NCBI GenBank assembly: GCA_039961635.1
Contig: JABRWB010000041.1
Location: 65,448-129,447, forward strand
Direction of reading: 5' to 3'
Source: a bacterium
GTDB taxonomy: Bacteria; 4484-113; JAGGVC01
DNA length: 64,000 nucleotides
Made by a program: the position numbers and the translations under genes. Shown here one piece after another: positions 1 to 64,000 of the stretch. The notes beneath the pieces are model-generated. The model was given only the letters and a program-made list of their open reading frames with translations, ran no database searches and was not told the origin of the DNA. Numbering within the stretch: position 1 is the stretch's first letter; each line of letters opens with the position of its first letter.

Positions 1-303
1 TTTGAACGTGATCAATTTGCCGCCATCTGTAGCGACGGGAATGGACTCGGCCAGATCCGGTTTTAAATTTACGTTTTCATCGAATCTAACCAGTCGTCCG
101 AATATTTGTGAGCCGACCGCGAACGAGGTTACGTCCACCATGTGGGCTGGATCCAACGTGGGTACGTCGGTGTCCAACGGAAGCCTAAGTTCGGCTTCCA
201 TTTTATTGTTGCCGTTTAAGGAAGTCGCATTTTTTTTGTTGGGACAAGCCGCCAGCACCATAAGCAACAGCGCGGCCAACAAAGAGCAAGCTAGTTTGAG
301 CAT
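1..303 (-). CDS. Peptide-type ABC transporter substrate-binding lipoprotein, N-terminal part (cut by window edge)
   Basis: Only the first 101 codons lie in the window; the frame is still open at base 1. The ATG is the complement of 301-303. The product begins with a lipoprotein signal peptide ending in the lipobox LAAC, followed by a polar linker. The mature start (ELRLPLDTDVPTLDPAH, then SQIFGRLVRFDENVNLKPDLAES) matches the N-terminus of family 5 solute-binding proteins (OppA/DppA type), where the predicted role is capturing oligopeptides or similar solutes outside the inner membrane. It is divergent from clpP. The ligand cannot be told from this fragment. Confidence 0.8.
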   Translation of the reverse strand, partial: MLKLACSLLAALLLMVLAACPNKKNATSLNGNNKMEAELRLPLDTDVPTLDPAHMVDVTSFAVGSQIFGRLVRFDENVNLKPDLAESIPVATDGGKLITFK

Positions 304-396
304 AGTTTGAGCCGACAAAGCGGCGGCAAAATTATAACATCCGGATCCCGGCTTGTTTGCGTTGTGAAATCTCCTTGTTGCGTTGGCACATCTTCC

Positions 397-425
397 TTGA
401 CACTCATTCAAGCCGGCAATATACT
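397..425 (+). promoter_or_regulatory. Sigma70-type promoter of clpP
   Basis: TTGACA at 397-402 and TATACT at 420-425 are separated by exactly 17 bases, giving a predicted start of transcription near 432. The transcript would begin at or inside a GCCCC/GGGGC hairpin (432-449), followed directly by the AAGGAGG ribosome site of clpP. Confidence 0.75.
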
Positions 426-466
426 CCCCGCGCCCCAACCTTTCGGGGCAGTGCAAGGAGGATTGA

Positions 467-1069
467 ATGGCTCCCGCGCCTTTTGTGATTAAGCCCTTTT
501 CCGGTGAAAGCTTTCTTTACGATATATACGCGCGTCTTTTGGAAGAAAGGATCGTTTTCCTTTTTGGCCCGATTGACGACGAGCTTTCGGACAGCGTCGT
601 AGCACAGCTGCTGTACTTGGATGCACTCGGCGATAAAAAGGACGTTTATATGTACATAAACAGTCCAGGAGGTTCCATTACGTCAGGCATGGCCATACTC
701 GATACGATGCGCGCCATTTCCTGTGAAATAACGACGGTTTGCATAGGACAGGCGGCAAGCATGGGCGCAATCCTAATGCTTGGAGGGACAAAGGGCAAGC
801 GGATTTCGCTGCCAAACTCGCGGTTCCTGATTCATCAACCTCTAGGTGGGGCGATCGGCACGAGCACGGATATCGAGATTCAAACGGCGGAAATTGTCCG
901 GATGAAGGAGATTCTTAACCGAATGATTTCGGAAGAAACTGGACAACCTTACGATAAGGTGGTCAAGGACACCGATCGCGACAATTTTATGTCCGCTCAG
1001 GAAGCAAAGAAGTACGGGCTGATTGACAAAATCGTCCAACAGCTTCCTGGCAGGAACGGCAAGAAGTGA
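467..1069 (+). CDS. clpP: ATP-dependent Clp protease proteolytic subunit ClpP
   Basis: Serine protease subunit that forms the double-heptamer chamber used by ClpX/ClpA-type unfoldases in the cytoplasm. The 200-residue product has normal family length and all catalytic residues: Ser98 in GQAASMGA, His123 in SRFLIHQP and Asp172 in DTDRDNFMSA. The oxyanion glycines (SPGG, 66-69) are present. AAGGAGG ends six bases before the ATG. No clpX or tig lies beside it here; an SDR gene follows within 20 bases and may be co-transcribed. Identification is firm. Confidence 0.97.
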   Translation: MAPAPFVIKPFSGESFLYDIYARLLEERIVFLFGPIDDELSDSVVAQLLYLDALGDKKDVYMYINSPGGSITSGMAILDTMRAISCEITTVCIGQAASMGAILMLGGTKGKRISLPNSRFLIHQPLGGAIGTSTDIEIQTAEIVRMKEILNRMISEETGQPYDKVVKDTDRDNFMSAQEAKKYGLIDKIVQQLPGRNGKK

Positions 1070-1088
1070 CGGTGAAGGACTGAGCGCC

Positions 1089-1811
1089 ATGTCGGCCGTT
1101 GCGGTTGTTACGGGTTCAACCAGAAACATCGGCCTTGCAATCGCCAAACGGCTTGCAGCCGACGGCTTTCGGATGGTCATAAACGGAAGCCGCGACGAAT
1201 CTGCCGCGGCAGCAGCAAGGCGCGAAGTTGGTTCTCTGGCCAAAGAATACAAACTTATTATGGCTGACGTGACCACACCGCAAGGCGCGGAGGCGGTTGT
1301 TTCCGCGGCGGTGTCCGAATTCGGCAGGTTGGACCTTCTCGTGAACAACGTCGGGCCGTTTCTGATAAAGGGAGTGGCGGAAATGACACCTGACGAGTGG
1401 AAACTGATGATGGACGGGAACTTATCCAGCGCTTTTTTTTGTTGCCGGGCAGCAATTCCGGTAATGAGGATGCAAGGCGCAGGGCACATTATCAATATCG
1501 GCGCGCCGAAAGCCGGCCAGACAACCGGTGTGGGTGCTTACGGCATAGCCAAGACGGGCGTCTCAATGCTTGCAAGGTATATAGCCAAAACCGAAGGGGT
1601 ACACGGCATCCGGGCAAATTGCGTCAATCCCGGCTTTATCCGAACAGAAGATTACACTCCGGAAGTAATAGAAGAGATGGCGGCAAAGGTACCCCTTGGC
1701 AGGTTGGGCGAACCCGAAGACATTGCTTCCGCCGTTTCCTTTCTTGCAAGTCCGGAAGCAAGTTACATTTCCGGGGCGGTACTGGATGTTGGCGGCGGGC
1801 TTTGGGTTTAG
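1089..1811 (+). CDS. Short-chain dehydrogenase/reductase (FabG-like) lacking the catalytic serine
   Basis: A 240-residue classical SDR fold. It has the dinucleotide-binding glycine motif TGSTRNIG (8-15), NNVG in place of NNAG (86-89), Asn111, and the YxxxK pair Tyr151/Lys155. The C-terminal PGFIRT and the GGGLWV end are typical of FabG-like enzymes. The active-site serine normally found 12-13 residues before the tyrosine is not there: the segment reads NIGAPKAG, with alanine at position 139. The enzyme may therefore be a weak or altered oxidoreductase. I took the ATG at 1089, which begins the conserved fold; an upstream in-frame start would overlap clpP. No specific substrate can be given. 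Confidence 0.85.
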   Translation: MSAVAVVTGSTRNIGLAIAKRLAADGFRMVINGSRDESAAAAARREVGSLAKEYKLIMADVTTPQGAEAVVSAAVSEFGRLDLLVNNVGPFLIKGVAEMTPDEWKLMMDGNLSSAFFCCRAAIPVMRMQGAGHIINIGAPKAGQTTGVGAYGIAKTGVSMLARYIAKTEGVHGIRANCVNPGFIRTEDYTPEVIEEMAAKVPLGRLGEPEDIASAVSFLASPEASYISGAVLDVGGGLWV

Positions 1812-1885
1812 CACGAACCTCCCTAACAAAATGCTGCCGACACTTGCTGTTTATGCTAATATAGATTCGGTTCCGGAGGGGCGCC

Positions 1886-2338
1886 ATGGAATTCTCCTGC
1901 AAGCTAAATCATTGGCGTGCGTTTAAAATCTGGCTAGGAGCCGCGGCTCTGGCCGTAATCGGTATCGTTCTTGCGTTTGTCATTGATCCCGGCTGGATTC
2001 CTCTAATTATCGGCTTTGGATTCGGGTTGATTTTGGTCATTTGGAACATCGGCCCGCTGTTCTTCCAGCCTAGGCTCGAAATTCACGCTGACACTCTCAA
2101 GCGCAGGGATTTCAAGTACTGGGGCTACAGAGTGGACGAAGTCAGCGTACCGTTTTCCAAAATCGCTATGGTGAAGAAAGAAGAAGGAATTTTCTTTGGA
2201 AGGATCACTGTCGAAACTTCCGGAGGCGAACGGGATTTGGAATACAAGGAGCTGCTTCGCGCCGACTGCCGCAAAGCGGCACAGATTCTGGAGACAAAAA
2301 GGGCTCAAAAGGAGGCCCAAGGACTAACCGGGCACTAG
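1886..2338 (+). CDS. Small membrane protein with PH-like cytoplasmic domain
   Basis: A 150-residue protein with two adjacent hydrophobic segments (about 14-34 and 38-58), then a soluble part of about 90 residues. The soluble part has alternating strands with the pattern seen in bacterial PH-like domains (LEIHADTLKRRDF, then VPFSKIAMVKKEEGIFFGRITVET). No catalytic motif is visible. The start is supported by GGAGGGG just upstream of the ATG. It stands alone between the SDR and a STAS-like gene. The family assignment is by pattern only. Confidence 0.6.
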   Translation: MEFSCKLNHWRAFKIWLGAAALAVIGIVLAFVIDPGWIPLIIGFGFGLILVIWNIGPLFFQPRLEIHADTLKRRDFKYWGYRVDEVSVPFSKIAMVKKEEGIFFGRITVETSGGERDLEYKELLRADCRKAAQILETKRAQKEAQGLTGH

Positions 2339-2400
2339 CAGCTGATTGAATCAAATGTTTTCCTTCAGCGGCTCGCCAATGCGCCGAAAACTAATATGAC

Positions 2401-2667
2401 ATGTCAATATTTCTTGGCGATTTGGCGCGTAGAAAGTGGGTCTCCAGGGCGGACAGGGATCTGTTGCTTGTGGACTGCACCCATATTGCCGATGAAAACT
2501 TTACGCTACTTCTGGACTTGGTGAAACTTTCGGGAAGCGCGTTTAGGCAGGGCTTGAAGGTCAGGCTTCTCAACCCGTCCGATTCCTTGATGCGAGTTTT
2601 GGACAGGCTCGGGCTGCTGCAGTTTTTCGAAATCGCGCGCGGCGACGAGTCCGCCAAGGCTGTTTAA
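2401..2667 (+). CDS. STAS-domain-like protein (anti-anti-sigma-like, truncated)
   Basis: An 88-residue protein matching the C-terminal two thirds of a STAS domain: LLLVDCTHIADENFTLLLDLVKLS aligns with the usual VDLSxVxFIDSSGLxALL strand-helix unit, and VRLLNPSDSLMRVLDRLGLLQFF with the LVxxxPxVxRVLxxTGL helix. The loop that normally carries the phosphorylated serine reads IADENFT, so classical SpoIIAA-type switching looks impossible. An in-frame stop lies just upstream, so it cannot extend. The stop overlaps by four bases the end of the convergent Fe-S oxidoreductase gene. No clear ribosome site. Confidence 0.5.
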   Translation: MSIFLGDLARRKWVSRADRDLLLVDCTHIADENFTLLLDLVKLSGSAFRQGLKVRLLNPSDSLMRVLDRLGLLQFFEIARGDESAKAV

Positions 2668-4685
2668 CTTGCTTCGGCCGCACCAGGCTCTATCGAATCC
2701 GCAAGTACTTCCGCGATATCCAGAATCCTCAAATGGTCCTGCTTGCCCGTTTCTTTGATAGCGTCGCCCAGCATCGTCAGGCAGTATGGGCACGCGGTCG
2801 CCACGCCGTCCGGACTATTTTTGGCAAGTTGCTCAATCCGCGCGTGATTGATCCTGGAGCCGTGCTTTTCTTCCATAAACATTCGCGCGCCACCTGCGCC
2901 GCAGCACATTCCTTTATCGTGGTGCCTCTCTGCTTCTACAACGGTAATGCCCGGCACGCCGGCCAAAACTGCCCGCGGCGCGTTGTACACCCCGTTATAC
3001 CTGCCAAGATAGCAGCTGTCGTGATATGCGAGCTTAAAATGTCCGTTGCCTTTTGCAGGTTTGAGCTTTCTTTCTACAATAAGCTTGCTTAGCACCGTGC
3101 TGTGATGTTTTACATCAAGCTTCAAGCCGAATTCAGGATATTCGTTCTTGAAAATGTTGAAACAATGCGGGCATGGCGTAATTATCTGCTTCAGGTTCTT
3201 GTATTGCCCGATGGTTTCCACAACCTGTTCCGCCATAGTTTGAAACAGGTACTCGTTACCGGCGCGCCTGGCGGAATCCCCGTTGCAGGTTTCTTCTTCG
3301 CCGAGATATCCGAAGTCTATTCCAGCGGACTTAAGGCATTTCACCAGCGCGCGCGCGATTTTCTGGTTTCTGGCGTCGAAACTTGCGCTGCATCCGATCC
3401 AAAGAAGTACTTGTTTATCGGGATTGTCTGCCATGATGGGCACATCCAATCCTTCCATCCATTTCGTGCGGTTCGACTGGCCGATTCCCCACGGATTGCC
3501 CTGGGTTTCTATGTTCTTGAAAAAAGTGCCAAGTTCGTCGGGAAACTCCGCCTTGTCCATCACAAGATGCTTGCGCATGTCCATTATCGGGCCGAGATGC
3601 TCGATAAACAGCGGGCAGAACTCTTCGCAAGCCCGGCAGGTCGTGCAATCCCAAATTCTTTGATGGCTTATCATGCCGCCAAGCAGCTTCGGAATCCCGT
3701 TTTCGCCTTCCACTCCGCCGGAAAGCAACTTTCGCTGGTTCTCGAACAGATATTCCCTGATATCAACTTCGATCAATTTTGGATTAAGTTCCTTGCCGGT
3801 GAAGAACGTCGGGCAGTTGTCCTGGCAACGACCGCATTCGGTACAGGAATAGCTGTCCAAAATATACTTCCATCCGAAGTCGTAAACGTTTTCCGCTCCG
3901 AATTTTTCTGCTTCGGCAGCCGATTCCAAATCCACCTTTTTAAGTGCAGGAGCATCGAGCCGGCGGAACAATACGCTGAACAAGCTCGTTACCACGTGGA
4001 AGTGCTTGCTTTGAGGCAGCAGGTTTAAAAAATAAAGCAGGGCCAAAAGGTGAACCCACCATGCGGTAACGCCCGCAACTGCGGAAGCTCCAACCGGCCA
4101 CGACAGCATCCAGGAGCCGAAAACTTGCTCTATAAAACTCGCGGAATGAGGATTGACCGCCGCGGCTTCGGCCCCATTTATTAAAAAGTCGGTCACCATC
4201 AGCGCCGCTATTAGAAACAGAATCACGTGCGCCTCGAAGCTGTAGGTCAGCCTCTTCGGTCGCGTAACCAACCTTCTAAGTCCCGCAAGCGCGACAGCAA
4301 TTAAAACTACAACCTCGAAAACGTCCCTGAAAACAACGTAAGCGATCCCGAGCGCTTGATCTTTGCCCAGAAGCGGCAGGTGCGCACTTGGGACGAAACC
4401 CGACATAATGAACTGTATAGTGTTAATCGACAGCACCCAGAATCCCCAGAAAATCGCTGCGTGCATTAAGCCGGCCCATCGGTAGCCTTTGAAAAGTGAA
4501 TTTTGTCCCAAGTAAAAGGCCAAAACTCCCCAGATTCGCGCAAGAGGTTTGTCGAACCTGTTCTGTTTCGATGCCTTAAACAGGTGACGTGCCCTGAACC
4601 AAATCTGACAAAAGAACCATGCCAGGCCGGCGACGAGGACAATCGCATAAAGCGCTTTAGGGATAAGGCCGAACGTAGGATGCAT
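2664..4685 (-). CDS. Membrane-bound haem/Fe-S oxidoreductase, ETF:quinone oxidoreductase type
   Basis: A 673-residue protein. The N-terminal NarI-like membrane part has about six helices (roughly 8-30, 72-95, 112-136, 150-168, 188-222), with histidines 75, 153, 212 and 228/230 as possible b-haem ligands. It is followed by two [4Fe-4S] motifs, CTECGRCQDNCP (281-292) and CTTCRACEEFCP (347-358), and two CCG domains (CPHCFNIF; HDSCYLGRYNGVYNAPR with MCCGAGGARMFMEE) as in HdrB/HdrD. This is the architecture of the membrane Fe-S proteins (DUF224 type) proposed to pass electrons from ETF to menaquinone in syntrophic bacteria such as Syntrophomonas. The divergent etfB-etfA pair supports that role. 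CGGAGCGG precedes the ATG. Confidence 0.88.
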   Translation of the reverse strand: MHPTFGLIPKALYAIVLVAGLAWFFCQIWFRARHLFKASKQNRFDKPLARIWGVLAFYLGQNSLFKGYRWAGLMHAAIFWGFWVLSINTIQFIMSGFVPSAHLPLLGKDQALGIAYVVFRDVFEVVVLIAVALAGLRRLVTRPKRLTYSFEAHVILFLIAALMVTDFLINGAEAAAVNPHSASFIEQVFGSWMLSWPVGASAVAGVTAWWVHLLALLYFLNLLPQSKHFHVVTSLFSVLFRRLDAPALKKVDLESAAEAEKFGAENVYDFGWKYILDSYSCTECGRCQDNCPTFFTGKELNPKLIEVDIREYLFENQRKLLSGGVEGENGIPKLLGGMISHQRIWDCTTCRACEEFCPLFIEHLGPIMDMRKHLVMDKAEFPDELGTFFKNIETQGNPWGIGQSNRTKWMEGLDVPIMADNPDKQVLLWIGCSASFDARNQKIARALVKCLKSAGIDFGYLGEEETCNGDSARRAGNEYLFQTMAEQVVETIGQYKNLKQIITPCPHCFNIFKNEYPEFGLKLDVKHHSTVLSKLIVERKLKPAKGNGHFKLAYHDSCYLGRYNGVYNAPRAVLAGVPGITVVEAERHHDKGMCCGAGGARMFMEEKHGSRINHARIEQLAKNSPDGVATACPYCLTMLGDAIKETGKQDHLRILDIAEVLADSIEPGAAEAS

Positions 4686-4716
4686 TGCCGCTCCGAAATC
4701 GGGACTAAGTCAAGCC

Positions 4717-4722
4717 AGTATA
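4717..4722 (-). promoter_or_regulatory. Extended -10 element for the Fe-S oxidoreductase gene
   Basis: On the minus strand TATACT is preceded by TGG, an extended -10 pattern (TGn). No good -35 is seen 17 bases upstream. It would give a leader of about 25 bases before the ATG at 4685. Confidence 0.45.
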
Positions 4723-4782
4723 CCATCCAAAATTGTAACTTAGTTCACTAGCTCGCTACGTTGGACTCGCACTTTAACTTCC

Positions 4783-4812
4783 TTGACGTTCCGTAAGCAG
4801 CTTTGATATAAA
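4783..4812 (+). promoter_or_regulatory. Promoter of etfB-etfA
   Basis: TTGACG (4783-4788) and TATAAA (4807-4812) are spaced by 18 bases, giving a leader of about 60 bases before etfB. It lies in the same 197-base divergent region as the Fe-S oxidoreductase promoter, so the ETF and its acceptor could be co-regulated. Confidence 0.55.
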
Positions 4813-4881
4813 CTCCCGGCCAATCGGCCGAGAATCCGCAGATTTTGCGGCGGGAAACGATTTGCTTCCCTGGAGTTGCCA

Positions 4882-5664
4882 ATGAAGATCGCAGTTTTAG
4901 TCAAAGAAGTGCCCAATACCGAAGCAAGACCCCGGGTAGAAGGCGGTCGTGTATCCCGCGAGGGCATCGCATACATAGTCAATCCGTATGACGAGTATGC
5001 AGTCGAAGAAGCCATCCGGAAGGCCGAAGCGATTCCGGGAACGGAAACACTATTCGTAACCGTCGGCGGCGCAGGGGAACGAAAGAATTTGCTCAACCTA
5101 CTTGCCATGGGCATTGACCGGGCAATCCTTGTGAATTTGCCTCATATGGAAGGCGCAAATCCCCGTGGAACCGCCAAAATTCTGGCCAGGATTTTGGAGG
5201 GCGAAAAACCTGATTTGATTCTCGCTGGGAAGCAGGGTGTCGATTACGATTATGGCCAAACTCCGATATTTGTCGCCCAGTACCTGGGTCTGCCGCACGT
5301 GAGTATGGTCACAAAGCTCGAAATTAATGATTCGTCTGCTTTATGCGAACGCCAAGTTGACGACGGCATTGAGGTTGTCGAAGTCGCCTTGCCTGCCGTG
5401 CTTACGATCGAAAAAGGCATCAATGAACCCAGGTATCCCAGCCTGAAAGGGATAATGGGCGCGAAAAAGAAGCCATTCGATGAAAAAACGCTCAACGATT
5501 TGGATTTGGAGGCCGAGGTTGCGGATCCGAACGAATCGCAAATCGAATTCGTGGGCGCCGCATTGCCTCCAACCAGGCAGGCCGGCAGAATATTAAAAGG
5601 CGAGCCCTCGGAAGTTGTGAAAGAACTTGTCCAGGCACTCAGAAACGAGGCCAAAGTCATTTGA
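4882..5664 (+). CDS. etfB: Electron transfer flavoprotein beta subunit
   Basis: A 260-residue ETF beta subunit. It opens with KIAVLVKEVPNTE and carries the nucleotide-binding region typical of the family (NPYDEYAVEEAIR, LLAMGIDRAILV, AGKQGVDYDYGQTP), ending with RILKGEPSEVVKEL. The subunit binds AMP or FAD depending on subgroup and takes electrons from acyl-CoA dehydrogenase-type flavoproteins. TGGAG lies seven bases before the ATG chosen; a TTG two codons upstream is less likely. etfA follows 36 bases later. With the divergent membrane Fe-S protein this suggests electron delivery to menaquinone rather than to a soluble ETF-QO. Confidence 0.95.
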   Translation: MKIAVLVKEVPNTEARPRVEGGRVSREGIAYIVNPYDEYAVEEAIRKAEAIPGTETLFVTVGGAGERKNLLNLLAMGIDRAILVNLPHMEGANPRGTAKILARILEGEKPDLILAGKQGVDYDYGQTPIFVAQYLGLPHVSMVTKLEINDSSALCERQVDDGIEVVEVALPAVLTIEKGINEPRYPSLKGIMGAKKKPFDEKTLNDLDLEAEVADPNESQIEFVGAALPPTRQAGRILKGEPSEVVKELVQALRNEAKVI

Positions 5665-5700
5665 AGATCGACCGCTTTTAAGCGGATTTCGGAGAATACC

Positions 5701-6675
5701 ATGCCCAAGTCCTTAGTTGTTCCGGAAATAACTGCCGAAGGAAAAATACGCAAGGTTGGATTCGAGCTTGTCAGCGCCGCTAAGTCCCTTGACGGCAACA
5801 TCACGGCTTTTATGGCAGGGCAGGGCGCCCATGAACTGGCGGGTATCATTGGGGATGCCGGAGTTGAAAAGGTTTATTCTCTTGAGGATGCGCCGAGAAC
5901 CGGAATAACGTCCGCCAAAATTGCCTCCGCGCTTGCTTCGGTGGTCAATACCGAAAAGCCAGAAGTGGTTCTCTTCGGCTTCACTACTTTCGGCCGCGAT
6001 ATTTCCGCCAGATTGGCGGCGATGTTCGACTGCGGATTAATTGATGACGCCACGGGGCTCGAACTTGGGGATGACGGGCGTATCGTTGCCACTAAGCCGC
6101 TTTACGCCGGGAAAATCGTCTCGAAATGCAGGCTTCGCGGAACCGGAATGCAAGTTTTTTCCGTGCGGCCAAACACTTTTCCCGCGGCGGAATTGATTGG
6201 CGGCAAGGCGGTAGTAATTCCTCTTGAACCAGTCACAGATCATGCTAAGGATCCGGTGTTCAAATCTTTCAGGCCGAAAGAAGCTGGTGAAGTTGACTTA
6301 AAAGAAGCACAGGTGATAATCAGCGGCGGCCGGGCAGTTAAAGGACCGGAAGGTTTTGAGCCCATCAAGAGAATTGCCCGCCGTTTCGGTTGGGCGATGG
6401 GCGCGAGCCGGGCTACGGTTGATGCGGGCTGGATTCCTCATAGTTACCAAGTTGGCCAAACGGGTAAAACTGTAAATCCGAAGCTGTATATAGCTTGCGG
6501 AATATCTGGCGCTATCCAGCATTTGGCGGGTATGCAAACGTCTAAAGTCATAGTCGCCATAAATACCGACCCGGAAGCGCCGATTTTCAAAATTGCTGAC
6601 TACGGAATAGTTGGCGACATTTTCACTATTCTTCCTTTACTGGAGGACGAGTTGGCCAAGGTGATTGAGGCTTGA
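5701..6675 (+). CDS. etfA: Electron transfer flavoprotein alpha subunit
   Basis: A 324-residue ETF alpha subunit. The N-terminal half pairs with EtfB. The C-terminal FAD-binding domain carries the family signature from about 233 to 278: GASRATVDAGW, then QVGQTGKTVNPKLYIACGISGAIQHLAGM. GGAGAATACC precedes the ATG. No extra ferredoxin-like Fe-S domain is fused at the N-terminus. The gene forms an operon with etfB. Whether the pair is bifurcating cannot be read directly; the neighbouring quinone-reductase-like protein favours simple electron transfer to the membrane. Confidence 0.95.
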   Translation: MPKSLVVPEITAEGKIRKVGFELVSAAKSLDGNITAFMAGQGAHELAGIIGDAGVEKVYSLEDAPRTGITSAKIASALASVVNTEKPEVVLFGFTTFGRDISARLAAMFDCGLIDDATGLELGDDGRIVATKPLYAGKIVSKCRLRGTGMQVFSVRPNTFPAAELIGGKAVVIPLEPVTDHAKDPVFKSFRPKEAGEVDLKEAQVIISGGRAVKGPEGFEPIKRIARRFGWAMGASRATVDAGWIPHSYQVGQTGKTVNPKLYIACGISGAIQHLAGMQTSKVIVAINTDPEAPIFKIADYGIVGDIFTILPLLEDELAKVIEA

Positions 6676-6709
6676 CCGCTTCGCGGGCGCGACACGGCTG
6701 ATGTAGGCC

Positions 6710-7615
6710 TCATTTTCTCGGGCTGACCTTTTCGCAGCGCGCGGATCTTCTTTTGCGGGATTTGATCAGGTTTTCCCTGTGCCAATGATCCAGCAATGCA
6801 TTGACTCTGCAAAGGGCCGTTTTGGCACGTTCCAGATCCTCTATGAAACGATCGGCAAGGTTCAACGAATCAAACAGCTGAATTATTTCTGCGCCATATC
6901 CCAACGCGCGCCCGACGCCTTCGGGATTGAAAATCTCCGCTTGAGCGACGTTTATTCTATCCTGAATGTGCTCGCGTAACGAGGAGGCATGTTTGGTTAA
7001 ATTCATCAGTCCGGCGCAGAGGTCGAGTGCGCTTTCAAGAGTATTCCGGACGAGGAGGGGAGTGATAACTTCCTCGCCTACTATTTTTTCGTGCAACTTC
7101 ACAAAGTATTGGATTTCCACCTTGTTTTCCGCAAGTTCGATCACTTTGTGAATCGCGGCCGAAATCAGTGCGGAATCCTTAAGCCGGATCGCGTTCACGA
7201 GAAGCAGGTGTTGCGGCGCTATATACTTGCCCAACGTAGCAATTATGTTTCCATATTCTTCGTCGTCACCATTTAAGGCCACCGAAATAAGCTTTGAAAT
7301 TGCATACAGCGGAATGAACAGCGCATTTTCTCTTCGTTTGTCGCCTTCGGATTCACTTTGAATTTGAAGGCTGACATCGTTTCTAAGCGCCGCGGCCCCA
7401 TAAAGCACAATCCTGGAGATTATGTCCGACCGGATATCTTTGGGTGCAAGCAAGTCGTCCAAAAACAGCGATGCCTGCTGGGGGTCCTCGTCAACTTCGT
7501 CAAATTGACAGAAGTATTGCGCGACTGCCGTTATCAAATCGTCGAGTTCGTTTTTAGACAGGACAGGGACTCCCGTGGAGCCAGCTTCTGCGCCCGATTG
7601 ACTGCCTTTGCTCAA
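6710..7615 (-). CDS. Uncharacterised helical protein
   Basis: I do not recognise this 301-residue protein. It appears almost entirely alpha-helical, acidic in the first half and strongly basic at the C-terminus (IKSRKRRSARCEK). There is no signal peptide, membrane segment or catalytic motif I can identify. Repeated Leu/Ile-rich helices (ISKLISVALNGDDEEYGNIIATLGKYI and following) suggest a helical-repeat or scaffold-like fold. The start is TTG, supported by GAGGTG five bases upstream and by the lack of any early ATG. It is convergent with etfA. A CheR-like gene lies upstream on the same strand, across a 350-base gap. Confidence 0.6.
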   Translation of the reverse strand: MSKGSQSGAEAGSTGVPVLSKNELDDLITAVAQYFCQFDEVDEDPQQASLFLDDLLAPKDIRSDIISRIVLYGAAALRNDVSLQIQSESEGDKRRENALFIPLYAISKLISVALNGDDEEYGNIIATLGKYIAPQHLLLVNAIRLKDSALISAAIHKVIELAENKVEIQYFVKLHEKIVGEEVITPLLVRNTLESALDLCAGLMNLTKHASSLREHIQDRINVAQAEIFNPEGVGRALGYGAEIIQLFDSLNLADRFIEDLERAKTALCRVNALLDHWHRENLIKSRKRRSARCEKVSPRK

Positions 7616-7968
7616 AAATCACCTCAATGACAGGCATTGAAACTTTACCATTTCATCATACGCATTGTCTACTCTTCATACGTGTAGTATATATTCAATA
7701 AAAAAGGCTTTTTAAGGCGGTTTCAGCAATGGATCCTTGCTTAAGGCATGATTTTGACCAAACAAAAAGAAACAAGTCAAGCAAGTCAAGGATGCAGCGA
7801 TTTTGACGGATGAATAGTGAATAATATGAAGACTGTCTTTAACAGAAGCAGTCACAGAAATAACCCAAAAGAAGGGCGGCCGGCGATCCCCAATGCTCCC
7901 GAAAGGGAAGGCCGCGCCCAAATTCAGTCTGTATAGCCGGTCCTTTTTTGCTAACGATTGCTCCTTTG
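7616..7968. other. Non-coding gap of 353 bases
   Basis: This AT-richer stretch lies between two minus-strand genes. I see no convincing gene. It holds a short direct repeat (CAAGTCAAG at about 7775-7790, partly duplicated) and AT-rich boxes around 7688-7712 on the side of the downstream gene, which may be its promoter, but no confident -35/-10 pair. Confidence 0.4.
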
Positions 7969-8820
7969 CTATTTGCGTACAAAAAATCCCGGTTCAACCG
8001 GCTCAAACATTGCTCGAATTTCATCAACGATAGTTTCCCCTTCACCAATCCAAAGAAAACCTCCAGATTTCAATAAAAGCCCAGCGTTTGCAAGCAAATC
8101 ACTAGCCGCCTCATTTCCTAAATAGGTTAACACGTAACGGCAAGCAATCAAATCCACATTTCCTTTCAAGCTGAAAATCGCATTTTCCTCTTCGGAATCA
8201 GGATTTGGAGGCACTTTTAAATTAAGCTTCACCAAATCGGCCTGTATAAAGGAGCAGCGATTGCGCAGTTCGTGAATTACTTCATATTTGTGCGATGTCG
8301 GCATTCCGCAAGGAGTAAAGAAAGAATTGGAAGTGTCGCAATCAATCGCCTCGATATCAATTTTGGGGTAAATCCCTCTTCTTGCAAAGTCAATTGCCTC
8401 GCTGATCATGTCAATACCGATAACGCTCCATTCACATTTTTGCATGCAGCACCTATTACAAATAATCGCAAGGGAATATGCCTCGTGTCCGAAACCGCAG
8501 CCGATGCTAAATACCAAAATGCGCGACGATTCTTTGGACACTTCGGCGATAATCCGTTCTGCTTTAAAAAAGGCGGCTGGATCACGAAAAAACCCCGGCG
8601 AATATCTTACCGGAAACAGCCCCAGTATTACTTTTTTGGCCTTCGGACTTGCGGACAACCAAGTTGCAAACTCATCCCATCTTGATAATCCAGCGTGATT
8701 CAGCGCGGTTGTAAACCGCCTAATAAGGTGTTCCCTTCGATACCTTTGCAAATCATGTCCCGCAAGATACGATGCGCGCGCTAAAATAGCATTGAATTCC
8801 TCATCGGAAGGCGGATTCAT
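7969..8820 (-). CDS. CheR-like SAM-dependent methyltransferase (orphan)
   Basis: About 283 residues. It matches CheR-type protein-glutamate methyltransferases: an N-terminal helical domain (YRREHLIRRFTTAL), the FFRDPAAF motif, the SAM-binding glycine loop SIGCGFGHEAYSLAI, GIDMISEAIDFARRGIY, and CRYVLTYL in place of CRNVLIYF near the end, then LLLKSGGFLWIGEGE. CheR methylates chemoreceptor glutamates, but no chemoreceptor, CheB, CheA or CheW gene lies near, and GHEAYS replaces the usual GEEPYS. It could act on another target. The ATG at 8820 (MNPPSDEEF) is preferred over an upstream TTG; neither has a strong ribosome site. Confidence 0.75.
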   Translation of the reverse strand: MNPPSDEEFNAILARASYLAGHDLQRYRREHLIRRFTTALNHAGLSRWDEFATWLSASPKAKKVILGLFPVRYSPGFFRDPAAFFKAERIIAEVSKESSRILVFSIGCGFGHEAYSLAIICNRCCMQKCEWSVIGIDMISEAIDFARRGIYPKIDIEAIDCDTSNSFFTPCGMPTSHKYEVIHELRNRCSFIQADLVKLNLKVPPNPDSEEENAIFSLKGNVDLIACRYVLTYLGNEAASDLLANAGLLLKSGGFLWIGEGETIVDEIRAMFEPVEPGFFVRK

Positions 8821-8924
8821 CACGGGTTTCGGGAATCGGCTCACGACATAAAAATAGCACGACAAGGCTGCGGGCGCGCCCGATTGACACCTTAGACAGG
8901 GAAGGCCACATCCTGCATATGGCG

Positions 8925-8940
8925 CATAATGTATATTATG
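8925..8940. promoter_or_regulatory. Inverted repeat CATAAT-N4-ATTATG upstream of the kor operon
   Basis: A perfect 6-bp inverted repeat spaced by four bases, in an AT-rich patch 188 bases before korD and between divergently oriented cheR-like and kor genes. The size and symmetry suit a dimeric regulator binding site. This is inference; no nearby regulator gene was seen. Confidence 0.3.
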
Positions 8941-9127
8941 TTACATACACTATGATTGAATTGAGGTGGATTGAAATCTAGTGAAAGCTGGAACAGATGG
9001 CGACCTGTTTGCCGCATACCGAGCGCCGTGTTAATATTTTCTTGGATCCCACCAATGGCCAACGTTCGCATTGCCCACGTGGAATTACTTGTTTTGGCGC
9101 GAATAAATCCGGCCGCGGGAGTTGTTG

Positions 9128-9337
9128 ATGCCTCATATTGACGTTCTTATGGAGACCTGCAAAGGGTGCCAGCTTTGCGTGCCGGCATGTCCACACGACT
9201 TGATTCACTACACCAAGTCGGAAATTAACCAGAGCGGGTTTTATCCTGTACAGTATATCGACCCTGATGCAAAATGTACTGGTTGCAAGTTATGCGCCGT
9301 CATCTGTCCCGACATTGCTATCAGGGTATACAAGTGA
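9128..9337 (+). CDS. korD: 2-oxoacid:ferredoxin oxidoreductase delta subunit (2[4Fe-4S] ferredoxin)
   Basis: A 69-residue ferredoxin-type subunit with two [4Fe-4S] motifs, CKGCQLCVPACP and CTGCKLCAVICP, followed by DIAIRVYK. It passes electrons from the thiamine-dependent catalytic core to ferredoxin. GGGAG precedes the ATG by about seven bases. It heads the operon korD-korA-korB-korC; the next gene starts 27 bases downstream. Confidence 0.92.
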   Translation: MPHIDVLMETCKGCQLCVPACPHDLIHYTKSEINQSGFYPVQYIDPDAKCTGCKLCAVICPDIAIRVYK

Positions 9338-9364
9338 AAATGGCGAATTTTCCTGGAGGTTCCG

Positions 9365-10474
9365 ATGTCAGATAACGGCGGCGACCGTGAATTAATGAAA
9401 GGCAACCATGCAATGTGCCTGGGAGCCATTCGGGCTGGCGCAAGGGCGTATTACGGGTACCCGATAACTCCGCAGAATGAGGCAACCGAATATATGTCAT
9501 TCCATATGCCTAAGGCCGGCGGAACGTTCATCCAGGCGGAAAGCGAGGTTGCCGCGATTAACATGGTTTTCGGTGCGGCGGCGGCTGGAGTACGCGCAAT
9601 GACCTCAAGCTCCTCGCCCGGCATTTCGTTGAAGCAGGAAGGAATCAGTTACATCGCGACAGCGGAACTTCCATGTGTTGTTGCCAACATTGTCCGTTGC
9701 GGGCCGGGCTTGGGAAACATTGCTCCGCATCAGGGTGATTATTTTCAAGGAACAAGAGGCGGTGGTCACGGAGACTATCGAACTATTACACTTGCGCCGG
9801 CCAGCGTCCAGGAAATGGCGCAGTTGACATATTCGGCTTTTGACCTGGCTGACGAGTACAGGAACCCTGCCCTGATTCTTTCCGATGGCGTAATCGGTCA
9901 GATGATGGAGCCGGTGGACTTGGCGACGATTCCGGCAAAAGATCCTCCCGTAAAGGACTGGGCTGTTGGCCCCGGTCAAGACAAACGTCCCAGAAACGTC
10001 CATACAACGATTTACCTGGATCCCGAAGAGATGGCGGAGTTCCATCTAAAACTGATTGCCAAATACGATCGAATCAGGCGTGAAGTTAATTACTTTGAAG
10101 AATACATGACGGATGACGCCGAAATCCTGATTGTGGCATACGGTACGAGCTCCAGGGTTGCTCGAACGGCAATCAAAAGGATGAGAACCGCAAACGGTCC
10201 GAAGGTCGGCCTTTTCAGGCCAATCAGCGTTTGGCCTTTTCCAGCCCGAAAGCTTTTGGAGATGTGCACTAACTACAAGTGCATTTTGGTGCTGGAGATG
10301 AATTGGGGACAGATGGTAGAAGATGTGCGTCTTGTTGTGGGCGACAAGGTACCGATTCACTTTGCTGGAAAGCACGGTGGGCTGCTTTTTACTCCGGCTG
10401 AAATTGTGGCTTTGGCCAATAATCTGTCCGCTGATCCGCTCAATCCCGGGTCTTTATGGAGTATCGTCCGGTAA
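9365..10474 (+). CDS. korA: 2-oxoacid:ferredoxin oxidoreductase alpha subunit (KorA/VorB type)
   Basis: A 369-residue pyrimidine-binding and transketolase C-like subunit. It begins LMKGNHAMCLGAIRAGARAYYGYPITPQNE and continues QAESEVAAINMVFGAAAAGVRAMTSSSSPG, then the block SYIATAELPCVV...GPGLGNIAPHQGDYFQ, all typical of the KorA/VorB branch. The complex decarboxylates a 2-oxoacid with CoA and ferredoxin to give an acyl-CoA; the sequence resembles enzymes annotated for 2-oxoisovalerate as much as 2-oxoglutarate, so substrate is open. GGAGG precedes the ATG by five bases. The next gene in the operon is the beta subunit. Confidence 0.93.
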   Translation: MSDNGGDRELMKGNHAMCLGAIRAGARAYYGYPITPQNEATEYMSFHMPKAGGTFIQAESEVAAINMVFGAAAAGVRAMTSSSSPGISLKQEGISYIATAELPCVVANIVRCGPGLGNIAPHQGDYFQGTRGGGHGDYRTITLAPASVQEMAQLTYSAFDLADEYRNPALILSDGVIGQMMEPVDLATIPAKDPPVKDWAVGPGQDKRPRNVHTTIYLDPEEMAEFHLKLIAKYDRIRREVNYFEEYMTDDAEILIVAYGTSSRVARTAIKRMRTANGPKVGLFRPISVWPFPARKLLEMCTNYKCILVLEMNWGQMVEDVRLVVGDKVPIHFAGKHGGLLFTPAEIVALANNLSADPLNPGSLWSIVR

Positions 10475-10520
10475 TTTGACCGAGCGGCAGGTTTTACCGC
10501 TCGGACAAGGAGGTTTTTAG

Positions 10521-11318
10521 ATGGAAGCATTGGCTGATTCCAAAGAAAGGTGCGAGCAAATAGTATTCGATCGTCCGGACGCACTCACCAGCCGCGGATA
10601 CACATACTGCCCGGGTTGTGGACACGGAACGATTCACAGACTTGTGGCCGAATTGATTGACGAATTCGGCCTGAAAGATCGCACCGTTGGTATGGCTTCA
10701 GTTGGCTGCAGCGTGTTCAGCTACTGGTTCTTCGACTGCGACTTTATTAGTTGCGCACACGGGCGCGCGATGGCGAATGCGACGGGCGTCAAGCGCGCGC
10801 ACCCGGATGCATTTGTCTTTACATATCAAGGCGATGGCGACTTGGCCAGTATCGGAATGGCAGAAACCATCCATGCCGCAAACCGAGGAGAACTGATTAC
10901 CGTCATCTTCGTGAACAACGCAATTTACGGAATGACCGGCGGCCAAATGGCTCCGACCACCCTCGAAAATATGGTTACTACAACCTCCCCTCTTGGCCGC
11001 GATCCGCTTCTGGTCGGCCATCCGATAAGAGTCGTCGAGATGCTGTCGCTACTGGAAGGCGTCGCGTTTGCTGCTCGGGCATCGGTTTCAAGCGCGAAGA
11101 ATACGCTAAAGGCCAAAGCCCTCATGAAAAAGGCTTTCCGCGCACAACTTGAAAAGAAAGGATTTGGAATAATCGAAATCCTTTCGAATTGCAACACGAA
11201 CTGGAATAAATCTCCTATTGAGGCAAACGAGTGGATAGACGCCGAGATGGTGAAGGTTTTTCCGCTTGGTGTATACAAGGACGTTTTTGCCGGAGAAAAG
11301 GGAAAGAAGGATGAATGA
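10521..11318 (+). CDS. korB: 2-oxoacid:ferredoxin oxidoreductase beta subunit, TPP-binding
   Basis: A 265-residue TPP-binding subunit. CPGCGHG (30-36) is the conserved N-terminal cysteine motif of Kor/Por beta subunits. The thiamine diphosphate and metal site is GDGDLASIG (104-112) through NNAIYGMTGGQ (132-142). AAGGAGG lies six to ten bases before the ATG. The last eight bases overlap the gamma-subunit start, indicating translational coupling. It forms the active site with KorA. Confidence 0.94.
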   Translation: MEALADSKERCEQIVFDRPDALTSRGYTYCPGCGHGTIHRLVAELIDEFGLKDRTVGMASVGCSVFSYWFFDCDFISCAHGRAMANATGVKRAHPDAFVFTYQGDGDLASIGMAETIHAANRGELITVIFVNNAIYGMTGGQMAPTTLENMVTTTSPLGRDPLLVGHPIRVVEMLSLLEGVAFAARASVSSAKNTLKAKALMKKAFRAQLEKKGFGIIEILSNCNTNWNKSPIEANEWIDAEMVKVFPLGVYKDVFAGEKGKKDE

Positions 11319-11883
11319 TAAGCCTATGTTCGAGGAAATGATTTTCGCCGGGTTCGGCGGCCAGGGAATAATGACATTGGGCATGACCCTGGCATACGCA
11401 GGAATGCTTGAGGGACGCCAAGTCGCTTGGATTCCGTCCTACGGGCCTGAAATGCGCGGCGGCACAGCCAATTGCACTGTCATCATTAGCGACGACACTA
11501 TCGGAAGCCCTACTACCGACACACCCAGCGCCTCTATGGTGATGAACCTTCCGTCTTTTCACAAGTTCGAGCCGAAAGTGCTGCCGGGAGGCGTTTTAAT
11601 AGTAAATAGCTCGTTGATCCCCGAAGTAAGCAAAAGAACCGACATTAGAACCTATTACCTTGATACGGCTGCAGTTGCAAAAGAGCTTGGGCATCCAGTG
11701 CTTGCGGGTATGGTAGCTCTTGGTGGGCTCAATGAGACCATGCACTTGGTTCGCGCGGAAACGCTCGGAAAAGTGCTTGAAAAGATGCTGCCGGAGCACC
11801 GTCACAAGCTGATTCCGCTCAATTTGGAAGCGCTGGAACGAGGTGCGCAGCTTGTTAGAAACGGTGCTTCCGAAGCAAGTTGA
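11311..11883 (+). CDS. korC: 2-oxoacid:ferredoxin oxidoreductase gamma subunit
   Basis: A 190-residue gamma subunit with the family opening FAGFGGQGIMTLGMTLAYAGM and the following WIPSYGPEMRGGTANCTVIIS. It completes the four-subunit enzyme. The start chosen (MNDKPMFEE) overlaps korB by eight bases and is preceded by GGAAAGAAGG; a longer upstream frame has no family similarity. ispG begins 45 bases further on and may be read through. Confidence 0.93.
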   Translation: MNDKPMFEEMIFAGFGGQGIMTLGMTLAYAGMLEGRQVAWIPSYGPEMRGGTANCTVIISDDTIGSPTTDTPSASMVMNLPSFHKFEPKVLPGGVLIVNSSLIPEVSKRTDIRTYYLDTAAVAKELGHPVLAGMVALGGLNETMHLVRAETLGKVLEKMLPEHRHKLIPLNLEALERGAQLVRNGASEAS

Positions 11884-11928
11884 TATTGCGCTGCTTTGTC
11901 GTTAACGTGAATTAACTCAAGTTGGCGC

Positions 11929-13017
11929 GTGGTATCCTCTCGTGGTTTGAGCTTTGTGAAACCCAAAAGGCACACCCGAACCGTTATGGTTCGCGACGTC
12001 CCCATAGGCGGGGACAATCCGGTCGTCGTTCAGTCTATGACGACGTCTTACACTCACAACATTCCGGCCACTCTGAACGAGATAAAGCGGCTGTCAGATG
12101 CCGGCTGCCAGCTAGTGCGCGTCGCGGTTCCGGAGCTACGGGATGCGGACGCCCTGCCCCAAATCGTCCGGGAAAGCCCCGTTCCGATAATTGCAGACAT
12201 CCACTTCGATCCCGAAATGGCAATCGCGGCCATCAAAGCGGGAGTGGCGAAAATCCGCCTAAATCCGGGCACTATTCGCTCCAAAGAAAAAGTGGAGGAA
12301 ATCGCCAAATTACTTGTATCCGAAGGGGTGCCGATTCGAATCGGCTCGAATTCGGGCAGCATCGCGCCGCAATTCAAAAAGCTGTATGAGCACGACCAGC
12401 CGGAGGCGCTTGTGCAAAGCGTCTTTCATTACATAGACATCGTAAAGGAATTTGGCGTAGAAGACATCGTAGTTTCACTCAAGTCAAGCGACGCGCTGAA
12501 TACCGTTGCGTCATACCGCCGGTTCAGCGAACTATCCGACATTCCGCTTCACATCGGCGTGACCGAGGCTGGGCCGGGTGTCGTCGGTACGGCGCGAAGC
12601 ACTGTCGGCTTGACGTTGCTGTTGTCCGAAGGCATTGGCGACACAATGCGGGTTAGCCTGACAGAGGACTCGGTTCAGGAAGTCCGCGTTTGCTACGAGA
12701 TTCTTCAATCGCTAGGCCTGCCAACGGCGTCCCCGCAGATTAAACTAATAAGTTGCCCTACCTGCGGCCGGATCAGTTTCGACCTGATAAAGCTCATAGA
12801 CGAGCTTGAGGATGAAATCCTGTCTCAAAAAAAGGACATCAAAGTCGCGGTGATGGGCTGCGTCGTAAACGGCCCGGGCGAGGCGAAAGAGGCCGACATC
12901 GGCATCGCGGCAGGGGCGAATCGCTTCGTACTTTTCAGAAAGGGCGAGGTATTCGGCAAAAATCTGACGCTAGACGAAGCCCGCACCCAGCTTATGGCGG
13001 AAATTGCCAGGCTTTAG
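11929..13017 (+). CDS. ispG: 4-hydroxy-3-methylbut-2-enyl diphosphate synthase (flavodoxin/ferredoxin)
   Basis: The penultimate enzyme of the MEP isoprenoid pathway, converting MEcPP to HMBPP at a [4Fe-4S] cluster. The 362-residue single-barrel bacterial form has VPIGGDNPVVVQSMT near the N-terminus and the three cluster ligands Cys276 and Cys279 (SCPTCGR) and Cys311 (MGCVVNGPGEAKEADIG). Its neighbour operon makes reduced ferredoxin, a plausible reductant. The GTG start is uncertain: no ribosome site is seen, and TTG at 11947 or GTG at 11956 would also leave a complete protein. Confidence 0.95.
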   Translation: MVSSRGLSFVKPKRHTRTVMVRDVPIGGDNPVVVQSMTTSYTHNIPATLNEIKRLSDAGCQLVRVAVPELRDADALPQIVRESPVPIIADIHFDPEMAIAAIKAGVAKIRLNPGTIRSKEKVEEIAKLLVSEGVPIRIGSNSGSIAPQFKKLYEHDQPEALVQSVFHYIDIVKEFGVEDIVVSLKSSDALNTVASYRRFSELSDIPLHIGVTEAGPGVVGTARSTVGLTLLLSEGIGDTMRVSLTEDSVQEVRVCYEILQSLGLPTASPQIKLISCPTCGRISFDLIKLIDELEDEILSQKKDIKVAVMGCVVNGPGEAKEADIGIAAGANRFVLFRKGEVFGKNLTLDEARTQLMAEIARL

Positions 13018-13022
13018 CCTGA

Positions 13023-13037
13023 TAGAATTTCGGCGTG
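13023..13037 (+). promoter_or_regulatory. TAGAAT -10 six bases before a GTG start (leaderless type)
   Basis: TAGAAT at 13023-13028 is preceded by TGA (extended -10) and followed by exactly six bases and the GTG of the glycosyltransferase gene. Transcription would begin at the start codon itself. There is no Shine-Dalgarno. Confidence 0.55.
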
Positions 13038-13700
13038 GCTGAAGCTGACAAATCAATTACTCAACGTACAGCTTGTTTGATTGTCCCTGCTTTCAATGAA
13101 GCGGGAACCGTCGCGAGTGTACTCAAGGTTGCTTCGGAATCCGGCATTTTTTCAACGATAGTTTGCGTGGACGACGGCTCGAGGGACGATACGGCGGATG
13201 CCGCGCGGACCATTGCGGGAGTTACCGTCATTTCCCAGAAGAATGCCGGCAAGGCGATGGCTCTTAAAGCCGGTCTCGACGCAACAAGCGAACCTGTGGT
13301 CACTTTTCTGGATGCTGACTTGCTAAATTTGAAACACGAGCATATTCGCGCTCTTGTCGAGCCTGTTACCTCCGGAACCGCGAAGGCTACGATCGGCATA
13401 TTCAAGGGCGGGCGCGGCCCGACCGATTTTGCACAAAAAATCGCGCCGATGATTAGCGGGCAACGTGCGCTGCTCCGCAGCCTGATGGCCGATTTCGAAG
13501 GCTGGCAATCTGCAGGTTTCGGGATCGAGCACGCGTTGAACGACCACCTAAAAAGCAAGGGTGTGAAAATGCTTGAGGTTGCTTTTGAAGGAGCCAGCCA
13601 CCTAATGAAAGAAGAGAAACACGGTTTGCTTTCCGGTTTCGTGCGGAGGCTGAAAATGTACGCTGAAATAGCGCGTTACAATTTGCGCAAACCTCGCTGA
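13035..13700 (+). CDS. Family 2 glycosyltransferase
   Basis: A 221-residue GT-A fold transferase. It has ACLIVPAFNEAGTV at the start of the nucleotide-sugar site, VCVDDGSRDDT, a lysine-rich NAGKAMALKAG segment, and the metal-binding TFLDADLL. The later SGQRALLRSL and HLMKEEKHG are typical of GT2 enzymes acting on lipid or phosphorylated acceptors. There is no membrane helix. It is short for the family and lacks a C-terminal domain. Donor and acceptor are unknown. It follows ispG by 17 bases but seems to have its own promoter giving a leaderless transcript. Confidence 0.85.
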   Translation: MAEADKSITQRTACLIVPAFNEAGTVASVLKVASESGIFSTIVCVDDGSRDDTADAARTIAGVTVISQKNAGKAMALKAGLDATSEPVVTFLDADLLNLKHEHIRALVEPVTSGTAKATIGIFKGGRGPTDFAQKIAPMISGQRALLRSLMADFEGWQSAGFGIEHALNDHLKSKGVKMLEVAFEGASHLMKEEKHGLLSGFVRRLKMYAEIARYNLRKPR

Positions 13701-13731
13701 AAGGCTATCGCAAAAGCAAGACTCGGAATAG

Positions 13732-14547
13732 TTAACGGCCTCCGGGCGCACCTCCGGGAGGTGGCGGCGGATTTGAGCCCGGGCCGGAATCGGGAGGAAG
13801 AGGAGGATTCATACCCGGTTCGCCTGGATCCGGTGGCGGAGTATTTCCTTCGGAGCCGTTTCGCGGCGGAGGGTTTCGCCTATCTCCCTTCGGCGGTAGA
13901 CCTCCCGCCGGCGGGGCGCCCTGCCCCATCGGAGGCTCGCCCGGCATCGCGCCAGGATTCATACCCGGACGTCTTTCCGGAGTTGCGCCCGGCTCCCTTC
14001 GGAACTCGCCGGGCCGTTCGCCTTGCCTTCTGAAATCTCGGCGGAATTCGGGATTGGTTTGCAAAATAGCCGGTGAGGACTGCTTCGGTGTAAAAAACAC
14101 GAAATAAAGCGAGCCCAGGAAAAATATTGCGTATAACAGCATCAATCCGGCAAAGCTTATGCCAAAAGCAAATTTGGTGGACGCGTGAATCGGCCCGCCC
14201 GCCGATTCAAGCCCAAGCTTCTCGCGCAAATCGAAATATGCCGTGTTTATGACCGATTGGTGCTTGTGAAGAAAGAACTCGAAAGCCGCGAAACAGAGCG
14301 TTAGCAGCGCAAATATTATCCCGGTTACATTCTGGATGTGCGGCCTTGGCTGCCCCAGCGCAGCCGTAAAGAACATTAGCGCAAAAAGGATGCTCCAAAC
14401 ACCCGGCGCTGCCATCCGCATAGCGACGCTGGCGATCACCTTCTTGTGAAGAAGCTTGTATTCCGCCAGAGCAAGCTCGAAGTCGCGACCGCGGGAGCCA
14501 TCCTTGGCGGCGATCTCAAGATTTGGGTAATGAATTCCGCTACTCAT
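13732..14547 (-). CDS. Membrane protein with Pro/Gly-rich cytoplasmic or periplasmic tail
   Basis: A 271-residue protein I cannot name. Residues 1-45 are hydrophilic. Three hydrophobic segments follow at about 46-65, 71-93 and 126-152. From about residue 163 to the end the sequence is low-complexity, rich in Pro, Gly, Arg and Asn (EFRRDFRRQGERPGEFRREP, then many PPP and GGxPP runs). The ATG is set by AAAGGAGAG and lies four bases after the stop of the upstream tetrahaem lipoprotein gene, so the two are one operon. An associated role with those cytochromes is inferred from position only. Confidence 0.65.
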   Translation of the reverse strand: MSSGIHYPNLEIAAKDGSRGRDFELALAEYKLLHKKVIASVAMRMAAPGVWSILFALMFFTAALGQPRPHIQNVTGIIFALLTLCFAAFEFFLHKHQSVINTAYFDLREKLGLESAGGPIHASTKFAFGISFAGLMLLYAIFFLGSLYFVFFTPKQSSPAILQTNPEFRRDFRRQGERPGEFRREPGATPERRPGMNPGAMPGEPPMGQGAPPAGGLPPKGDRRNPPPRNGSEGNTPPPDPGEPGMNPPLPPDSGPGSNPPPPPGGAPGGR

Positions 14548-14551
14548 CTCA

Positions 14552-16111
14552 ATGCTCTCCTTTGGTCGAACCACCGGTAACTTGTGCTTCTCCCGGAACG
14601 GTCGGCCCGTCCCAATGCTTAATCGTTTCAAAGTAATGTCTGTAATCCGAATCGAATTTGTTCGAGTTTTCCGGATCGTGGCACTTGGTGCAGTACTGCT
14701 TATCTATCGTTTCTCCAAGCGGAGTCACCGCACCTCCGGCCTCCGCCTCATCGATGTGCTTTTCCCAGGAATTGTAATGACACATTGTGCACTGCAATGT
14801 GAGTTGCGCCTCATTAACCGAGTCATATTCAACGTGGCAGCTAACGCAATCCGGATTCCAATTTTGCTTCTTGCCGATCAATGTTGGCAGTGCTTCGTGG
14901 TGCTTGCTTGCGCGCCATGCTTCGAACTCCTCCGGATGGCATTTGTTGCAGCTTGTGGCCGGAACAAATTCGCGTCCGATGGGCTGAGTTTGATTCTTGA
15001 AAATCTGCTCCAATTTCGGTCTGTATTCGTTCACCATTATCAATTGCAGGTCGTTTCGCTGCGCGATTGTATCTTCGATCCCTATTTCTTCCTGGGAAAT
15101 AAAGAACTCGCCTGCTTTTTTATCCACCGACGTGATTCCAAGATACTTGCCTTCCATGAAAATGTTTTGCCAATATTGGCCCGCATCTGTTTTACTGTGG
15201 GTGATCATCGATTCGCCCTTACGGGGATTGCCGGAAAGCCAAATCTTGATTTCGGGGAGGGATTTCATAAGCTGTTCGACCGTTATGTTGTTTGCTTCCA
15301 CCATTGCAACCCAAAGATCCGCCTTGTCGTGGAACCTGGCCAATAGGTGCTTGAATGTATCGCGGATTGGTAGAGGCGTTAGATACTTCCAGCCGAGACC
15401 CTCTATCCATTCAGGCTCCGTTGCCGACAAAATTCCGATTCTAATATTGCCCTTCGTAACAAAAACAACCGGCGATGCGCTCCACATGTATTTTGTGGCC
15501 GCTTCCTTGCCGGTAACCATCCTGTAAAAATCCGTCGCTTCCAGCTCGGCAGTGATGTTTGTGGAGCCGATGTCCGCCAGGGGTTTTTCCCTAATCAGGT
15601 TTGGGAAATCGCCGGTATAGAGGACGTTGGAGTTCATAAGTGGAAAAGACGCATTGTCAGCCCACTTTGCAAGCTCAGGCATTTCAAAGTTGAACTCGTA
15701 AAATCCGATGTGCATCGCCGAGTAGCCCATTTTGTTCATCATTCGAAGTATGATGTCGGACTTGAAACGCGAAAATTCGGAATTGTCGGGAACTATTTTT
15801 CCCCCGTCCAAAAGCAGCAAATGGCGGTCGTAACCATCCCTGTATTGATCAATAAGCGTACCCCGCCGGGCCAAACCGCCGAGCTGCTTGGAGGAACATC
15901 CGCAAGTTTCCATCTTTCCATTGGTCTCGTAGGTATAGGCGATAAACAAGCCATCGGGATTGAGCTGCTTGACAGCAGGCGAAGGAACCGTGTTCCTATG
16001 CGCGGCGCCGTCTTCATTGCCGTCGGGCTTCGGATTGCATGAAACCGCCGCGGCGGCAAGGCCGATGGCCAGCAAAAAAACAAGCAATCTGACCCAAGTC
16101 GAACTGAACAA
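14552..16111 (-). CDS. Tetrahaem c-type cytochrome lipoprotein on a degenerate metallophosphatase-like domain (copy 2)
   Basis: About 520 residues. It has a lipoprotein-like signal peptide ending VSC (Cys25). Residues about 53-350 follow the order of UshA/5'-nucleotidase-type metallophosphatases (GGLARRGTLIDQYR, LLLLDGG, MNKMGYSAMHIGFYEFNF, PLMNSNVL), but the metal ligands are gone: GD reads GK, GNHE reads GFYE, and the later GHxH reads GNPR. A Cys-Gly-Cys occurs at 70-72. The C-terminus carries four CxxCH haem sites near residues 386, 420, 441 and 474, like cytochrome c554-type domains. The start is TTG, supported by GGAGG. It is a tandem paralog of the upstream gene. Likely an extracytoplasmic electron carrier; partner unknown. 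Confidence 0.82.
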
Positions 16112-16214
16112 GTCAGCCTCCGAATGAACTGTAAGGCACGAAAAGCCGCGCCATTGTACCCCTAACTTGCCTTAGACAAATCCGAGGGACAACATGTTCA
16201 AATGAGATTACCAC

Positions 16215-17744
16215 TCAAGCCGCGCCTTCGTCCGGCATTACGGGACCGTCCCAGTGCTTGATCATCCCGAAATACCTTGCGCAACATTCTTCGATGCTTT
16301 CTCCCTCCGGCGGATTATGGCACCTGAGACAGGACATTTTGTCGATTTTTTCGTCCAATTTTGTGACTGGGCCGCCCGATTCGGCCTCCTCGATATGCTT
16401 TTCCCATGCCCTGTAATGGCAGGTCGTGCATTGAAGCGAATACTGCCTGTCGTTTACGGAGTCGTATTCGACGTGGCACTTCACACATTCCTTGCTGAAG
16501 TTTTTCTTTTCGCTTTCCAACGTGGCCAATGCCGCCGAATGCCCGGTGGACTTCCATTTTTCGTACTGCTCCGGATGGCATTTTCTGCACTGTTCGGCGG
16601 AGACGAACTTTCCGCCGATCGGCTGAGCCTGGACAGAGTAGATTTCCTCTACTTTCGGGCGCCATTCGCTGACCAGAATCAGCTGAAGATCCTCCCTCGG
16701 CTTGTTGCTCATCTCGATCGGCACCTCTTCCTGTGAAACAAACAGGTTGCCTTCGCGTAAGTCGATGGAGGAAATTCCAAGATATTTGCCGTCCAGGAAA
16801 ACATTTTGCCAGTACTGTCCTTCCTGGGTTTTGCTGTGTCCGACGGAACCTTCCGACGATTTCGAATTGCCTGTAAGCCAGACTTTTATCTCCGGCAAGG
16901 CCTTCATTAAATTAACGATTTCTACATTTCCCGCCTCCACCATAGCTACCCAAAGGTCGGCCGAATCCTTGTTTAGCGCCACGAGCCGCTTTAGTGCATC
17001 GCGCATGGGAAGCGCGCGAAGGTTTTTCCAGCCCAGCCGCTCCACATACGACGGGTCGGTCGCCGAAACAATACCGATTCGAACGTTTCCAGATTTCAAA
17101 ATCAGGACAGGATTTGCCAGCCAATTCAATTTTTCGTTCGGCTCTTTGCCGGTCACGCTTTTGTAAAATTCCTCTGCAAGTATGCGATTTGACACGTCCT
17201 GCGCCCCCACTGAATCAAGAGCGGATTTGCGAATTAAATTTGTTCCGCCGCCTGCCAATAGAACATTCGAATTAACAAGCGGAAATTTCGCTTCGTCCGC
17301 CCACTTCGAAAGCTCTTCGATCCCGAAATTCAGCTCGCAATGGCCGACGTGCATTGCCGAGTATCCTATCTTGCTCATCATCTTGAGCATTATTTGGGCT
17401 TTGAATTTAGAGATGTCCGAATTGTCGGGCAACAGCCGCCCTCCATCCAGCGCAATTAGGCTTCTGCCGTAGTTGTTTCTATACGAATCCATCAAAGTAC
17501 CGCGCCTCGGAAATCCGCCAAGGGGGCGCGAATCACACCCGCAGGATTCCAGTTTGCCGTTCGTATCGTAAGTGTACGCGATAAATAGCGCGTCCGGATT
17601 GAAATTTTTCGAAGCCAGCCCAGCTACAGCGGAGTCTCTGGTCAAAGCATCTTGCTCTTCATCATCCGCAGGATTGCAACCGAATAATGCGAATGCATAC
17701 GCAACCGCGAACGCGGCCAGGAAGCAATGCCGAAAACTCCACAT
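16215..17744 (-). CDS. Tetrahaem c-type cytochrome lipoprotein on a degenerate metallophosphatase-like domain (copy 1)
   Basis: A 509-residue paralog of the next gene along its full length. The signal peptide ends in the lipobox LFGC. The scaffold again follows UshA-type metallophosphatases (GGFPRRGTLMDSYR, LIALDGG, MMSKIGYSAMHVGHCELNFG), with the metal-binding residues replaced: GD is GR, GNHE is GHCE, GHxH is GNSK. The Cys-Gly-Cys (LESCGC) is retained. Four CxxCH motifs (CRKCH, CVKCH, CTTCH, CLRCH) fall near 386, 418, 438 and 470. GGGGAGG lies nine bases before the ATG chosen; ATG two codons earlier or an upstream TTG are alternatives. RidA and a DNA glycosylase gene lie upstream on the same strand. 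Confidence 0.82.
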   Translation of the reverse strand: MWSFRHCFLAAFAVAYAFALFGCNPADDEEQDALTRDSAVAGLASKNFNPDALFIAYTYDTNGKLESCGCDSRPLGGFPRRGTLMDSYRNNYGRSLIALDGGRLLPDNSDISKFKAQIMLKMMSKIGYSAMHVGHCELNFGIEELSKWADEAKFPLVNSNVLLAGGGTNLIRKSALDSVGAQDVSNRILAEEFYKSVTGKEPNEKLNWLANPVLILKSGNVRIGIVSATDPSYVERLGWKNLRALPMRDALKRLVALNKDSADLWVAMVEAGNVEIVNLMKALPEIKVWLTGNSKSSEGSVGHSKTQEGQYWQNVFLDGKYLGISSIDLREGNLFVSQEEVPIEMSNKPREDLQLILVSEWRPKVEEIYSVQAQPIGGKFVSAEQCRKCHPEQYEKWKSTGHSAALATLESEKKNFSKECVKCHVEYDSVNDRQYSLQCTTCHYRAWEKHIEEAESGGPVTKLDEKIDKMSCLRCHNPPEGESIEECCARYFGMIKHWDGPVMPDEGAA

Positions 17745-17785
17745 TTTCATCAACCTCCCCAAACCGGACGGAAATCCGTCCGTGG

Positions 17786-18244
17786 TTATTGCTCGATCCT
17801 GAAAACAAACTCGATCTCGACCGGTGCGTCAAGCGGCAGCGAAGGCGCGCCGAATGCGGATCTCGTGTGCTTTCCCGAATCGCCGAATACTTCGACCAAA
17901 AAATCGCTTGCGCCGTTCGCCACTTTGGCGTGCTCGATGAAATCCGGCGTGCTTGATACGATTGCACGAAGTGAAACAACTTCCCTAATAGCTTCGAGAT
18001 TGCAGCCAAGCGCTTCCAAGACCAGCGACAAGGCATTCTCGGCGCAGATTCGCGCGCACATAGCACCTTGCTCCACCGAAAGCCCGCCGCCTAATTTGCC
18101 CGTTGCAACAAGCTTTCCGTCGCGCAGCGGAATAATTCCCGACGTGAATGCTAGGTCGCCTGTCCGTTTTACGAAAACGTAATTTCCGACCGGCGAAATG
18201 GGCGGCGGAAGCCGATCCTCAATCTCTTTCAGTCGCTGGTTCAT
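17786..18244 (-). CDS. RidA/YjgF-family protein
   Basis: A 152-residue member of the RidA (YjgF/YER057c/UK114) family. It shows the conserved body LAFTSGIIPLRDGK, ENALSLVLEALGCNLEAI, and the C-terminal RSAFGAPSLPLDAPVEIEF. Family members hydrolyse reactive enamines and imines released by PLP enzymes or act in related amine metabolism; this longer subgroup is less well characterised, so exact activity is open. GAGGAG lies seven bases before the ATG, and TAAAAT about 35 bases upstream could be its -10. Confidence 0.88.
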   Translation of the reverse strand: MNQRLKEIEDRLPPPISPVGNYVFVKRTGDLAFTSGIIPLRDGKLVATGKLGGGLSVEQGAMCARICAENALSLVLEALGCNLEAIREVVSLRAIVSSTPDFIEHAKVANGASDFLVEVFGDSGKHTRSAFGAPSLPLDAPVEIEFVFRIEQ

Positions 18245-18324
18245 CGGTAACTCCTCTGGCCTTGCGCCGCCTTATTTTACCTGTTTATATATGGGCAAAA
18301 TTGCCCGAATGGGTTTGATAGGTT

Positions 18325-18918
18325 TTATCTTTTCGGACCGCTGATTCGGGGATTCCCGATTTCGTAAAACCGCCATTCCAAGTCAGATTCCATTGACAAA
18401 CCGATTCTCTTGGAGCACCCGAGTATGGGACGATCGCCCGGTTTTCGTGGAAGCAGCCACAACGAGCCGTTCTCTTTATCCAAAAGGTTGATTCCGTTTT
18501 CCGCCCTTGTTATATCAAGTTCGCGGCATAACCTACCAGGACCGGCAAGATGATGCTGCTTCTTGTTTCCTCCATTGATTGCTAACGATGATCCCATTTT
18601 TGAATCGGCGAATTCAGCGGCTCGAATCAAGACTGCCGCACCGATCCCTTCCTTTTCCGCCACTACATTAAGGCAATGGTACATCCCGTATATAAAATAG
18701 ACGTATGCGAGCCCCGGCGCTCCGAACATCACTATGTTACGCGCTGTGGGGCCTTTGTATGCATGGCAGCCCGGTTCAGATTGGTGATAAGCCTCTGTTT
18801 CAATGATTTTGACCGTAACTTTTCGCCCCCTGAAGTTTCGAACTAGCCTGCAACCGATAAGTTTCTTCGCGGCTATCACAACGTCGCTGTCCAAAAACGC
18901 GAATTCCTGCTCGCTCAT
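18325..18918 (-). CDS. 3-methyladenine DNA glycosylase (AAG/MPG family)
   Basis: A 197-residue MPG-type glycosylase that removes alkylated purines in base excision repair. Family motifs are present in order: AKKLIGCRLVR, the catalytic region IIETEAYHQSEPGCHAYKG with its key glutamate, RNIVMFGAPGLAYVYFIYGMYHCLNVV with the intercalating tyrosine, GAAVLIRAAE, and LAGPGRLCRELDI. Length is normal. There is no strong ribosome site before the ATG. The jag gene ends 22 bases upstream, so it may be the tail of the rpmH-jag transcript. Confidence 0.93.
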   Translation of the reverse strand: MSEQEFAFLDSDVVIAAKKLIGCRLVRNFRGRKVTVKIIETEAYHQSEPGCHAYKGPTARNIVMFGAPGLAYVYFIYGMYHCLNVVAEKEGIGAAVLIRAAEFADSKMGSSLAINGGNKKQHHLAGPGRLCRELDITRAENGINLLDKENGSLWLLPRKPGDRPILGCSKRIGLSMESDLEWRFYEIGNPRISGPKR

Positions 18919-18940
18919 ATCATCGCTAAGGCGCTATAAA

Positions 18941-19591
18941 CTACCCGTCGTCATTGTCGTCTGACGGCACGCCCAACGCGCCGGAAAACGATTTTGGAGC
19001 TATATAGAGCGTCCTGTCCTTGCCTTTTCCTGAGCTTACAGACGTAAGATAAGGGTGGTTCGCAAGGAATTTGTGAATCACCTTTCGCTCCTTGGGAAGA
19101 AGATTAGGTAGCGGTCGCGGCTTGTGATCTTTTTCTATTTCCCTGATTAAGCTTTTTGCCGCACGAATCAGCGCTGCTTCGCGCCTTTCCCTATAACCGT
19201 CCACATCGAGAGTCAAGATCCTGTTTAAGGCGAATTGTCGGTTGAAAATTACCGATATAATAAGCTCCAGAGCATCCAATGTGGCGCCATGATGTCCGAC
19301 AAGCAATCCGCTTTTCTTTGTTCTGATGGAAACCAAAAATTCGGAATAATCCTTCGATGGCTTGACAAAAACCCTGGCGCGGTTGTCCATACGCTTTATG
19401 ACATAATCAGCAACCTGATTTGCCAAGGCCTCCACCTGCTCGAGAGCGTAGGCGAAATATTCCGTGTAATCGTCGCGTTCGATTTTGTCTATAATTATCG
19501 CGAGTTGGCCGAAATGATCCTGCGCCAATTTGCGCGCTTCGGCATCGCTTTCGCCGCGCCACTTGAAAACCTCAAGTTGAAGTATGTCCAT
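18941..19591 (-). CDS. jag: KhpB/Jag RNA-binding protein (KH and R3H domains)
   Basis: A 216-residue RNA-binding protein. The N-terminal 30 residues resemble the Jag-N segment. The KH domain has GLLVGHHGATLDALE (GxxG loop), and the R3H domain ends with LPPKERKVIH-like LLPKERKVIHKFL and LTSVSSGKGKDRTLYI. Jag/KhpB pairs with KhpA and affects cell division and small RNA function in other bacteria. Its usual neighbour yidC is immediately upstream (8 bases). GAGGGGG precedes the ATG. Confidence 0.92.
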   Translation of the reverse strand: MDILQLEVFKWRGESDAEARKLAQDHFGQLAIIIDKIERDDYTEYFAYALEQVEALANQVADYVIKRMDNRARVFVKPSKDYSEFLVSIRTKKSGLLVGHHGATLDALELIISVIFNRQFALNRILTLDVDGYRERREAALIRAAKSLIREIEKDHKPRPLPNLLPKERKVIHKFLANHPYLTSVSSGKGKDRTLYIAPKSFSGALGVPSDDNDDG

Positions 19592-19599
19592 CGGCCCCC

Positions 19600-20673
19600 T
19601 CAGCGCCTGCGGCGCTTGCGCTTCGGCTTGGGATACAAAGCTTCGGGCGGCGCCGCACCGTTTATTTTAGCATCATGGGTTGTTGAGTCCTCGTCCGGCT
19701 TATCGGATTGGCTGGATGGCTCACCGTTGGAAGGCGGTTTGGACTTGGAGGCAGGTTCGCGCGGTTCGGGTTTTATCAGCTTTTCGTATAGGGAATCCAG
19801 ATCCTTAGCCTTGATTTGAGGGATGACGGAATTCATGATGAAAGTGTATTCGAAAATGGACCAAACGTTTTGGGTGATGAAGTAAATCATCGCCCCAGCC
19901 GGAATGATCATCGAAAATATGACGATGATGATCGTCATTGCGTTCTGGTTCATCATCTGTTTTGGCGGCTCTGCGGCTACTCCGGGAATGGTCACCTTTG
20001 GCATTTTCGCTTGGTATTTCTTCATTATGAACTGATAATACAGCGACGAGGCGATATAACCTAACACGATGGCGAAAGCGGGAAAGTACAGATTAATCTC
20101 ATTTGTCCCCAGCGTGAAGTTGAATATGGCCGGATCGCTAAAATCCACATGCCCACCGTTTTGCCTCATTCCAAGCGCAAACTTAGGCAGCGCGGAATAT
20201 ATCAGCTGAATTCCCAGAAACTTTGCATCTCCGAAAACCGAAGGATTGTATAGCGCGCGGATTACCGCGAACAAAATCGGCATCTGAATCAAAAGCGGCA
20301 AACAGCCGGCCAACGGGTTGATTTTGAGCTCCTGGTAAAGCGCCATCACCTTTTTGTTCAGCGTTTCTTTGTCGGCCTTGAAATGCTCGCTCAACGCCTT
20401 CTGCATCGGGGCCAGCACCTGCATCCAGGCCATTCCGGTGAATTGCGTGACGGTCAGCCTGAAAAGGCTGAGCTTCACCAATACAGCAACGGAAATTATC
20501 GCAATCCCCCAGCTGCCGGTGTAGGAGGATATTGAAACAATGATCAAGATAAACAAGTCCACCAGCCATCCGGTCATACCCGGAGTGACGGTATGCGGCG
20601 TGACACCTTCCGGGAACGGACCCATAGGGCCGTTGGCCAGAATCAGCGCCAAATCAGAAATGGGCAAAATCAT
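19600..20673 (-). CDS. yidC: Membrane protein insertase YidC
   Basis: A 357-residue YidC/Oxa1-family insertase that places proteins in the inner membrane with or without SecYEG. The core has the five helices expected (about 36-56, LPLLIQMPILFAVIRALYN, NLYFPAFAIVLGYIASSLYY, AMTIIIVIFSMIIPAGAMIYF and neighbours) and the cytoplasmic hairpin QVLAPMQKALSEHFKADKETL. It lacks the large periplasmic P1 domain of proteobacterial YidC. The basic tail KPKRKRRRR can contact ribosomes. It sits in the standard order rpmH-rnpA-yidD-yidC-jag. Confidence 0.95.
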   Translation of the reverse strand: MILPISDLALILANGPMGPFPEGVTPHTVTPGMTGWLVDLFILIIVSISSYTGSWGIAIISVAVLVKLSLFRLTVTQFTGMAWMQVLAPMQKALSEHFKADKETLNKKVMALYQELKINPLAGCLPLLIQMPILFAVIRALYNPSVFGDAKFLGIQLIYSALPKFALGMRQNGGHVDFSDPAIFNFTLGTNEINLYFPAFAIVLGYIASSLYYQFIMKKYQAKMPKVTIPGVAAEPPKQMMNQNAMTIIIVIFSMIIPAGAMIYFITQNVWSIFEYTFIMNSVIPQIKAKDLDSLYEKLIKPEPREPASKSKPPSNGEPSSQSDKPDEDSTTHDAKINGAAPPEALYPKPKRKRRRR

Positions 20674-20688
20674 CTGTTTTCGATATCC

Positions 20689-20901
20689 TTAAGGAACGGG
20701 ATCATAGCCGCCGGGATGCCAAGGATGACATCTAAGCAGCCTTTTGACGGCAAGCCAGCTTCCCCTTATAGCTCCGTATTTCTCAATTGCCTCCAGAGCG
20801 TAGGCGCTGCATGTGGGCGAATATCTGCAAGACGGGGGTGTGAGCGGCGATATCCTTTTTTGGTAAAAACGAATCATGAATAAGAGAAGTCGCTTGCCCA
20901 T
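20689..20901 (-). CDS. yidD: Membrane protein insertion efficiency factor YidD
   Basis: A 70-residue Yid[18 protein letters not shown], the triple-cysteine motif [19 protein letters not shown], and [17 protein letters not shown]. It assists YidC-dependent insertion. The ATG is one base after the rnpA stop; a GTG further upstream would overlap rnpA. Confidence 0.95.
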
Positions 20902-20902
20902 T

Positions 20903-21241
20903 TCAGGATACGGGCACACCCGCTCGCTTTGCCAAATCAGCCGCCGCGATCTTTAAATCTCTAAATCCAACAAAAGATATATCCGAGTTCACGTAAACGA
21001 CGATATCCGCGGAAAGCTGCTTTCCGGATAACAGCTCGGCAAACGCCTGCCGGATTCGTCTTCTGATTTTGTTCCTCTTCACGGCCGAACCAGCTCCTTT
21101 TGTTACCATGATTCCGAGCCGTGGTTCGCCTTCCTCCTTTTTGAGCACATGTATTCTCATAAAGTCGCTTCTCACGGTCTTTCCGAGCCTCATAACCCTC
21201 GAAAATCCATACGCGCCCCGGAGAGAAGGAAGCGATTTCAT
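20903..21241 (-). CDS. rnpA: Ribonuclease P protein component
   Basis: A 112-residue RNase P protein that assists the RNA subunit in removing tRNA 5' leaders. The conserved RNR region appears as [18 protein letters not shown]. It begins immediately after the rpmH stop, and its own stop is followed by yidD. Confidence 0.95.
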
Positions 21242-21376
21242 TTACACCGCTAGCTTCTTCCTTCCGTGTGCCCGGCGGCGCGCCAATACCCGCCTTCCGC
21301 CCGGTGATGCAGACCGGGAGCGGAAGCCGTGCTTCCTTAACCTCTTCGTCTTTTTGGGTTGATACGTCTGCTTCAT
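21242..21376 (-). CDS. rpmH: Large ribosomal subunit protein bL34
   Basis: A 44-residue bL34: [44 protein letters not shown]. It has full family length and composition and heads the rpmH-rnpA-yidD-yidC-jag cluster. GGAAGTGG precedes the ATG. dnaA, often divergent here in other genomes, is absent. Confidence 0.97.
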
Positions 21377-21507
21377 TACACACCACTTCCGATGAGAATT
21401 GGCGCAAGGCCGAAAATCGAACGGGTAGAATAGCACTTTTGATTCCTTGGCGCAAATCCCAAATTTGCTTAGCGGTATAAGCGGATGGGGGTCAAAGCAT
21501 CCGGTGA

Positions 21508-21522
21508 TAAAATAAGTTGATG
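21508..21522 (+). promoter_or_regulatory. TAAAAT -10 six bases before an ATG start (leaderless type)
   Basis: TAAAAT at 21508-21513 is preceded by TGA (extended -10) and followed by exactly six bases and ATG at 21520. Predicted +1 coincides with the start codon. Confidence 0.55.
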
Positions 21523-22554
21523 AAGAAATACAATCTCGCCGCTCTTGCGGGAGCGGTTTTGACATTTGCGGTTTCGCTGGCATCGGGTCCATTGTACGGC
21601 TCTCAAGCCGGAGGTCTTGATCGGTCAATTCTCGAAGCATCGGCCATAAACGTAGAGATTGAGCTGCCGACCGATATGCCAACGCTAACTTGGCTTAAGC
21701 GCGGGCCAATGAGATTCGGCGAGCAGGAGCTGGTCGACAAGTTCTTTAAGAAAGGGACAACCAGCACTGCAAAGCAGATTTACTCACCGATTTACGGGGA
21801 TGGCAAGCTTTACAGCGATTCCGGAGGGAGAACCCTGCGTGTGTTCAAGTACGGCTTCGAGTTCGATGCCAATCCCGCAAAAATCGAACGCGTGCTGACA
21901 CTGAACGAAAGGGGCGACAAATCCTACGTTTACTCCGTGGAGGAAGGTAAGCTTGCCGCTTTGAAATTCACAAGCACGTACATCGGCGAAATGCCTGCAC
22001 AGGCGAAAGAAATGAGCGTGAAGCAGTCCGCCATAATCGGGGAAGAGGCCGACGGTTTGTTCGTTTTAACAACAAATAAGTATTTCAGAGGTGTGCAGTT
22101 ACTGGACGATTACATACAGGTTGTTTTGGATTCGAACAGAAGCCTTGTGAATTTCGCCTATTTTTGGGACGACGAACTTGCCCCCGGTCCCGGAGTACCT
22201 GATAAAAAAATAATAGACGCAGGATTCGCCGTGAATCAGGCCAAGCGCTGGGTTATCCAGCAGGCAGGCGGCCAAACATTTACCGATCGAAGCGCCACGG
22301 TAACGAACATCCCGTATTTGACGCTTATCAACATGAAGCTGGGCTACGTAAATTTGCGGGGAGATTACATTACGGTAGTTCCTGCTTGGTTGCTGATGTG
22401 CCGGTGGCAGCACCGCGTGGATATGGAAGTCGGCGAGATGGAGTCTGTCCTTCCAAAGCAACATCCACTTCAAAAAAGATTCATCCAGTATTTGGAGCAT
22501 TTCGACTATTACATAGCGATCGAAGCGCTTACCGGAAAGCCGACCATGCTTTAA
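21520..22554 (+). CDS. Exported protein of unknown function
   Basis: A 344-residue protein with a clear Sec signal peptide ([23 protein letters not shown]). The mature part is mixed strand/helix with many aromatic residues and no cysteine pairs or catalytic motif I know. Two parts, residues about 60-170 and 180-340, look like repeated beta-rich domains ([56 protein letters not shown]), reminiscent of YycH/YycI-type exported regulators, but similarity is too weak to assign. It is divergent from rpmH. Start fixed by the signal peptide; leaderless-type promoter. Confidence 0.65.
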
Positions 22555-22574
22555 TATCGTACTTCTCTCGGTGT

Positions 22575-22580
22575 TATAAT
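22575..22580 (+). promoter_or_regulatory. TATAAT -10 upstream of the Clp-N/MshEN gene
   Basis: A consensus TATAAT whose last bases form a spurious ATG (22579). Predicted start of transcription is near 22587, leaving a leader of about 22 bases without a Shine-Dalgarno before the ATG at 22609. Confidence 0.45.
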
Positions 22581-22608
22581 GGGCCGATCCCACTTTTCCG
22601 GCGGCGCG

Positions 22609-24132
22609 ATGGATTATCTCGATTACTTCGGCCCCTCGGCCAAGGCGGTTCTGGACCGCGCCCGTTCATTGGCTGATTTGCACGGGCACGGTGAAATAGA
22701 ACCAGAGCACGTCCTCCTTGCGATTGTCCAAAGCCCCGAATCCAAGGCGGGGAATTTGCTCCGCTCCTTTTGCCAGGATTTGGGTCCGCTTGAGCTTCGA
22801 CTAAAAAGCCTTTTGGCGAGAAACAAAGCGCGAGATGTTCCTTCCGGCCGACCTTCTTTTTCCCGACGCACGACTTTGCTGATGGGTCAAGCGTTTAAAG
22901 AAAAAACCCGCTCGGGATCCGGTGAGATTTCCACGGTGCACTTGCTCCTTGCGATGGACTTCGAGCGCTTTTCCGAACTGTCGAAGGTTCTGGAGGATCT
23001 CGAAATTAGCTCAGATCTGATTAGGATGTGGTTGACATCTCCCGGGTGGAACAACGGTATTGAAGATTCTGTAATTGATCATGGCAAAACTAATTCTTTG
23101 GCAAAACAGTTCCGTCAACCAGTTGCGCATTATGGCCCCGCGCTTTCGTTAATCTTTCTGACAGCGGAATCGCGTACTGCGTTCGCGATTGGGCAGGCGC
23201 TTTCCGAACGGCTTTCTCTGACGCCGGGCCGTGTATTGCCTGAAGAAATTATTTCGGCCGTTCTTTCAAACGCGATCAAAGAATCCGATCCGCTAGTCGA
23301 CGATCTTGAATCCATTGGTATCGATTCCAAGTGGTGCTATTTGAGGCTGAAAACCTACACGCAGCGACAGGCACTCAAAGCCGGTCAAAAGGATGCCGAT
23401 AAGTCTGAACCGTACACATGGAAGAAGCTTGGAGATATCTTAATTCTCCTCGGCTCGATTACCCCGGACCAATTGGATCAGGCTTTACTTGTCCAGAAAG
23501 AGCGCGGTAAACGCCTTGGCGAAACGCTGGTAGATCTGGGTTATTGCTCCGGTGAAGCTGTTGCAAAGGGACTTGCGCTCCAGCTTGGAATCGAGTTTTT
23601 TAATCCGGAAACCGCCGGATTCGACGGCAACGCGCTGAAATGTATGTCTAAAAGCGATGCCGCCAGATTGCGTGCCTTGCCCTATCTTTTGGTTGATGAA
23701 AACGAGTTGCTTGTTATAGTATCGGATCCGCACAATAAGGAAATATTGCGCGAAATCGAAGAGGTTACCGGAAAGGCGGTTATACCCATTATCGGCACTG
23801 AAGGCGATATCGCCGAAATGATCGCAAACCTTGAAGGGTTGAAAATCCGTTCCAAGGAAGAATGGGAGCTGACAACTCAAAAAGCCTTTTCTGCGGCGGC
23901 CAAAGGTTCTCATGAAGAACTTGACCTGCGCTGGCCTTTTGTCCGCTTTTGGACAAAAGCAATGGATTTGGCGGTGCAATCAGGTTCCCCCGATGTGACT
24001 TCCTCTATTTTGTTCAGTGCGTTTCTAAGTTCAGACAGCGAGGTTTCAGGTCAGATAAGGCGCAAGTTTTCAGTTAAGGCAGAGGACATCCAGCAGCTTG
24101 CCCAGGGAGCGGCAAACGATGAGATCGTTTAA
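22609..24132 (+). CDS. Clp-N / MshEN multi-domain protein without an ATPase domain
   Basis: A 507-residue protein. Residues 8-143 form a Clp N-terminal double repeat (FGPSAKAVLDRARSLADLHG, IEPEHVLLAIV, then STVHLLLAM). Residues about 178-252 look like a second, diverged Clp-N unit. Residues about 272-408 match the MshEN/GspE N-terminal domain (LGDILILLGSITPDQLDQAL, GKRLGETLVDLGY, LALQLGIEFFNP). Residues 425-500 again resemble half a Clp-N repeat. No Walker motif or AAA+ module exists. Clp-N domains bind adaptors and substrates; MshEN domains bind cyclic di-GMP in some proteins. A role as adaptor or c-di-GMP-responsive scaffold is inference. A distant GGDEF gene lies at 62.7 kb. Confidence 0.75.
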   Translation: MDYLDYFGPSAKAVLDRARSLADLHGHGEIEPEHVLLAIVQSPESKAGNLLRSFCQDLGPLELRLKSLLARNKARDVPSGRPSFSRRTTLLMGQAFKEKTRSGSGEISTVHLLLAMDFERFSELSKVLEDLEISSDLIRMWLTSPGWNNGIEDSVIDHGKTNSLAKQFRQPVAHYGPALSLIFLTAESRTAFAIGQALSERLSLTPGRVLPEEIISAVLSNAIKESDPLVDDLESIGIDSKWCYLRLKTYTQRQALKAGQKDADKSEPYTWKKLGDILILLGSITPDQLDQALLVQKERGKRLGETLVDLGYCSGEAVAKGLALQLGIEFFNPETAGFDGNALKCMSKSDAARLRALPYLLVDENELLVIVSDPHNKEILREIEEVTGKAVIPIIGTEGDIAEMIANLEGLKIRSKEEWELTTQKAFSAAAKGSHEELDLRWPFVRFWTKAMDLAVQSGSPDVTSSILFSAFLSSDSEVSGQIRRKFSVKAEDIQQLAQGAANDEIV

Positions 24133-24189
24133 AGCCTCATTTGGCAGCATTTGACCCGGCAAAACAAGAATAACCTGACCCGCCACAGG

Positions 24190-24204
24190 TAGAATAATCC
24201 CGTG
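24190..24204 (+). promoter_or_regulatory. TAGAAT -10 six bases before a GTG start (leaderless type)
   Basis: TAGAAT at 24190-24195, six bases, then the GTG of mnmA at 24202. No Shine-Dalgarno is present. Confidence 0.5.
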
Positions 24205-25359
24205 AGCGGGACCAAAATCGCTGTCGCGATGAGCGGCGGAGTTGATTCGACGGTAGCTGCGCTCTTGCTGCATCGCGAAGGATACGACGTTTTCGGAGTC
24301 ACCGGCAAGTTTCTTGCAGGAGAAGCTGAAGATTGCTCGACACAGTGCTGCACCGCGGAGAGCGCGCGCGACGCGCGGCGCGCGTGCGACATGCTTGGGA
24401 TTCCTCATATCACCAAAAACCTTGTTAACGAGTTCAGGGCGGGAGTCATAGAGAGGTTTTTCAAAAGCTACAGCGAGGGTCGTACTCCCAATCCCTGCGT
24501 GGATTGCAACAGGTTCATCAAGTTCGACCTGTTTTATCGCCTGGCCGCAGCAGTGGATACCGAGATGCTCGCAACCGGTCATTATGCGCGCTTGGAGCGT
24601 GACGAAACCGGCGCGTACAGACTCAAGCGCGGAGTAGACCGCAACAAGGATCAATCGTATTTTCTTGCTGTTATTCCCTCGAAGTTGCTTCCAAGAATAC
24701 GATTTCCGATTGGCGGGCTAACAAAGGATAAAGTTCGCACTTTGGCTGCCGAAATCGGATTTCGGAATGCTGCCCGCCCGGAAAGCCAGGATGTATGCTT
24801 TTTGCAAAAAGGCGCGTCTTTCGCGGAAATTGCCCAGCGCAATGGAATTCAGCTGCCGAAAAGCAAGCCGGGTTCGATACTTGACGAAACAGGCCGCGTG
24901 CGCGGCAGGCATTGCGGCATTGAGAATTTCACAATAGGTCAACGCAAAGGGTTTGGCGTAGGGATGGGCGAGCGCAAGTTCGTTTACGAAATAGACACGG
25001 CAACCGCTGCAGTCAAAGTCGGGCCGCGAAATTACAGGCCCATCACGGCTATGGAGCTTGGAAGCCTAAATTGGACGGCGCCGGATCTACTTGAGCGCGC
25101 AGATGAGTTCGAGTGGCAGCTTCGCTACCGCGCAAAACCGGTTCGAGCGGCACTCGACCTAACTTCTTCTGGCCGGACAGCGCCGAGGGGTGCGTCCGAG
25201 GATGTCAAATTTGTGCCTTCATACTCCCGACGCGAAGCCGTTCTCGAGTTCAAGGAGCCTCAATATTTGCTGGCGCCGGGACAGTGGGCGGTTGCATATC
25301 TCGGCGATATAGTGGTTGGATGCGGAGAGATTGTGCGCTCGCTCCCCGCTTCCGAATAA
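24202..25359 (+). CDS. mnmA: tRNA-specific 2-thiouridylase MnmA
   Basis: A 385-residue enzyme that thiolates U34 of Lys, Glu and Gln tRNAs. The PP-loop SGGVDS (11-16) binds ATP. The two catalytic cysteines fall at 102 (NPCVDCN) and 199 (DVCFLQ), the same numbers as in E. coli. MLATGHYARL and NKDQSYFL are also conserved. The C-terminal beta domain is present (TIGQRKGFGVG, ILAPGQWAVAYLGD-like end). It starts with GTG on a leaderless-type promoter. Confidence 0.96.
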   Translation: MSGTKIAVAMSGGVDSTVAALLLHREGYDVFGVTGKFLAGEAEDCSTQCCTAESARDARRACDMLGIPHITKNLVNEFRAGVIERFFKSYSEGRTPNPCVDCNRFIKFDLFYRLAAAVDTEMLATGHYARLERDETGAYRLKRGVDRNKDQSYFLAVIPSKLLPRIRFPIGGLTKDKVRTLAAEIGFRNAARPESQDVCFLQKGASFAEIAQRNGIQLPKSKPGSILDETGRVRGRHCGIENFTIGQRKGFGVGMGERKFVYEIDTATAAVKVGPRNYRPITAMELGSLNWTAPDLLERADEFEWQLRYRAKPVRAALDLTSSGRTAPRGASEDVKFVPSYSRREAVLEFKEPQYLLAPGQWAVAYLGDIVVGCGEIVRSLPASE

Positions 25360-25397
25360 CTCGAATCAATGACAATCAAGCAAGGCATTTGCTTTGT

Positions 25398-25412
25398 TAC
25401 AATTCGCCCGTG
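25398..25412 (+). promoter_or_regulatory. TACAAT -10 six bases before a GTG start (leaderless type)
   Basis: TACAAT at 25398-25403 preceded by TGT (extended -10), then six bases, then the GTG of murG at 25410. Confidence 0.55.
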
Positions 25413-26537
25413 CGTATTGCGGTGACCGGAGGCGGGACAGGCGGGCACGTCTATCCCGCAATTGCTGTTTTGGAGGCGCTTCAAGCGCTTCTTCCTGCGC
25501 CCCCGGATGTCGTTTGGATCGGAACCAAACGTAAAGAGGCCGAGATTCTCCGGGATTACGGAATCCGTTTGTTGACCGTAGACATATTGCCTCCCCGTCG
25601 TTCGATTGACTTTTCCGCCGTAGCGCAAAACCTGAGGCTCGCCTGGAATTTGCTATCTGGAAAAGCCGTTGGACAGGCCGCAATACACCTTCGTGAATTT
25701 CGCCCCAACCTATTGATTGGAACGGGAGCATACGTGGCGTATCCGGCATGCATTGCGGCGACACGGTTGAAAATTCCGCTGTATTTGATCGAGCCGAACT
25801 ATATACCTGGTCTTGTGACAAGAAAAACTGCAGCCAAAGCAAAAGTTGTGTACTGCGCGTTCGAGGAAGCTGCCGCCGCGCTCGGACCGCGGGCCAATTG
25901 CAACGTCACGGGCGCGCCCATTCGAAGCTACTCGGGCAAGCTCGACAGGGAAGCCATACTCGAAAAGTACGGTCTACAATCTGGACGCAAAACGATTTTG
26001 GTGATAGGAGGCAGCACCGGAGCGAGCTTCGTTAATCGGGCGGTTTTCGATTACATCCTGCCTTGGATTCAGGGGGATTCCGGAATCACCCCGAGTGTTC
26101 AAATATTGCATCAAACAGGCAAGGTAGAAATTCATGAGGCAACCGAATGGCGCAGCAAACTTTCGTTCCCGTACATGCCGATTGATTATATTAGGGATTC
26201 TCCTGAAGTGCTGCACATCGCGGATGTCTTCGTGGGACGCTCAGGCGCAAACTCGGTCGCCGAGGTTGCAAAATTCGGACTTCCCTCGGTGTTCATACCC
26301 TACTCGCACCATAAAGACAAGCAACAAATTTTAAACGCGATGCCTCTTGCCAAGGAAGGCCTGGCGTGCATTCATTTGGAGGAAGGATTCAATGGAGCTA
26401 GGTTCATTGACGACCTATCCGAAATGCTCCGGGCTTGCCACAACGAGGAGTTAAGAAAAAGGATACGAGAGTTTGACTCGGATGCAGCCAGGGTGATAGC
26501 AGCGCAAATCGCAGCCGATGTACAGGCCTTCAAATGA
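25410..26537 (+). CDS. murG: UDP-N-acetylglucosamine--N-acetylmuramyl-(pentapeptide) pyrophosphoryl-undecaprenol N-acetylglucosamine transferase
   Basis: A 375-residue GT-B enzyme that makes lipid II from lipid I at the inner face of the membrane. The N-terminal loop is RIAVTGGGTGGHVYPAIAV; the second loop is LVIGGSTGASFVN; the donor-site region is VFVGRSGANSVAEVAKFGLPSVFIPY followed by KDKQQILNA. The frame stays open far upstream, but the family N-terminus begins exactly at the GTG chosen. The stop overlaps the start of the amidase gene (ATGA), coupling two peptidoglycan genes. Confidence 0.95.
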   Translation: MRIAVTGGGTGGHVYPAIAVLEALQALLPAPPDVVWIGTKRKEAEILRDYGIRLLTVDILPPRRSIDFSAVAQNLRLAWNLLSGKAVGQAAIHLREFRPNLLIGTGAYVAYPACIAATRLKIPLYLIEPNYIPGLVTRKTAAKAKVVYCAFEEAAAALGPRANCNVTGAPIRSYSGKLDREAILEKYGLQSGRKTILVIGGSTGASFVNRAVFDYILPWIQGDSGITPSVQILHQTGKVEIHEATEWRSKLSFPYMPIDYIRDSPEVLHIADVFVGRSGANSVAEVAKFGLPSVFIPYSHHKDKQQILNAMPLAKEGLACIHLEEGFNGARFIDDLSEMLRACHNEELRKRIREFDSDAARVIAAQIAADVQAFK

Positions 26538-28267
26538 AAGCGCGAATCGTGCCCGGAATGGAATTCGAAACCCGAAATGCAAAGCGTTCCTTTGGAATCT
26601 GCGGCGCATTTGCGCTGCTGATAACCGCTTTGTTCTTGCCGCTTTTGCCAGTTCGCGTCGGCGCGCAAGACGGCGGCGCAATTAACATTGAATCCAGGCC
26701 GCCCAAAGCTGAAACCACTGATTTTTCAGAAAACTCCGGCTCTCGTGCGTGGGTAATTTATATCGGCAACCAGGCTTATGCTGTCGCTGCCAAACCGGTT
26801 CAAGTTTCGGGTGGCAGCGTGTATCTGGGGCTTGATGCCATTTGGAATCTCGGCGGCTCGGTGAAATTCGACGCGACATCCAAAACGATCAATGCAGAGC
26901 TTGCGGAAAAGGAATTCCAACTTGAAATGAAGTCGAAAAAAGCCGTATTGGGCACAGAATCAATTCCCCCAGACGCGCTGTTACTAAGAAACAATAAGTG
27001 GTATTTGGCCGCACAATTTTGGGAAAAATGGGGATTCAGGCCGAGGTGGAATCCGATTTTCAAGGCATGGCAGGTAATTGGAAAGCTAACGAGGATCTCC
27101 TATAACAAAGAATCGCGCGATCTTGTATTCGAAAGCACGTTGCCGGTTCGCGTCATCGAGGAGCAAGACTACGCGGAAAAGGTCATTAAATTCACGGTGC
27201 TGGGCGCGTTCATCGTAGAATCAGAAGAAAGAAGCATAGGCTCCGCCGAAGTGGACAAGCTGAAAGTTTCTTCCACCGACGTCGAATCCGTCCTTACGAT
27301 TTCGGTCAGACAAAAAGAAACAACCGGTTTCAAACTTTACTCCGAGCCGGATAACAAATTTTTCCGGGTTAACTTCCGAAACCACTTTCAACTTGCGGAT
27401 TTCGAAAAGACCGCGTCCGGGGAAATCAGGTTGAAAGTGAAATTCGGCAAGCCAACTTTTCTCACTGCAAGGGAGCTGTCATCCCCCGACAGGCTTGTTT
27501 TGGACTTTGCTGACAGCATTTACACGGACGCCACAGCAAAGCACGATGTCGGAATAGGCGTTGTGAAGAGCATCAGAATCGGCCAATTCAGCCAGCCCCC
27601 GGATCAATACGTTGTACGTGTTGTTGTGGATTTGACAGAACGGACAAGGTATCGTGTTATACCGACCAAAAACAAGGACACTTACTACATTCAATTTCTT
27701 GGGAAGGATACGGGCAGATACGCGATTATGCTTGATGCAGGCCATGGAGGCAGCGATCCCGGCGCATTATCCCCCTTTACCGAGCTTCAGGAAAAGGAAA
27801 TAAACCTCGATATCGCACTTAGGCTTCAAGCGTATCTGGGAAAGAAAGGACAGAGCGTTTACTTGACCAGAGATGACGATTTTTTCATTTCGCTTCAGGA
27901 GCGGGCTGACATCGCCAACAGAATCCTGCCGATGGTGTTCGTGAGCGTCCACACCAATTCCATCGGCAATCCGGACATCAAAGGCGCGATGACTTTCCAT
28001 TTCGAGTCGAGCGGCGAAGGAAAAAAGCTTGCCGCGTACATTCAGCAAAACCTTGTCAATAGGTGCCGCGTCACGGATAAAGGCGTTCGAACCGCCAATT
28101 TCTTCGTTCTCCGGGAAACGGTGGTGCCTGCAGTGCTGGTCGAAGTCGGATTCATAACCAATTCACAAGAGGAGAGTCTGCTGTCGACTCCGGAATACCG
28201 CCAAAAATTGGCGGAAGCCATCGGCGAGGGGATTCTGGACTATTGCGCGGACATTTCGGGGAGATAG
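26534..28267 (+). CDS. N-acetylmuramoyl-L-alanine amidase with AMIN and copper-amine-oxidase-N-like domains
   Basis: A 577-residue exported amidase. It has a signal peptide (about 20-45), a copper-amine-oxidase-N/stalk-like domain (about 70-170: SGGSVYLGLDAIWNLGGSVKFD), AMIN-like domains (about 190-380), and a C-terminal Amidase_3 domain. Zinc ligands are His in LDAGHGG, Glu in EKEINLD and His in SVHTNS; the catalytic Glu is in VEVGFITN. It cleaves the amide between MurNAc and the peptide during cell separation. It starts inside the murG stop codon. Stalk domains of this kind usually bind the wall or regulators. Confidence 0.92.
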   Translation: MKARIVPGMEFETRNAKRSFGICGAFALLITALFLPLLPVRVGAQDGGAINIESRPPKAETTDFSENSGSRAWVIYIGNQAYAVAAKPVQVSGGSVYLGLDAIWNLGGSVKFDATSKTINAELAEKEFQLEMKSKKAVLGTESIPPDALLLRNNKWYLAAQFWEKWGFRPRWNPIFKAWQVIGKLTRISYNKESRDLVFESTLPVRVIEEQDYAEKVIKFTVLGAFIVESEERSIGSAEVDKLKVSSTDVESVLTISVRQKETTGFKLYSEPDNKFFRVNFRNHFQLADFEKTASGEIRLKVKFGKPTFLTARELSSPDRLVLDFADSIYTDATAKHDVGIGVVKSIRIGQFSQPPDQYVVRVVVDLTERTRYRVIPTKNKDTYYIQFLGKDTGRYAIMLDAGHGGSDPGALSPFTELQEKEINLDIALRLQAYLGKKGQSVYLTRDDDFFISLQERADIANRILPMVFVSVHTNSIGNPDIKGAMTFHFESSGEGKKLAAYIQQNLVNRCRVTDKGVRTANFFVLRETVVPAVLVEVGFITNSQEESLLSTPEYRQKLAEAIGEGILDYCADISGR

Positions 28268-28280
28268 ATGCAGCCCGGAA

Positions 28281-29615
28281 TCAATACTTCAGTTCTATAT
28301 GCAGCCACTTTCCTTGGGACAGGCGGTGAAGTATCAATAGAGCCTCCGCCACGTTTGAGATGAGGAAGGATATCCATATTCCTAAAATACCCATTCCGAG
28401 CGAGACACCCAGCAAATATGCAACCGGTAACCGGAATAGGTAATGCGATAGCAGGGTTGTGATGAAGGGATATTTAGTATCACCGGCCCCGCGCAAGCAT
28501 CCGATTCCGGAAAAGGAAATCGCCATAATCGGTTGTGCGAATGCGTTGATGCGAAGGTAGCGGATTCCTTCTCTGATCACATCGGGGTCTTTGGTGAAAA
28601 ACACCATAAACTCCCTGGCGAAGGCAAAAAAAACAATACCGAGCAAAATCATTATCAGCAGCGTCAAATTGCGCGATTCCCTAAGAGTTTCCGCAGCCTT
28701 GTCCTTGCGTCCCGCTCCAAGCGCTTGGCCGACCAGCGTCGCTGAAGCAGTCATTACCGCAAGCCCCGGCATGAAGCTGATGCTTTCGCCCTGAAGTCCT
28801 AAACCAAGGGTTGCCGCTCCTACCGTCGAGTTAGGCACTAGGCTAATTACTTTATACATCAATAGCCCTGCGCCGGAGCGGGCAACGACTTGGAGCATCG
28901 CCGGGCCGGCGAGTGCGAGCATATTCCTTATCGCCCGTTCGGCTCCCGAGAACTGCGATATGGCAAACGCGGCCCATCCCTTAAAATGCATGTAAAGCAC
29001 ACCATAGCCGAAAACCAAGAGGCTTGTGAGTGTAGTTCCCAACGCGCACCCGAACATTCCCCACTTTGGAATCAGCAGAAAATTGAAAATCAGATTAAGA
29101 AATGCGAACGCAACATTCAAGTACATCGGCACGTCGGTGCGTCCGAGCGCGTTCATCACGCCGGTTACGATAAACCGTAATCCAATAACCGACATTCCAA
29201 TATAAATCATGCTCAGATAATCCCAGCCGTACCCGGCTGTAACGGGATCCGCACCCAGCCAGTGATGCATACCAGGCCCAATCGAATAGCCAAGAAGTGT
29301 GATCGGAACGGAAATATAAATGCACATCATCACCGCCTGCGCGGCGTAACGCTTCATTTCATCCGTTCTGCCCGCGCCGTAGCTTCTGGCGACGTATGCG
29401 GTCGCCCCTATGCCGGCTCCCATAAATGCACTTTGAATTATAAAAAGCGCTGTCCGGCTCATCGAAAGTGCCGCAATTGCCTCTTTGCCCAACCAGCCGA
29501 CCATCTTGAAGTCGGTGAAGCTGATAACCGCAACAAGCAAATTGGATGCGATTACAGGCAGTGCCAGTTTGAGCAAAATAGGTCGAATGGCGCCGGACAG
29601 GTCGGGTGCAGCCAT
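28281..29615 (-). CDS. MATE-family efflux transporter
   Basis: A 444-residue protein with about twelve membrane helices in two MatE halves. It begins LPVIASNLLVAVISFTDFKMVGWLGKEAIAALSMS, with the second half SISFMPGLAVMTASATLVGQALGAGR. MATE proteins exchange cations for drugs or metabolites at the inner membrane. GGCGGAGAA precedes the ATG. It ends 14 bases from the convergent amidase stop and is the last gene of the yggT-divIVA-HD-ssb run, with about 100 bases between it and ssb. Confidence 0.93.
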   Translation of the reverse strand: MAAPDLSGAIRPILLKLALPVIASNLLVAVISFTDFKMVGWLGKEAIAALSMSRTALFIIQSAFMGAGIGATAYVARSYGAGRTDEMKRYAAQAVMMCIYISVPITLLGYSIGPGMHHWLGADPVTAGYGWDYLSMIYIGMSVIGLRFIVTGVMNALGRTDVPMYLNVAFAFLNLIFNFLLIPKWGMFGCALGTTLTSLLVFGYGVLYMHFKGWAAFAISQFSGAERAIRNMLALAGPAMLQVVARSGAGLLMYKVISLVPNSTVGAATLGLGLQGESISFMPGLAVMTASATLVGQALGAGRKDKAAETLRESRNLTLLIMILLGIVFFAFAREFMVFFTKDPDVIREGIRYLRINAFAQPIMAISFSGIGCLRGAGDTKYPFITTLLSHYLFRLPVAYLLGVSLGMGILGIWISFLISNVAEALLILHRLSQGKWLHIELKY

Positions 29616-29714
29616 TTCTCCGCCTACGCGCGTAATCGCATCGCCGTTCAGACGGAGACTAGCGGTTCGGAAGTTGCCGTTATTTCGCTTAAACTTGAAT
29701 GCTAACGTGGCGGA

Positions 29715-30170
29715 TTATCCCGGTGGGTTCAGAATGTTGTCGTCGTAGTCCAGCGGCGGCCCAAGCTCTTCCTCTTCCGGCTCCTCCGCGGATCTGACCG
29801 CTTGGCGCGCGCCCGGTGGAGCGGTGCTGGGAGCGTCATCCTTGCGACCGAGTAAGAGGAACCTTTGGCAAAGAATTTCGGTGCGGAAATGCTTTACGTT
29901 GTCGGCATCTGTCCATGTTCTGGTCATTATTGAGCCTTCGACATAAAGCTGTCTGCCTTTTCGCACGTATTCACCTGCAATTTCGGCCTGCTTGCGCCAC
30001 ACAACTATATTGTGCCATTCGGTTCGTTCCTGCTGCTGGCCGCTACGATCAGTAAAGCGCTCGGATGTTGCAATTGGAAAATTTGCTACAGCAACACCGT
30101 CCGCGACATACCGCACTTCCGGATCCTTACCCACATTGCCGATTAGGAAAACTTTGTTGAGGCTTGCCAT
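29715..30170 (-). CDS. ssb: Single-stranded DNA-binding protein with atypical C-terminus
   Basis: A 151-residue SSB. The OB fold begins MASLNKVFLIGNVGKDPEVR and includes FTDRSGQQQERTEWHNIVVWRKQAEIAGEYVRKGRQLYVEGS. The tail is acidic (SAEEPEEEELGPPLDYDDN) but ends ILNPPG, not the DDDIPF-type tip that binds partner proteins. AGGTGAG precedes the ATG; a GTG three codons earlier is possible. The HD-domain gene ends ten bases upstream. Confidence 0.93.
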   Translation of the reverse strand: MASLNKVFLIGNVGKDPEVRYVADGVAVANFPIATSERFTDRSGQQQERTEWHNIVVWRKQAEIAGEYVRKGRQLYVEGSIMTRTWTDADNVKHFRTEILCQRFLLLGRKDDAPSTAPPGARQAVRSAEEPEEEELGPPLDYDDNILNPPG

Positions 30171-30179
30171 GATACTCAC

Positions 30180-30908
30180 CTAGCTTAAAGTTACGTGATT
30201 TATGACCAGCTCGAAAGACGCGCCTAACGACTCGGCGGCCTTTCTGCTTATCACCATTCTTTCTGTAAATATCTCGAAGTATTCCATCACGGATGCGATG
30301 GAAGTATCGATCAAAAGTTCCAACGACACCTTCGGGATGTGCTCGTCCACAAGGAGGCTGCATTCGATGCAAGCCTGATTTACGTTATCGTGAATGTCGT
30401 TCGCGGAAGGATCAAACGAGCGCACCCGGCTTCGGTGGACATCTCCTTTGTCCGCGATTATCAACGCGGCGCAAATCGCGTTAAGCGGTTGGCCGTATTG
30501 CTCTTCGTGGTTTCCGATGGCGCTCAAGACAAGAGCCTTTTGATATGGTGTGAATCCCAAGCGCGTAAGAATCGGATATGCAAGCGCGGCGCCGGTCTGG
30601 CCGTGAGCAACGCGTCCTAACATGTTCCCGATATCATGCATTAATCCGGCAACTCTAGCACATTCCACTTGCTCCAGTGGATGTCCGAGGCATTCTAAAA
30701 TGTACCCGGCGGTTTGGCTGACCATAAGCGCATGCCTGAAACCGTGTTCGGTATATCCGATCACCGCGGTGCTTCGGTCTGCCATTTCGATGTACTCGCG
30801 TACTTCCAAGTCATTGTAAACGCGCATATATATGCTTTCCTCGTCGGTCGGAACCTCGCGGTGGTCGTGATAAGGGTGATCCAGAGTCAGACTGTGTTTC
30901 TTTCGCAA
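30180..30908 (-). CDS. HD-domain phosphohydrolase
   Basis: A 242-residue HD-family protein. Metal-binding residues appear as HGFRHALMVS, the LMHDIGN doublet, NHEEQYG and ADKGDVHRSR. Family members are nucleotide or cyclic dinucleotide phosphohydrolases; the substrate is not evident. The start is TTG with GGAG eight bases upstream; no earlier ATG gives the same frame. It lies between divIVA and ssb in one minus-strand operon. Confidence 0.85.
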   Translation of the reverse strand: MRKKHSLTLDHPYHDHREVPTDEESIYMRVYNDLEVREYIEMADRSTAVIGYTEHGFRHALMVSQTAGYILECLGHPLEQVECARVAGLMHDIGNMLGRVAHGQTGAALAYPILTRLGFTPYQKALVLSAIGNHEEQYGQPLNAICAALIIADKGDVHRSRVRSFDPSANDIHDNVNQACIECSLLVDEHIPKVSLELLIDTSIASVMEYFEIFTERMVISRKAAESLGASFELVINHVTLS

Positions 30909-30920
30909 AACAGATCTCCA

Positions 30921-31421
30921 TTATTGGGCTTTGCCGGGAGCACCATCCGGTGCGGATGGACTCCCCGCGATGATGCTACCCCGGCTGTCAGCGCCCGATT
31001 TTAGCGCAGGATTGCGGGATTCAAGCTTTTCCAGGAATCCGCGAAGAAGCCCGTAGAACTCGAACTCGAAAAGTTCACGCTCGGTTTTTAGTGCCGAAAG
31101 TTCGTTCTTGAGTGCCACTTCCAACAGCCTGGCTTCTTTTACAATATTTTCCGCTTCGGCTTGCGCCGAGTTGATTACCTGGTCGCGGGTTTGCTGCGCG
31201 AGCTGGACGCTTTGCGATACCAGTTGCTCCTTCGCTCGCCATCCCTCGATTTCCTCACTTAGCTTGGCAACCTTTTCCTTAAGCGAATCGCGCTCCCGGA
31301 TGAGTTCCACAAGCGATTTGACCACCTCTTCGAGGAACTCGTGAACCGCGTCAGGATGGTAGCCGCCGAAGGTTTTTTGGGGAAACTCCACGTTTTCGAC
31401 ATCGAGCGGGGTTAATGTCAC
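30921..31421 (-). CDS. divIVA: DivIVA-domain protein
   Basis: A 166-residue DivIVA-like protein. The N-terminal signature is LTPLDVENVEFPQKTFGGYHPDAVHEFLEEV; it is followed by a long coiled coil (about 35-130) and a disordered Ser/Pro/Gly tail. DivIVA proteins mark curved membranes and division sites. It follows yggT, the common order in bacterial division clusters. The start is GTG with AGGAG upstream. Finding it in a diderm with LPS genes is not unique but is noteworthy. Confidence 0.85.
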   Translation of the reverse strand: MTLTPLDVENVEFPQKTFGGYHPDAVHEFLEEVVKSLVELIRERDSLKEKVAKLSEEIEGWRAKEQLVSQSVQLAQQTRDQVINSAQAEAENIVKEARLLEVALKNELSALKTERELFEFEFYGLLRGFLEKLESRNPALKSGADSRGSIIAGSPSAPDGAPGKAQ

Positions 31422-31439
31422 GGTCGAACTCCTGGAACT

Positions 31440-31694
31440 TTAAAAGGGTGCTTGAATCAAAATCCGAGCAATCAGCTGCAGGACTATGAATGCAAGAATG
31501 GGTGAAACGTCAAGCATCCCGCCAAGCGGGGGGATAGCGGACCGGAAAATTTTCAAAAACGGCTCCGAAAGTCTGCCGCAGAAGTCCACAATCGCGTTGT
31601 AACGCGCCTGCGGGAACCATGATGAAATAATCCAAACGAATATGACAAGCATATAAAGCTCGACCAAGCCTGCCAAAAACGCGCCGATACCCAC
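31440..31694 (-). CDS. YggT-family membrane protein
   Basis: An 84-residue protein with two hydrophobic segments (about 4-24 and 62-82) and the family motif FVWIISSWFPQARYNAIVDFCGRLSEPFLKIFRSAIPPLGGMLDVSPILAF. YggT proteins are linked to osmotic stress and division; biochemical role is unknown. It begins with GTG, eight bases after a TATAAT box with no ribosome site. Confidence 0.9.
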   Translation of the reverse strand: MGIGAFLAGLVELYMLVIFVWIISSWFPQARYNAIVDFCGRLSEPFLKIFRSAIPPLGGMLDVSPILAFIVLQLIARILIQAPF

Positions 31695-31708
31695 GGTCAG
31701 CGATTATA
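31692..31708 (-). promoter_or_regulatory. TATAAT -10 eight bases before the yggT GTG (near-leaderless)
   Basis: On the minus strand TATAAT (complement of 31703-31708) is followed by eight bases and GTG (31694-31692). The predicted leader is about two bases. Confidence 0.5.
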
Positions 31709-31771
31709 CCTTAGCCGTATCAGTGCCCCCGGCTCGCCTTGGCAAAAAACAGGAATTGTGAAGTGAAAGGG

Positions 31772-31788
31772 TATAATCTCAAGTCATG
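31772..31788 (+). promoter_or_regulatory. TATAAT -10 eight bases before the rseP ATG (near-leaderless)
   Basis: TATAAT at 31772-31777, eight bases, then ATG at 31786. It mirrors the yggT promoter 63 bases away on the other strand, with the same spacing. Confidence 0.5.
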
Positions 31789-33138
31789 CTTGTCGCGGCG
31801 TTTTGGGTTGTTCTTGTCTTCGCGGTTATCGTGATTGTCCACGAATTCGGCCACTTCTTGCTCGCGCGCGTTTTCGACATCGAGGTCACCGAGTTTTGCA
31901 TCGGCATCGGACCCAAGTTGTGGGGATTCAAGCATCGTGGAACATATTACGGAATCTGTCTGCTTCCGATTGGAGGCTTCGTCAAAGTGGCCGGAATGGA
32001 GCCTGGAGAGCCTCAATCCGACCGCAGCTTCAATTCGCAGCCGGTTTCGCGAAGAATTGCGGTTATCGCCGCGGGCCCTGTTTTCAACTTCATCCTCGCG
32101 GTACTGCTCGTCTTTGCGCTTGGCTTCTTTGGCTACCCCAAAAACAAGGTGCGCGTCGGCGCGATTTTCCCCGGCGGTCCCGCGGAGGCGGCCGGTTTTG
32201 AGGTTTTTGATGTAATCGAATCGGTGGACAGCAAACCGGTTGAAAGTGTGCTTGCATTCCAACGCTCGGTCCGCAACGCGGGTGGGCGAACTCTTGAATT
32301 CGAGGTGGAACGCGATGGCAAACTTCTCCGCCTTTCGGCCGCTCCGACCGTAATTCCCGAATACAACAACGAAATCCCAAGCCTCGGTGTTGCCCTTGGA
32401 AAATACCCGGAATTCAAAAGCAAAATTTCCAGCATCATTCCAGGTTCCCCCGCGTTTAAAGCACAACTGCAGGTTGGGGATGTAATCACTTCCGTCAATT
32501 CTAATTCTGCAAGGGATGGCTGGGAAGTCTATGAATTTATCGAATTGGAGACGCGCGCAGGCCAGCCGGTGCGCCCGGCTCAACAGGAGACGGGGAACCC
32601 ACCCGTATTCAAACCGGTAGTGTTGGGCGTCGTGCGCGACAACGAACTGCTGCAAATCACGATACAACCGGAGTCGAACGCGCAGGTCGGAGCAAATGTG
32701 GCGTATACAGGAATGGTGTTCGAACCGGTGCTTGTCAAACTGCCATTTGCCGAGGCGATGGAGACAACATTCAATTATCTCAGGGACATTGTGGAAGGCA
32801 TGATCCAAGGAATTTGGACGCTTTTCCATGCTCCGACACAGAATCTCGTTGGCCCGCTCGGCATAACGAACCTGATTGCGCAGTCCGCCAAAAGCGGGCC
32901 GTACCAGCTGATGCTCATCGCCATTCTTCTAAACGTCAATCTGGGCTTGATTAACCTTTTCCCGATTCCGGCGCTTGACGGCGGAAGGCTCGTCTTCCTG
33001 CTGTTGGAAGGTTTGTTCCGAGTCCGCATAAATGAGCACAAGGAAGCGCTTGTGCATCTCGTCGGCTTCATCATGCTGATTGGCCTGATTATCGTGATTA
33101 CATTCAAAGAGGTTCTGGGCCTCTTGCCGGTCGGATGA
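31786..33138 (+). CDS. rseP: RIP metalloprotease RseP (site-2 protease)
   Basis: A 450-residue intramembrane zinc protease. HEFGH in VIVHEFGHFLLAR is the active site in the first helix; the third ligand is in NLFPIPALDGG near the C-terminus. Two PDZ-like domains lie between (about 115-195 and 205-300). RseP enzymes cut membrane anti-sigma factors after a first cut, releasing the sigma factor. That makes it a candidate partner of the membrane anti-sigma-like fusion at 56-61.6 kb. The stop overlaps an alternative ATG of the next gene. Confidence 0.93.
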   Translation: MLVAAFWVVLVFAVIVIVHEFGHFLLARVFDIEVTEFCIGIGPKLWGFKHRGTYYGICLLPIGGFVKVAGMEPGEPQSDRSFNSQPVSRRIAVIAAGPVFNFILAVLLVFALGFFGYPKNKVRVGAIFPGGPAEAAGFEVFDVIESVDSKPVESVLAFQRSVRNAGGRTLEFEVERDGKLLRLSAAPTVIPEYNNEIPSLGVALGKYPEFKSKISSIIPGSPAFKAQLQVGDVITSVNSNSARDGWEVYEFIELETRAGQPVRPAQQETGNPPVFKPVVLGVVRDNELLQITIQPESNAQVGANVAYTGMVFEPVLVKLPFAEAMETTFNYLRDIVEGMIQGIWTLFHAPTQNLVGPLGITNLIAQSAKSGPYQLMLIAILLNVNLGLINLFPIPALDGGRLVFLLLEGLFRVRINEHKEALVHLVGFIMLIGLIIVITFKEVLGLLPVG

Positions 33139-33179
33139 ACCGGTTCGGAGAAACTCGGGGAATTCATTCAGGGGTTGGT

Positions 33180-36116
33180 ATGCTGTACATTAGATTTCGC
33201 AGCTTCGCACTCAAAACGCTGCCGATTGCGCTCTTGCTTGCAATTGCATTTGGCTGTTCAGGAAACCGGGCCAAATCACCGACTTCCGGTCGCTTGCAGT
33301 TGCCCAAAAACCGGCAGAATTTACAGTTTTCATCGGACTCGGAACTGATTGCCTGGCTTGGCAACAGAACCGATTCAAAAACCGAGGTAATCGCCTTCGA
33401 TTCGGCAAGGCATATCCTGCCTGTAGCAGCGCCATTGGAATTCGAGATTTCCGGAACAGGTAGTAACGTACAAATCGAAGGCAGCCCAAACGCCGACGGC
33501 TCTTTTTTGGCTGTGGTTTTCGATCCTTCCGGGCTCCAATTTGAGTCCGCAGTCGATTCCTCGATTGGAGCCATAACACTGATTCTGCATCCAGCGCCTG
33601 GAGTGGTTTTGGTTGGAGCTGCACCGCTTAAGGCGCTTGATGCGGAAGTGAGATTTGAGATAAAGCTTAATTCAGGCAAGGATATGGCTGCGCGCAGGAT
33701 TTCGGTCGCGCCAAGAGGAGCTGAAAACTCTGTTACCGACCTGGCCGTATTCGACGACGCGGGAAACTGGGCGCTTTCATGGACCGAGAGAAACGTAGGT
33801 GATTACTCCAATGACGGCGAAGTCGCCGTGTCCGACATCACGCCGATTGCGCTTAACTTTCAGGCGACGGTCAACCATTCGGATCCGAACGATCACGCTG
33901 CCATTGTGGATGGCGACGGCAACAACGAAGTCGGAGTGTCCGACATCACTCCGATCGCCATCAACTATCAGAATCAGGTATCCGGGTACGCGGTGCTCAG
34001 ATTTACAGCAGGCGGCTCCTGGGTGGAAATCGCCCGCGAAGAGCGCCCTGCTCTACCCGATCCCAACTGGCGTCCGCCAAGCTACACGTATTTGGACCCC
34101 GCGGCAACGTCGCCAGATACATACTATTGCGTCAGGCCATACGATCTCGCGGACGACTTGGGCACGCCCAGCGTCGTAATCGGTGTGCCCGGCTCCAATC
34201 CCGCACTTACCCCTGATCCTCCGGAGGAAGTTTCACCGCCGGACAACACCGTAAATTTGGCCGAGTTCGGAGTTAAATCATTCGAAATCCCCGCGGGAAC
34301 CACGCAGACTTTCGACGTTGTGCGCGATTCCGCGGAAGCAAATTACATAGCGGCGTTTATTAGCTTCGGACAGCCTGCTGCAACCGGAGATAATGTAACT
34401 ATCGAGGAAGTTACATCAGGCGTCAGTGCAGCTCCCAAGCTGCCCTCGGTGACGACGGAAGAAATCCCCTTCGAGCAAAACAAGCTTTCAGTCAAATTGA
34501 GTCAGCTGGAACAAAAACTGCTTGCCGAAACAGGAACACGCCCTGCGTTGTCAAGGAATCCCGCGACCATCGGTGATATCCGTCAGTTCAAAATAGTTTT
34601 CGGCGATCCCGCACTGAATTTGGAAACGGTGGATGCGACAGTCAACGCAGTACTCAAAGGCGAAAATGAATCGGTCAGATTTTGGATAGATCCGCAAGTG
34701 GACGACGGCCGGATATCGGATTCTTTTGCTCAAGATGTTGCTGATGATGTGCGCGAAGTCATTAGGGCGCAAGAGGCTGCTGCATACGGCGACATATATG
34801 ACATAGACTCCGATGGCTTTTTAGATATTCTGGCAACGCCTTGGGTCAACAATCTGCCCGGAATGGTACGCGGCTTGTTCGTTTCGGGCGATCTGCAAGA
34901 TACTCCAGCCTCGAACCTAATGGACGTTGTGTTTGTGGACATTCCCGATGCGGAGGATCCGCCGGACGAATTCACGCCTCCATCTCCGATTGCACCGGGC
35001 TTTTTCGATGGAACCGCTCCGATAACTCGCAACGATTATTCGACAAGCATCAGGCAGGTTATCGCGCACGAGCTTCAGCATTTGATCAACTTTTCCAACC
35101 GGCTTCGCGTAAGGGATTCGTTCGGAGGAGACATCATTTCGGAAGAAGTATGGTTAAACGAAGCGCTTTCGCATTTTACAGAAGATTTCGTCGGCTACCA
35201 GGGCTACTTCAACATGATCGGTATCGGGCAATTCCTGGATGCCGCTTACGCCGTACCTTTGATCGCACCCGAATCGCTGGACAATCCGCAGGTGCGCGGT
35301 GCGGGTTACCTTTTCATACGCCACATTTTCGAGCAGTACGGGCAGGACGCGCTCTCCAAGCTAGTGCTATCTTCCACTCCTTCTACAGCGTTCGCAGGAC
35401 AAGCCAACATCGAGCAGGCGACCGGCAAACCTATGGAATCCCTGCTGCAGGGCTGGCTGGCTGCTTTGTCCTTTGCCGGATGGCAGGGTTCGCCCCCCGC
35501 GGATTTTTCATATAAGCAGCCGACAATCCATTCGGTGACAGGCGGACTTACCGGTGTCAATTTCCTGCAGAATTTCGTGGACTACTCCGGCAGAACATCC
35601 AGGCTGCCCCGTCCGCTGACCCTCCGACTCGATGCGGAGCCTTTGACGATGCAGTTGATTCCAAATGCGCCGTTGTTCGTTTTAATTAACGATTCGTCCG
35701 CCGGCACGAAGCGAATTGCGATAACGGCCGGTTCCAAACCAATAATCGGGGTATTCGCCAGAACTGCTGACGAAATTCAGGTTTTCGAATCCCAAAGCGG
35801 CTCAACGCCGTTCGAATTCAACCGCTACTTCGCTGGAACAATCGAAAGCGGCGACGACCAGGACGTCTTTACTACAAACTTGTCTGAAAGCGGACTGATG
35901 TTGCTAAGGGTGGTGGCAGGGCATCCGGGCGGACTCAACCCGATTGTGAAGGTTAACTCACAAAGCTTTTCCGACTCTAATTCTTTGCCGGGCGTTGACC
36001 TTAAAGTGCTATCATTTCCCGCCGGATTCGGTCCGGTTAACCTTCAGGTAACGGGAGGAGGAGGTAGCACGGGATCGTACCTGATCTCGGCTGAGTTTTA
36101 CCCCGACCAGCAATAA
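33180..36116 (+). CDS. Large surface lipoprotein: M30-like metallopeptidase with dockerin-type calcium loops
   Basis: A 978-residue lipoprotein. The signal peptide ends in AFGC. Two 12-residue EF-hand-type loops are visible, D208-YSNDGEVAVS-D219 and D244-GDGNNEVGVS-D255, each followed by ITPIA, the layout of a dockerin-like module. A zinc peptidase site follows: H630-E-L-Q-H634 with Glu661 in LNEALSHFTED, resembling hyicolysin-type (M30) peptidases. The C-terminal part is beta-rich (SGLMLLRVVAG and similar), like bacterial pre-peptidase C-terminal domains. The start uses AGGGG; an ATG at 33135 overlapping rseP would add a long n-region. Predicted outer-surface protease; target unknown. Confidence 0.78.
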   Translation: MLYIRFRSFALKTLPIALLLAIAFGCSGNRAKSPTSGRLQLPKNRQNLQFSSDSELIAWLGNRTDSKTEVIAFDSARHILPVAAPLEFEISGTGSNVQIEGSPNADGSFLAVVFDPSGLQFESAVDSSIGAITLILHPAPGVVLVGAAPLKALDAEVRFEIKLNSGKDMAARRISVAPRGAENSVTDLAVFDDAGNWALSWTERNVGDYSNDGEVAVSDITPIALNFQATVNHSDPNDHAAIVDGDGNNEVGVSDITPIAINYQNQVSGYAVLRFTAGGSWVEIAREERPALPDPNWRPPSYTYLDPAATSPDTYYCVRPYDLADDLGTPSVVIGVPGSNPALTPDPPEEVSPPDNTVNLAEFGVKSFEIPAGTTQTFDVVRDSAEANYIAAFISFGQPAATGDNVTIEEVTSGVSAAPKLPSVTTEEIPFEQNKLSVKLSQLEQKLLAETGTRPALSRNPATIGDIRQFKIVFGDPALNLETVDATVNAVLKGENESVRFWIDPQVDDGRISDSFAQDVADDVREVIRAQEAAAYGDIYDIDSDGFLDILATPWVNNLPGMVRGLFVSGDLQDTPASNLMDVVFVDIPDAEDPPDEFTPPSPIAPGFFDGTAPITRNDYSTSIRQVIAHELQHLINFSNRLRVRDSFGGDIISEEVWLNEALSHFTEDFVGYQGYFNMIGIGQFLDAAYAVPLIAPESLDNPQVRGAGYLFIRHIFEQYGQDALSKLVLSSTPSTAFAGQANIEQATGKPMESLLQGWLAALSFAGWQGSPPADFSYKQPTIHSVTGGLTGVNFLQNFVDYSGRTSRLPRPLTLRLDAEPLTMQLIPNAPLFVLINDSSAGTKRIAITAGSKPIIGVFARTADEIQVFESQSGSTPFEFNRYFAGTIESGDDQDVFTTNLSESGLMLLRVVAGHPGGLNPIVKVNSQSFSDSNSLPGVDLKVLSFPAGFGPVNLQVTGGGGSTGSYLISAEFYPDQQ

Positions 36117-37195
36117 TGCGAGGTTTGATTCTTTCGGACGGCAAGCCCGGCCACTTTAACCAGTCGCGTGCGTTATGCGCCCTATTGGGATTAGCTGCGC
36201 ACGAAACGCAAATTGAATTTAAAAGCGAACTTAGGGAGCAGCTGCTGCGGGCAAGGATGAACCTGTCCCAGCGCAGTCCGTCAAATATTCCGGAGCTGCT
36301 GGGCTTGCTGGGCTATTTTGTTTCCGAACCCTGCCTTACGGCATTGCAATCCATGCTTTCTGAGCGCCCCGATGTGATTGTTTCCGCCGGTTCGACGCTG
36401 GCGGCGACGAATCTTTTAATCGCCCGTGCAGTTGGCGGAAAATCCATTGCAATGATGAGACCGAACGCAATTCCGCTTGAATCTTTCGACGTAATAGTGA
36501 TGCCGGAGCATGACAGGCGTTCCAAAAACCCTGCAAATGCCGTATTCACGCCCGTGGCATTGTCCTATTTCGATGCCGCGCGTATTGAGACCGCGGATGC
36601 CGAACTCGCACGCCGCTTCGGTTGCGACGTACTCAAAAACAGACCAATTGCCCTTATTGTTGGAGGAAACTCGAAAGTATTCGATATGACGGACGACGAT
36701 GTATTGGAAGCGGCGGAAATAAGCTGGTCGTGGGCAAGCAAACAGAAGTGTGGTCTGGTAGGAACAACTTCACGCAGGACAGCTCCCTCCCTTGAGCGCA
36801 AGCTGCAAGCTGAATTCGAAAAAAAGAAGGACGCTCATTGGATTTGGGGCAGAACCGATACGTTTAATCCTCTCCCGGCTCTTCTTCCTCGTGCAAGCGC
36901 CGCGGTTGTTACCGAAGACAGCATATCGATGATCAGCGAAGCGATTATTCAGGGGCACAGGCCGCTCGTCCTTGAACTCAAGAAAAGGCGCGCCTCGGCA
37001 AAACTTGCCAAATTCAAAAAATACCTGATTGACCAAAAGCTCGCGCGGTGGGTGCAGTCGGCCGATTTGGCGGAAGTATTCAGAGCGGAGTCCGAATCAC
37101 TATCCAAATCTCCGACTATCGACCTTGCGGCGATTCGGGACGAAATTATGCTAAAGCTGGGCTGGTCGCACCAGGCTAAGGAGAAACAAGCTTGA
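36116..37195 (+). CDS. ELM1-like (mitochondrial fission ELM1 family) GT-B-type protein
   Basis: A 359-residue protein opening MRGLILSDGKPGHFNQSRAL. It includes VIVSAGSTLAATNLLIARAVGGKSIAMMRP, VGGNSKVFDMTDDDV and the GT-B-like C-terminal segment VVTEDSISMISEAIIQGHRPLVLELKK, the pattern of bacterial ELM1-family proteins. These often sit beside LPS genes, as here; biochemical function is unknown but a glycosyltransferase-like fold is likely. It starts in the stop of the previous gene (TAATG) and overlaps the next (TTGA). Confidence 0.85.
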   Translation: MRGLILSDGKPGHFNQSRALCALLGLAAHETQIEFKSELREQLLRARMNLSQRSPSNIPELLGLLGYFVSEPCLTALQSMLSERPDVIVSAGSTLAATNLLIARAVGGKSIAMMRPNAIPLESFDVIVMPEHDRRSKNPANAVFTPVALSYFDAARIETADAELARRFGCDVLKNRPIALIVGGNSKVFDMTDDDVLEAAEISWSWASKQKCGLVGTTSRRTAPSLERKLQAEFEKKKDAHWIWGRTDTFNPLPALLPRASAAVVTEDSISMISEAIIQGHRPLVLELKKRRASAKLAKFKKYLIDQKLARWVQSADLAEVFRAESESLSKSPTIDLAAIRDEIMLKLGWSHQAKEKQA

Positions 37196-38238
37196 AACTG
37201 CCAAAGGTCGCCGAGCGAATCCTGGTCGTGGACTTGGCGATGATAGGCGACCTCCTCTGTGCTACACCGTCCTTGTCGGCAATCCGCGCGGCTTATCCCG
37301 ATTCAAAGATATCCGTACTCGCCTCACAAACTTCCGCGCCGGCGCTTGCGGGCAACCCAAACGTGAACGAAGTGATTGGAATTGACAAGAAGTCGGCATT
37401 TCGGTTGCCGTTCAGGATATTTCAAACTGCGGCCGCGCTCAGAAAGCGGAAATTTGAAATTGCTTTCCTGCTTCACAATTCAATTGGAAGCGCAATTGTT
37501 GCATGGATGGCGGGCATTAAGCACCGCGTTGGATACGCGACGGAGGGCCGCGGAAACTTGCTTACGATCCGCGTCGCTCTTCCCAAAGAAAGGCAGCACC
37601 TTATCGAACAGCGTTTATCCCTGCTTCGTAAATCCGGACTAGACGCACCTTTGCAAATGCCCGCCTATTTCGTGGATTCGAGCCGAGTAAGCGAATCATT
37701 GTCGCGTCTCCTGCCTTCCCTTGATCCGGGAAGGCCCATGGTCGTCCTGGCAGTCGGAAGCACTTGGCCGACAAAAATCTGGCCTCGAAAAAATGTTCAG
37801 GCGTTTTTAAATAAACTTCCCGTCGGCAGCGTGTGCATTATTCTTGTCGGAGCGCCGGGAGAAGAGAGCTTGGCTGAAGGACTAAATTCGATTTCGGTTC
37901 CCGTTTACAATCTAGTGGGCAAAACCACGATAGAGGAGTTGGGACACGTAATTTCCCGCGCCGACGCCGTCATCGCTCCTGACAGCGGCCCAATGCACAT
38001 TGCCGAAGGACTGGGTAAGCCGACAATCGGTCTTTTCGGCCCGACAGATCCGAAGATATGCGGAATGGTTCATTCCGCGGGCGTACATATTCAGCCGCAC
38101 ATGTCTTGTCTTTGCTGCTGGGAAAAGAAGTGCAAAAATAGAACGTTTTGCATGGCCGAAATTTCGCCCGACTCGGTAATTGACGCCTTGTTCCGCGCCA
38201 TCGGGAATACCGCACCCGCTGAAAAGGAAGTGTGCTGA
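37192..38238 (+). CDS. Family 9 glycosyltransferase (heptosyltransferase type)
   Basis: A 348-residue GT9 enzyme like WaaC/WaaF. It begins ILVVDLAMIGDLLCATPSLSAIRAAYPD, contains VLAVGSTWPTKIWPRKN, and has the sugar-nucleotide region PDSGPMHIAEGLGKPTIGLFGPTDP. A cysteine-rich stretch near the end (CLCCWEKKCKNRTFCM) is common in this group. It adds heptose (or a similar sugar) to lipid A core. The start is TTG with AAGGAG seven bases upstream, overlapping the preceding stop. Confidence 0.9.
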   Translation: MKLPKVAERILVVDLAMIGDLLCATPSLSAIRAAYPDSKISVLASQTSAPALAGNPNVNEVIGIDKKSAFRLPFRIFQTAAALRKRKFEIAFLLHNSIGSAIVAWMAGIKHRVGYATEGRGNLLTIRVALPKERQHLIEQRLSLLRKSGLDAPLQMPAYFVDSSRVSESLSRLLPSLDPGRPMVVLAVGSTWPTKIWPRKNVQAFLNKLPVGSVCIILVGAPGEESLAEGLNSISVPVYNLVGKTTIEELGHVISRADAVIAPDSGPMHIAEGLGKPTIGLFGPTDPKICGMVHSAGVHIQPHMSCLCCWEKKCKNRTFCMAEISPDSVIDALFRAIGNTAPAEKEVC

Positions 38239-38241
38239 ATT

Positions 38242-38823
38242 ATGCGCCCAGCAGTATTCCTTGACCGCGATGGCACGCTGATTTATGACACGGATTACGT
38301 TCGAGATCCTGAAAAGGTTGTACTGATTCCGGGCGTACCTGAAACACTTTTTAAATTGCGGGACATGGGGTATCTGCTTGTCGTCGTCTCCAATCAAAGT
38401 GGAATCGCAAGGGGGTATTTCCGTGAGGAGAGCGTACGCGCAGTCAACAATAGGATTAACGAACTAATAATTAACAACGGTGGCGCCGCGCCGGCCGCGT
38501 ATTACTTTTGCCCGCATTTTCCAGAAGGGACTATACCGGAATACGCTGTTGAATGCCGGTGCCGTAAGCCAAAACCCGGAATGGTGAATCAAGCGGTTCG
38601 CGAGCTTGATATTGACCTTGCAAACTCCGCGATTGTAGGCGACACCGTTGCGGCTGACATCGAACTCGGGCGCGCGCTTGGAATAACTACCGTTTACTTC
38701 AATATCCACGGTGTCTCGGGATATCCGGAGGACATTGCCGGGGCCACATCTGATTTCACCGAAATTCCGGAAATCATATTGAAGGCCAAGACGGCGCCCG
38801 CTAGGCCGAAAGATTTAATGTAA
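38242..38823 (+). CDS. gmhB: D-glycero-beta-D-manno-heptose 1,7-bisphosphate 7-phosphatase
   Basis: A 193-residue HAD phosphatase. Motif I is DRDGTL, motif II is SNQSG, and motif III/IV is CRCRKPKPGM followed by VGDTVAADIELG. The zinc-binding Cys/His cluster is CPHFPEG...ECRC. It removes the 7-phosphate in ADP-heptose synthesis. Flanked by a heptosyltransferase and rfaE1, three bases after the former's stop. Confidence 0.93.
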   Translation: MRPAVFLDRDGTLIYDTDYVRDPEKVVLIPGVPETLFKLRDMGYLLVVVSNQSGIARGYFREESVRAVNNRINELIINNGGAAPAAYYFCPHFPEGTIPEYAVECRCRKPKPGMVNQAVRELDIDLANSAIVGDTVAADIELGRALGITTVYFNIHGVSGYPEDIAGATSDFTEIPEIILKAKTAPARPKDLM

Positions 38824-38838
38824 AATGCCCCCGACCCT

Positions 38839-39807
38839 ATGAGTCTTGCAGATTATCGGCGGATTCTTGATTTATTTCCGAAGCTGCGCATCGCCGTACT
38901 GGGCGATGTAATGCTCGATCGTTACGTCTATGGTTCGGTCGAACGCATTTCTCCAGAAGCGCCGGTCCCTGTTCTGTTGAGGGAGCGCGAAGCATGTTTC
39001 CCTGGAGGCGCGGCAAACGTGGCTGTAAATTTGGCCGGGCTCGGAGCAACCCCGCTGCTGATAGGCATTGTAGGAAACGACGCGGCCGCCGAACTACTTA
39101 AGGCCGAACTTAAATCGAACAACATTGATACATCGCTGCTTGTCGGCCTGCCCGGAGCGATCACCACCGTAAAAACAAGGTTTGTATCAATGTCCCAGCA
39201 ATTGATTAGAGTGGACGACGAATCGCCGTTACCGATCGACAGGGATGCGGTGCCTCCCGAGGAAGTACTGTCCGATTGTAACGCCTTGCTCGTCTCGGAT
39301 TACAACAAGGGCGCGGTCCCGTTTTGGGGTAAATCGCTGATAGGCTGCGCCCGGCGTGTCGGAATACCGATCGTAGTGGATCCCAAACCTCCCAATTGGT
39401 CTTATTATCAAGGATGCGACGTCGTTACGCCCAACAAAAAGGAAGCCCGGAATGCGGTTCCTGAACATTTGCGGCCGGTTGCGGATCTTGCGGCGACGGC
39501 GAAGGCGGTATCTCATCTTTCGGGCGTAGGCAAGGTAGTAATGACTTGGGGAGCCGAAGGGATGCACGTATGGGATGGCGCTTCGCTCACAACAATTCCA
39601 TCCCACCGCGTTTCTGTTTTTGACCCTACCGGAGCTGGGGATACGGTCATTGCGGCACTAACCGCATCTATTGCCGCTGGAGCAGACCTTGTGACTTCCG
39701 CGAACATCGCCAACGCGGCTGGCGCCGTAGCTGTAGCCAAGCCCGGTATCGCGGCCGTGACAGCGGCGGAAGTGCTTTCCGTTTTGATGCATGCGGAGGG
39801 CGTATGA
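38839..39807 (+). CDS. rfaE1: D-glycero-beta-D-manno-heptose-7-phosphate kinase
   Basis: A 322-residue PfkB-family kinase, the separate counterpart of HldE domain I. VMLDRYVYGSVERISPEAPVPVL is diagnostic, with the PGGAANVAVNLAGLG sugar site and DPTGAGDTVIAAL catalytic/ATP motif. It phosphorylates heptose-7-phosphate at C1. Its stop overlaps the ATG of rfaE2 by four bases. TAAAAT lies 12 bases before the ATG, so it may have its own promoter as well. Confidence 0.94.
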   Translation: MSLADYRRILDLFPKLRIAVLGDVMLDRYVYGSVERISPEAPVPVLLREREACFPGGAANVAVNLAGLGATPLLIGIVGNDAAAELLKAELKSNNIDTSLLVGLPGAITTVKTRFVSMSQQLIRVDDESPLPIDRDAVPPEEVLSDCNALLVSDYNKGAVPFWGKSLIGCARRVGIPIVVDPKPPNWSYYQGCDVVTPNKKEARNAVPEHLRPVADLAATAKAVSHLSGVGKVVMTWGAEGMHVWDGASLTTIPSHRVSVFDPTGAGDTVIAALTASIAAGADLVTSANIANAAGAVAVAKPGIAAVTAAEVLSVLMHAEGV

Positions 39808-40280
39808 TGGAAGAGTCCGCTTTTCAGTTGCCGCCGGATGCTGCGGAAGCCATTGCCGAGTGGCGCGCCCGGGGATTCAAGATAGTTTTCACCAACGGCT
39901 GCTTTGACATACTTCATCCGGGCCACATAGACATTTTGAAGAGAGCGCGACGACTGGGCGATGTGCTGATCGTCGGTCTGAATTCAGATGCCTCGACAAA
40001 AAGGCTCAAAGGCGAAAACAGGCCATTTATCCGCGAATCCTTGCGCAAAACGGTCCTTGAAGAACTAAGAAGCGTTGATCTTGTTATCATCTTCGATGAA
40101 GATACTCCAATTCGCCTGATTGAAGCCTTGCGGCCGGATGTGCTCGTTAAAGGGGGCGATTACGACCGCGCGGGTGTTGTGGGCGGCGATTTCGTTGAAA
40201 GTTACGGTGGTGAGGTTGTGCTTTTGGAGCTAGTGCCGGGGCTTTCTACAACGGAACTAGCCAGGAAACTCGGTTTGTGA
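39804..40280 (+). CDS. rfaE2: D-glycero-beta-D-manno-heptose 1-phosphate adenylyltransferase
   Basis: A 158-residue cytidylyltransferase-like enzyme, the counterpart of HldE domain II. It has TNGCFDILHPGHIDIL with the HxGH nucleotide site, VIVGLNSDASTKRLKGENRP, and LVKGGDY. It attaches AMP to heptose-1-phosphate. GGAGG precedes ATGATGG; either ATG could serve. GmhA and HldD, also needed for the pathway, are not in the window. Confidence 0.94.
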   Translation: MMEESAFQLPPDAAEAIAEWRARGFKIVFTNGCFDILHPGHIDILKRARRLGDVLIVGLNSDASTKRLKGENRPFIRESLRKTVLEELRSVDLVIIFDEDTPIRLIEALRPDVLVKGGDYDRAGVVGGDFVESYGGEVVLLELVPGLSTTELARKLGL

Positions 40281-40319
40281 AATAACTTGCCGCCTACGAA
40301 TCGGCGGACCCATATTTGA

Positions 40320-41255
40320 ATGGCGGGAAGAATTGGAAAAGAAGGCGCGCAAACCGCGGTCAAAAGTCCGCCTCTGCTTGCCGCGTTTGCCGAGCTTTTT
40401 TTCCCCCAAAGCTGCGTGCTCTGCGGCCGGGAAAATCCTTTCGTTCTTTGCGACGCGTGCTTCGATCAGGTTTTCGTACCGCCAGACGAAATTTGCCTTC
40501 GCTGCGGACGGCTCAAGCGTTCCGGCTGGCCCGGCCCGGATTGCGCGGAGTGCCATGACGAAACATACGGCTTTATCCGGGCTAGAAGCCTTTATCCATA
40601 CGAAGGCGCGGCGAGAAACTTATTCCTGGCGTCAAAATTCACTGTTTCAAAGCGCAAGCTGAATTACAGGCTATCTTCGGCAGCAGTTCAGAAGCGTATC
40701 GCCGGAAAGGATTCAGCCGAATTTTTCAATTCGAAAGGACTTGCCTTTGATTTCGCGGTTGAGGTGCCGGTATTTCGGCCCCGGTGGTCCGCCCTGGCCC
40801 GGCTTCCGATGTTCTCCCCGCCGCCAAACGATGAAAAGAAGAGGAAGGGAGGCAACACCCGTAGTTTCAACACGGCCGCCGTATTTGCCTTTTACGCCGC
40901 TCAAAGCCTGAAAGTACCTTATTTGTCGGGCGTTCTGCGCAAAATCAGCGACATCCCTTCGCAAGTTGGTCTTTCGCACACGGCGCGCCGGGCAAACGTG
41001 AAAGGTGCATTCGATGTCCCTTCCTGGTATGCCCGGCGCGTTAAGGGGGCGACAGTGCTTCTCTGCGACGATTTAATCACAACAGGTTCGACCGCAAGCG
41101 AGTGCTCGCGGGCACTCAAACGCGCGGGAGCTAAATCGGTATACCTGCTGACCTTGTTCTCCACAACCAAACGTCCGGAAACGCCTGACGCCCAACTTCC
41201 CGATTGGTACGGCCCGGACGATCTTGAAATCCCCGCTCCGATCGAGTTCGACTAG
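40320..41255 (+). CDS. ComF-family phosphoribosyltransferase-like protein
   Basis: A 311-residue ComF/GntX-type protein. N-terminal zinc-finger cysteines are CVLCGRE, CDACF, CLRCGRLK and CAECH. The PRPP loop is LCDDLITTGSTASEC near residue 245-260, and SQVGLSHTARRANVKGAF is the conserved block before it. It is longer than usual because of an insertion near residue 160-185. ComF aids DNA uptake in some bacteria; function elsewhere is uncertain. Its stop overlaps the convergent hydrolase by four bases. Confidence 0.88.
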   Translation: MAGRIGKEGAQTAVKSPPLLAAFAELFFPQSCVLCGRENPFVLCDACFDQVFVPPDEICLRCGRLKRSGWPGPDCAECHDETYGFIRARSLYPYEGAARNLFLASKFTVSKRKLNYRLSSAAVQKRIAGKDSAEFFNSKGLAFDFAVEVPVFRPRWSALARLPMFSPPPNDEKKRKGGNTRSFNTAAVFAFYAAQSLKVPYLSGVLRKISDIPSQVGLSHTARRANVKGAFDVPSWYARRVKGATVLLCDDLITTGSTASECSRALKRAGAKSVYLLTLFSTTKRPETPDAQLPDWYGPDDLEIPAPIEFD

Positions 41256-42070
41256 CCTGCCGCGGGCGGCTCCGAATACGGCGAGCCGAAATTGTGGCAG
41301 AAGAACTGATGCCACTTTTCTTCGGCGGCCCGTTTAAGGAACTCCTTCTTGCGCTCCAGCGTCACCATTGGGTAGTTATCTATGGATGCGATGACGGGGA
41401 TGTGCGTGAATGTTGACATCGGAATCAGATCGCCCCAGTAGACAAGCCTCATCCCCGCGTCATCGAATAAAACGAGTTGATGCCCCAGAGTATGCCCGGG
41501 AGAAGGAATCGCCCGAACGCCGGGCAGAATTTCGGTTTCGCCGTCCAGAAGCTTCAGCCGCTCGCCCGGCTCCCAGCCTTCAAGCGTATGCTTGTAATAG
41601 CTGCCCTTGGTGCGCTCGTTAATAAGCGTCGCCTCCGCGTATTCGGTCGAGGTCGAGTAAACCGTTGCGTTCGGAAACTGCAACGCCCAGCCGCTGTCCG
41701 ACTTCTTCGTAACACCGCCGCAATGGTCGAAATGCAGATGCGACTGGATAACCGCCACCACGTCGTCCGGCGAAAGTCCTTCCGCCTTCATCCCTTCAAT
41801 CAAATCGCCCTCCGGACGCTGCAAATCGTAGATTCCGCGCAGCTTTTCGGAAAGCTTGTCGCCGCAGCCCGTGTCCACAACGACCAATCCCTCCCGCGTC
41901 TCGGCGACCAGGCACCACACGCCAAGCCTGATCCGGTTTTCCGCGTCAACATCGTGCCATTTCTGCCAGAATGACTTGGGGACGACGCCGTACATCAGCC
42001 CGCCGTCCAGCGCGAACGAGCCGTCGGAGATTGCGTGCAGCTTCATGTTTGCCGACTCGAAAACGATCAT
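41252..42070 (-). CDS. Metallo-beta-lactamase-fold hydrolase
   Basis: A 272-residue MBL-fold enzyme. The dinuclear metal site is HLHFDHCGG, with further ligands His in SPGHTLGHQ, Asp in VYWGDLIP and a late His in FFCHNFG. The pattern VVDTGCGDK...SHLHFDHCGG resembles lactonase or methyl-parathion-hydrolase-type members, but the substrate is not predictable. GGGGAGG precedes the ATG. It lies downstream of the liv genes and a small gene on the same strand. Confidence 0.85.
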   Translation of the reverse strand: MIVFESANMKLHAISDGSFALDGGLMYGVVPKSFWQKWHDVDAENRIRLGVWCLVAETREGLVVVDTGCGDKLSEKLRGIYDLQRPEGDLIEGMKAEGLSPDDVVAVIQSHLHFDHCGGVTKKSDSGWALQFPNATVYSTSTEYAEATLINERTKGSYYKHTLEGWEPGERLKLLDGETEILPGVRAIPSPGHTLGHQLVLFDDAGMRLVYWGDLIPMSTFTHIPVIASIDNYPMVTLERKKEFLKRAAEEKWHQFFCHNFGSPYSEPPAAG

Positions 42071-42101
42071 CTTTTATTCCTCCCCGTGCGGGAACCGCAT
42101 T

Positions 42102-42383
42102 TTACCTCGCGCCTCTCAGCGGACCGTATGACTCCATCGTCGGCTTTTTCTTCACTTGCCGCTTCATGTAGTAAATCTGACCGAATTCGCCCTCGTCGCC
42201 ACGTCTTCCACGGCCGATTAATCCGGCCAACTCCCATCCATCCCGGCCAAGTTCGTTTAGGATTACTAGCGTCGAGTCGGGAGTCGAAATCGTGTGACTC
42301 CCGTCAGGAAACTGCACTCGCACGCTGAATGCGTTTTTGTAAAACGAGGCGTACACCTCGGCGTATTCCCAGAAGTAATCCAT
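42102..42383 (-). CDS. Small hypothetical protein
   Basis: A 93-residue protein without signal peptide or membrane helix. The segment LVILNELGRDGWELAGLIGRG resembles small DUF4177-like proteins, which share an NxxGxxGWEL motif. The C-terminus is basic. GGGTGA lies upstream of the ATG. It is placed between livF and the MBL hydrolase on the same strand. Confidence 0.65.
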   Translation of the reverse strand: MDYFWEYAEVYASFYKNAFSVRVQFPDGSHTISTPDSTLVILNELGRDGWELAGLIGRGRRGDEGEFGQIYYMKRQVKKKPTMESYGPLRGAR

Positions 42384-42425
42384 CGTGTCATCACCCGGCG
42401 TACGCCGGCATCGAATTTTCAGAAG

Positions 42426-43130
42426 TCAAATTCCCAAATACGCTTTCTTGACGTCCTCGTTTTCGATCAATTCAGCGCCCGTGCCCCAAAGTTCAATCCT
42501 GCCGGTGACGAGCACGTACGCGTAATCCGAAATCTTGAGCGCCTGGAACGCGTTCTGCTCGACCAGCAGTATTGTAGCGCCTCGCGAGTTGATCTTGCGA
42601 ATGGTTTCGAAGATTTCTGCCACCAAATTCGGGGCAAGCCCCAGCGACGGCTCGTCTAGCAGCATCAGCTTCGGGTCCTGCATCATCGCCCTTCCGATCG
42701 CCAGCATCTGCTGCTCGCCGCCGGACAACGTTGCACCGATCTGACCGATGCGCTCCTTCAGCCGCGGGAAAAGCGCAAAAACCTCCTCTTTGCGCTCGGC
42801 AATTTTGCCGCGGTCCTTCTCCAGAAATGCTCCGATTTCCAGGTTTTCGTTGACAGTCAGATTCGTGAATATCCTTCTGCCTTCCGGCACCAGACTCATT
42901 CCAAGCGCCACTATTTTGTGCGCCGGCTTGTTAGTAATGTCGAGGCCGCTATAGGAAACGGTGCCGCCCGAAGTTCGAACCAACCCCATAATCGCGTTCA
43001 GCGTCGTGCTTTTGCCGGCTCCGTTGGCTCCGATCAGCGAGATTATCTTTCCTTCCGGGCAGTCAATCGAAATCCCCTTAAGCGCCTCGACCGCGCCGTA
43101 ATTGACCCGAAGAGCATCCACCTTCAGCAT
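42426..43130 (-). CDS. livF: Branched-chain amino acid-type ABC transporter ATP-binding protein LivF
   Basis: A 234-residue ABC ATPase. Walker A is GANGAGKST, the signature is LSGGEQQMLAIGRAMM, Walker B is LMLLDEPSLGLAP, and the H-loop region ILLVEQNAFQAL follows. It ends with DVKKAYLGI, typical of LivF. It starts in the livG stop codon (TGATG). Together with LivG it energises the permease. Confidence 0.95.
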   Translation of the reverse strand: MLKVDALRVNYGAVEALKGISIDCPEGKIISLIGANGAGKSTTLNAIMGLVRTSGGTVSYSGLDITNKPAHKIVALGMSLVPEGRRIFTNLTVNENLEIGAFLEKDRGKIAERKEEVFALFPRLKERIGQIGATLSGGEQQMLAIGRAMMQDPKLMLLDEPSLGLAPNLVAEIFETIRKINSRGATILLVEQNAFQALKISDYAYVLVTGRIELWGTGAELIENEDVKKAYLGI

Positions 43131-43894
43131 CAGGCATTTGCCTCCTTGCCCAGGTAAGCCTCGATGCAGCGCGGATTGCTTCTGATTTCCTCCGGTGCTC
43201 CCTCGGCAATCTTCTTGCCGTAGTCGATCATCACGATTCGCTGGCAAATGCCCATCACCAGCTTCATATCGTGCTCTATTAAAAGTATGCCCAGCTCGTG
43301 CTCTTCCAAAATGCGGAAAATCTTCTCCATAAGCTCTGAAGTTTCCCGGTCGTTCAATCCTGCCGCAGGCTCGTCAAGAAGCAGTATTTTCGGATTTGTA
43401 GCCATGGCCCGGGCAATTTCAAGATGCTTCTGAAGTCCGTAAGGTAGGTTTTTGGCAATAGACTTGGCGCAATCTTTTAAACCGTGATAGTCGAGAAGCT
43501 CATACGACTTTTCCTCGATTTCGCGCTCGATTCGGCGGCATCGAGGCGTTCTCAGGAATGCATCCACCAATGAGTATTTGCAATTACGGTCCAGCGCGAT
43601 TTTAACGTTGTCCAAGACGGTCAGGTTCTTGAATAGGCGCACGTTTTGAAACGTCCGGCCGATTCCCTTTCGGCATATTTCGTGCGTTTCGACCCCATTC
43701 AATCTCTCTCCATCGAGAATTACTTCGCCCTCGGTAGGCGGATAAACTCCGGTAATGGCGTTAAAAACAGTAGTTTTCCCCGCTCCATTCGGGCCGATAA
43801 GGCCGATCAGTTCCTTACTTCCTACGGACATCGTAAGCTTGTCAACCGCCCGTAGCCCTCCGAATACAACGCTCACGTCGCGCAGCTCAAGCAT
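43130..43894 (-). CDS. livG: Branched-chain amino acid-type ABC transporter ATP-binding protein LivG
   Basis: A 254-residue ABC ATPase. It has GPNGAGKTT, the LivG-type insertion with GIGRTFQNVRLF, LPYGLQKHLEIARAMA as signature, and ILLLDEPAAGLN. It ends EAYLGKEANA. The ATG (MLELRDVSVVFGG) lies inside livM, overlapping by eight bases, with GGGAG upstream. Confidence 0.95.
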   Translation of the reverse strand: MLELRDVSVVFGGLRAVDKLTMSVGSKELIGLIGPNGAGKTTVFNAITGVYPPTEGEVILDGERLNGVETHEICRKGIGRTFQNVRLFKNLTVLDNVKIALDRNCKYSLVDAFLRTPRCRRIEREIEEKSYELLDYHGLKDCAKSIAKNLPYGLQKHLEIARAMATNPKILLLDEPAAGLNDRETSELMEKIFRILEEHELGILLIEHDMKLVMGICQRIVMIDYGKKIAEGAPEEIRSNPRCIEAYLGKEANA

Positions 43895-45152
43895 CAGCGC
43901 TCCCGGCCGCGGGCGCGCGGCGCAAAAACTTGGGCAGCTGAAAGGCAAACTCACTTTGACCGAACAGCCCGCCAGGTCTAAAAATCATAAGGAACACAAG
44001 AGCCAGCGAATAAATAACCATCCGCCATTGCCCGACAGCCCTGAATGCTTCGGGCAATATCGTGATCACCGTGGAGCCGATTATCGTCCCGGTTAGACTG
44101 CCCATTCCGCCCAACACCACCATAAGCAGAACTTCAACGCTTTTGAAGAAGTTGAACTCGTATGGGTTGAAAGACGGAATTGAATGCGCCAAAAGCCCAC
44201 CTGCAACGCCGGCGAAAAAGCTTCCAATCAGGAAATTCATGAGCTTGAACTTAAATAGGTTGATGCCAAGCATAGTTCCTGCCATTTCATCTTCGCGGAT
44301 GGCTATAACCGCCCGGCCGTAAATGCTCCTCAAGTAGTTGCGGAAAAGCCAAATCACCAGCGTGACCACGCCGATCAACAAAAGGAACACCGTCCATTGG
44401 CTAGACAAATAACTTGACCATGATCTCGCCTTTTGCAACTCGAACACTGAATAAAAGGCATTGTTCAGCTTTCGCGAGTTTACCACCGCAATAGTTGCCA
44501 GCGTCGCCATGTAAATAACCCGTAGAATCAAGAGGGCCGGTTTATTGACGCCGAAACGCCTTCCAACAAAAGCGGACAATTTTCTTTCCAGCACGGCCAG
44601 GCCGTAAACGAGCAGAAACGCCGCTGCCCCTATCCAAAGGAATGCAAATACCAAGTTCATCGCCTGGTTGATATTCGCTGGCGGCGCGCCCGACAGTTCC
44701 GCAATCGCCTTGCCCGCGTATTCGGGGGCGATCGCACCAGGCCAAGCCAGTACGTTTTTAAGCTGCGGAAGCGTTTCGATTTTAGAAGCCCCACCGGGAA
44801 CCCCGGTTGCTCCGCCGAAATACGCAGGCGGCAAAATAAGCAATATTCGAATGACGATTTCCCCGAATCCAAGGGTTGCGATTGCCAGATAGTCCCCGCG
44901 CAGCCTTAGTGCCGGCACTCCTGTCAACAATCCTAAAATCGCTGCAAGTAAACCGCCGCAAATCACTCCGACGGGAAGCGGCATACCGAAACCGCCTACC
45001 AAAATCGCGCTCGTGTACGCCCCGATGGCCAGGAATGCGGCATGGCCAAGTGAAAACTGTCCGTTAAATCCCAGAATCAAGTTGAGACTTTGCGCGAAAA
45101 TGATATTCACAAGGATAAGGATGATGATGGTCTCGAAATACCCGTTGATCAT
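43887..45152 (-). CDS. livM: Branched-chain amino acid-type ABC transporter permease LivM (with extra helices)
   Basis: A 421-residue permease. It shows the LivM core: NLILGFNGQFSLGHAAFLAIGAYTSAIL, GDYLAIATLGFGEI, then REDEMAGTMLGINLFKFK and LGGMGSLTGTIIGS. Between GGATGVPGGAS and the helix at SQWTVFLLLIG there are about 130 extra residues with at least two hydrophobic segments (FAFLWIGAAAFLLVYG; ALLILRVIYMATLATIAVV). The ATG overlaps the livH stop (TGATG) and has AGGAGAAGG upstream. Confidence 0.92.
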   Translation of the reverse strand: MINGYFETIIILILVNIIFAQSLNLILGFNGQFSLGHAAFLAIGAYTSAILVGGFGMPLPVGVICGGLLAAILGLLTGVPALRLRGDYLAIATLGFGEIVIRILLILPPAYFGGATGVPGGASKIETLPQLKNVLAWPGAIAPEYAGKAIAELSGAPPANINQAMNLVFAFLWIGAAAFLLVYGLAVLERKLSAFVGRRFGVNKPALLILRVIYMATLATIAVVNSRKLNNAFYSVFELQKARSWSSYLSSQWTVFLLLIGVVTLVIWLFRNYLRSIYGRAVIAIREDEMAGTMLGINLFKFKLMNFLIGSFFAGVAGGLLAHSIPSFNPYEFNFFKSVEVLLMVVLGGMGSLTGTIIGSTVITILPEAFRAVGQWRMVIYSLALVFLMIFRPGGLFGQSEFAFQLPKFLRRAPAAGSADA

Positions 45153-46627
45153 CACACCTTCTCCTTGGCGGACCTTCCAAACAGCCCCGTGGGTTTGACA
45201 AGTAATACGATGATAAGGAATGCAAACGCCACTGCATCAGACAACGCGCTTAGATTGGCCGGAATATAGCCCTTCACGAGGAACTCGGACACTCCCATAA
45301 TCAGGCCGCCAGCCGCAGCGCCCGGAATGCTGCCGATACCGCCCAAAACAGCTGCGACGAACGCCTTGATTCCCGGAAGGATGCCCATTAGCGGCGTAAT
45401 GCTCTCCCAGTACAGCCCCACAAGACATCCTGCAACCGCAGCAAGTGCCGAGCCCAGCGCGAATGTTTTGCTGATAACGGAATCGGTGTCAATGCCCATC
45501 AGCCGCGTAACATCCTTGTCAAAGCTTATTGCCCGCATTGCAATGCCGAACTTTGTCCGGTTGATCAGCCAGAATAGAAACGCAAGGATGGCAGCTGTCG
45601 TAGCCAGGATTACCAGCTGAATCGGCGTTGCGCTCAGACCGAACCCGCGCTTTTCGGCCGCATCGTAGTCTGATGAGGCTGCGTTTGCCGGATTAGTTCG
45701 AAGACCAAAATCGAGCGGAATGTAAACTGCGTTCGAGCCGAACACCGACCTTATATTTCTAATCCTTGCGGGAGTCTCAGCCCATTTAAGTTCAACGCTT
45801 CCGGTCGTCTTGCCAGGCTTCCTGTTAATCGTCAATCCCGTCGGCGCTTCCAGTTTTGAGCCGGATTGCTCCTCGAATCCTCCCGCGGCGAATTCTTCGC
45901 CCTCCGCCAGCGCGACAGGCTGGCTCCAATCGCTTTTGCCCAGTTCCGTTTCCACCCGAACGCGCGCGAAGCACGCGCCCTGCAACTCCGCTTCCGCGCG
46001 CGTTGCGTCGTAAACGATGCGCCTGATCGGGGTGGAGAAATCCGCCGATTTGTCGAATTCCGCCGTGTAAACGGCGAACGATTTCGGCGCAAAGCTTTTT
46101 GGATTGGCGGTAAAAACGATTATCCCCAGGTTTTCGAGGAAAAACGACATCCCGACCGCGGTAATTAGCGCGGCGATTCGCGTGGACTTTCGAAGCGGCA
46201 GGTACGCGAACTTTTCCATCAAAACACCGCAAAGTGCACAAAGAGCCATCGCGCAAAACATCGCAAGGAAAAACGCCGCATACAGCGGCCATTCACGCTC
46301 GAAGTAAAGCCTGTGGATGAAAATCCGCAAAAAGTAATAGCCGAAGTACGCTCCCAGCATGTATATGTCACCGTGAGCGAAGTTAATCAGCTGGATTACG
46401 CCATAAACCATCGTGTAACCAAGTGAGATAAGCGCGTATACGCAGCCGAGCACCACACCATTAAAAAGAAGTTGGACAAGGTAGCCGCCGGTAAAAAGAT
46501 CGCTATCAGGGTATTTGTTTTGAAGGAAGCCGAAAAGAAGCCACAGCAACAGCAAAACCGCTGCCGACGCAACTGCGCCGATACGCCCTCCCCTGGTTGT
46601 CGGCAAAAGCGACAGCCTCACTTGCAC
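45152..46627 (-). CDS. livH: Branched-chain amino acid-type ABC transporter permease LivH with large FN3-like insertion
   Basis: A 491-residue permease, against roughly 300 for typical LivH. The core is recognisable: LLFNGVVLGCVYALISLGYTMVYGVIQLINFAHGDIYMLGAY, ITAVGMSFFLENLGI, and after the insertion RTKFGIAMRAISFDKDVTRLMGI and GGIGSIPGAAAGGL. The insertion (about 185-330) includes YDATRAEAELQG...VRVETELGKSDWSQPVAL and APTGLTI...GSVELKWAET, which look like the end of one FN3 domain and the beginning of another. It would face outward. Start GTG; a hairpin separates it from the upstream binding-protein gene. Confidence 0.9.
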   Translation of the reverse strand: MQVRLSLLPTTRGGRIGAVASAAVLLLLWLLFGFLQNKYPDSDLFTGGYLVQLLFNGVVLGCVYALISLGYTMVYGVIQLINFAHGDIYMLGAYFGYYFLRIFIHRLYFEREWPLYAAFFLAMFCAMALCALCGVLMEKFAYLPLRKSTRIAALITAVGMSFFLENLGIIVFTANPKSFAPKSFAVYTAEFDKSADFSTPIRRIVYDATRAEAELQGACFARVRVETELGKSDWSQPVALAEGEEFAAGGFEEQSGSKLEAPTGLTINRKPGKTTGSVELKWAETPARIRNIRSVFGSNAVYIPLDFGLRTNPANAASSDYDAAEKRGFGLSATPIQLVILATTAAILAFLFWLINRTKFGIAMRAISFDKDVTRLMGIDTDSVISKTFALGSALAAVAGCLVGLYWESITPLMGILPGIKAFVAAVLGGIGSIPGAAAGGLIMGVSEFLVKGYIPANLSALSDAVAFAFLIIVLLVKPTGLFGRSAKEKV

Positions 46628-46645
46628 CCCCGGTGACTTGAATCC

Positions 46646-46676
46646 AAATGCGGGGGCGGAATTCGCCCCCGCATTT
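46646..46676 (-). terminator. GC-rich hairpin between the binding-protein gene and livH
   Basis: Two perfect 13-base arms (AAATGCGGGGGCG and its complement) surround a five-base loop. On the minus strand the hairpin follows the binding-protein stop by 24 bases and is trailed by only a short T run. It probably stabilises the upstream mRNA or partly terminates, giving more binding protein than permease. Confidence 0.65.
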
Positions 46677-46699
46677 TATCGACACATTTGCAATCCTGA

Positions 46700-47980
46700 C
46701 TACGCACCGTGGCTTTCGCCCTGCTCGGCGGCATCACTCATTTCAACCGGCTCGTTTGAATCCGTGGCTGCAGGGGCAGGCGATTCGGCAGGAATGGTTT
46801 TGTACATTGCGAACTTACCTTCCTTGACCTGCAAAACAACGACATCCTTCACGGCGTTATGCTTGTCGTTGATCGTAATATTGCCGGTAACTCCCGGGAA
46901 ATTCTTGGTTTCGCCGAGAGCTTTCGTTATGGCTTCAGGATCCGCTGCGCCCGCGCGCTTTATTGCGTCCGCACACAAGTTCATCGCGTCGTATCCCAAA
47001 ACCGCCATCGCGTCGGGCACCGCGTTGTAGCGCGCCTTGTATTTTGAAACGAACGCCTGGACGGTCGGATTGGGATCATCCGCCGAGAAGTGTGTCGTGA
47101 AGAACGCGCCTTCTATCGCGTCGCCGGCTATTTCGACCAGTTTTGGCGAGTCGAAACCGTCGCCTCCGACAATTGTTTGTGTTATTCCAATTTCGCGCGC
47201 CTGGGAAGCTATCTTGCCGACTTCGCTGTAATAGCCCGGTACGACCAGCACGTCAAATTTGCTTGCGTGAATCTGCGAAAGATGGGCTCTAAAATCGTTG
47301 TCCACCTTGGCGTCGTAGGTTCGTTCCGCGGCAATCGTTCCACCAAGCTCTGCAAAGGTCTTTTTGACGCGTTCATATATTCCTTTGGAATAGTCCGAGC
47401 CGTTGTCGTAAAGAATTGCTATCCGCTCCGCCTTCAAATCCTCGCGGCAAAACTTTGCAATCGCATCGCCCTGAAAATCGTCAATGAAGCACGTCCGGAA
47501 TGTGTACTTTTTGGTTGTGCCGTCGCCCGCGAGCGTAAGATCTGTCCTGGTGGACGCCGGTGTAACTTGCGGGACATGCTTGTCTTCGGCTATCGCGCTG
47601 ATCGCGATGGAATTTGTTGAAGCAACAGCTCCGATCATCAGCGGAACCTTATCTATATCTACCTGCTTCTTTGCGGCATTCGCCGCATCGGTTCCCTTGC
47701 CCTGGTTATCATCCTGAATCAGAATGATATCCTTCCCCAGAACCGGCTTCGGACCCATTTCCTCAAGAGCAAGTTTGATTCCATTAAGGCACGACTGGCC
47801 GAAAGTCGCCGTGTCGCCCGTAAGCTCAAGGTTCACGCCGATTTTGATGCCCTCGGCGTCGCCGTGAAGCTTGGCAGTGCCATCCGCGCCGCCGCCTTCA
47901 TCCTCGGCCGGAGGCGGATTGCATCCGGCCAGCAACGCGGCAAGAACGACCGAAATCAACCCATAAACGCATTTCCTCAT
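46700..47980 (-). CDS. Branched-chain amino acid-type ABC transporter substrate-binding lipoprotein
   Basis: A 426-residue family 6 periplasmic binding protein (LivJ/LivK type). The signal peptide ends in LLAGC. The mature protein begins IKIGVNLELTGDTATFGQSCLNGIKLALEEM, with VPLMIGAVASTNSIAISAIAEDKHVPQVTPAST and TIVGGDGFDSPKLVE typical of the family. GGGGAGG precedes the ATG. First gene of a five-gene transporter operon. The ligand could be an amino acid, amide or other small solute. Confidence 0.93.
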   Translation of the reverse strand: MRKCVYGLISVVLAALLAGCNPPPAEDEGGGADGTAKLHGDAEGIKIGVNLELTGDTATFGQSCLNGIKLALEEMGPKPVLGKDIILIQDDNQGKGTDAANAAKKQVDIDKVPLMIGAVASTNSIAISAIAEDKHVPQVTPASTRTDLTLAGDGTTKKYTFRTCFIDDFQGDAIAKFCREDLKAERIAILYDNGSDYSKGIYERVKKTFAELGGTIAAERTYDAKVDNDFRAHLSQIHASKFDVLVVPGYYSEVGKIASQAREIGITQTIVGGDGFDSPKLVEIAGDAIEGAFFTTHFSADDPNPTVQAFVSKYKARYNAVPDAMAVLGYDAMNLCADAIKRAGAADPEAITKALGETKNFPGVTGNITINDKHNAVKDVVVLQVKEGKFAMYKTIPAESPAPAATDSNEPVEMSDAAEQGESHGA

Positions 47981-48025
47981 GAGCAACCTCCCCAAAGCCT
48001 GGCGCGGGCCAAAGCGGCCGGCGCC

Positions 48026-48055
48026 TTGACACGAAAGTATACACCACAATACAAT
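48026..48055 (+). promoter_or_regulatory. Promoter of tRNA-Leu
   Basis: TTGACA (48026-48031) and TACAAT (48050-48055) are 18 bases apart, predicting a start near 48062, three bases before the mature tRNA. Confidence 0.6.
48036..48041 (-). promoter_or_regulatory. -10 element of the binding-protein (liv) operon
   Basis: TATACT on the minus strand, with TTGCCT about 16 bases upstream. It interleaves with the tRNA-Leu promoter on the other strand, so the two could compete. Confidence 0.4.
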
Positions 48056-48064
48056 TCAGGCAAG

Positions 48065-48147
48065 GCCGAAGTGGCGGAATGGCAGACGCGCTAGACTCAA
48101 AATCTAGTGTCCTCACGGGCGTGTGGGTTCGACTCCCACCTTCGGCA
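48065..48147 (+). tRNA. tRNA-Leu (CAA)
   Basis: An 83-base class II tRNA. The acceptor GCCGAAG pairs with CTTCGGC, discriminator A. The anticodon stem CTAGA/TCTAG encloses loop CTCAAAA, giving anticodon CAA (48098-48100), reading UUG. A long variable arm and the T arm GTGGG-TTCGACT-CCCAC are present. The 3' CCA is not encoded. Confidence 0.95.
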
Positions 48148-48187
48148 TTAAACCGTTTTTTAATGCATACTTCGCGGTTTCAGGCGC

Positions 48188-48203
48188 TATAATCGCCTCG
48201 ATG
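48188..48203 (+). promoter_or_regulatory. TATAAT -10 seven bases before an ATG start (leaderless type)
   Basis: TATAAT at 48188-48193, seven bases, then the ATG of the receiver/PPDK-N gene at 48201; no Shine-Dalgarno. Confidence 0.5.
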
Positions 48204-51191
48204 CATCCAAAATCCTTCGGAAAATCCACCCTGGACGAGCGGATAAAACGGATGTCGCTCGATTTCGAGGGATTTCATAACCTGATGCATCATAGGGTTA
48301 TGGATGTCCTTCTGGTGGCAAGCCTGTACGACTCTTATATTCTAGAGGGCGAAGGGCATCTCTCCGAACTCCTCCTATCCGAATTCCTTGAACTCAACCT
48401 GCGGTTTTCACCCAGATTCCATCGCGCAGGTTCCGCGGAGGAAGCGCTTCGGGCGCTTGATGGGCGCAATTACGATCTGGTTGTCACGATGCCAAGGATT
48501 CAAGATCGCGGCATCACGGATTTGGCGAAGGAAATCAAGAAAATGCATCGGGGTCTGCCGATTGTACTCCTGGCGCACAATTCGCGTGAAATCGATCGTT
48601 TAAAGGAACTTCCAGGCTCGTCGGCCATTGACCATGTTTTCCTTTGGCAAGGTGATTTGAAGGTTTTTATGGCGATCACAAAGATGATCGAGGATCAACT
48701 GAACGCCCAACACGACGTTAAAGTCGGAGGAGTGCAAGCGATCATCGTCATTGAAGACTCGCCAACATTCATATCCAAGTTTCTTCCGCTTATTTACACC
48801 GAAATCATGAGACAAACCCAGCACCTGATGGCCGAGGGCTTCAACTTGGCCCACAGGCTTCTGCGTCAGGGCGCTCGGCCGAAAATTCTGCTCGCCAGAA
48901 CTTTCGAAGAAGCATGCGCGTACTATGAGGAATTCAAGGACAACCTGCTTGGTGTGGTATCTGATGTAGCTTTTCCGCGCCGCGGCGTGCACGATCACGG
49001 CGCGGGCTTCCATTTCATTCAAATGGTTCGCAAGGAGAATCCGCACCTTCCCGTTTTGCTGCAATCGAGCCTTGCGGATAACTCGAAAACAGCGGAGGAA
49101 TTGGCAGTCCGATTCTTGAATAAGAACTCCCCCACGCTCCTGAACGAGCTCCGAGACTTCATAAGGGAGAATTTCGGATTCGGGGATTTTATCTTCAGGT
49201 TGCCGGACGGCAAAGAAGTCGGACGTGCTGGAAATTTAAAGGAACTGCAGGAAATCCTGCCCGATATACCGGACGAGTCCGTGCTTTATCACGCCAGTCA
49301 CAATCATTTTTCAAGCTGGCTCAAGGCACGCACCGAATTTGAGCTTGCAGCAATGCTCAAGCCGATTAGCGTGGAGGAATTCGCTGATATTGCAGAATTG
49401 CGCGCGTTTCTAATAGGAGTATTCAGCGAATTCAGAAGCGCAATTTTAAGAGGCGTTGTAACCGACTTTGCCGGCCATTCAACTTCCGGATTCACCCGAA
49501 TTGGAGCCGGCAGCCTTGGAGGCAAGGCACACAATCTTGCCTTTATCAACAGGATGATGTCGCGCTATACGTTCGACGGCGGACCGTCGGGAATGACATA
49601 TAAATTGCCCATCACAGCCGTAATTGCCACCGGCGTCTTTGAAGAATTCATGAACCGGAACCGCCTTTGGGACAAAGTATTGGGAGATATGTCCGATTCG
49701 GACATCGATCGGCTGTTCCTGTCGGGGGAATTTCCGGAAGACGCGGAATCTAGTGTCTCTGAATTTGTGGCGAACCGTACATTTCCACTGGCCGTGCGTT
49801 CTTCAAGCCAGTTGGAGGACTCGCAGTATTTGCCGTTCGCTGGCGTATATAGAACTCTGATGCTCTCCAATAACCAGCCTTCTGCACAAACCAGGACGGC
49901 ATTGCTTGTCGGAGCAATCAAATTGGTTTACGCCTCCACCTTTCACAAGCGGGCGAAGCGGTACATCCTCTCTTCCCCGTACAGAATCGAAGAAGAAAGG
50001 ATGGCGGTAATTGTTCAGCAACTCGTGGGCAGGCGATACGACCAATATTTTTATCCCTTGGTTTCGGGAGTTGCATCCTCGCACAATTATTACGCCATCC
50101 AGGAAAAAGATCCGCGATGGGGAGTCGCTTCCGTTGCACTGGGCTTGGGGAAATACGTTGTGGAAGGGGGGTTAACCTGGCGGTTTTGTCCCAGATTTCC
50201 CCAAAGCCTTCCGCCGATTGGCCGCCCAGCCGACTTGGCGGCCGCCACCCAAAGATATTTCTATGCTCTCGACTTGTCGTCCAATTCTGAAGCAGACCCA
50301 ACTCAACTTGAGCATAACCTCAAAAAGCTTGAACTGGATTCCGCGGAAGCTCACGGCACGCTGGAAGCGGTAGGTTCCACTTACTCTGCAGAAGACGACC
50401 GCGTATACGACGGCATTTCCCGCCCGGGACAACGAATTGTTACATTCGCCCATATTCTAAAGAATCGGCTTTATCCAATGGCCGAAGCCGTTGACCACTT
50501 GCTTGGTAAGCTTTCTCAAGCGGTCGGCTGCCCGGTTGAAATCGAATTCGCAATAAACATTCCGGATGAAAACGAAAAGGTGGCGTCACTGTCGATCTTG
50601 CAATTCCGCCAGCTGGTGGCCGAGTCTTCGCCTGAGCGCATATCTCTTGATAACCTAAATCCTGATGCGGTCTTTTGCCGCAGCGAATCTTCACTTGGCA
50701 ACGGCATAATCGAGAACATATCCGATATCGTATATGTAATGCCGGGAGCGTTCGAAGCATCGAAAACCAAGGAAATTGCCAAGCATATTTCTGCTTTGAA
50801 CGGGGAATTGCTCAATAAGGGCTGCAACTTTCTTTTGATTGGGCCAGGACGATGGGGATCGAGCGACAGTTGGTTGGGAATCCCCGTCGATTGGGAGGAC
50901 ATCTCGGCCGCCCGCGTTATAATCGAAATAATCCTTGAAAACTTCAAGGTCGAGCCTTCGCAAGGCACGCACTTTTTCCATAACATAACCGCCCACGAAA
51001 TGGGCTACCTCACTATAAAGTCATCCAGCAACGATGAATTTGTGGATTTCAATTGGCTGGACACTCAAAAGGTAGTATCAGAAACTTCTTTCGTTCGGCA
51101 CGTCAGGACTCAAGGCTCCATCCGGGTATTGCTTGACGGAGTTTCCGGAAGGGCCGCAATACTCAAACCCGGCTGTCGCAAAGACTTATAG
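48201..51191 (+). CDS. Receiver-like domains fused to a PEP/pyruvate-binding (PPDK-N) domain
   Basis: A 996-residue cytoplasmic protein. Residues about 34-160 form a receiver-like fold without the phosphorylatable Asp (YDLVVTMPRI). Residues about 178-300 form a second receiver with the acidic pair VIEDSP and Asp255 (VVSDVAF). The C-terminal half matches the ATP-grasp part of PEP synthase/PPDK (AGSLGGKAHNLAFINRMM, FPLAVRSSSQLEDSQYLPFAGVY, then LLIGPGRWGSSDSWLGIPVDW). The phosphohistidine swivel and PEP barrel domains are absent, so it cannot be a complete PEP synthase. Similar fusions exist in other bacteria without known function. Leaderless-type promoter. Confidence 0.8.
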   Translation: MHPKSFGKSTLDERIKRMSLDFEGFHNLMHHRVMDVLLVASLYDSYILEGEGHLSELLLSEFLELNLRFSPRFHRAGSAEEALRALDGRNYDLVVTMPRIQDRGITDLAKEIKKMHRGLPIVLLAHNSREIDRLKELPGSSAIDHVFLWQGDLKVFMAITKMIEDQLNAQHDVKVGGVQAIIVIEDSPTFISKFLPLIYTEIMRQTQHLMAEGFNLAHRLLRQGARPKILLARTFEEACAYYEEFKDNLLGVVSDVAFPRRGVHDHGAGFHFIQMVRKENPHLPVLLQSSLADNSKTAEELAVRFLNKNSPTLLNELRDFIRENFGFGDFIFRLPDGKEVGRAGNLKELQEILPDIPDESVLYHASHNHFSSWLKARTEFELAAMLKPISVEEFADIAELRAFLIGVFSEFRSAILRGVVTDFAGHSTSGFTRIGAGSLGGKAHNLAFINRMMSRYTFDGGPSGMTYKLPITAVIATGVFEEFMNRNRLWDKVLGDMSDSDIDRLFLSGEFPEDAESSVSEFVANRTFPLAVRSSSQLEDSQYLPFAGVYRTLMLSNNQPSAQTRTALLVGAIKLVYASTFHKRAKRYILSSPYRIEEERMAVIVQQLVGRRYDQYFYPLVSGVASSHNYYAIQEKDPRWGVASVALGLGKYVVEGGLTWRFCPRFPQSLPPIGRPADLAAATQRYFYALDLSSNSEADPTQLEHNLKKLELDSAEAHGTLEAVGSTYSAEDDRVYDGISRPGQRIVTFAHILKNRLYPMAEAVDHLLGKLSQAVGCPVEIEFAINIPDENEKVASLSILQFRQLVAESSPERISLDNLNPDAVFCRSESSLGNGIIENISDIVYVMPGAFEASKTKEIAKHISALNGELLNKGCNFLLIGPGRWGSSDSWLGIPVDWEDISAARVIIEIILENFKVEPSQGTHFFHNITAHEMGYLTIKSSSNDEFVDFNWLDTQKVVSETSFVRHVRTQGSIRVLLDGVSGRAAILKPGCRKDL

Positions 51192-51202
51192 CCAACGCCG
51201 CG

Positions 51203-52162
51203 CTATTTAATTATCCGCGAAAGCTCGTAAAGAGATGGATCTATCGCTCGTTTATCCCCTTCCAACCTTGATAACGGAAACCTCCTAATCACGTTTCCGG
51301 ATAGTCCGACATAAATTCCGTCTTCACCTTCTTCCGCCGCGACGACCGCCTCGTATCCAAGTCTGCTTGCAAGTACGCGATCGAATGCGGTGGGTGAGCC
51401 GCCGCGCTGCACATGGCCCAAAACGGTTACGCGCATGTCCACAGGAACCTTTAAATGCTTATCCAACTCGTTTTTGACGTCTCTGCCCCGCGCGAATCCT
51501 TCGGCCACTACTATGATCACGTACGTCCCCCAGTTTTCCAGCCTGTGTTCCACTTCGCGCGCAATCACGTCGTAGTCTACAGGCATTTCGGGGATCAGAA
51601 TGATGTCGGCTCCGCCGGCTATCCCGCTGGACAGCGCCAACCAGCCCGAGCCGCGCCCCATCGTTTCCACTATAAACGCCCTGTGGTGGCTCGCCGCGGT
51701 GTCACGCAGCCTTGTAAGCGAATCCACAACCGTGTTGCACGCGGTGTCGAATCCAATTGTCGTATCCAATTCCGGCACATCGTTGTCGATTGTTTTCGGG
51801 ATGCCAATCAGCCTGACTCCCAGCCGCGAAAGCGCGAGCGCTCCCTTGAGACTGCCGTCCCCGCCAATAACGATTAGGCAATCCAATTCCCAGGCTTTTA
51901 TAGATTCGTAAGCTTTTTGACGGCCTTCTTCCGTTTCAAATTCCTCGCTGCGCGCGCTGCCCAGCACCGTTCCGCCACGCTGCAAGATATCCGCAACGTC
52001 AAGGTAAGACACCACCTTTGCGTCACCGTCGATGAGGCCCTTATAGCCCCATTTGAACGCGACAAGCTTATGACCTTTGGACAATCCAACGCGCGCAACA
52101 GAACGATACGCAGCGTTCATGCCAGGGCAATCGCCGCCGCTCGTAAGAACTCCGATGTTCAT
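51203..52162 (-). CDS. pfkA: 6-phosphofructokinase, GGDG type
   Basis: A 319-residue phosphofructokinase. It begins MNIGVLTSGGDCPGMNAAYRS; GGDGS (about 98-102) carries the Gly expected for ATP use, but the substrate loop reads PKTIDND, with Lys as in PPi enzymes rather than Gly. GRGSGWLAL and GHVQRGGSPTAFDR are also present. It phosphorylates fructose 6-phosphate in glycolysis. GGGAGGGG precedes the ATG. It is divergent from a second PFK, and shares a symmetrical promoter region with it. Confidence 0.93.
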   Translation of the reverse strand: MNIGVLTSGGDCPGMNAAYRSVARVGLSKGHKLVAFKWGYKGLIDGDAKVVSYLDVADILQRGGTVLGSARSEEFETEEGRQKAYESIKAWELDCLIVIGGDGSLKGALALSRLGVRLIGIPKTIDNDVPELDTTIGFDTACNTVVDSLTRLRDTAASHHRAFIVETMGRGSGWLALSSGIAGGADIILIPEMPVDYDVIAREVEHRLENWGTYVIIVVAEGFARGRDVKNELDKHLKVPVDMRVTVLGHVQRGGSPTAFDRVLASRLGYEAVVAAEEGEDGIYVGLSGNVIRRFPLSRLEGDKRAIDPSLYELSRIIK

Positions 52163-52188
52163 CTGCCCCTCCCTGAGGCTAAAAACTG

Positions 52189-52222
52189 ATTTTAGCACCG
52201 CCTGAATTCAATCTGCTAAAAT
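52189..52222. promoter_or_regulatory. Mirror-image promoters between the two phosphofructokinase genes
   Basis: TGCTAAAAT reads rightward at 52214-52222 and leftward at 52189-52197 (seen as ATTTTAGCA). Each is an extended -10 (TGC plus TAAAAT). Together they form a 9-bp inverted repeat with a 16-base spacer and drive the two pfk genes apart. The repeat could also bind a regulator. Confidence 0.55.
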
Positions 52223-52283
52223 TCGCCGCTTTTTGCATGTGCCTAGGTTAATGAAGGGTTCGGCAAAGGTAAAAGGAGTTGTT

Positions 52284-53339
52284 ATGAGATTCGGTGTGCT
52301 AACGGGAGGCGGCGATTCCCCGGCAATAAACGCCGCAACCAGGGCGATCACTTTGTCCGCTTTAGAGGAAGGGCACGATGTCGTCGGCATCCGGGACGGC
52401 TGGCGGGGCGCGGTCGAGAACAAAACCTTCAAGCTTACTTCAACCGCCGTTTCAGGAATAATAAACTTGAGCGGGACGATTCTGGGCACTTCGCGCACGA
52501 ATCCATTCAAGATGGACAAAGGGCCGGACAAAGTTTTGGCAACATTCAAAAAGCACGGAATCGATTACTTGATCGCAATCGGCGGAGACGACACGCTGGG
52601 CGTCGCCCACAAGCTTGCAAAACACGGGGTAAAGGCCATCGGTATCCCGCAAACAATTGACAACGATTTAGGCGAAACCGATTACGCGATCGGATTCGAC
52701 ACCTCGCTTAATTTCGTGATGGATGCGCTGGACAGGCTGCGCAGCACGGCCGCCAGCCACAGCAGGATTATTGTCGCGGAGGTTATGGGACGCGACGCGG
52801 GATGGCTTGCTCTGCTCGGCGGCCTTGCCGGCGGCGCGGACATCATTCTGATCCCGGAGCGTCCCTTCAACATGGATCGCGTTTGCGCGTCGCTTAGGGA
52901 GGCGCACAAGAAAGGCAAGAGGTTTGCTATTGTTGCTGTTGCGGAAGGCGCGTTACCCGAAGGCGGCCATGATCAGGTATCCAAGACCGCGGAAATCGAT
53001 GCATTCGGTCACATAATTTTGGGTGGCATCGGCGAATGGGTTGCCGGCGAAATTAAGAAGCGCACGGAATACGAAGTGCGAAGCATCGTTCTCGGCCATA
53101 TGCAGCGCGGCGGCACCCCAACCGCATTCGACCGAAATTTGGCTACCCGTTACGGTGCAGCCGCGGTAATCGGCTGTCTTGAAGGCAATACAGACACGAT
53201 GGTTGCCCTGAAAGGACACAAGATTGTCTATGTACCCCTCGAAAAGGCGCTCAGGAAAAACCGAGTTGTGGACATAAAAACTCTGCGCGAGACCGAGTTT
53301 TTCCTGCGCGTATCAATGCGCGACCATCTGGCCTTTTAG
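52284..53339 (+). CDS. Phosphofructokinase, GGDD (PPi-like) type
   Basis: A 351-residue phosphofructokinase. It begins MRFGVLTGGGDSPAINAATR; GGDDT is the Asp signature of diphosphate-dependent enzymes, but the next loop reads PQTIDND, with Gln where PPi enzymes have Lys and ATP enzymes Gly. GRDAGWLAL and GHMQRGGTPTAFDR follow. It may use PPi, making a reversible step, but donor choice needs assay. AAAGGAG lies seven bases before the ATG. It is convergent with gapA, 38 bases apart. Confidence 0.9.
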   Translation: MRFGVLTGGGDSPAINAATRAITLSALEEGHDVVGIRDGWRGAVENKTFKLTSTAVSGIINLSGTILGTSRTNPFKMDKGPDKVLATFKKHGIDYLIAIGGDDTLGVAHKLAKHGVKAIGIPQTIDNDLGETDYAIGFDTSLNFVMDALDRLRSTAASHSRIIVAEVMGRDAGWLALLGGLAGGADIILIPERPFNMDRVCASLREAHKKGKRFAIVAVAEGALPEGGHDQVSKTAEIDAFGHIILGGIGEWVAGEIKKRTEYEVRSIVLGHMQRGGTPTAFDRNLATRYGAAAVIGCLEGNTDTMVALKGHKIVYVPLEKALRKNRVVDIKTLRETEFFLRVSMRDHLAF

Positions 53340-53377
53340 TATTGACGCCGGCTGCATTCACGTTTTCGGCAGATGGT

Positions 53378-54385
53378 TTAGAACTTGGAGCCCATGAATT
53401 TCATCAAATCAACGCAACGCGCCGAGTAACCCCACTCGTTGTCGTACCACGACAACACTTTGACGAATCGCGGGCCCGAAAATTTCGTATACTTCGGATC
53501 GAAGATGGACGAATGCGGATCCTGCTTGAAGTCCATCGAAACGCACTCGTCCTCGCAATAGGCCAGTATTCCCTTCAACTCGCCTTCCGAGGCCGCCTTA
53601 ACCGCGGCGTTAACCGCTTTGGAATCCGAATCCTTGCCAAGGATGGCGGTGAAGTCAACCAAGCTAACCGTTGGCGTGGGCACTCGCACGGCGAAACCGT
53701 CTATCTTGCCGGCCAAATGAGGCAGAACCAGTCCTATGGCTGCCGCGGCACCGGTCTTTGTCGGAATCATGTTCAATGCAGCAGCCCTTGCGCGCCGCCA
53801 GTCCTTGTGCGGAGCATCAAGAATGACCTGATCGTTCGTGTAGCTGTGAATCGTCGTCATCAACCCGCATTCGACGCCGAAATTGTCGTCCAGAACTTTG
53901 ACAACAGGCGCAAGGCAGTTCGTAGTGCAACTTGCATTCGAAATGATTTTGTGCTTGGCGGGATCGAAATTCGAATGGTTGACTCCCATCAGGAATGTCT
54001 CGTCAACATTCGTCCCGGGCGCGCTAATCACGACGAACTTAGCCCCGGCATCGATGTGTTTTCTTGCAGTTTCCCCGTCCGTGAACCGTCCGGTAGATTC
54101 AAGAACGATGTCCACGTCGTACTTTGCCCACGGCAAAGCTGCCGGATCTTTTTCTTTAAACAAATGCACGGTGTAGCCGTTCGGGAACTCAAAAGTATCC
54201 TGCCCGACTTTAAACTGCCTGGTGAACCGGCCGTAATTCGAGTCGTACTTGAGCAAGTGCGCAAGCAAATCCTCGTCCACGAGGTCGTTGATGCCGACTA
54301 CCTCGATTTCCGGCTCGTCCAGCGCAAGATGAAACACTTGTCTGCCGATACGGCCGAATCCGTTTATGCCAACCTTGATCGCCAT
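53378..54385 (-). CDS. gapA: Glyceraldehyde-3-phosphate dehydrogenase, type I
   Basis: A 335-residue GAPDH. The NAD-binding start is KVGINGFGRIGRQVF; the catalytic cysteine is in SNASCTTNCLAP; the conserved TKTGAAAAIG, AVRVPTPTVSLVD and SWYDNEWGYSAR blocks are all present. It converts glyceraldehyde 3-phosphate to 1,3-bisphosphoglycerate. GGAGGGG precedes the ATG. It groups with two phosphofructokinase genes in a small glycolysis cluster. Confidence 0.97.
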   Translation of the reverse strand: MAIKVGINGFGRIGRQVFHLALDEPEIEVVGINDLVDEDLLAHLLKYDSNYGRFTRQFKVGQDTFEFPNGYTVHLFKEKDPAALPWAKYDVDIVLESTGRFTDGETARKHIDAGAKFVVISAPGTNVDETFLMGVNHSNFDPAKHKIISNASCTTNCLAPVVKVLDDNFGVECGLMTTIHSYTNDQVILDAPHKDWRRARAAALNMIPTKTGAAAAIGLVLPHLAGKIDGFAVRVPTPTVSLVDFTAILGKDSDSKAVNAAVKAASEGELKGILAYCEDECVSMDFKQDPHSSIFDPKYTKFSGPRFVKVLSWYDNEWGYSARCVDLMKFMGSKF

Positions 54386-54433
54386 TGTCCCCTCCGAGGA
54401 TGGTGATTACCGGCGGCGGGCGCCGATAATGCG

Positions 54434-54461
54434 ATTATACATCCTGTCTCACATCGTGCAA
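54434..54461 (-). promoter_or_regulatory. Promoter of gapA
   Basis: On the minus strand TTGCAC (complement of 54456-54461) and TATAAT (54434-54439) are 16 bases apart. The leader would be about 42 bases. Confidence 0.5.
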
Positions 54462-54488
54462 GCTTTGAATCACGCAAGCTTTGAAAGA

Positions 54489-55085
54489 CTAAGGTGCTTT
54501 TTTAAAGCCGGCGGCGTCCTTTACCAATGATAAAATCAACTCCACCTCGCCGACTCCCAAGCCGAGCCTGGAGGCAATTTCGGCGTTCGACTTGCCCTTC
54601 CTGGTCATTTCGAGAGCTTTCAACGCCTTCTCTGCGTACTCGGCGCTTGGTCCATCGTCCAACTCCCCCGCAATATCGGCGGCTGCTGGATCAGCGGACT
54701 GCTCTTCCAAGCTTTTTAAACGTTCGCGCTGCGAATTTGTCAGCGTCGGATCGTTAAGCGTTGTCGGCGGCTTGGCTGATTCTTTATCCGCAGCAGTTCC
54801 GGCAAAGCCCGAAGCGGCGGAAAGTGCAGATGCCATTCCAGCAAGCTTGGCAGCCAGATGAACCGTTTCATTTAACTTCAATTCGATTTTACGCGCTTCA
54901 ACTACTGTTGACTCGAACTTTTTAAGCCGTGCATCTATTTCGTCCAGTATTTCTCGGTGAATCCGCTCGGTTCTATCGCCCGGAAATATGCTCCCTTCTC
55001 TGAGCCAAAGTCCGATGATCGTAGCAAGCCCGGCGGTAATCAACACCAGGAGTACGATCAAAAAAGTAAAAGCTCCGCCGGCCAT
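54489..55085 (-). CDS. Membrane-anchored coiled-coil protein with C-terminal HTH-like segment
   Basis: A 198-residue protein. It has an N-terminal membrane helix (about 6-27), a coiled coil (about 40-85), an acidic Ala/Pro/Asp-rich linker, and a C-terminal helix-turn-helix-like motif (EMTRKGKSNAEIASRLGLGVGEVELILSLVK) like that of DUF2802/DUF6115 proteins. Function is unknown. TATAAT lies eight bases before the ATG and there is no ribosome site; a TTG one codon earlier is possible. Confidence 0.7.
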   Translation of the reverse strand: MAGGAFTFLIVLLVLITAGLATIIGLWLREGSIFPGDRTERIHREILDEIDARLKKFESTVVEARKIELKLNETVHLAAKLAGMASALSAASGFAGTAADKESAKPPTTLNDPTLTNSQRERLKSLEEQSADPAAADIAGELDDGPSAEYAEKALKALEMTRKGKSNAEIASRLGLGVGEVELILSLVKDAAGFKKAP

Positions 55086-55099
55086 CAATGGGAATTATA
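55083..55099 (-). promoter_or_regulatory. TATAAT -10 eight bases before an ATG start (near-leaderless)
   Basis: On the minus strand TATAAT (complement of 55094-55099) is followed by eight bases and ATG (55085-55083). Confidence 0.5.
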
Positions 55100-55131
55100 C
55101 ATAACGAGCCGACAAACGGGTTTCCGCAAAA

Positions 55132-56181
55132 CTAATATTCGCCTGTATCGAAAGGAACCTTTCTTGATTGCGTGATACACGCGCCTTCCAATTTTTCTCC
55201 GGGCCTGATTTTTGCTTCAGGGCCTATTATGCAGTCCAGCAGCTCCGCTCCTTCGCCAATTTCCGCATGCGGCATCACTATCGTGCGCTCAAGTTGCGCG
55301 TTCTCGCCAATCTTCACGCCGCGTGAGACGACCACCTGGCCATTCAGCTTTGCCTTGCCGGCAAGTACGGCGGTTTCTGCGATGTAAACATATCCCCGGA
55401 AAACGTGGAAGCCCTTATTTTCATAGCCCCCAAACGCGGGATCGTACATCTGATAATGATGCAGGACTTCAAAATGCGCCCGCCAGAAACTCGCGAGCGT
55501 GCCGATGTCGCGCCAGTAGCCGGAGTGAGGGAATCCTCCTATAGCGCGGCCGGCGCGGATAAGGGCCGGAAATGTTTCGCGCTCCAGACTTACTTTTTTC
55601 CCTTCCGGAATTTCGGCGACAAGCGCGGGGTCAATAATGTAATAGCCGGTGTTCACCCAGTGCTGCGATGCGTCCGAACCGTGCGGTTTCTCCAAAAAAT
55701 CCTTGATCCGGTGTTCCTCGTCCATAATGATTAATCCGTATCGGGACGGGTCAGGGACGGAAAACGCCGCGATGGTAAGAACGTTCCCAGCGCGTCGGTG
55801 CCATTCAAACATCGCTTGCAAATTGATGTTGTTGAGAATATCACCATTGGCCACCTGTACCGAAGATCTCCCCTCGATGTATTGCAGGCAGTTACGAAGC
55901 GCGCCTCCCGTACCCAAAGGTTCCCGCTCCAAGCATACGTGCACATCGAAGCCAAAATTGCCGTTCGCGTTGAAAAGCTGGATTATCTCGTCCGCTCCAT
56001 GGCCGAGCGCCAGCACGAGCCTTGTGATTCCCGCCTCTCTAAACTGCTCCAAAAGGTATGTGATTATTGGCTTGTCAAGAAACGGTAATGCAGGCTTTGG
56101 AATTGAGTCTGTCAATGGCGCCAATCTGGTTCCAAACCCGCCCAGCAAGACAACCGCCGTGTCAATCGCCCCTGTTGTCAT
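55132..56181 (-). CDS. NDP-sugar pyrophosphorylase (mannose-1-phosphate guanylyltransferase-like)
   Basis: A 349-residue sugar nucleotidyltransferase. The active-site loop is VVLLGGFGTRLAPLTDSIPKPALPFLDKP; VANGDILNNINLQAMFEWH holds the metal-binding Asp; DFLEKPHG and the tail with left-handed-helix repeats (AVLAGKAKLNGQVVVSRGVKIGENAQLERTIVMPHAEIGEGAEL) complete it. It makes an NDP-sugar, probably GDP-mannose or similar. The start gene codon lies close to the giant membrane protein gene upstream (eight bases), possibly co-transcribed. Confidence 0.9.
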   Translation of the reverse strand: MTTGAIDTAVVLLGGFGTRLAPLTDSIPKPALPFLDKPIITYLLEQFREAGITRLVLALGHGADEIIQLFNANGNFGFDVHVCLEREPLGTGGALRNCLQYIEGRSSVQVANGDILNNINLQAMFEWHRRAGNVLTIAAFSVPDPSRYGLIIMDEEHRIKDFLEKPHGSDASQHWVNTGYYIIDPALVAEIPEGKKVSLERETFPALIRAGRAIGGFPHSGYWRDIGTLASFWRAHFEVLHHYQMYDPAFGGYENKGFHVFRGYVYIAETAVLAGKAKLNGQVVVSRGVKIGENAQLERTIVMPHAEIGEGAELLDCIIGPEAKIRPGEKLEGACITQSRKVPFDTGEY

Positions 56182-56188
56182 TGCTTAC

Positions 56189-59100
56189 CTATGTCACCGA
56201 TATCCTTAAAGGAGGTGCGGCCGCAGCGCTTTCGGGATTGGCAATTTCGTAAACATTGCTCTGCGGTACTTCAGCCGATAATGGATACAGCGCTCTCATC
56301 CTAAACCGCACTACCACACGATCGCCCCGCAAGAGCCCAAAATGATAAAGCCTTAAAAAGCGCCCGGTCTCCTCCCACCGAGCGATTATTCCTGAATTCA
56401 CAAGCGCGTCCAAGTCGGAGGCCAAAGGCTTGAAGCCGGGCGCGATACCCACCTGCATCACGATTGCACCCGACGAACCCGCCGCCAAATACTTTGCTTC
56501 AGCCTCGACGCGCAATGTATCTTTGACTGCCAGCTCGGTTCTGTCGTAACTGACCGAAAACTCGAACGGCTTGGCGACAGGGCTTTCACGCACCTCATTC
56601 CATGGCAGGTTGTAACGCACATCCAGTTGGTAAAACAGCCGGCCGAAATTGAAACCGGCAAGTGAAAAGGTAGTGGCACCTTTTCCGTTTAGCGCCTGGC
56701 TAAGGTCTATGAACTTTGCAACTCCGTTTGATTCTTTGGAAAATATCGCTTCCGCTATTTCAGTCACGCCGGATTTTAAAATTGCCGTTCCGTCCCCTTT
56801 GTAGCTTAGGAAATCCTCTCCAGCAACCAAAGCTTTCAAGGCCAATGCTGTTGCGCGTGCACTTCCCCAAGTTCCATCTTGTCCCTTTTGAGTTGCTAGC
56901 CATTCAATCGCACTCGCGGCATCGCCCGAACCGGTGTTACCGGATAGCAACGCCAGCACTGCCAGCGACGTACATTCGACATTAGCCGTTTTTCCTGTTG
57001 CAAATGTCAAAGTCGGGCCTGGAGTTTCCCAATAAAGTTTCTTGCGCTCATCGAGTTTCGCCATACCCTTCAGCCTGCCGCACAGAAAATCGATCTCGTC
57101 TTTATTTCCGCCCAAGGCTGAAAGTGCGTTTATTGCAACGGCAAGGGCATAAGGATTGTCGGTCTTTTTGGCGTCGGCCTTCAACTGGTTAACGGCATTT
57201 AACATTTCGCCGCGTTCCACGCCAGAAGCAGCCAGAGCCCACAAAACATAGGAATTGACCGCCAGCTCCATTCCTGGAACTGAATGCATTGCGTCATAGC
57301 GGCCCCCGGGTAACCTGAACAATCCTGAACCCGGCTCCGCTTGGGAACGAAGCCATCGCTGCGTCCGTTTCACAAGATTTGCATCTACAAAACCCACTTT
57401 TTCAATTTCAAGAAGATCGAGCAGCCCGAAAGAGGTGACCGTCAAATCCGCTTGGTCTTCCCCATAGAAGGAAAAACCTCCGCCTGAAGTTTCGAACGCC
57501 AGAATGCTTTGATATCCGATACTTAGATTTTCGCGCGCCCTTGATTCGACTTCGGGGGAAATCCGCCCGGCATTTTTAAGATAACTTAAAACAAGAACGC
57601 TGGGATAATATGCCGCCGAGGTTTCGATAAATCCTCCTTGGCCTGGCTGTTGCGCACTTTCGAAGCTTTCGGAAATGTGGCTTCCAGCGTCCTGATAGAG
57701 TTTCAACACGGCATTTACCGATCCGGCTATTGCCCCTTCCGGCACCTGCACCGTGAAATTGGACTCCTTATCTGTAAATATACCATTTGTAATCTTTACA
57801 ACTTCCTTGCCGCCTGGAACCACCCTGACCGGGTATTCGATTGCGTCCGTACGCCCGCCTCCGGAATTGGCCGTGGCGCTTAATGCGAAATCGCCCACGC
57901 GCAACGCCTTAATTCGAAACTCGACATATACGGCGGATCCATTCGGTGCGGTAATTGCTGCCGAAGGGGAACCCGAAAGCGAAAACCAGTCCGCAGGCTG
58001 TAAAGATACGGACGCCGATTGATTTGCCCCGGTGAAATTGTAGACAGCAATTGGAACCGTAATTTCATCGCCTAAAGTCATTTCCGCCGGAATAAGCGCG
58101 TCAATAAAGAATCCGGTCTTGACAGGCAACATAATCTTGCTTGTGGCAATGTTGCCCCCGGCATCGCTTGCTATAGCCGAAAATTCCCACGTTGTCAGGC
58201 TGTCGGCCATCTCAAAGGTGCAGTCGGCCTGACCTGAATCATCCACTACCAGTTCGGGAATCCACACAAGCGTCTCCGGAAAATGCTTCCTTATGCGCGC
58301 AGGCTCGGATTTATGCTGCAAGGAGGCCGAAGCTGACGTTGCCGCCTTCTCGAACAGGGCTTCCCTGGGGGTGCCGCCCAAATCGCCGCCCGTTGCAACG
58401 GATTCAGTGGAAAAGGATTTTGCACCTTCAGGGAGTCCGGGTACTCCAAAAGAAAAAACTACAAGTCCCGCGATTCCGGCAGCCAAAATCGTTGTGGTTA
58501 CTCTCAGCGGTTGCAGGCGGGACGCGGTGACAGGATTTTCGATATTGTTGCAAAGAAACGCTGCTGAAAGCACGAAGGGATTTGCATACAATAGCGCCAA
58601 AATCAATCCTTGGACAGGAATTGAAATTTCGCCTATTCCAACAAGCACGAACCATGCCGCGCTAACCGGATACGCCGCCGCCAGCAGCATAGCTTTAACT
58701 CGAAACAGGTCGATACGTTCTCCGATCAATTTTGCCGATATCACTGAAAACGCCAAACCAGCGGCGGAAATCGCGCACACTGCCATCCACCCGACGTATG
58801 CAAATGGCGGCAGCATCGAGACCATCCAAGGCGCAACCGACAGCCAAGCCAGCAACCGGTATTGCTTCCAGGCTTTTGGCGACACTACCGCCGCGCTAAA
58901 GCTGCCGTACTGAGCAACCGTGATTACGATCACTGCCAAGGAAAGTACCAACAAAATCGCAGGAAAGCCGATTTGCATCGAGCGCCTGGTTCTTTCCTTC
59001 AGCAGGTTGATTTGCTTCGATTCGATTTCCGACGAGCTTCTGGAGAGCTGATACCAGCTGCGTTCTTCCGGTGCAGCACGCGACGCAAGCGATCTACCGA

Positions 59101-64000: not shown

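Follow-up and report, generated by a model that had tools for sequence, protein, structure and literature searches.

The locus described here raises the question of why a bacterial A2M protein carries a block of membrane helices in the middle of its chain, and what such a protein does at the membrane. The locus lies in a 64,000-nucleotide stretch of DNA (the window). The unit of interest is a sigma factor gene with a fused anti-sigma-like/A2M gene, and the membrane block forms the unusual centre of the fusion. The product of the fused gene comprises 1817 residues from the likely start codon, with ggaggg as a ribosome-binding-like stretch; the residue numbers of the fused protein are counted from an upstream TTG. 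From the N terminus, the chain consists of an anti-sigma-like domain, an anchor helix, the A2M ring, six helices in MG6, the plug, MG6-beta, MG7, CUB, TED and MG8. The Pfam matches of MG2 (6.3e-24, residues 324-409), BRD (A2M_BRD, 7e-14, residues 640-788), A2M and TED follow one another in order, each above its curated cut-off, as does A2M_recep, placing the protein in the A2M family. The gene and the A2M part of its product are arranged as follows.

56189..61642 (-): fused anti-sigma-like/A2M gene, likely ATG start at 61642, open reading frame extending to TTG 61681
59318..60931 (-): macroglobulin domains MG1 to MG6-alpha, residues 251-788; MG borders other than those of MG2 and A2M_BRD are approximate
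59036..59317 (-): LNK-like stretch and pre-block linker, residues 789-882, from the ortholog alignment and a by-eye comparison with relatives
58433..59035 (-): six-helix membrane block, helix 1 with a long amphipathic extension, residues 883-1083, from hydropathy, AlphaFold2 and the ortholog
58307..58432 (-): variable linker from the block to the plug, residues 1084-1125, the best bait candidate
58277..58291 (-): plug motif R1131-P1135 (RKHFP, then ET), aligned to VRQYFPET of human A2ML1 7q1y
58124..58306 (-): MG6-beta, residues 1126-1186, from the A2M match (PF00207, 3.1e-13, residues 1137-1227) and the alignment to A2ML1
56807..57649 (-): thioester domain (TED), residues 1345-1625, TED_complement 3.2e-30
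56192..56476 (-): C-terminal MG8/receptor-binding-like domain, residues 1736-1830, A2M_recep 2.4e-4, 22.1 bits against a cut-off of 21.7

The original prediction placed about six transmembrane helices at 58430-58980, between the macroglobulin region (MG5/6) and the A2M/TED part, and both the coordinates and the position proved correct. Six hydrophobic helices occupy 58433-58972 (residues 904-1083) in one reading frame, between the end of the BRD match at 788 and the start of the A2M match at 1137, and the ortholog in a second genome has likewise six. The helices and their mean Kyte-Doolittle values are given below.

58916..58972 (-): block helix 1, residues 904-922, 2.78
58799..58855 (-): block helix 2, residues 943-961, 1.44 (2.14 in the ortholog)
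58739..58795 (-): block helix 3, residues 963-981, 2.02
58634..58690 (-): block helix 4, residues 998-1016, 1.96
58550..58606 (-): block helix 5, residues 1026-1044, 2.08
58433..58489 (-): block helix 6, residues 1065-1083, 2.11

Five of the six 19-residue segments in the window protein reach a mean value of at least 1.6, and all six do so in the ortholog, each at 1.99 or higher. Counted per 190-residue stretch, peaks of at least 1.6 number five in the window protein and six in the ortholog, compared with at most four (mean 1.5) in 300 whole-protein shuffles. AlphaFold2 prediction of the block alone from a two-row alignment showed six helices at moderate confidence (mean pLDDT 65, pTM 0.54), and a soluble arrangement of the helices was not seen. 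Prediction of residues 632-1236, covering MG6 and the block, from a two-row alignment gave a pLDDT of 41 and no usable model of the ring or of MG6. The two blocks share 67 of 199 residues, including the charged residues K984, E988, R994 and K996.

These shared charges, and the lack of a match between the six helices and any known family, would suit a block that is a channel, transporter or enzyme domain for which the A2M part serves as scaffold or gate. This reading is improbable. The intramembrane proteases of the rhomboid, CPBP, site-2 and presenilin types are recognised by a conserved catalytic His or Asp or by HExxH. Alignment of the two blocks shows no conserved His or Asp, and the block of the window protein contains no His at all. 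Searches of Pfam, NCBIfam and PDB sequences found no relatives of the block, and a block profile run against 385 genomes matched only the window genome (G000) and that of the ortholog (G001), being absent from the other 383. The rhomboid- or CPBP-like unit that had been suggested is thereby disfavoured, and the search for a hidden protease motif in the block returned no known intramembrane protease motif. A known fold for the block was also sought. With the block model, Foldseek returned nothing at E <= 0.001 among 169 rows at E <= 10 (best E 0.29), and the best VIA match (a chain of cytochrome bo3, Z 9.9) scores as helical bundles are said to score; both comparisons yielded generic helical bundles only. 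Since two sequences are too few for a good model, the block may still be related to a known fold.

The ortholog (L002/L008, one and the same contig, record JAGGVC010000009.1) is 40% identical to the window protein from end to end and has no internal stop. It belongs to another genus of the same family, and these two genomes are the only ones with the fused protein among the ten of their phylum in the collection. The gene order GAF-GGDEF, small two-helix gene, sigma, A2M and nucleotidyltransferase is common to both loci; the neighbours in G001 were identified by eye, by resemblance to those in the window, and the GAF-GGDEF frame there is cut off where the retrieved stretch ends. Because no stop interrupts the frame and an ortholog of another genus keeps the same block and neighbours, a frameshift or a chimera does not explain the protein. 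An assembly or annotation artefact is hardly credible on the same evidence, for all that both genomes are draft assemblies (G000 in 100 contigs, L008 a MAG). The outcomes that would speak against the block, namely soluble helices or an explanation by frameshift or gene fusion, were therefore not observed, and the block was found in a homolog. A peptide-pattern scan of genome contigs with two poor patterns returned only L008. Elsewhere in the window, at 51203-54385, two presumably phosphofructokinase-like genes adjoin each other on opposite strands beside a presumably glyceraldehyde-3-phosphate dehydrogenase-like gene.

By alignment, the six helices sit inside MG6, between MG6-alpha and the plug, which is the slot of the bait or of the anaphylatoxin. 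This placement follows from the alignment of the plug to A2ML1 together with the account of the MG6 insert in PMC9156758. In that account, the LNK and the bait of A2ML1 form a single continuous insert in MG6, the anaphylatoxin holds this place in complement, and Arg730-Pro734, including Tyr732 and Phe733, plug the channel and must exit when the bait is cut (PMC9156758). An RxYFPET-type plug is present after the slot in both bacterial proteins (IRKHFPET in the window protein, VRKHFPET in the ortholog), with the Tyr replaced by His, and a HMMER profile of the two proteins puts VRKHFPET on VRQYFPET of human A2ML1 (7q1y). The stretch left between the block and the plug is the variable linker of 42 residues. 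Among 16 segments compared, it is the least identical to the ortholog (10/39, 15 gap columns), and the plug with MG6-beta is identical at 34 of 61 positions. A variable linker beside a conserved plug is the pattern expected of a bait, which makes the linker a candidate and is not proof.

Since MG6 is built from the chain on both sides of the slot and its two halves must meet, an even number of spans is expected. With loops 1-2, 3-4 and 5-6 inside, Lys and Arg number 9 inside and 6 outside in the window protein, and 10 and 7 in the ortholog. The protein would accordingly have its N terminus inside, the ring outside, six spans and the TED outside. The original prediction of an even number of helices with both halves extracytoplasmic thus finds support in the six spans, the split MG6 and the charge counts, with one contrary feature: five Lys and Arg in the window protein, and four in the ortholog, fall in the 15-residue stretch ahead of helix 1, on what would be the outer side. 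This stretch and the weak hydrophobicity of helix 2 in the window protein would suit a topology in which one segment, such as helix 2, does not span, the TED and MG8 come to lie in the cytoplasm and the protein acts in some other way. Such a topology is very improbable, as helix 2 of the ortholog is clearly hydrophobic and both halves of MG6 are needed on one side. The thioester-bearing TED lies outside in A2M and complement, and the TED of the ortholog keeps the motif PSGCFEQ, which belongs there. In the window protein, the CxEQ thioester, a feature of type I A2Ms, is missing: at 57623..57634 (-), the residues G1350-F-I-E1353 stand where the ortholog has C-F-E-Q, both the Cys and the Gln being replaced.

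The earlier reading missed what lies at the other end of the chain, a cytoplasmic anti-sigma-like N terminus and an adjoining sigma gene.

61635..62243 (-): ECF sigma factor gene, 202 aa, Sigma70_r2 6.7e-19 and Sigma70_r4_2 5e-13; the stop codon and the A2M start codon overlap (ATGAATAG)
61367..61642 (-): cytoplasmic anti-sigma-like domain, residues 14-105, from NF052375 and hhalign
61277..61333 (-): anchor helix, residues 117-135, from hydropathy and Lys/Arg counts

Residues 14-105 match the anti-sigma family NF052375 with E 1.1e-6 and 28.8 bits, below its curated cut-off of 100, and hhalign against six A2M-linked anti-sigma-like proteins gave a probability of 90.8 (E 1.2e-6, 48 columns, 6% identity). 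The domain has no Pfam anti-sigma match and, containing no Cys, lacks the Hx3Cx2C zinc motif. This motif is described as optional among class I anti-sigma factors (PMC7406223). An ECF sigma gene that is co-encoded with and overlaps the fused gene, a class I anti-sigma feature, is found both in the window and at the ortholog. The N terminus of the anchor helix is placed inside because eight Lys and Arg lie in the 20 residues before it and one in the 15 after. Residues 14-105 are weakly anti-sigma-like in sequence, and they may act as an anti-sigma domain. Divergent from the sigma gene, a conserved small gene of 78-79 aa with two hydrophobic stretches lies on the forward strand at 62405-62641 in the window and at 7570-7809 in L002; it may belong to the sigma/A2M system. 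The intergenic regions between the two divergent genes (62244-62404 in the window, 7438-7569 in L002) share GTAAACTAT, followed by a GGTT..AATAA..CCGGC-like stretch recognised by eye, and this shared stretch upstream of the sigma gene is possibly a promoter in common.

A two-row profile of the A2M part found A2Ms at E <= 1e-40 in 22 of the 385 genomes, namely G000, G001 and 20 others. The relatives assessed are 22 loci from 19 of these 20 genomes; G137, in which the A2M lies in two pieces at contig ends (L060, L061), was left out. No A2M of the 22 loci has more than one hydrophobic helix in its slot, and none begins with an anti-sigma-like N terminus; a second sample of 386 genomes centred on G043, mostly the same genomes, yielded no further fused protein. 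The bait slot of most relatives holds a T2SSG-like motif (type II secretion pseudopilin G) of the type DPWG ... SxGPDGxxGTxDDI (L039, L051, L066 and others). Of five slot inserts scanned with PF08334, three exceed the cut-off (L039, 3.6e-6; L051, 3.5e-7; L066, 3e-4), and those of L042 (0.001) and L053 (0.041) fall below it. The string 'D[PEAFC]WG' in L057 is a chance match in MG6-beta and was not counted. The relatives (L038-L059, L064-L070) are spread over little-known phyla.

A sigma gene lies upstream on the same strand at 4 of the 22 loci (L040, L045, L046 and L047, the last two from one family), as found by phmmer with two sigma queries, a search that more divergent sigma factors could escape. 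At these loci, all in other phyla, the sigma factor, the anti-sigma-like protein and the A2M are encoded by separate genes in a row. The product of the middle ORF resembles an anti-sigma factor at its start and contains a single hydrophobic helix; among six anti-sigma-like proteins, three of which were scanned, zf-HC2 of Pfam was found in those of L045 and L065 and not in that of L046. No upstream sigma gene was found at the other 18 sampled loci, which indicates that the A2M can do without a sigma gene. The A2M occurs in 10 of the 14 genomes of the small phylum to which G152 belongs, and a sigma gene stands at eight of nine loci of this A2M type (L046, L047 and six of seven further loci); none is present in 5.3 kb at L070. 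The second A2M type of G152 and G289 (L055, L056) has no sigma gene in 1.9 and 3.2 kb. Sigma70_r2 matches number 7 in a genome of 2.7 Mb, 14 in 3.6, 28 in 5.1 and 26 in 5.5, and arithmetic from this density, for the same strand and 3.5 kb, puts chance linkage of sigma and A2M genes below 1% per locus.

A tree of 67 sigma sequences was built from 12 linked and 55 of 58 background loci (L073, L082 and L084 gave no sigma profile match), without the sigma matches of G289 or those in frames longer than about 330 aa. The window and G001 form one clade (100/99), as do the eight of the G152 phylum (100/99). The A2M-linked label requires four changes (3-4 in the bootstrap, mean 11.2 when shuffled); the supports are rough because the bootstrap had not settled. 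One old sigma linkage is not upheld by these four changes, which fit repeated pairing of sigma and A2M genes, and the tree is open to a single origin as well.

The block in the MG6 slot, the anti-sigma-like N terminus, the anchor and the overlapping sigma gene together make the A2M ectodomain look like the sensor of a sigma/anti-sigma switch. On balance, the fused protein is probably a one-chain membrane sensor that controls the ECF sigma factor. At rest, the anti-sigma-like domain would keep the sigma factor at the membrane. An outside protease, or damage, would cut the variable linker, which joins helix 6 to the RKHFP plug; the plug would then exit the channel and the ring would rearrange, as in A2M and complement. 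This change in the ring, or a further cleavage, for example by a site-2 protease, would free the sigma factor. The six helices would fasten the slot to the membrane and the anchor helix would join the ring to the anti-sigma-like domain, so that the ring change could be passed on in this way. A sensor would have no need to trap the protease covalently; the thioester is lost in the window protein and kept in the ortholog. Sequence shows the order of the domains, the position in the slot, the ortholog, the sigma overlap and its recurrence, and what is inferred is bait cleavage as the signal, release of the sigma factor, the topology and the anti-sigma function. The suggestion that a conformational change is carried across the membrane stands as a possibility and now has more weight, since the N terminus looks anti-sigma-like and adjoins a sigma gene. 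Against a sensor speak the weak anti-sigma call, helix 2 with its value of 1.44 and the Lys and Arg before helix 1. The window genome has two Peptidase_M50 matches above the cut-off, one of them in the window, and all 14 control genomes have such matches; as these proteases are near universal, their presence merely permits the final release step. The one in the window, a site-2-protease homolog at 31786-33138 (+) (Peptidase_M50, 2.9e-58), is followed by a 993-aa ORF.

The A2M could instead be the effector: it would inhibit proteases while tethered to the membrane, and the sigma factor would autoregulate its synthesis, with the anti-sigma-like part a separate module and the helices an extra anchor. 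The bacterial A2Ms described so far are presented as protease inhibitors that are themselves tethered to the inner membrane (PMC4498604, PMC5764988), the thioester PSGCFEQ is kept in the ortholog, and the A2M and anti-sigma-like genes are separate in other phyla. However, the window protein has other residues at both thioester positions, and a plain anchor needs no six helices in the bait slot of a chain that already has one anchor. The effector reading is rather unlikely, though the most serious of the alternatives. A bolder form of the sensor model is a complement-like, protease-triggered transcription switch, in which the bait has turned into a six-helix domain and attack on the surface leads to sigma release, and in which A2M/ECF pairs arose repeatedly as a general, undescribed way for bacteria to sense proteolytic attack; this form is tentative and more doubtful than the sensor model itself.

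Comparison with known systems shows that the fused protein is like animal A2M, A2ML1 and complement C3/C4/C5 in its MG ring, its split MG6 with an insert in the slot, the RxxFPET plug, the CUB/TED and the MG8, and A2ML1 is the best PDB sequence match of the A2M profile (4.5e-63). The animal slot contains the LNK and a flexible bait, or the anaphylatoxin, whereas that of the fused protein holds six membrane helices. In A2ML1, the bait from His696 to Asp726 is reported as unmodelled (PMC9156758). The animal proteins lack an anti-sigma-like domain and the window protein lacks the thioester. The A2Ms of E. coli (ECAM/YfhM) and Salmonella (SaA2M) are membrane-tethered like the fused protein; PMC4498604 describes them as periplasmic, tethered and with the bait inside an MG domain. 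They are also described with two extra N-terminal MG domains. Unlike the fused protein, they have no membrane block, and their sequence match is much weaker (8.2e-10 to 1.6e-6). The window-type profile, built on two sequences, thus matches animal A2M and complement far better than the A2Ms of E. coli and Salmonella (4.5e-63 vs. 8.2e-10). MagD, the type II A2M of Pseudomonas aeruginosa, resembles the window protein in lacking the thioester and works with MagB, a transmembrane partner; it is reported still to hold the cleaving protease non-covalently (PMC5764988). However, MagD is a separate periplasmic protein of a six-gene operon for which the sections of PMC5764988 drawn on here name no sigma factor, whereas the membrane part here is within the A2M chain.

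In ECF sigma/membrane anti-sigma pairs, RsgI, FecR and RseA combine a cytoplasmic anti-sigma domain, one helix and a large sensory ectodomain with an adjoining sigma gene. The fused protein, with a domain that is anti-sigma-like, has a similar layout, but a whole A2M with six helices inserted makes up its ectodomain. No report of an A2M with an ECF/anti-sigma pair, of an A2M ectodomain on an anti-sigma factor or of T2SSG-like inserts in the slot was found in the open-access PubMed Central literature, which is weak evidence of absence.

The affinity of the profile to animal A2M and the spread of the relatives bear on the origin of the family. Beyond the baits and anaphylatoxins for which it is known, the MG6 slot holds quite different inserts in bacteria, six membrane helices in one case and T2SSG-like domains in others. 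In the accounts of PMC4498604 and PMC5764988, the bacterial A2Ms are viewed as periplasmic inhibitors. If the sensor model is true, the conformation of an A2M would be a direct input to transcription, and sigma activity would be a simple reporter of A2M activation. The recurrent operons of sigma, anti-sigma-like and A2M genes make this idea testable beyond one uncultured lineage.
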